A stretch of 20,112 bases of DNA, taken from positions 1-20,112 of IMG/VR virus record IMGVR_UViG_3300045999_007958; one strand, written 5' to 3'. A program made the position numbers and the translations under genes. Source of the DNA: a virus. Of the stretch, positions 1 to 20,112 are shown piece after piece; within the stretch, counting starts at the first letter, position 1, and each line of letters starts with the position of its first letter. Below the pieces are notes generated by a model. It was not told where the DNA came from and searched no databases. It saw only the letters and a program-made list of their open reading frames with translations.

Positions 1-819
1 AGACTTTCTAAATCGATCCAACTGATCATTCTCTTCAGTAGCAACTGTTATTAACATGAACTTATCAAGATTGTCTTCATAGAAGTCATTCTTGAAATAC
101 ACTGAAGTCTTTTCTGTTTCTGAATTGAAGAAGGCTGAGGTTTCTGGTTTAACTATCGATTCTTCCAACGCCAATGCGTTTAATAGTTCTCCATCATAAT
201 GTTTCAAATACTCTATACAAGTGATGTTTGGTTTACCAGTCATGATTGGAACATACTCGTCTGCAGGTATCAATGCTTTCAGAAATCCTCCATTGATTAG
301 TTTTTCAGCACCTATCTTGTTAACCATGTATGATAAACACCAATAAGAAAACTCAGGCTTGACAATATTTGGAAAGACAACTTCCTCATCAACCATATTG
401 ATTCTCTTTCTACCAAAGTAAAATAATTCCCAAGGATAGTCTTTTACTGTGTCTGTTAGTTCAGTTACCTTGTCCAAGAAGTCAGTTGTAAATTGTGCAT
501 CATCTTCAAGAATCAATGCCGACTGTATTGTGTCGTCATCGTGAATCATCTTCCAAGATCTGTAGTGTGATATTGCACATCCTATCTCACCAAGGGTGAG
601 ACCTCGACCTCTGTAACTGTCATAATAATCCGCTAAAGGGGTTATGTTATTGTTCTCAAGCCATTCCTCATTAATGGAGGTGCCGTCAACGGCATCTAAC
701 CTGATTATCTTTACGTGCTTGTCTAAACCTAAACTCTCAATACGAGAAATCATTCTCTCATATTTGTCAGCACATCTTTCTAAGTTGATTAAAATAATCG
801 TGTCAAAGGGAAGTTTCAT
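1..819 (-). CDS. GT25 / PLOD-like glycosyltransferase fusion, 3' part missing
   Basis: The frame is open from the ATG at 819 to the left window edge (273 codons, no stop), so the C-terminus is outside the window. The N-terminal ~210 residues carry glycosyltransferase family 25 landmarks: IILINLERCADKYERM at the start, GEIGCAISHYRSW, the acidic ALILEDDAQF motif, and LIPADEYVPIM, which matches the corresponding segment of collagen galactosyltransferases. From about residue 253 the text changes to DKFMLITVATEENDQLDRF. This closely resembles the start of the glycosyltransferase domain of procollagen lysyl hydroxylases (PLOD, LLVLTVATKE...RF). The protein is therefore probably a two-domain sugar transferase acting on protein (hydroxylysine-like or similar acceptors) or on a surface glycan; the acceptor is not shown by the sequence. 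A weak host-type promoter lies just upstream. GT25 is secure; the PLOD-like second domain rests on about 20 visible residues. Confidence 0.85.
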   Translation of the reverse strand, partial: MKLPFDTIILINLERCADKYERMISRIESLGLDKHVKIIRLDAVDGTSINEEWLENNNITPLADYYDSYRGRGLTLGEIGCAISHYRSWKMIHDDDTIQSALILEDDAQFTTDFLDKVTELTDTVKDYPWELFYFGRKRINMVDEEVVFPNIVKPEFSYWCLSYMVNKIGAEKLINGGFLKALIPADEYVPIMTGKPNITCIEYLKHYDGELLNALALEESIVKPETSAFFNSETEKTSVYFKNDFYEDNLDKFMLITVATEENDQLDRFRKS

Positions 820-834
820 TTAGGAAACATAAGA

Positions 835-863
835 CAAATAAAGTGAATATCAATTGAGACAAA
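835..863 (-). promoter_or_regulatory. Weak Bacteroidota-type promoter for the glycosyltransferase
   Basis: On the minus strand TTTG (863-860), 17 bases, then TTTATTTG (842-835). This is one mismatch from the TAnnTTTG -7 box and the spacer is shorter than at the better sites in this window. It lies 15 bases before the ATG at 819 and overlaps the end of the upstream gene. Low confidence because AT-rich DNA gives such near-matches often. Confidence 0.3.
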
Positions 864-1146
864 CAAAACCAATCGGGGCTTTCAAAAATATACCTTCTCT
901 CAATAACTTTTCAAATTCATCCTCTGTCTTTGGAGTTCCTTTATTAATCTCAACACAAATGTCTATCATCTGTTTTTGAGTTAAAGTTATTTCCTCACCC
1001 ATCTCCGAGTTTTTCACTGCAGCGTCACGACATTTTTCAAAGAAAATATTAGTCTTGTCTTTTGGAACAAGATTTAACAAATCATTTGGATTGTCTTTGA
1101 AGAACTTAAGTAGTTGAGATATGTAAATTTCAACGTCTACGTTCAT
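850..1146 (-). CDS. Hypothetical small acidic protein, 98 aa
   Basis: 98-residue protein with ATG at 1146, ten bases after the stop of the upstream leucine-rich-repeat gene, so probably cotranscribed with it. It is predicted mainly helical, with no signal peptide or membrane segment. Visible features are a central EITLTQKQMIDICVEIN segment and a short C-terminal IGFVCLN. I have a vague memory of similar small proteins in large phages but cannot name a family or function. The length, codon pattern and tight spacing support a real gene. Confidence 0.7.
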   Translation of the reverse strand: MNVDVEIYISQLLKFFKDNPNDLLNLVPKDKTNIFFEKCRDAAVKNSEMGEEITLTQKQMIDICVEINKGTPKTEDEFEKLLREGIFLKAPIGFVCLN

Positions 1147-1156
1147 GTGTTAAGTT

Positions 1157-2500
1157 TTACTTTGAGTCAATAGGTGCCAAATCATACATACCACAACCAC
1201 CGCACATATCTTCAGCTCTATCCATTATTGATTGAGGGATCTGAATGTTTGGTACTCCTTTAACATTCAAGAAGAATAAGTTAGGAAGTTTTGCAATTGA
1301 TTCGGGTAATGATTTTAATTCTTTGTTGTTTGGTAAGGATAAGAATCTAAGTAATTTACATTCTCCAATTTCTTCAGGAAGTGATGCAATACAGTTATCT
1401 AATAGAACCATATCAAGTTGCTTAAATCTTCCGATTGAAGGTGGAATGTTTACAATGATACTGTCCTTATCTCTATTTTGAATTTGGAATTCTGTTAAAT
1501 TCTCAGGAAGGTTCTCAATTAAATCATCTAAACCGTAAAGAGCAATGAACTTTCCGATAGCACCTGACTTAAAGTTATCAATAGATAATTTTGTGCCGCC
1601 AACAGTTAATCCTTTTGCGAATTCAGGTTTGAATACATCTTTTAATTCTGACATAGGTCCCATAAGATAATTAACCAAATCAATCGATCTATCATCTTTA
1701 TCCATGAATTGGTTTGATGGGAAGTGAAACTGATATCTAATTTTAGGTAATCCTGTCTCAGCAGAAAGATCTGTATCGTTTGGATTGAACACAACATACA
1801 ATGGACCGTCTTTGATATAACGATCGAACCATGAAGCACCAGGAGCAGAAGTACACCATCTTGTCTCTTTGTTGTTACCACCATAGAAACATGCCGCCTC
1901 TTTACCTACAGCCCCTTTATCTTGAATCTTAATTACTCTCCATTCATTTCCATCATAGAACATTTCTGCACCAGGATGAACAGGTGCCGATTTTCTTTCG
2001 GCTTTAGTTGTAGTTGCTAATGTAAGATCGAAGTCTTTTACTAGATCATATAATTCGTCAGGAGTTAAGAATTGAATTTGTCTTTTCTCCTTAGGTAATT
2101 TACCCTTGAATCTGTCGTACTTTTTAAGGTCATCTGATATCTTGTAAAGATCTTCCATAAATCTCTCTTTCAACATTTTCACTTCTCTTTCGTAACCAGA
2201 TTCACCGTAAGGTATTTCAGTAGTTTGATTTAAATTTAAATAGTTTTTAATGATCCACTGAACATATTTCCCTGCACGAGCCCTTTCCAAATCTCTTTTG
2301 CTAGCACTTTCGATATCAACATCATTCAATATTGATGTTGGGTCTGCAGCAATTAAAGCTGCCAACTCTTTCATTGACAACTTTGGTTTCTTCACAGTAC
2401 CATCTTCTTTCTTCTTCGGTGTTGCATACGTGTCGATCAGAAAGTCCACTCTATCAGCGGCTTCCAAAATGACATTCTTAAGTAGGGATGTAAACTTCAT
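1157..2500 (-). CDS. Leucine-rich-repeat protein with WCT motif, probable internal virion protein
   Basis: 447 residues, ATG at 2500. The N-terminus (FTSLLKNVILEAADR) has I-L-E followed by A at residues 11-14. This fits the (I/L)xE|(A/S/G) cleavage rule of the T4 gp21 prohead protease, and its position matches capsid-targeting peptides of T4 internal head proteins. Residues about 175-260 hold a segment with TRWCTSAPG and DGPLYVVFNP, a WCT-type motif I associate with uncharacterised phage proteins. Residues about 325-423 are leucine-rich repeats (LPENLTEF, LDMVLLDNC, LPEEIGECKLLRFLSLPNN, LPESIAKLPNLFFLNV). The C-terminus contains a CGGC cluster. LRRs usually bind proteins, so packaging in the head and injection into the host is a reasonable inference, not shown. 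An ATATTTATT motif lies 16 bases before the ATG. Confidence 0.8.
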   Translation of the reverse strand: MKFTSLLKNVILEAADRVDFLIDTYATPKKKEDGTVKKPKLSMKELAALIAADPTSILNDVDIESASKRDLERARAGKYVQWIIKNYLNLNQTTEIPYGESGYEREVKMLKERFMEDLYKISDDLKKYDRFKGKLPKEKRQIQFLTPDELYDLVKDFDLTLATTTKAERKSAPVHPGAEMFYDGNEWRVIKIQDKGAVGKEAACFYGGNNKETRWCTSAPGASWFDRYIKDGPLYVVFNPNDTDLSAETGLPKIRYQFHFPSNQFMDKDDRSIDLVNYLMGPMSELKDVFKPEFAKGLTVGGTKLSIDNFKSGAIGKFIALYGLDDLIENLPENLTEFQIQNRDKDSIIVNIPPSIGRFKQLDMVLLDNCIASLPEEIGECKLLRFLSLPNNKELKSLPESIAKLPNLFFLNVKGVPNIQIPQSIMDRAEDMCGGCGMYDLAPIDSK

Positions 2501-2543
2501 CTATAAAAACTTTAATAATAAATATATTGAGGACACAAAAATA
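2501..2543 (-). promoter_or_regulatory. Leader of the LRR gene with ATATTTAT-type motif
   Basis: The 44-base gap between Dam's stop and the LRR gene's ATG is nearly all A/T. Reading the minus strand it holds ATATTTATTATTAAAG, ending 10 bases before the ATG. Nearly the same string (ATATTTATAATTAAAA) precedes the other large internal-virion-like gene (start 8448), with 15 rather than 16 bases from ATATTTATW to ATG. A possible host-type -7 box (TATTTTTG, 2543-2536) also overlaps, without a convincing -33 element at the usual spacing. It may be a late promoter read by the phage sigma factor. Confidence 0.35.
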
Positions 2544-2544
2544 A

Positions 2545-3384
2545 CTAATAATTCAATATCAACAGCTCTTCCCCCATATTTTGTTTTCCACCTTTTTTGG
2601 CTGCGGCTGCTTTAGCAAATTTTTTCCTCTCCCATCTGAACCTATCTTCAGGGTACCATTCGTGTAATAAGTCGAAATCATAATATGATAAACTGAACTT
2701 ACTCTGAACATTACCAAGTAGTTGTGCTAGTCTTTCGTGATCCCCTCTATCGAAATCATGATTAGAATAATAGTTCTCAGTCTTCCAATAAGGAGGATCT
2801 AAGTAGACATATGTCGATGGAGAATCGAACTCTTCGATAACTTGTTGGAAATCACCGTTTCTTACATGATTAATTTTCAAGAAGTGTTCAATCCATTCAG
2901 GTTTTCTTAGTTTGTCTCTGAACGTAAGGTATTTGGATTTGTAATTACCTTTAAGATCAATGAATGATGATGTTTCAGGTTTAGATCCACTAAACACCTG
3001 TGTAACGATGTAGGCATACTTTGCCGCCTTTTCATAATCATAGTCACCAATCTCAGGATTTTCAGAAAATAGTTCTCTCTGAAAACTTTGGAAGAGTTCT
3101 CTGTATTCAGGTGGAGTATTACTTACCCCTTGTTCTTGAACAGGTATCTGATCCATGGCTCTTCCCAATTCCTCAGGATTACCAACACATTGGAATAAAT
3201 TATAGTTTAGTTTGTTGAAGTCGTTGTATACGACATTCTTAAGATTTGGAAACCTTGTAAGGTCCATATTGAAGAAACACCAAAACATTCCTCCGAATGT
3301 TTCAACATATGTTTCCATGTCTTGTGGGTAATATTCCACAATCCATTTTCCGATTTTTGATTTACCTCCGATATAACTTAGCAT
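2545..3384 (-). CDS. dam: DNA adenine methylase (Dam, D12 class)
   Basis: 279 residues. The start LSYIGGKSKIGKWIVEYYP is the usual N-terminus of D12-class N6-adenine methyltransferases (GGKS binds S-adenosylmethionine), followed by ETFGGMF (FxGG, motif I, residues 29-34), then YVYLDPPYW (catalytic DPPY, residues 196-199), and it ends with the family's typical EELLILNY. Length is normal and all key motifs are present, so an active enzyme is expected. Its likely role is methylating phage DNA against host restriction; the recognition site cannot be read from sequence (GATC is typical of Dam). A consensus host-type promoter sits directly before the ATG with only four bases between. The C-terminal KAAAAKKGGKQ insert before the final strand is slightly unusual. 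Confidence 0.92.
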   Translation of the reverse strand: MLSYIGGKSKIGKWIVEYYPQDMETYVETFGGMFWCFFNMDLTRFPNLKNVVYNDFNKLNYNLFQCVGNPEELGRAMDQIPVQEQGVSNTPPEYRELFQSFQRELFSENPEIGDYDYEKAAKYAYIVTQVFSGSKPETSSFIDLKGNYKSKYLTFRDKLRKPEWIEHFLKINHVRNGDFQQVIEEFDSPSTYVYLDPPYWKTENYYSNHDFDRGDHERLAQLLGNVQSKFSLSYYDFDLLHEWYPEDRFRWERKKFAKAAAAKKGGKQNMGEELLILNY

Positions 3385-3388
3385 ATTA

Positions 3389-3419
3389 CAAACATAATCA
3401 AAAAAATGAAAAAAGCAAA
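3389..3419 (-). promoter_or_regulatory. Bacteroidota-type promoter of dam
   Basis: Minus strand: -33 TTTG (3419-3416), 19-base spacer, -7 TATGTTTG (3396-3389), then four bases (TAAT) and the ATG at 3384. Both boxes match the Bacteroidota consensus TTTG / TAnnTTTG exactly. The start codon is fixed by protein homology, so the transcript would have little or no leader. Confidence 0.7.
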
Positions 3420-3420
3420 T

Positions 3421-3585
3421 TTACTTGTAACAATTTTTGTAAGGACGGCAAGATGCCTTTTGTGTGAAACCCATTTTTGAACATGGTGTAGATTTACAAT
3501 AGGATTGACTATATTTCCTAGGTTTCTTAAATTCTTTTTCTTCGAGGTACTTGTATAGTATTCTACGAATTTGTTCACTTAACAT
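3421..3585 (-). CDS. Cys-rich basic miniprotein, 54 aa
   Basis: 54 residues from the ATG at 3585: MLSEQIRRILYKYLEEKEF, a basic linker, then a C-terminal half with four cysteines (SYCKSTPCSKMGF, KASCRPYKNCYK). The spacing C-x4-C and C-x5-C around SKMGFTQKAS looks like a compact motif, perhaps metal-binding. I recall similar short TPCxxMGFxQKASC proteins in large phages and other large viruses, with no known function. A frame-shifted 66-residue ORF over the same bases is its shadow. It lies between DnaJ and Dam; an ATATTTATA motif sits three bases before the ATG. Confidence 0.65.
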   Translation of the reverse strand: MLSEQIRRILYKYLEEKEFKKPRKYSQSYCKSTPCSKMGFTQKASCRPYKNCYK

Positions 3586-3595
3586 ACATATAAAT

Positions 3596-3691
3596 ATGAA
3601 AGAAATCTGTATTCCTTGTAGAGTTTTGAAAGTTATTATCTACACCCTAATTACTGTTGGTGTAATTTGGATCTATCAAACTTTACGTTAA
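3596..3691 (+). CDS. Possible 31-aa single-pass membrane peptide
   Basis: A plus-strand ORF in the gap between DnaJ and the Cys-rich miniprotein: MKEICIPCRVLKVIIYTL continuing to ITVGVIWIYQTLR. It has a CxxC pair, then a clean ~20-residue hydrophobic stretch with basic flanks. Its last 41 bases overlap the antisense 3' end of dnaJ. The hydrophobic pattern is the only support; no promoter or homologue is recognised, so it may be chance. Confidence 0.25.
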   Translation: MKEICIPCRVLKVIIYTLITVGVIWIYQTLR

Positions 3692-4574
3692 GTTTTACGT
3701 ACATATCTCCAACTCCATAACCCTTACCTCTCAATCTTAATGGTTTGGAGCTGTCGAAATCCAAAGGTAAATCCATCTTTAGATCTGATGAAGGGTGTTT
3801 AACTATAATACTATCTTTCTTCAAGTCATCCAAATCCAAATAAAGGTTCAATATTAGATCATTGCCCATCTTCTCATATCCATCAACAGAAACCATTTTA
3901 ACTTGTACGACCAAATTACCATATAGACCATCGTGGTAGTCACCAAGTTCTTGTAACTTAAGGAATTGACCCTCATCAATACCAACTGGTAATTGAAGTC
4001 TTATTGATTCTGAAGTAGGTTTTACTCCTCCTCCATCACAAACATGACATTTGTTAATCATTTTATATCCTTCACCATTGCAAACATTACAAACCTTTCT
4101 TATCTCTTGTCTGAAGAATCCAGATCCTGTGACCATTGAATGATATCCATAACCCTTACATGATTCACAGACTTGTCTACTTCCACCAGTACCTGAACAA
4201 GGTTCACATGCCTTATTTCTGAAATAATTTACATTTATTTGTTCTCCACGGAATGATTGAATTGGATTGATGGTCACTGTTACCACTTTATCGGGTACCA
4301 TAGGTCTTCTCTGTCTTTGCCCACCCCCAAACATGTTTGCGAACATATCTTCGAATCCTTGACCTGCAAATGGGTTTTGTGAACGATTTTTAAGTGCTTG
4401 GCGTTTCTCTTGTGTTCCAATGTTCTCATATGCCTCAGCAATCTCCTTAAATCTTTCAGCACCTTGAGGATTTACATCAGGATGGTACTCCTTAGAGAGT
4501 CTCCTATATGCCTTCTTTATGTCATCATCTGATGAATTCTCTTGAACTCCTAATATTTTATAGTAATCTTTCAT
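3651..4574 (-). CDS. dnaJ: DnaJ co-chaperone (compact, phage-encoded)
   Basis: 307 residues from the ATG at 4574 (KDYYKILGV is the standard J-domain start; an in-frame upstream TTG extension is not part of the gene). J-domain residues 1-63 contain the HPD motif (31-33) that stimulates DnaK. A short G/F-rich linker (about 67-85) follows. The zinc-binding domain has all four CxxCxGxG repeats (CEPCSGTG, CESCKGYG, CNVCNGEG, CHVCDGGG; residues 123-183). The C-terminal substrate-binding region ends with LRLRGKGYG. It is shorter than cellular DnaJ (~375 aa), mainly in the linker and C-terminus. It probably recruits host DnaK for phage protein folding or replication-complex remodelling. Its start codon is one base from that of the divergent gene at 4576. 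Confidence 0.92.
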   Translation of the reverse strand: MKDYYKILGVQENSSDDDIKKAYRRLSKEYHPDVNPQGAERFKEIAEAYENIGTQEKRQALKNRSQNPFAGQGFEDMFANMFGGGQRQRRPMVPDKVVTVTINPIQSFRGEQINVNYFRNKACEPCSGTGGSRQVCESCKGYGYHSMVTGSGFFRQEIRKVCNVCNGEGYKMINKCHVCDGGGVKPTSESIRLQLPVGIDEGQFLKLQELGDYHDGLYGNLVVQVKMVSVDGYEKMGNDLILNLYLDLDDLKKDSIIVKHPSSDLKMDLPLDFDSSKPLRLRGKGYGVGDMYVKLNVKFDRSKLHQQ

Positions 4575-4575
4575 T

Positions 4576-5226
4576 ATGTCGCAATTCCTAATTGTTCTGT
4601 TTAAGAATAAATTGAAGAAAAAGATAATCAAGAAGTTTCAGATTGGTAAGAGCGCAATGAACTTCTATAATAAATTAATCTCAGAAAACGAAGATGTTAT
4701 TTTCGAGAGGGAGATTGAGAATGCTGAACCATGCAATTACGAACTTGCAATCCTTGAGAAGAAATCTCAAAGACTTCTACCTACCTACATGACCGATGAA
4801 TTCGGAAGAAGTATAAGAGTTAAGTTAGAAGACCCGAACTATAATATTCTAAAGATATCCCCTTACAAATACCCTGAGTCAATATATGACATTGATAGAG
4901 GTTCCAAGATCACAACTGACTTCTTTCTTTCAAGGTACATGCCGATGACTGGTGTTAAGGTTATGTCTCTGTTGAATAATAAAATTATTCTACAAAATGA
5001 TGATGAAGTGAAATTGTTTTCACTTAAGTCAGAGTCTGATGCTGAGAGATTCATCTATACGATATCCAGTATGTTCTTCAAAAAGAAAAGGGGAGATTGT
5101 ATCTTTGTTAGTGATACATCCTCCCCTCAACGTAAGTATTTGCTTCAATTTTTAGAATCCAAAGGATTTGATAAGAAAATTCTTTACAGAAAATTCACTA
5201 CTCATCCTCGGTCAAAAGAAAAATAA
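4576..5226 (+). CDS. Hypothetical protein on the plus strand, 216 aa
   Basis: One of very few plus-strand genes here. ATG at 4576, one base from the start codon of dnaJ on the other strand; a second in-frame ATG at 4657 gives 189 residues. I keep the first because KNKLKKKIIKKFQIGKSAMNFYNKLI reads as continuous coding sequence, but the lack of any upstream leader makes 4657 a real alternative. It is soluble and mixed alpha/beta. Recognisable stretches are ENAEPCNYELAILEKK, TTDFFLSRYMPMTG and GDCIFVSDTSSPQRKYLLQF. No family recognised. Its 3' end overlaps the convergent gene ending at 5198 by 29 bases. Confidence 0.75.
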   Translation: MSQFLIVLFKNKLKKKIIKKFQIGKSAMNFYNKLISENEDVIFEREIENAEPCNYELAILEKKSQRLLPTYMTDEFGRSIRVKLEDPNYNILKISPYKYPESIYDIDRGSKITTDFFLSRYMPMTGVKVMSLLNNKIILQNDDEVKLFSLKSESDAERFIYTISSMFFKKKRGDCIFVSDTSSPQRKYLLQFLESKGFDKKILYRKFTTHPRSKEK

Positions 5227-5419
5227 AATCTGTTCCTGAGATGTCTATTGTGAATCTGTTAGCATCTTCAACTTTCATCTTTTCACAAGCATTTTTATAC
5301 TGGTCAGAATCCATTTCGAAAACTACCATAATTTTTCCCTGATGCAATTGTTGTAGTGAGTCAGCAATATTTGCCAACTTTTCTATCGTCCCATCAGTGC
5401 GATTTTTAGCCTTTGCCAT
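5198..5419 (-). CDS. Hypothetical small protein, 73 aa
   Basis: 73 residues, ATG at 5419 (AKAKNRTDGTIEKLANIAD...). Helical N-terminal half, then a beta-rich end (NRFTIDISGTDFIFLLTEDE). No motif recognised. Its first 37 bases overlap, in another frame, the end of the small gene whose stop is at 5383. Its last 29 bases overlap the convergent plus-strand gene. Probably the last member of the cotranscribed set beginning near 6319. Confidence 0.65.
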   Translation of the reverse strand: MAKAKNRTDGTIEKLANIADSLQQLHQGKIMVVFEMDSDQYKNACEKMKVEDANRFTIDISGTDFIFLLTEDE

Positions 5420-5571
5420 AACGTTAATTTTGGTGGTTCAGGAAATATTTCCTTCTTGTCCAGATTCTTAATCTGCTTTATTATTTTCTTCTTTTCTAGC
5501 TCTAACTCTCTTTGGTCTTTCTTCTGTTCGCTCGTCAACCAATTCAAGTGATGTCGTTCCATCTTCCCCAT
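5383..5571 (-). CDS. Small Lys-rich protein overlapping its neighbours out of frame
   Basis: In a different frame from the gene ending at 5468, an ORF with ATGs at 5571 (62 aa) or 5562 (59 aa) continues through the 48-base gap and into the next gene. Its C-terminus, KEIFPEPPKLTLWQRLKIAL plus MGR, looks like a genuine amphipathic tail after a charged helix (QRELELEKKKIIKQIKNLDKK). I recall small phage proteins ending in this TLWQRxK style. About 104 bases are shared with the low-complexity charged tail of the upstream gene and 37 bases with the start of the next. The start is uncertain. Confidence 0.5.
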   Translation of the reverse strand: MGKMERHHLNWLTSEQKKDQRELELEKKKIIKQIKNLDKKEIFPEPPKLTLWQRLKIALMGR

Positions 5572-5959
5572 CTTCAAAAGGTTTTTGTTGTTCTGTTTCA
5601 AAATCGAAATAAAGTCTCTTGAGTGTTTCAAGATCAGTTGTTTCAAAGGTTTTCTTGAGTGAATCAATTGTTTCTTTGAATAACTTTTCTTTTATCTCTT
5701 TGTCTTTGTTCAACTTGATGACTCTGATAATTTTAGTAATTGTTGCACTTACTTCCTTTTCTTCGTAGGAACAAGCGAATGAAATACCTTTCATATTCGC
5801 ATCCCCTGAATCGTATGGGACAACTTTATCTTCTTCAGTAATACTTTTTGGTAACCCCCATTGCATCGGAAATTTCATATCGAAACTCAAATAGGTCTCT
5901 AACTTTCTGATAGAATGAAGATACTCTGAGAAGGGTTGTAATTCTTTATAAAAACTCAT
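5468..5959 (-). CDS. Hypothetical protein, 163 aa
   Basis: 163 residues, ATG at 5959, sharing ATGA with the stop of the membrane-protein gene upstream (translational coupling likely). The ordered part is roughly residues 1-125 (FYKELQPFSEYLHSIRKLET, then QWGLPKS and SFACSYEEKEVSATITKIIRV, a probable beta-sheet region). The end is charged and disordered (ERPKRVRARKEENNKAD). That disordered end is what overlaps the out-of-frame gene at 5383-5571. No family recognised. Confidence 0.75.
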   Translation of the reverse strand: MSFYKELQPFSEYLHSIRKLETYLSFDMKFPMQWGLPKSITEEDKVVPYDSGDANMKGISFACSYEEKEVSATITKIIRVIKLNKDKEIKEKLFKETIDSLKKTFETTDLETLKRLYFDFETEQQKPFEDGEDGTTSLELVDERTEERPKRVRARKEENNKAD

Positions 5960-6144
5960 TTTACGGTAAGATAAGTGATTAAATAACTTAAGGTGATGCT
6001 TGTTAGGATCAATTCATGTTTATTCATCTTTATTGGTTTTGGTTCTCTCGAAAATACACTTGTTACCACGATAAAACCAGTTCTTAGTAATACAAGAACT
6101 GACCAACAAAAAATAAACAAGAACAATGATTCTATATTAAGCAT
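5956..6144 (-). CDS. Small membrane protein, 62 aa
   Basis: 62 residues from the ATG at 6144. Hydrophobic segment at residues 5-30 (LFLFIFCWSVLVLL...FIVV), a basic loop (REPKPIKMNKHE) and a second hydrophobic segment at 45-60 (LILTSITLSYLITYL): two predicted membrane passes. It overlaps the histone-like gene by 8 bases at its start and the 163-aa gene by 4 bases at its end, so it is part of the same operon. Function unknown; too little evidence to call it a holin. Confidence 0.65.
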   Translation of the reverse strand: MLNIESLFLFIFCWSVLVLLRTGFIVVTSVFSREPKPIKMNKHELILTSITLSYLITYLTVK

Positions 6145-6319
6145 TCTCTTCAGTTTTTTTATGATCTAAAATTTCACCTCTAAGTAATTGAAGTAATGCC
6201 TTCAATTCTTGTGCTGTTTTTCTTGCTCTTGTACCAGCGCTTTTATTTCCTTTGAAATACTTTGTGGTGTCAACAGATAGAACTTCTGTTAATTCCTTAA
6301 TTTTTTCTAATGTTTCCAT
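6137..6319 (-). CDS. Histone H1-like (Hc1-type) DNA-binding protein
   Basis: 60 residues, ATG at 6319. The core, TTKYFKGNKSAGTRARK followed by TAQELKALLQLLRGEIL, matches the short histone H1-like proteins common in Bacteroidota (Hc1 family, typically EKFYxKGNxAAGTRxRKxxQELKxLxQxIR). Full family members are about 57-60 residues, so this is complete. Such proteins bind DNA non-specifically through basic helices; in a phage it could compact viral DNA or remodel the host nucleoid. The net positive charge of the central GTRARK region fits. It is the first gene of a small operon behind an 80-base AT-rich leader. Confidence 0.8.
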   Translation of the reverse strand: METLEKIKELTEVLSVDTTKYFKGNKSAGTRARKTAQELKALLQLLRGEILDHKKTEENA

Positions 6320-6399
6320 CTTTTAATAAAATTATAATAGTTTATTTTTTTAATAGTATAAAAAAAACATTGCCAGAGTAAACTAAAACAAGACTTTTT
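6320..6399 (-). other. AT-rich leader of the histone-like gene
   Basis: Eighty bases between two minus-strand genes, almost all A and T with long T and A runs. No TAnnTTTG box is present and no stable hairpin was seen. A promoter for the histone-like operon is expected here but cannot be placed; TATAATTTTATT ends five bases before the ATG. Confidence 0.3.
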
Positions 6400-6870
6400 T
6401 TAGTTTTCAATATTTTTTTCTAAAGATTTGTATATCTCTGTAAGAATGTCCAAGTCTGACTTGGTAAATGGTTTCTTTAAATCAAATAGATCATCCAAGA
6501 ACTGAGGAATTGTTTTCCTAACATTCTCATCTAATTGGTTATAATATGTGTCTTTGAAAAACTCCCAAAAATAATCTTTGTGGGTACCACCATGTTTAAT
6601 CTTAATGTTTTCTTTCTTGAAGTTATCTAACAATTTCTTCCAGCACCATTCAAAATGGTTTTCTTTATCTTCTTGAGATAACTTTATCTTAGTTTCACTT
6701 TCTTCATTGCCAAGGTAGGTGTCAGCCATAATATGAAAAAGTCCCTTGAATATATCTCCATATAATTCAACTTTTTCAGGTATTATATTATTAACACTGA
6801 ACCAAACAATTACTTCGTCTTGCGGTATTGGCTTCGACATCCACTTAAAAAAATTCTCCATAGAACTCAT
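6400..6870 (-). CDS. Hypothetical protein, 156 aa
   Basis: 156 residues with ATG at 6870 (or the in-frame ATG at 6861, residue 4). A mostly helical, Trp/Phe-rich soluble protein: FFKWMSKPIPQDEVIVWFS, ENHFEWCWKKLLDNF, DYFWEFFKDTYYNQL. The regular helix-loop-helix pattern resembles uncharacterised phage proteins, but no family is recognised. Its start codon lies in the loop of a perfect 10-bp inverted repeat, suggesting control of translation by mRNA folding or a dimeric regulator. Confidence 0.7.
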   Translation of the reverse strand: MSSMENFFKWMSKPIPQDEVIVWFSVNNIIPEKVELYGDIFKGLFHIMADTYLGNEESETKIKLSQEDKENHFEWCWKKLLDNFKKENIKIKHGGTHKDYFWEFFKDTYYNQLDENVRKTIPQFLDDLFDLKKPFTKSDLDILTEIYKSLEKNIEN

Positions 6871-6881
6871 CCTATGGAGAA
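6854..6881 (-). promoter_or_regulatory. Perfect 10-bp inverted repeat enclosing a start codon
   Basis: TTCTCCATAG (6854-6863), eight bases, CTATGGAGAA (6872-6881): a perfect 10-bp inverted repeat. In the minus-strand mRNA the loop is GAUGAGUU, which contains the start codon at 6870-6868. The second in-frame AUG (6861) falls in the 3' arm of the stem. Folding would hide the ribosome-binding region; alternatively the palindrome is an operator. It does not look like a terminator because no U-run follows. Confidence 0.6.
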
Positions 6882-6909
6882 TATAACTTAATGTTTATGA
6901 ATTGTGTAG

Positions 6910-8448
6910 TTATTGAGTCTTTTCGTTGTAAGAGAACAACTTCTTCATTTTGTCGATTTGTTCTACTACTAACTTATGACTTTTGTCTTCAGTTGATTCA
7001 AGTTTCGCAAATAATTTGTCAGAATCTTTTTCAACTTTATTTTTGTTTGATCCAGATGTTGGTTGATCAACTCTCTTGTATGAATTTTTCTTTTCATTCG
7101 AGAACATATTCTTCTTTCTCTTAGCGTTAATCTTTTTACCTAATTCTGTTTCAACTGCGTTTGCATATTCTGAAGAGTTACCTGTTTTAGAACTACCCTC
7201 AAGTGTTTTTTCCATCCACTCTTCATTTGGTTTGATTTCATCATAATCCAAATTCTCCATACCTCCACCGTAAGCGAAGTCTTCGATATATTCTTCTACG
7301 TCTGAATCTGCTTGATATGCCTTTTTAGCCATCTTTTCAATCTGACCGTTACCAACTGGGAAACCCTTTGGATTTGGATCGTATTTTCCTTTAGACCCGT
7401 CTTTAAGATATTCATTCATTTTCTTTCCAACAGCTGCTAAATTATCATCATTCTCTTTTTTGTCTTGCTTAAGAACGTTATCAGTTACTTCAAGTCCCTT
7501 TGGAACTTTAGTTGCAATATTACCCTTAGGTTTTTGAGACGCTTGTTCTTTAACAATTTTCTCAATAAGATCTATTAATTCGGTTTCTGATAATTGAACT
7601 GATTCTTTAACAGGTAAAACCTTTCCTCCAACTTTCATAGTCTTATCACCGTCTTTTCTCGCTTGCATTAATTTCTCAGTGAATTCGTTACCTTCTTCAG
7701 TTTCTTGTTCACCCATTTCTCTACGAGTTCTAACTTTGAATGGTGATCCGAATTTTTCTTTGTACACGTCAAAAAATCTTTGACCTTCTTTTCCTGGTGC
7801 AAACCATTTTTGATTTTTACCAATTTTCTCATACATTGATGGAAAATCTTCAAATTCTTCCTCGTCGTATTCAAAGTCAAAGTCACCTTTGTGGCGTCTA
7901 TCACTCTCATCGTACCATCCATGTTCATCACTAAATGAGCCAAACATTTTTCCTGGTTTGTTATCTTCTAAACCTTTACCTACATACGTAGGTTCTTGAG
8001 CCGATAATTCTTCAGCTTCTTCTTCCTCTTCTTCATCACCTTCGTAATCACCTGGTGTTGACTCATCTCCATCCTTATTGTAGAAATAAAACCATTCGTC
8101 TAACTCACCATCCTTCGGATCTTCCATTTTTTGCTCGTCTATTTCAGAATAGTCATCACCTGTGTGTGCTTTGATTTCTTCCCATGACTTATCTCTTGGA
8201 TCGAATTCATCAAAGTCGATATCTAATTCACCTTCCATTGAATCATCATCGTCTTCAAATTGTTCTTTAGTTTCTTTCTTTTTACGTAAAAGTTTGAAAT
8301 CTTCAGAATCTATTTTACCGTTCTTGTTCTTATCTATTTTCTTTTGACCACCATGAAGTTTTTCTGAAACTTCACTTGCCTTTTCTTCTGCGGCTTCATT
8401 TAAAACCTTTTGAATTATCTTGTCTATGTGTTGTGTAAACTTATCCAT
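6910..8448 (-). CDS. Acidic multi-module protein with EF-hand loop, probable internal virion protein
   Basis: 512 residues, ATG at 8448. The N-terminus (FTQHIDKIIQKVLNEAAEE) has L-N-E|A at 16-19, a match to the T4-type prohead-protease rule. Residues 39-50 (DKNKNGKIDSED) are a canonical calcium-binding EF-hand/dockerin-like loop (DxNxNGxIDxxD). Residues 60-210 are extremely acidic (DDDDS, GDEEEEEEAEE). Residues 282-302 carry LSETELIDLIEKIVKEQ, a segment I have seen repeated near the ends of structural proteins in large phages. Residues ~340-440 (YLKDGSKGKYDPNPKGFPVGNG, VEEYIEDFAYGGGMENLDYDEI, LEGSSKTGNSSEYANAVET) form an ordered module of unknown role. Likely packaged in or associated with the head; this is inferred from the N-terminus and neighbours. 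Confidence 0.75.
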   Translation of the reverse strand: MDKFTQHIDKIIQKVLNEAAEEKASEVSEKLHGGQKKIDKNKNGKIDSEDFKLLRKKKETKEQFEDDDDSMEGELDIDFDEFDPRDKSWEEIKAHTGDDYSEIDEQKMEDPKDGELDEWFYFYNKDGDESTPGDYEGDEEEEEEAEELSAQEPTYVGKGLEDNKPGKMFGSFSDEHGWYDESDRRHKGDFDFEYDEEEFEDFPSMYEKIGKNQKWFAPGKEGQRFFDVYKEKFGSPFKVRTRREMGEQETEEGNEFTEKLMQARKDGDKTMKVGGKVLPVKESVQLSETELIDLIEKIVKEQASQKPKGNIATKVPKGLEVTDNVLKQDKKENDDNLAAVGKKMNEYLKDGSKGKYDPNPKGFPVGNGQIEKMAKKAYQADSDVEEYIEDFAYGGGMENLDYDEIKPNEEWMEKTLEGSSKTGNSSEYANAVETELGKKINAKRKKNMFSNEKKNSYKRVDQPTSGSNKNKVEKDSDKLFAKLESTEDKSHKLVVEQIDKMKKLFSYNEKTQ

Positions 8449-8470
8449 TTTACTAATTTTAATTATAAAT
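8449..8470 (-). promoter_or_regulatory. ATATTTATA-type motif before the acidic virion-like gene
   Basis: On the minus strand ATATTTATAATTAAAA lies in the 30-base gap, with 15 bases from ATATTTATA to the ATG. It is nearly identical to the sequence before the LRR gene (start 2500). Related ATATTTATA strings precede the starts at 3585 and 15803. It may be a phage-sigma (late) promoter; no host-type TAnnTTTG box is present here. Confidence 0.35.
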
Positions 8471-8478
8471 ATCTTTGA

Positions 8479-9870
8479 TTAACCCTTTTTTGAAATATTA
8501 CCTAACTCATATTGTAATATCCCTTTTATGGTGTTTTCACCTAATCCTGTTTTACTTGAGACTGTCTTAATTGCATTTTGAAGGTTTTCATTTTCCCATA
8601 TCTTCAATGCATTAATATCTCCTTGGTTACAGTAAGGGAATCTTTTACATTTACCCTTAACTTGTACGAACTCCCCACCTTTGTATAAAGGTTTAGCTGC
8701 ACCTCTCCAATCTTTCTTTTTTGTTGATTTGGCCCACATCGCTGGTCCTGAATATTGTCCTGATGAAGAGGCACCTGTCACTTCGTTTGCCTCAATTTTT
8801 GAAATTTCTTCACCCACCGGTATCAATCCGTCAATATCCATTTCCTGAATTCTTAATCCACTTCCATAATATGCGGTTGTTCTTCCTGAAGTCATTTGTT
8901 GTAAACTTCTTATTCTAATAATTTCACCTGTATCATAAGTCATCGCTCTATCACCTACTCTAAAAACATTTCCATCACTATTTTTTGCAACTTTTACATC
9001 CTTCTCAAATCTTGTTTTGTATTGTACTTCATTTGCCTCGACTTTCTTAGGTGTTTCTTTGTTACTATTTTTGACGAACTCACTACTCATTGAGAATGGT
9101 CCAACATATGATCCTGCAGATGAAGCACCTGTAACCTCTTTAGCCTCTATTTTAGCTAACTTGTCATAATACTTAGGATCCTCAACCAAATGGTCCATAG
9201 CAATTTCTTTTGCCTTTTGTTTGTCCTTCGTATGTTCCATCTCAACTTTCACACCTTTAATAAATTGTTTCGTCAATTTCTCGACATCAATTTTGTGTTT
9301 GTGTGCAATATCTCCCAAACTCATCTTATCGGAAAGTCCTCCTTTAAGTTTGTTTGAACCTTCTTTTGATTCTTCTTTCTTATAAAAATTCTTCATATCT
9401 ATTACCCATAACTTTGGGTTGATTCCTTTTTTCAATAATCCTGCAAGTCTTGTGTTACCACCAAGAAGATCATAATCATTATCCTTAAACTTGATAACAA
9501 TCGGAGCCTCGATTCTTTTATTCTTAAATGCTGCGTGGAATCTTCCTTTCTTATCTTTATCCAATTTTTCGAAGTCCAAATCAACATTACCTAAGTAATT
9601 TTTGATTTTTGAGAATGAAGTTACACTACCGTCTTTTGCTAAGTCAACCCATTCTTTTTTGGGTATTCTTTTGAATTCACGGTATCTTTTTGCTTCTTCG
9701 AACTCGTGTTCGAAATTTGGTTTAACAAACTTGATGTCCACATCCTCCTCACTCAAAGATCCTTTAAGTTTGGCCGCTCCTAACATAACATCAATATCAC
9801 CTGCAGTTTGTCCAAGTGAACTGTAAGCCTTATCAAGGCTGTCTTTAAATTGTTGTGAACTACTTTTCAT
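8479..9870 (-). CDS. ParB-like / DUF5661-like multi-module phage protein with internal repeats
   Basis: 463 residues, ATG at 9870, overlapping the upstream stop by one base. Modules in order: N-terminal helix (1-40); a ParB/sulfiredoxin-like fold region (about 45-158, with IEAPIVIKFKDNDYDLLGGN and TRLAGLLKKGINPKLWVID, where GGNTRL is the key motif); and a DUF5661-like segment (186-243, VKVEMEHTKDKQKAKEIAMD, HLVEDPKYYDKLAKIE). Two copies of a 19-residue repeat follow (240-258 and 358-376, KIEA[KN]EVTGASS) and a third partial one (KKVEANEV, 275-282). Residues 283-350 are a beta-rich domain (NVFRVGDRAMTYDTGEIIRI), and the C-terminal module contains CKRFPYCNQGD (408-418). The ParB-like part may be a nuclease or purely structural. 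Likely virion-associated; function unknown. Confidence 0.75.
   Translation of the reverse strand: MKSSSQQFKDSLDKAYSSLGQTAGDIDVMLGAAKLKGSLSEEDVDIKFVKPNFEHEFEEAKRYREFKRIPKKEWVDLAKDGSVTSFSKIKNYLGNVDLDFEKLDKDKKGRFHAAFKNKRIEAPIVIKFKDNDYDLLGGNTRLAGLLKKGINPKLWVIDMKNFYKKEESKEGSNKLKGGLSDKMSLGDIAHKHKIDVEKLTKQFIKGVKVEMEHTKDKQKAKEIAMDHLVEDPKYYDKLAKIEAKEVTGASSAGSYVGPFSMSSEFVKNSNKETPKKVEANEVQYKTRFEKDVKVAKNSDGNVFRVGDRAMTYDTGEIIRIRSLQQMTSGRTTAYYGSGLRIQEMDIDGLIPVGEEISKIEANEVTGASSSGQYSGPAMWAKSTKKKDWRGAAKPLYKGGEFVQVKGKCKRFPYCNQGDINALKIWENENLQNAIKTVSSKTGLGENTIKGILQYELGNISKKG
8743..8799 (-). repeat. Coding repeat, copy 2 (EVTGASS motif)
   Basis: Encodes residues 358-376 (KIEANEVTGASSSGQYSGP), 15 of 19 identical to copy 1, again at a module boundary, just before the Cys-containing C-terminal module. 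A shorter third copy (KKVEANEV) lies at residues 275-282. Confidence 0.75.
9097..9153 (-). repeat. Coding repeat, copy 1 (EVTGASS motif)
   Basis: Encodes residues 240-258 (KIEAKEVTGASSAGSYVGP) of the multi-module protein. It matches copy 2 at 15 of 19 residues. It lies at the junction after the DUF5661-like module, so it may be a linker or a protease-processing site between modules. Confidence 0.75.
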
Positions 9871-10115
9871 TATGCGTTTTTCAATCTAGGTTCCCAATAA
9901 CCTCTGTTCATCCACATGAAGTGATAAAACTCTCTGAACATTTTTAAAGCGATTTCTTTAACCTCACTCTCAAGTTTTCCTCTCTTCATTTCTTTATGTA
10001 TTCTATCCATAAGTTTCTCCTCAAATTGTTTCACGGTATTGTTATCCATGTAAGATCTGATTTCCTTACGAATAAGCACTTCAATCTCTTTCAGTTCTGT
10101 ACTAGTTAGTGCCAT
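9870..10115 (-). CDS. Hypothetical small helical protein, 81 aa
   Basis: 81 residues, ATG at 10115. Single-base stop/start overlaps join it to both neighbours, so it is translationally coupled in the lysis/virion operon. All-helical and charged (TSTELKEIEVLIRKEIRSYM, QFEEKLMDRIHKEMKRGKLE), ending in the aromatic tail FREFYHFMWMNRGYWEPRLK. That tail looks conserved-type and I have an impression of similar small phage proteins, but no function is known. Confidence 0.75.
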   Translation of the reverse strand: MALTSTELKEIEVLIRKEIRSYMDNNTVKQFEEKLMDRIHKEMKRGKLESEVKEIALKMFREFYHFMWMNRGYWEPRLKNA

Positions 10116-10525
10116 TATTTTGTAATTAATAAAACTGTTAATACTGCAATTACACCTGTACCGAGAATTGATTTGAATTTACCTTTCACTTTTTCTTTCT
10201 TCAAATCCCATTCAAGTTTCTTTGAATATGATTCCATAATTTGAAACTTTTGTTTCTCAGCATCAACCATAGTGATATAGTTAGCTTCTTTAAGTCTCAA
10301 TGTATAGATCACACTATCCTTTAATACAACTTTCTTTTCAGTCTCTGAAAGTTGACCTTCTGTAAGTTTAAGTTGCTCTTTCGCAGCATCTCCACTAACT
10401 ATGTCTTTCATAATCTGTCTTACAACAGGAATAGGAAAGCATTTAGTATTAGTACTTGTATCTGTCTGTGAAGAAGCTATCAAGCTCACGAACAGTAAGC
10501 TTATCAACACTGTTAATTTTTTCAT
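10115..10525 (-). CDS. Secreted coiled-coil protein with C-terminal membrane anchor, spanin-like
   Basis: 136 residues, ATG at 10525. An N-terminal signal peptide (KKLTVLISLLFVSLIASSQ, residues 1-20, signal-peptidase-I type, no lipobox), a Cys (29) in TKCFPIPVVRQIMKDIVSGD, a long charged helical region (45-112, EQLKLTEGQLSETEKKVVLK), and a C-terminal hydrophobic segment (about 117-134, ILGTGVIAVLTVLLI). This export-signal / periplasmic coiled coil / membrane-anchor layout resembles spanin-type lysis proteins and similar Rz-like proteins of Bacteroidota phages. Its first 77 bases overlap the upstream TM/coiled-coil gene in another frame, as spanin pairs often do. The amidase two genes upstream supports a lysis role; lack of a lipobox argues against a classical outer-membrane spanin. 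Confidence 0.7.
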   Translation of the reverse strand: MKKLTVLISLLFVSLIASSQTDTSTNTKCFPIPVVRQIMKDIVSGDAAKEQLKLTEGQLSETEKKVVLKDSVIYTLRLKEANYITMVDAEKQKFQIMESYSKKLEWDLKKEKVKGKFKSILGTGVIAVLTVLLITK

Positions 10526-10814
10526 GGTAAATTTCTTTTACAATTGTCTTCTGACCTTTTATTTTATCGATTGAATTGTCAACCTCTTCAATTTTTCCGT
10601 TGAAGTCTTCAATCTCTTCCTCTAACTTCAAATTGTCTTCATGTAATTGTTTAACCAATACATTTAAAGAATCAATTTGTTGTCTTTGTTCTGTAGCCAT
10701 CTTTACATTAGGTGTTAAAAAATACACCAAGTAGTACAGAATAAAAATACCAAAGACAACCTTAGCGATTGTCATGTAGTGTTTCTTCAAAAATTCTAAA
10801 ATCTTGTTAATCAT
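10449..10814 (-). CDS. Membrane-anchored coiled-coil protein, inner-membrane spanin-like
   Basis: 121 residues from the ATG at 10814. I prefer this to an in-frame upstream ATG at 10874 because it gives an 8-base overlap with the upstream stop, and the extra 20 residues read as the antiphase of the upstream gene. One N-terminal membrane segment (about 14-33, TIAKVVFGIFILYYLVYFL), then a long coiled coil (40-88, QQIDSLNVLVKQLHEDNLKL) and a short tail. This N-in, periplasmic coiled-coil layout is that of an i-spanin (Rz). The next gene overlaps it by 77 bases. Role inferred from topology and the nearby amidase. Confidence 0.65.
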   Translation of the reverse strand: MINKILEFLKKHYMTIAKVVFGIFILYYLVYFLTPNVKMATEQRQQIDSLNVLVKQLHEDNLKLEEEIEDFNGKIEEVDNSIDKIKGQKTIVKEIYHEKINSVDKLTVRELDSFFTDRYKY

Positions 10815-11403
10815 TTGTTGGGGTTTTCTTTCTTGAAGCCAATACTTTAGCCCATTTAGATTTGAACTTATCATAGTATTGTTTTAGTTTATTTACAAAG
10901 GTTAAAAAGTCTTCGTTAACTTTTACCATATCTGCATTGATATAAACACCATTGCTTTCTCCGATTGAGAATACGAAATCTAAATCGTAATCAATGATCT
11001 TTCCACTCCACTCAACGTTATTAGGATATACATTCAATTCGTTGAAGTCTACTAAGTCAGAAACTTCTTCAACAAACTCATCCATGGTTTCTTGGAATGC
11101 AATTTTGTCGTCTGTAGTAATATCTGTATCGTGTTGATCTTTTCCGTGTAACACTAAAACACCTCCACTGATTCTATAGGCTTGAGCCTTGTCTGATGGA
11201 CTTTTACCTGATTCTTCGTCCTCCTCAGCTGTTTCATAGTCAACGTCATTTTGAATTCTGTTTTCAATACTCTTTGCAATATTACGTTGTCCTAATTGTT
11301 CTCCACTGTAGGCATAATCATTTGTTGCTTGTTCAACAATCATTTTTGACTTCTTAATTAAGTCTTTAATCTCATCATATCTATTTTGATGTGTATTGCT
11401 CAT
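10807..11403 (-). CDS. Hypothetical acidic protein, 198 aa
   Basis: 198 residues, ATG at 11403, overlapping the amidase gene's end by 23 bases and the next gene by 8. Helical N-terminal third (EIKDLIKKSKMIVEQATNDY), a disordered acidic linker (ETAEEDEESGKSPSDKAQ), then an alpha/beta domain (YRISGGVLVLHGKDQHDTDI, NVEWSGKIIDYDLDFVFSIG, ESNGVYINADMVKV) and a basic C-terminus. I have an impression that the ordered domain recurs in large phages, but do not know its function. Its position between amidase and spanin-like genes could mean lysis or virion assembly. Confidence 0.75.
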   Translation of the reverse strand: MSNTHQNRYDEIKDLIKKSKMIVEQATNDYAYSGEQLGQRNIAKSIENRIQNDVDYETAEEDEESGKSPSDKAQAYRISGGVLVLHGKDQHDTDITTDDKIAFQETMDEFVEEVSDLVDFNELNVYPNNVEWSGKIIDYDLDFVFSIGESNGVYINADMVKVNEDFLTFVNKLKQYYDKFKSKWAKVLASRKKTPTND

Positions 11404-11992
11404 TTTCTATCTTTTTTTGTAGGTAACCGTAATCAAAAGCCGGACTTAGATCTGTATACATAGAATCAAAATTACTTCTACATATTACTCCTTCATATCT
11501 CTCAGCACCATCAATTTTGGTGTTGTGTCCTATGAAGTTCTTTTCTATCGAGTTTTCTTCCAAAAGGTAGTTACACAATTTAGCCGTAGTTTCGGTTTGA
11601 GATGTTGTGTAAGGCTGCCAAATAAAATAGTCTCTCCACTTCTTTTCAAAGATACCTTGTTTATAAATATTACCAATCCAATTAACGTGATACTCAGTTA
11701 GTGGTTTCTTTTCCAACCAACCTAAATTCTCCAACATTACAATAATTGAGTTTCTATTGACGTTGGCATCATACATTATATTTGAATAACAAGAATCATG
11801 CATCAGTTGTAAAACCTTACCGTTCTTGGTTATAATATAGTTAGGAATCTTATCATAATGTGTGTTATACCTAAAATTAAGGGAGGTTAAGTATTCCTCC
11901 ACCTCCCTTGACGTATGACACAATATTATTTGTTTCTTTCTTTTTTGTTTTCCGACTCCTTTAAAGTTACCGTATGAAACAATATTAAGCAT
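11381..11992 (-). CDS. N-acetylmuramoyl-L-alanine amidase (Amidase_2-like endolysin)
   Basis: 203 residues, ATG at 11992, overlapping the 4-TM gene by 8 bases. The pattern matches zinc amidases of the Amidase_2/PGRP fold: IILCHTS (H26, first ligand), a loop then YIITKNGKVLQLMHDSCYSN (54-71), NRNSIIVMLENLGWL (79-93), FIGHNTKI (H156, second ligand), and DLSPAFDY (181-188) where family members have the third-ligand region (DPSPxFDW-like). It would cut the bond between N-acetylmuramic acid and L-alanine in peptidoglycan, for lysis. There is no signal peptide, so release needs a holin or similar. The third ligand being D rather than the usual H/C is a caution. Confidence 0.72.
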   Translation of the reverse strand: MLNIVSYGNFKGVGKQKRKKQIILCHTSREVEEYLTSLNFRYNTHYDKIPNYIITKNGKVLQLMHDSCYSNIMYDANVNRNSIIVMLENLGWLEKKPLTEYHVNWIGNIYKQGIFEKKWRDYFIWQPYTTSQTETTAKLCNYLLEENSIEKNFIGHNTKIDGAERYEGVICRSNFDSMYTDLSPAFDYGYLQKKIENEQYTSK

Positions 11993-12725
11993 TTCTATTA
12001 ATGTAACTCAGAACCTTTTTATCCTGAGGTTCGATTTGGATTTCTTCTTCTTTGAGTTCTTCTACAGGTTCTGCTTTGATTCCCTCTAGGTTACCAAACT
12101 TTTGTTTTTGAAGTTTGTCCAATTCTTCTTGTAGTTTTATCAACTCTTCTTCAGTTGGAGTATACTTTTCGTTTTCGATTTCTTTTTCCTTCTTACCTGC
12201 TTCGATACTTAATTCATCAATATCGACTTCGATAGGTGTTGATTCATCTTTTGGTCTGAATTTCTCTTCCTCTTCGAATTTAACCAACATGTGTAAGAAC
12301 GACAGTGAAATTAATGGTAACATACCACCAGCAAACAATGCCAAAAATCTTTTATGACCCACCATGTCTCCTGATTCTACACCAAGGAAACTAACAAGTG
12401 GATCTACCATGTCAACCCAGTCTTTGAAAGACTGTCCGTTGATGTCAATAAACTGATAAGCGAAAAATATATTACCAATAAATTGAATTAGAGTTACTAT
12501 ACCAAATGGAAAATAAACTTTCTTTCCCATCTGTGCCGATATCGCAGCAAGTGCAGATAACGCAGCGATCTCAATACCCACAGATAGATATATCGCCCAA
12601 CTTACTGGGTTTGAGATACCGTACCATGCAGTTACGTGTGAGATTGATACAATAGCAACTGTGATAATTGGAACCAAAAATGAGGTATAAATTATCGTTT
12701 TAAAGTTCCTTTGAAACCAATTCAT
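11985..12725 (-). CDS. Four-helix membrane protein with cytoplasmic coiled coil
   Basis: 246 residues, ATG at 12725. Four hydrophobic segments: about 11-29, 42-65 (AIYLSVGIEIAALSALAAIS), 72-93 and 127-149. A long acidic coiled-coil tail follows (150-246, EEELIKLQEELDKLQKQKF). It shares one base with the upstream gene and eight with the amidase. Its location directly before the amidase makes a holin-like role possible, but 246 residues with a ~100-residue tail is large for a holin. It could instead be a membrane protein of unknown role conserved in these phages. Confidence 0.7.
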   Translation of the reverse strand: MNWFQRNFKTIIYTSFLVPIITVAIVSISHVTAWYGISNPVSWAIYLSVGIEIAALSALAAISAQMGKKVYFPFGIVTLIQFIGNIFFAYQFIDINGQSFKDWVDMVDPLVSFLGVESGDMVGHKRFLALFAGGMLPLISLSFLHMLVKFEEEEKFRPKDESTPIEVDIDELSIEAGKKEKEIENEKYTPTEEELIKLQEELDKLQKQKFGNLEGIKAEPVEELKEEEIQIEPQDKKVLSYINRNA

Positions 12726-13009
12726 TACTTAATTTGATTTAATTTTTTTATCTCTTCTTCAATCTCAGTCTGTCTTCTAACATCAAGAAGTTTTCTGTCG
12801 GTAGCCTGAATCATTCTCTTTTCAGCCTCCAATCCAGAGATTCTTAATTGTCTTTGAAGTTCATCTTTTGTATAAGTGGAATCCTTTATTGTTTGGATTT
12901 CTTTTTTGATTTTAGAAAGATCTCTTGAGTCTCCACAACTCTTTAGTAAACCTAATAGTGCTATAACGAACACTATCACCGTAAAATTGTTTTGAATAAA
13001 TTTTTTCAT
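12725..13009 (-). CDS. Small membrane/lipoprotein-like coiled-coil protein, 94 aa
   Basis: 94 residues, ATG at 13009. N-terminal hydrophobic segment (FTVIVFVIALLGLLKSCGD, 9-27) ends in LLKSC|GD, a loose lipobox, so it may be either a lipoprotein (Cys 25) or a membrane-anchored protein. The rest is a coiled coil (DLSKIKKEIQTIKDSTYTKD, EKRMIQATDRKLLDVRRQTE). First gene after the sigma-operon terminator and first of the lysis-region set. If lipidated it could be an outer-membrane spanin partner; otherwise another i-spanin-like protein. Confidence 0.65.
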   Translation of the reverse strand: MKKFIQNNFTVIVFVIALLGLLKSCGDSRDLSKIKKEIQTIKDSTYTKDELQRQLRISGLEAEKRMIQATDRKLLDVRRQTEIEEEIKKLNQIK

Positions 13010-13036
13010 ATGTGTTTTATTTTATCCTTAAAATAT

Positions 13037-13065
13037 AAAAGGTGTATCATATAAATACACCCTTT
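13037..13065 (-). terminator. Intrinsic terminator after the sigma-factor operon
   Basis: In the minus-strand transcript AAAGGGTGTAT, loop UUAUAUG, AUACACCUUUU: an 11-bp stem with one G-U pair, whose 3' arm runs into UUUU and AUAUUUU. It begins eight bases after the sigma-factor stop and separates that operon from the lysis region. Confidence 0.8.
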
Positions 13066-13073
13066 ACTTAGTT

Positions 13074-13874
13074 TTATAGGTAATCGAATAGATCACTCGT
13101 TTCGTTCCTTAGCTTTCGTATTGCCTTCTCTTTGATTTGTCGAACCCTTTCTTTGGTCAAATTGAAGTCATTACCAATATCTTCCAACGTTCTTGTGGAT
13201 CCTGATAGACCATAATAATCTTCAATAATCACTCTCTCCCTTTCATCCAAAACATCCATAATACCCATCAACTTGTCCTTCAACTTACCTTCAGTTGAGA
13301 ATATCTTCTCGGGATTATCTGCGTCAGGATTTGTTAACATGTCAAGAAGGGTATCACCTTCTTCATTAACAGGACTATCCAAATCGATAGTTGTCGGAAG
13401 GTTATGGAACTTCTCAGGTAACTCAATACCGTTAGCATCCAACTCCTTTTTAGCTTTATGCAATTCTTGTACAACGTTTACTGGAAGACGGATGGTACGG
13501 GCATTCTCGTTAAGAGATTGCAAAATAGATTGTCTGATCCACCATACTCCATAAGAGATGAATCTGAGTTTCTTGGACCAGTCGAAGTTGTCAATTGCCT
13601 TCAACAGACCATAGTTACCTTCCGCAATCAAATCGGGAAGATCCAATCCTTGGTTTTGGTATTGTTTAGCCACAGTGATAACGAAACGAAGGTTACCCTC
13701 CAATAGTTCTTTTTTGATTTCGTCAATCTCAGTTTTGGTTAAGAACCCTGATAACATTCTATCAGCAAGTTCTCTCTCCCTTTCAGGAGTCATGACTTTA
13801 AGTCTTCTAACATCTTTTAAGTAAATGGAAATTTCCTCTTGATTGATGGGTGCACCCGTGTTTTTTTCTTTCAT
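13074..13874 (-). CDS. RpoD-like phage sigma factor (sigma-70 family)
   Basis: 266 residues from the ATG at 13874 (a GTG-led extension upstream is antiphase of the neighbouring gene). Region 1.2 (ISIYLKDVRRLKVMTPERER), region 2 (about 57-125: GNLRFVITVAKQYQNQGLDL, then PDLIAEGNYGLLKAIDNFDW and RFISYGVWWIRQSILQSL, which contacts the -10 element), a shortened region 3, and region 4 with a helix-turn-helix (TLEDIGNDFNLTKERVRQIK). Region 1.1 is absent, as in Bacteroidota RpoD. Close to primary sigma factors, unlike T4 gp55. It would redirect host RNA polymerase, probably to later phage promoters. Last gene of an operon driven from 15433-15464 and closed by the terminator at 13037. Confidence 0.93.
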   Translation of the reverse strand: MKEKNTGAPINQEEISIYLKDVRRLKVMTPERERELADRMLSGFLTKTEIDEIKKELLEGNLRFVITVAKQYQNQGLDLPDLIAEGNYGLLKAIDNFDWSKKLRFISYGVWWIRQSILQSLNENARTIRLPVNVVQELHKAKKELDANGIELPEKFHNLPTTIDLDSPVNEEGDTLLDMLTNPDADNPEKIFSTEGKLKDKLMGIMDVLDERERVIIEDYYGLSGSTRTLEDIGNDFNLTKERVRQIKEKAIRKLRNETSDLFDYL

Positions 13875-13878
13875 AATA

Positions 13879-14403
13879 TTATTTTCCGTAGTTATCCAAT
13901 ATGTCTTTTTCATATGGCGTGATACTCTCAACACCTTTTTCTTTGATCTTATCCAAGATTTCGTCGATGGAAGGTTTCCTTATCTTAGATTTTAACTCCG
14001 TTAAAATATCATTAAGAAACTCGGCATCCTCCTCTTCGGTGTAGATTTCTCTTTCCTCAGATCCAAACATCTCTCTAGTCATATCTATTCGAAAATCTGG
14101 ATTCTCTGAATCATTAATAGTATCAAAAAGGTGACCTTTAGTTGATTCATCCATACAAACTGACAAATTGTCATCTACAACTGACAAAATGAAGTAATCG
14201 AATAGACCGTAAAGAGACCCCTCAATATAAGAATAAAGTTCATCTTTGTCAACTTCGCTATCAAAACACAATAACAAGTTACCTGATTTGTGAGAAAATT
14301 TTAAGTGTGGACTATCCACAATTGGTGTGACCGCTGTTGCGATATCCTTACACATTTCTTTCGATTTGAAATCTCCATATATGGAGAGTAGGTATTTTTT
14401 CAT
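13879..14403 (-). CDS. Hypothetical protein, 174 aa
   Basis: 174 residues, ATG at 14403, four bases upstream of the sigma-factor start, so coupled to it. N-terminal alpha/beta domain (KKYLLSIYGDFKSKEMCKDI, SGNLLLCFDSEVDKDELYSY), perhaps ferredoxin-like. Acidic middle (EREIYTEEEDAEF) and a C-terminal helix pair (SIDEILDKIKEKGVESITPY, EKDILDNYGK). That last segment is a common 'DxILDKIxEKGxxSLTxxEKxxLxxY' tail found on various Bacteroidota proteins. Being next to sigma it could modulate transcription, but nothing in the sequence shows this. Confidence 0.75.
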   Translation of the reverse strand: MKKYLLSIYGDFKSKEMCKDIATAVTPIVDSPHLKFSHKSGNLLLCFDSEVDKDELYSYIEGSLYGLFDYFILSVVDDNLSVCMDESTKGHLFDTINDSENPDFRIDMTREMFGSEEREIYTEEEDAEFLNDILTELKSKIRKPSIDEILDKIKEKGVESITPYEKDILDNYGK

Positions 14404-14412
14404 TTTACAAAT

Positions 14413-14895
14413 TTAATTAATAAAGTATTCTCTTCCAAGTTTTCCTGAATGTTGCTTATACCACTTTCCTTCCTTATCCAACCAAACATAAGGATCTGAT
14501 GGATCTTCGGTCCAACCATACTGATTGTAGAACTCAGGTTCTTTCTTCAATAGATTGGCTCTGTGAGATGAATGAAATACTTCGTTACCAATCCACGGTG
14601 GGAGAACCATCTGATCCTGATCAACATCTTCCATAATCATGGTGTTCTTGAATCCACGAACAATCCATTCACCAATGGAACAATTAAGATACATCTTAAG
14701 TGCCGGAACATAGTCTCTCCACATTATGGTACATGGATGGTTCAACCAACCCTTATAAGGCGTGCCATCCAACTTGGGTCTACGAGTGATTGCAGATATG
14801 ATCTGATAAGTCTCAACTCGTTGTTTACCCAATCTCTTATTGTCCAATACTTTAAGAGATTCTTTGAAATCACTAAACGGTAAAAAGATTTGCAT
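14413..14895 (-). CDS. Pyrimidine-dimer DNA glycosylase-like protein
   Basis: 160 residues, ATG at 14895, one-base overlap with the upstream gene. The start QIFLPFSDFKESLKVLDNKR with LGKQRVETYQI, then GWLNHPCTIMWRDYVPALKM, IGEWIVRGFKNTMIMED, LPPWIGNEVFHSSHRANLL and a YGW...PYVW end. This matches the bacterial/phage family starting MQTFLPxxDFxxSAxxLDxKRLGKQRVE, which databases annotate, as I remember it, as pyrimidine dimer DNA glycosylase/endonuclease V type (Pyr_excise). The family's biochemical activity is less sure than that of T4 DenV. It would repair UV-damaged phage DNA. Length is normal and the gene complete. Confidence 0.7.
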   Translation of the reverse strand: MQIFLPFSDFKESLKVLDNKRLGKQRVETYQIISAITRRPKLDGTPYKGWLNHPCTIMWRDYVPALKMYLNCSIGEWIVRGFKNTMIMEDVDQDQMVLPPWIGNEVFHSSHRANLLKKEPEFYNQYGWTEDPSDPYVWLDKEGKWYKQHSGKLGREYFIN

Positions 14896-15428
14896 TATTT
14901 TATTTTAAATTGAATTGTGATACGATTACATCCCATCCACCCTTCTAACAATACCGTTCTAAATTCCAAATGTTTTTTTGGAACGAACGCGTCAATAAAT
15001 TGGATTCCTTCTATTGTTTCTATCATTCTTTCTTGAATATCAGTGAATAGCCCACTTTTGGTATGCATTTGATAGAAGTTACGTGTGAACTCATTATATC
15101 TAATTGGATCAACCAAATCAAATTGAGATTCACTTGCAACCTTGAAATATGGCTCCGAATATAATGTCCAATTAAAAACTTGGGAAATATAATATTTTTT
15201 AACTTCCCTGTACTTGAACGTGGTCGGATTATACAAATCCCATTTCTGATATCGACTTGCCCCTAATAAAACAAAATTTGTATGATCATAGTCTAAACTT
15301 ATAATCTTCTCGATATTACTTCTACCTCGACCTGTCCACGCCAAACGGGGTGAAAGACTACTTCTCACCCACCCTGAGCTAGTGAATGACTTCTCAAATT
15401 GAATTCCTGTAATTGATCTACTTTGCAT
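14895..15428 (-). CDS. Putative PD-(D/E)XK nuclease-fold protein
   Basis: 177 residues, ATG at 15428. Residues 55-79 (LGASRYQKWDLYNPTTFKYR, then EVKKY) fit the PD-(D/E)XK pattern: D64, then E75-x-K77 on the next strand. The N-terminus SRSITGIQFEKSFTSSGWVR looks like the opening helix of such nucleases. The second half (SEPYFKVASESQFDLVDPIR, FIDAFVPKKHLEFRTVLLEG) is unassigned. It could be a restriction-like or repair nuclease, which suits the downstream repair-type gene. The call rests on one motif. First gene of the sigma operon; a consensus host promoter ends only four bases before the ATG. Confidence 0.6.
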   Translation of the reverse strand: MQSRSITGIQFEKSFTSSGWVRSSLSPRLAWTGRGRSNIEKIISLDYDHTNFVLLGASRYQKWDLYNPTTFKYREVKKYYISQVFNWTLYSEPYFKVASESQFDLVDPIRYNEFTRNFYQMHTKSGLFTDIQERMIETIEGIQFIDAFVPKKHLEFRTVLLEGWMGCNRITIQFKIK

Positions 15429-15432
15429 GGGG

Positions 15433-15464
15433 CAAATATATGGATTTATTTGTTATCCCACAAA
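15433..15464 (-). promoter_or_regulatory. Consensus Bacteroidota-type promoter of the sigma operon
   Basis: Minus strand: TTTG (15464-15461), exactly 20 bases, TATATTTG (15440-15433), then CCCC and the ATG at 15428. Both boxes are perfect matches to TTTG / TAnnTTTG. It fills the gap after the Fe-S carrier gene, so the operon from 15428 to 13074 can be read by host RNA polymerase early in infection, with a nearly leaderless transcript. Confidence 0.75.
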
Positions 15465-15470
15465 AAATAA

Positions 15471-15803
15471 TTATAATGCGAAAGATTCACCACATCCACA
15501 GGTCCTACTAGCATTAGGATTTACCCACTGAAATCCCTTTCCATTCAACCCGTCGGAATAATCTAACTCTGTGCCAAATAAATAAAGAAATGATTTCTTA
15601 TCAATGACAACTTTTAATTTTTCATCTACTTGAAAAACTTCATCAGTATTTTCTATCTTATCATCAAAATCCATGAGATAGGATAATCCACTACAACCTC
15701 CCCCTTTAACACCAACACGCAAGTGATGAGAATCAGAAGATAGTTTTGACTCATCCATCAATTTTATTACGTGTTCTAATGCCTTTGGTGAAACGGAAAT
15801 CAT
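15471..15803 (-). CDS. A-type iron-sulfur carrier (IscA/ErpA/HesB family)
   Basis: 110 residues, ATG at 15803. It has the three conserved cysteines of A-type carriers: C37 in [16 protein letters not shown] and C102/C104 in the C-terminal [10 protein letters not shown], plus the family's start [11 protein letters not shown] and the [18 protein letters not shown] end. Length is typical (about 107-115). Such proteins carry Fe-S clusters or iron to client apoproteins in the cytoplasm. In a phage it may supply clusters to phage enzymes that need them. It stands alone between the split methyltransferase's terminator and the sigma operon, with an ATATTTATA motif four bases before its ATG. Confidence 0.9.
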
Positions 15804-15817
15804 TATCTATAAATATT

Positions 15818-15843
15818 AAAAAACCCCACTTTATGGGTGGGGT
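15818..15843 (-). terminator. Intrinsic terminator after the methyltransferase C-terminal half
   Basis: Minus-strand transcript: ACCCCAC, loop CCAUAAA, GUGGGGU followed by five more U: a 7-bp GC-rich stem with a U-run. It lies six bases after the stop at 15850 and before the Fe-S carrier gene. Confidence 0.85.
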
Positions 15844-15849
15844 CTATTA

Positions 15850-16755
15850 TTATTTCTTAAGGAAACCAAGTTCGTAAACTAATGGTCTCATTCTATTTTC
15901 CAATGCTTTGTATAGTTGACGGAACTCTTTGAAATCTTCTTGAAAATATTCTTTCCACACAAGTTTAAGTTGAGCATAACCAGCATCCCATGAGTTCAAG
16001 TGGTTTTGATCATTTGCCATAACTTGACGGAGTTCAATTGACCTTTCAACAAGTTCTGTTGCTTTGTCCAATACTACCTTCGCATCAGGCGAAAGTCTAT
16101 CGTATATTCTTTCTTCACCGAATAGAAGTTTGTGAACATAACGGTCTGAAGATGTTCTTGCGTCGTTATACAGTTCATCATATCCGTTTTGGTCCGCAAG
16201 TTCTTTAATCTTTTCCACAGACATCCAAAAGAATTCGTTTTTGATATCCCATTGTTGTTCACCATATTCCACTTGGCGTAAAGAAGCTTGAAAAGATTTT
16301 GAATTAAATAATGAATAAATTAAAGAATCGTTCCGAAAATTATCCCAATCATTTTTAGAAATATCAGGCCTTGTATACTCATCATACCAATTTATCCAGT
16401 CACCATCAATAAGTTTTTTTGCCGAAAAAACACTTAAACTATCTAAAAAATTATTTGAATTGATATAAATTCCTCTATTTCTATGTCCAACTCCTCCTTG
16501 AATATAAATCGATTCTCCATTTCCTCGAATAGGATTTTGTTCATATGATAGAAATCCTAAAGAATTCGACGGTCTTTTATACTTTGAATCTCGAACTGTC
16601 ATTCCACATAAATTCGGAAATTCAATTAATTCACTATGCCCAAAATCACAAAAAACATCCGCTCTATCTTTGACATTTATAGGATGTAATACTTTTTCAG
16701 AAATCTTTTCAATTTCTGTTGTTTCTTTAATGACCAAAACGTCGAAATTATACAT
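15850..16755 (-). CDS. N6-adenine DNA methyltransferase, C-terminal half (split gene)
   Basis: 301 residues from the ATG at 16755; the frame is open six codons further to a TTG at 16773. There is no catalytic motif. It begins YNFDVLVIKETTEIEKISEK, which is the kind of text that follows ...WGLSFSIL in this methyltransferase family. It continues to a helical C-terminal domain (NEFFWMSVEKIKELADQNGY, YVHKLLFGEERIYDRLSPDA, ALENRMRPLVYELGFLKK), probably target recognition plus a C-terminal bundle. The catalytic half is at 17850-19325, separated by a plus-strand homing endonuclease. Joining the two at the CAAAA repeat restores one frame (see the insertion entry). The first ~170 codons are more AT-rich than the rest. 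It may pair with the N-terminal half as a two-piece enzyme. Confidence 0.8.
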   Translation of the reverse strand: MYNFDVLVIKETTEIEKISEKVLHPINVKDRADVFCDFGHSELIEFPNLCGMTVRDSKYKRPSNSLGFLSYEQNPIRGNGESIYIQGGVGHRNRGIYINSNNFLDSLSVFSAKKLIDGDWINWYDEYTRPDISKNDWDNFRNDSLIYSLFNSKSFQASLRQVEYGEQQWDIKNEFFWMSVEKIKELADQNGYDELYNDARTSSDRYVHKLLFGEERIYDRLSPDAKVVLDKATELVERSIELRQVMANDQNHLNSWDAGYAQLKLVWKEYFQEDFKEFRQLYKALENRMRPLVYELGFLKK

Positions 16756-16762
16756 AATATTA

Positions 16763-16767
16763 TTTTG
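16763..16767 (+). repeat. TTTTG junction repeat, left copy
   Basis: TTTTG (CAAAA on the coding strand) inside the open frame just before the C-terminal half; CAA is in the reading frame. The matching copy is at 17863-17867, exactly 1100 bases away. Five bases alone would not be significant; the in-frame rejoining is the argument. Confidence 0.5.
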
Positions 16768-16770
16768 AAA

Positions 16771-16802
16771 CAAATATAACTATATTTATTTAAATAATGA
16801 AA
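16771..16802 (-). promoter_or_regulatory. Host-type promoter facing the methyltransferase C-terminal half
   Basis: Minus strand: TTTC (16802-16799, one mismatch to TTTG), 20 bases, TATATTTG (16778-16771, exact -7 consensus), then 15 bases to the ATG at 16755. It lies in the inserted segment, so the insertion appears to supply the orphaned gene half with its own promoter. Confidence 0.5.
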
Positions 16803-16811
16803 TTTTTATAA

Positions 16812-17861
16812 ATGATTATTTACAAAATAGAAAATAAAAAAAACGGTAAAATATACATAGGTAAACATTGTGGACAAGGCGATGAGAGATGGAAGGCTCA
16901 TTTGAAAAATGCATTAGATAAAACAAGACCTGAACATCTTTATAGAGCAATGAATCTGTACGGTGTTGAAAATTTCACATATTCAGTTTTAGAAAAACAC
17001 CCTATTTCTGTTGGTGATGAATTTCTATCTGAGAGAGAAAAATTTTTTATAAAAAAATATAATTCTAGATCCGATGAAAGCGGATATAATATGACTCAAG
17101 GGGGAGAAGGAATTACTGCACAATTTTGTTCTACTAAAACAAGAAAAAAAATGAGTGATTCTGGTGATAAATTTGATTATGGTGCCTATAGTTGTAATTC
17201 AGGGAAATTAATTAAAGTGTTCAAAAAAAGAGATGAAATCGTAAAAGAATTTCCACAAATAAAACATGTAAGACATGTTAACCACGCATGTTTAGCAAAT
17301 GACCCTTTTTATACAGGAAAAAAATATAGTAGTGGAGCTCATCCAGCTGGTTTAATAATGTGGATTAAATTACCAAATGATACCAATTTTCCCGAAAAAA
17401 TGGAAATAATTGCAGGATGTAAGTCAAAATCGAAATCACCAAGAACAAAAAAAGAATCAGACAATTTAGAAATCGCACAATATACTTTAAGCGGAAATTT
17501 AATTAAAACTTGGCCAAATGTAATCACTCAAGTCTCGAGAGATCTCAGTACAGATTATGGTCCACTTTCAAACGCACTAAATGGTAAATCGTCATCTTTT
17601 TTAAACTTTATTTGGAGGAAATTCGAAAACGGGAAATCACCTAAAAAAATTGAGGGAATAAGAGGTAAAAAAATTGTAACTTTTACAAAAGAACAAATTA
17701 CTTCACTACCAATTATTAAAAATTTAGATGCTAAAGAAGTTTCAAGATTTGATTCTGTAATAGAGGCTCTTTTAATAACAGATATGAAACCAACAGAACT
17801 TTTCGCATGTCTAAATGATGGTATCGAAGATTCTAACGGATTTTCATGGTCATGGATTTAA
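16812..17861 (+). CDS. GIY-YIG homing endonuclease
   Basis: 349 residues, ATG at 16812. The N-terminal nuclease domain (1-95) has IIYKIENKKNGKIYIGKHC, i.e. the GIY element as IIY (2-4) and YIG (15-17); R27 in ERWKAHL; the catalytic Glu region FLSEREKFFIKKYNS (71-85); and GYNMTQGGEG (91-100). The rest is DNA-binding: a NUMOD3-like STKTRKKMSDS (107-117) and two NUMOD1-like units (about 123-172 and 219-271, IAQYTLSGNLIKTW to FIWRKF). It would cut uninterrupted methyltransferase alleles and spread by repair. Base composition is lower in GC than most phage genes here (25-30% in lines counted by hand beyond the N-terminus), consistent with separate origin. Its last 12 bases overlap the stop of the N-terminal half. 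Confidence 0.92.
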   Translation: MIIYKIENKKNGKIYIGKHCGQGDERWKAHLKNALDKTRPEHLYRAMNLYGVENFTYSVLEKHPISVGDEFLSEREKFFIKKYNSRSDESGYNMTQGGEGITAQFCSTKTRKKMSDSGDKFDYGAYSCNSGKLIKVFKKRDEIVKEFPQIKHVRHVNHACLANDPFYTGKKYSSGAHPAGLIMWIKLPNDTNFPEKMEIIAGCKSKSKSPRTKKESDNLEIAQYTLSGNLIKTWPNVITQVSRDLSTDYGPLSNALNGKSSSFLNFIWRKFENGKSPKKIEGIRGKKIVTFTKEQITSLPIIKNLDAKEVSRFDSVIEALLITDMKPTELFACLNDGIEDSNGFSWSWI

Positions 17862-19325
17862 TTTTTGTAAAATTGAAAAACTTAAACCCCAAGATTTTAC
17901 ATCTGCAAAATTTGCAGAATCCATTAAAAATCCTTTCTTCAACTCATACTCACTTATTTTTTTGTTTCTAAATGTTTCAAATGACTCACTAACAAAAACT
18001 GTTGGTGGTGTAAACATACAAATTTTTTCAACTCCTAACTTCATCAATCTATAAATAAATTGAATATAAAGTTGTTCCACACATCTTCCCATTTTTTCTA
18101 TTTTCATCTCTTGGTTTATCAGGTTAATTGATATTCCTTTTTTATTCTCCCCCTCTCCTTTAGTTCCCGCAGTACCATAAGGTGGATTCATTAATACAAT
18201 AATCTCCATACCTGTCTCGATCGCATTTCTCAATCCAACAGGAAGTTTCTCATAATCATCATTTAAGAAGTCATATTGAAACTTCACAGCTTCAGTATTA
18301 TACCCCATCTGATTTGCAGTATCAATGTCAGATTGATTTAAAGTTGAAACATAAAGTTCTTTGAACTTGTGGTCACGAGTTAGGTTACCTGTACCCCAAG
18401 CCGGATCCCAAACAATATATTTCTCTTTCCAATCTTCACCATAAACAGACGCGATGTACTCATGAGCCTTATCCACCCAAATTGCCGGTGTAAAGAACTC
18501 ACCTTGTTTACGACGAGTTGTATCTTCCACAATACGATCAACCACCGCAGCCAACTTATGTTTCTGTGATGGTGTATAAGATGATGAGAAGTGACCAAAA
18601 AACGATTGAAAAGCATCTCTCGATACAATTGAAACCTCACCAAAGGATTTGGTTACAACGGTCTTTCTTTTACTTACAGGGTGAAGATAGTTATCATCTT
18701 TATTAACCAGGATCTGAACAAATAGATTTGCTCTCTCGTTCGTATTAAGTTTGTTTTTTGTAAGAACCTTTTCATCAAAGTAACGGAAAACCTCAGTGAT
18801 GTTCTTATCTGTAACCAAAACCTTACGTTGTACGTTGTCAGTTAACTCTTTAACTTTTTCAATACAATCAAGAAAGTGTTTTGAATCATAAACAAATGGT
18901 TTGATCTCCTCATCTTTCATAAGAGCAAGAATCAAATCACCAATTGTGTGTGCTTGAGACGGTGCAATAGACCAGTTAAGATCCATTTCAAGATACTTCA
19001 GAATATCATTTACGTGAATTGTTAAACATTCGTTTCTATCACCAATAAAAATGGTAGATGGAGGAATAATACCTTTATCATAAAACTTTTTAATATAGAA
19101 TACTGATTGAGCAAGAACCTTCACAAGATCAGACTTACTTGTAAGATTCATATCATCTTTGAACTCCATAAGAGTTCTGATTTTTGAAGTCTTAGACACA
19201 CCAAAACCATCACATCCAAAAGGAGATGTGATCTCCATGTCTTTGAATTTCTTAAGGAAGTTGTGTCGATAGGTATTTTCAACGTCTTTCTCGTTGATTG
19301 ATATGTTTAGTGTTTCGTGCATCAT
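17850..19325 (-). CDS. N6-adenine DNA methyltransferase, N-terminal catalytic half (split gene)
   Basis: 491 residues, ATG at 19325 (the adjacent ATG at 19322 is also possible). Helical N-terminal region (1-265), then GEFFTPAIWVDKAHEY (276-290, HsdM-like), motif I VWDPAWGTGNLT (305-316, S-adenosylmethionine binding), and catalytic LMNPPYGTAG (378-387, NPPY). It ends with ...SWGLSFSILQKLNP and a stop four codons after the proposed junction. The last four residues come from inserted DNA. Motif order is that of large type I/IIG-like adenine methyltransferases; the missing C-terminal region is at 15850-16755. Likely protects phage DNA from restriction. Whether it works without, or together with, the other half is unknown. 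There is no nuclease domain in what is visible. Confidence 0.85.
   Translation of the reverse strand: MMHETLNISINEKDVENTYRHNFLKKFKDMEITSPFGCDGFGVSKTSKIRTLMEFKDDMNLTSKSDLVKVLAQSVFYIKKFYDKGIIPPSTIFIGDRNECLTIHVNDILKYLEMDLNWSIAPSQAHTIGDLILALMKDEEIKPFVYDSKHFLDCIEKVKELTDNVQRKVLVTDKNITEVFRYFDEKVLTKNKLNTNERANLFVQILVNKDDNYLHPVSKRKTVVTKSFGEVSIVSRDAFQSFFGHFSSSYTPSQKHKLAAVVDRIVEDTTRRKQGEFFTPAIWVDKAHEYIASVYGEDWKEKYIVWDPAWGTGNLTRDHKFKELYVSTLNQSDIDTANQMGYNTEAVKFQYDFLNDDYEKLPVGLRNAIETGMEIIVLMNPPYGTAGTKGEGENKKGISINLINQEMKIEKMGRCVEQLYIQFIYRLMKLGVEKICMFTPPTVFVSESFETFRNKKISEYELKKGFLMDSANFADVKSWGLSFSILQKLNP
17863..17867 (+). repeat. TTTTG junction repeat, right copy
   Basis: Right copy of the junction repeat, on the coding strand the CAAAA of the codon for Gln 487 of the N-terminal half. 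Joining here to the left copy at 16763-16767 restores the methyltransferase frame. Confidence 0.5.
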
Positions 19326-19329
19326 AAAG

Positions 19330-19337
19330 CAAATATA
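19330..19337 (-). promoter_or_regulatory. -7 box directly before the methyltransferase start
   Basis: Minus strand TATATTTG (19337-19330), then CTTT and the ATG at 19325: the same four-base spacing as at the Dam and sigma-operon promoters. No TTTG -33 element is found at 17-21 bases; that position falls in the upstream terminator stem. Likely still a promoter because the terminator isolates this gene. Confidence 0.5.
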
Positions 19338-19349
19338 CGGTAAATAATT

Positions 19350-19374
19350 AAAAATCCCCTTTTTTAGGGGATTT
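19350..19374 (-). terminator. Intrinsic terminator between two minus-strand genes
   Basis: AAATCCCCT, five-base loop, AGGGGATTT: a perfect 9-bp stem (19352-19374) with U-runs on both sides, five bases after the stop at 19380. It ends the 19853-19380 transcript and could also stop plus-strand transcription. Confidence 0.85.
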
Positions 19375-19379
19375 ATTTT

Positions 19380-19853
19380 TTAATTTTGAGATGCGATTTC
19401 GTTGTAAACAAATGATCTACAACTATGGAACTTCGTGTTCATCACTTTCCATATGTTCCAGTCAACCATCTTAGGGAACGCACCATGCATATCACCTACT
19501 GTTAATACCTCTAAGATACCCTTATCAATACTATTCCATTTACCACCCTTAGTGGTTAGGACTGGAAACCAATATGGTTTATCACCAATCATCTTCTCTA
19601 CCTCCACATAGGTAGTGTGTTTAGATAAGTAATAAGGTAATCCAACCAAAGAACATTCTACCTCATGTATCATAGGGAATCCTGCTCTTGCTTTACCAAT
19701 CATTCTGAATTTATAATCAGTACCTAAACTCAAATGGTTACATACTGATATTCTATTACCATTGATACGGATAGAACCGTAGAATACGTCTCCTGATAAT
19801 ACTGAATCTGTGTTTACTTCAATTACTGATGGTGTGTTGGTAGTGGTAGTCAT
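19380..19853 (-). CDS. Hypothetical protein, 157 aa
   Basis: 157 residues from the ATG at 19853 (an upstream in-frame TTG lies in the promoter region, so I reject it). Begins with a Thr-rich TTTTNTPSVIEVNTDS. Mostly beta-strand: SGDVFYGSIRINGNRISVCN, YKFRMIGKARAGFPMIHEVE, PYWFPVLTTKGGKWNS. No signal peptide, membrane segment or recognised motif. It has its own consensus promoter and terminator, so it is a single-gene unit, possibly expressed early. Confidence 0.75.
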   Translation of the reverse strand: MTTTTNTPSVIEVNTDSVLSGDVFYGSIRINGNRISVCNHLSLGTDYKFRMIGKARAGFPMIHEVECSLVGLPYYLSKHTTYVEVEKMIGDKPYWFPVLTTKGGKWNSIDKGILEVLTVGDMHGAFPKMVDWNIWKVMNTKFHSCRSFVYNEIASQN

Positions 19854-19874
19854 ATATTTTGTGTTTTGTGAATA

Positions 19875-19906
19875 CAAAGATATGCAGTCCTAACTAATCT
19901 ACCAAA
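19875..19906 (-). promoter_or_regulatory. Consensus Bacteroidota-type promoter
   Basis: Minus strand: TTTG (19906-19903), 20 bases, TATCTTTG (19882-19875), 21 bases before the ATG at 19853. Exact match to both boxes and the same spacing as the sigma-operon promoter. Here a normal short leader is left. Confidence 0.75.
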
Positions 19907-19912
19907 TAAAAG

Positions 19913-20112
19913 TTATCCACATTCGTAGACCAAGGTACAGTTGTTTCTGACCCACTCCTCGGAGAACCCGATATGTTTGGAACTTTCAGACATTCTACCG
20001 ATCTTCTCACGAGCCTCGGTCAATACCACAGGAGTCTCCCCCCTCCATATTTTCCTACAATTTAACCCGTTTTCCTTGTTAAAGGATGCAAAGTAGAAGG
20101 CGTTGTTTTCTC
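19913..20112 (-). CDS. Hypothetical protein, C-terminal end only
   Basis: Open frame from the right window edge (first full codon at 20110) to TAA at 19915-19913; the start is outside the window. The visible 65 residues read ENNAFYFASFNKENGLNCRK, then IWRGETPVVLTEAREKIGRM and SEEWVRNNCTLVYECG. The other two frames are closed within 60 bases and codon use looks like the other genes, so it is real. No family recognised; the TPVVLTEAREKIGRMSESSK part could be a helix-turn-helix-like segment, but this is a guess. Confidence 0.65.
   Translation of the reverse strand, partial: ENNAFYFASFNKENGLNCRKIWRGETPVVLTEAREKIGRMSESSKHIGFSEEWVRNNCTLVYECG

Follow-up and report, generated by a model that had tools for sequence, protein, structure and literature searches.

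The nrdA gene of Aeromonas phage Aeh1 is split by the HNH endonuclease mobE, and the enzyme has nevertheless been shown to work (PMC2988022). In Aeromonas phage 25, a seg endonuclease may have entered a gene 43 that was already split; in phage 44RR, gene 43 is split without an endonuclease (PMC2988022). As for the enzymes considered below, Type I, IIB and IIG systems provide precedents both for the reshuffling of recognition domains and for specificity subunits that are separate proteins (PMC3874165, PMC9159934).

The window analyzed here, a 20,112-bp virus record, carries two ORFs on its minus strand (the N gene and the C gene) and, between them, a GIY-YIG ORF on the plus strand. We consider it probable that the window encodes a two-gene Type IIG/IIL-like enzyme and that the split was already in place when the antisense GIY-YIG gene moved in. 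The phage 25 gene 43 resembles this locus in that it belongs to a T4-like phage, has a free-standing GIY-YIG gene between two parts of an enzyme and has an endonuclease-free split in a relative. It differs in the enzyme encoded; moreover, the endonuclease of the window is antisense, and the break falls in a recognition cassette that is exchanged and has fused as well as split alleles. The nrdA gene of Aeh1 is also a two-part enzyme gene with an endonuclease gene in between, but mobE is taken as the cause of the split, whereas the split of the window also exists without endonuclease; the Aeh1 enzyme works, and that of the window may do so. T4 segD shares with our gene a free-standing GIY-YIG endonuclease and an orientation antisense to its neighbours, but lies between two complete genes, 23 and 24 (PMC2988022). 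The original prediction knew of no described case with an antisense endonuclease or an adenine methyltransferase target; these firsts are in part anticipated among T4-like phages, by segD and by the seg gene of phage 25, but orientation and class of target gene do differ from those of the split-gene cases.

The Type IIG/IIL enzymes DrdV, MmeI and BpuSI contain a nuclease, a gamma methyltransferase and a recognition domain in the same order as in the window, but they are single chains, whereas here there are two proteins whose activities are predicted. The Type IIB systems BsaXI and BcgI combine an RM protein with a separately encoded recognition protein (PMC9159934, PMC3874165); their S subunit, however, holds whole recognition domains, whereas the break in the window lies inside the recognition region. 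In a limited literature search, no natural split inside this region was encountered for a phage enzyme of the Type IIG-like kind. The locus and its relatives form a natural series in which closely related phages carry one enzyme in one piece, in two pieces, or in two pieces plus an endonuclease. This series makes testable the order "split first, endonuclease later", which the work on phage 25 gene 43 did not settle. The break in this Type IIG-like enzyme, moreover, lies within the part that recognizes DNA, precisely where phages exchange specificity: if the halves can be mixed, this is relevant to the ways in which phages alter the specificity of modification and to the construction of two-part enzymes with new specificities.

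Gene layout and the predicted enzyme

ORF analysis placed the three genes at the coordinates originally predicted (Table 1). As predicted, the N ORF contains DPAWGTGNLT and NPPY and ends in SFSILQKLNP, directly followed by the stop codon, and the C ORF, which lacks a catalytic motif, matched no known domain. The frame of the C half is open across 15850-16773 on the minus strand, with the ATG at 16755 as its best start.

Table 1. Features of the window, with strand and basis of assignment
Feature	Position	Strand	Remarks
N gene	17850..19325	-	491 aa; ORF; Eco57I-family match just below cut-off; fold matches; predicted PD-(D/E)XK-like nuclease domain, gamma-type adenine methyltransferase and first part of target-recognition region
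Nuclease-like motif region (approximate span)	18996..19325	-	residues 1-110; E12, D39, E54, K56, Q73, Y77
Motif I (DPAWGTG, from residue 307) to motif IV (NPPY, residues 380-383)	18177..18407	-	sequence and conservation
N-side part of exchanged recognition cassette	17850..18176	-	residues 384-491; DNA identity falls sharply past NPPY (allele pairs)
GIY-YIG homing-endonuclease-like gene, free-standing	16812..17861	+	349 aa; antisense to N and C genes
TATATTTG promoter-like box	16771..16778	-	15 nt upstream of C gene ATG
C gene	15850..16755	-	301 aa from own ATG; ORF, purifying selection; remainder of recognition region and conserved C-terminal domain
C-side part of exchanged recognition cassette	16336..16755	-	C residues 1 to ~140
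TATATTTG promoter-like box	19330..19337	-	4 nt upstream of N gene ATG

Motif I, NPPY and the recognition domain follow each other in the order of gamma-type methyltransferases and, because motif I and NPPY are accompanied by an Eco57I-family match just under the cut-off, we class this part of the enzyme as a gamma-type adenine methyltransferase. The original designation as an adenine methyltransferase is correct to this extent, but it was incomplete, a conserved nuclease-like domain at the N-terminus having been overlooked. The E-D-ExK-Q pattern is that of PD-(D/E)XK nucleases. This N-terminal catalytic motif is present in the window, with weak fold support: none of the 49 viral rows of the alignment departs from E12, D39, E54-x-K56 and Q73, the E, K and Q of the signature being also kept, nearly invariant, in 40 bacterial rows, and the model of the N-terminal domain (pLDDT 92) has DrdV as its best, albeit weak, fold match (E 7e-3), with known PD-(D/E)XK nucleases such as Hjc and RecE lower in the list. 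DrdV is likewise found by a profile search with the enzyme. The whole fused model matches BpuSI, DrdV, M.BseCI, CamA, BsaXI, MmeI and PglX, with low TM-scores to any whole enzyme; PADLOC and NCBIfam returned nothing useful for the enzyme. Together, the invariant signature and the fold matches point to a Type IIG/IIL-like restriction-modification enzyme, i.e. to more than a methylase. Nuclease, methyltransferase and recognition domain lie in one chain in fused relatives such as L013, and are distributed over two ORFs in the window.

The assignment of the third gene is firm (GIY-YIG Pfam match with E 4e-7, TIGR01453 above its cut-off, PHROG homing endonucleases), which, along with its ORF, confirms that a free-standing antisense GIY-YIG gene separates the two halves; it is a putative homing endonuclease. 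It is a gene of its own, absent from the junction in every relative found: the window allele is the only one with an endonuclease in the gap between the N and C genes. There, it sits between the N stop and the promoter-like box of the C gene, and the reading frames of both genes stay open. It overlaps the 3' end of the N gene by its final 12 nt; the TGA stop of the N gene lies inside the overlap and is thus read from the antisense of the final endonuclease codons, the N protein still having about its usual length. At the other end, about 56 nt separate the C gene ATG from the endonuclease ATG.

TIGR01453 is named for group I intron endonucleases, and an intron or intein carrying its own endonuclease could in principle interrupt the gene and be spliced out. 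We rejected this explanation as very improbable: no Rfam family, group I introns included, was matched in the window at gathering thresholds (nor was a tRNA found), there is almost no noncoding DNA (the 56 nt on one side, none on the other), the endonuclease is antisense, and the C gene has a leader of its own, as in the endonuclease-free splits described below.

Fused and split alleles

Related loci (numbered with the prefix L) were collected by scanning viral contigs with each half separately, and both scans reached the same loci. The two halves form a single frame of some 800 residues in 57 phage loci (near-copies counted), as they do in all bacterial loci in which both are recognizable. 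Among 50,697 records of named phages, neither half was matched by tblastn. The uninterrupted alleles expected in related phages thus exist and, as they bridge both halves, the N and C ORFs derive from one ancestral gene. The fused relatives cross the junction as SFSI, a short variable loop, and F-x-x-L, in a single frame; the anticipated intact homologue was found, but with a variable loop in place of an exact joining point. In the model of the fused L013 protein (mean pLDDT 83), this loop connects strands 482-490 and 496-504, so that on the modelled structure the break position is a turn between two adjacent beta strands, across which two proteins can plausibly rejoin.

The original prediction had placed the junction exactly at CAAAA. 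TTTTG does occur at 16763 and 17863, and removal of the interval does give one frame of 791 residues. However, the plus strand of the window contains 82 copies of TTTTG, and an in-phase 5-mer shared by the N tail and the open C leader arises in 72% of composition shuffles. A repeat of this kind is expected by chance, and we discarded it as evidence for an exact junction; the codons preceding MYNFDV more probably serve as the leader of a gene distinct from N.

Indeed, a split at this very place, but with no endonuclease, is found in 11 relatives (the L059 group, L066, L069, L070, L071, L073, L075, L076, L081, L087 and L131). Their N proteins stop within about 5 residues past SFSI-L or its equivalent, and their C proteins begin shortly before the F-x-x-L strand. 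The N stop and the C start overlap or almost touch in L076, L081 and L087; a short leader containing TATATTTG lies between the two genes in L069, L070, L071 and L075. The box that precedes the C gene of the window is the same, and no exact copy of it was present near the junction in any of the 57 fused phage loci. (L101, which ends at a contig edge, and the distant L125 also score as split; we did not rely on them.)

On the minus strand of the window, TATATTTG occurs three times, as against 0.8 expected, each time just upstream of a gene: the two copies listed in Table 1 and a third located 4 nt before an ORF starting at 15428. In 16 related loci, 16 of its 46 copies precede an ORF start by no more than 30 nt, compared to 3.9% on average for permuted words, although one permuted word, rarer than TATATTTG, gave a similar fraction (7/19). 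The flavobacterial -7 box has been described as TAnnTTTG (PMC9723704); TATATTTG fits it and looks like a promoter box, from which a host among the Bacteroidota may be inferred.

These data bear on the original claim that the endonuclease split the gene at the CAAAA point. Genes split by the insertion of an endonuclease have been described (PMC2988022), the two frames allow an in-phase fusion, and the nearest relatives by the conserved methylase domain (L013/L092, and also L067) are fused, which would fit an endonuclease that itself split a fused allele, as mobE did in Aeh1 nrdA, with the C half then using an internal start. We nevertheless regard this as unlikely: 11 splits at the same point have no endonuclease, the TATATTTG leader is common to the window and four of them, and the 5-base repeat has no weight. 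It is this shared leader that leads us to favour a gene already split when the endonuclease arrived. The state just before arrival is not seen directly, since the nearest methylase-domain relative is fused and the cassette of the window has no close relative.

Maintenance of the two halves

Between the window and its relatives, dN/dS is 0.04-0.08 for N and 0.06-0.08 for C; between the split alleles L070 and L071, it is 0.05 for N and 0.013 for C. Judged by these ratios, both halves are under purifying selection, which adds to the originally noted integrity of their long frames. Since both halves are intact and kept by selection, a working two-piece enzyme is plausible. A decaying gene, the pieces of which would be remnants without joint function, is by the same token very improbable: a truncated C gene is found in L060, a contig similar to L059 (possibly a misassembly), but strong purifying selection acts on either half, whether the window or a pair of split alleles is considered (dN/dS 0.013-0.10), the genes have their own starts and leaders, and the arrangement recurs in many phages.

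We envisage, for the already split gene, the following scheme. The N and C proteins would assemble, plausibly rejoining as one enzyme across the turn between the adjacent beta strands, and the rejoined enzyme would methylate, and probably cut, DNA at a short site, the recognition cassette determining which. Having an ATG and a promoter-like box to itself, the C gene would be a gene in its own right, and the free-standing antisense endonuclease would have entered at a place where, the gene being split beforehand, the harm is small.

The exchanged recognition cassette

Exchange of recognition domains is a known theme among Type IIG/IIL enzymes. When pairs of alleles are compared (L073/L074, L076/L078 and L070/L071; similarly L033/L034, L039/L040 and L029/L035), the conserved N and C parts are mostly 90-100% identical at the DNA level, whereas identity in the segment in between is about 45-70%. 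This segment, a cassette of about 740 bp, begins just past NPPY and extends to around residue 630 of the joined sequence, and the drop, as seen in these alignments, is the pattern of cassette exchange between phages in the target-recognition region. The break in the enzyme of the window falls inside this cassette.

The pairs L073/L074 and L076/L078 each combine a split with a fused allele, and the pair difference lies in the cassette, which indicates that the split or fused state travels with the cassette. On the methylase-domain tree this state changes nine times; these changes are forced by supported branches, which rules out a single clade of split alleles on that tree. On the cassette tree it changes five times, versus 9.0 in shuffles, and a single clade of split cassettes is not firmly rejected (p-AU 0.057). 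The best relative of the window's cassette is only 38% identical.

Could the endonuclease and the cassette move together, specificity change being driven by cutting of a rival allele near the junction and subsequent copying? The endonuclease does lie inside the exchanged segment, and its GC3 (17%) is near that of the window's cassette (19%) and below that of the flanks (28-31%). In addition, L025 and L221 both carry a full-length relative of the endonuclease, 36-37% identical, immediately upstream of their N gene, so that this endonuclease family has been found at two positions beside the enzyme. However, cassettes are AT-rich in nearly all alleles, which weakens the GC3 match as proof of joint arrival; many phages exchange cassettes with no endonuclease there, and the endonuclease is in the gap in one allele only. 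We thus consider joint movement rather improbable. Similarly doubtful is a self-moving specificity cassette, in which the endonuclease would cut rival alleles near the conserved FADVKSWGLSFSI, co-conversion would replace the specificity, and the break in the protein would allow one catalytic protein to pair with foreign C halves.

Finally, a capsid protein similar to T4 gp23 is encoded by three of the related contigs (270-321 kb), which identifies at least these three relatives as large T4-like phages.

Genomic position of the enzyme gene

The position of the gene encoding the putative restriction-modification enzyme varies among related phages: in L029, L030, L035 and L050 (loci with relatives of the enzyme), it is flanked by genes for DnaJ and a D12-class Dam-like methyltransferase, and in the window it lies away from this pair and close to a sigma factor gene. 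For the sigma-70-like product of the latter, the match to region 1.2 fell slightly under the cut-off and region 3 gave no match. This factor may read the promoter-like boxes (TATATTTG) found upstream of the window N and C genes.

Coordinates of other window genes and of endonuclease relatives
Feature	Locus	Position	Remarks
DnaJ and D12-class Dam-like methyltransferase genes	Window	2545-4574	Adjoining each other
Phage sigma-70-like factor gene	Window	13074-13934	Matches to regions 2 and 4
Pyrimidine dimer glycosylase (denV-like)	Window	14413-14895	Pfam E 1e-21
A-type iron-sulphur carrier (IscA/ErpA-like)	Window	15471-15803	Phage-borne; Pfam E 3e-16
Endonuclease relative	L025	3379-4440	Divergent from N gene
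Endonuclease relative	L221	591-1616	Divergent from N gene

Relatives of the enzyme and of the endonuclease

Fused relatives, in which the N and C parts share one frame, are common in bacterial genomes (L138-L217; more than 500 stretches), including those of Bacteroidales, Clostridium, Treponema and Selenomonadales, among others. PADLOC and NCBIfam both lack a well-fitting model for those fused proteins of phages that were tested.

Both endonuclease relatives (36-37% identity to the window GIY-YIG protein) are encoded directly upstream of the N gene of their own contig, L025 and L221 being related to the window.

Compared with L059, L060 (5811-5936) has a C gene with a 124-bp deletion that alters its C-terminus. 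L060 is one among several contigs that are identical apart from this deletion, which is either a natural variant or a misassembly.
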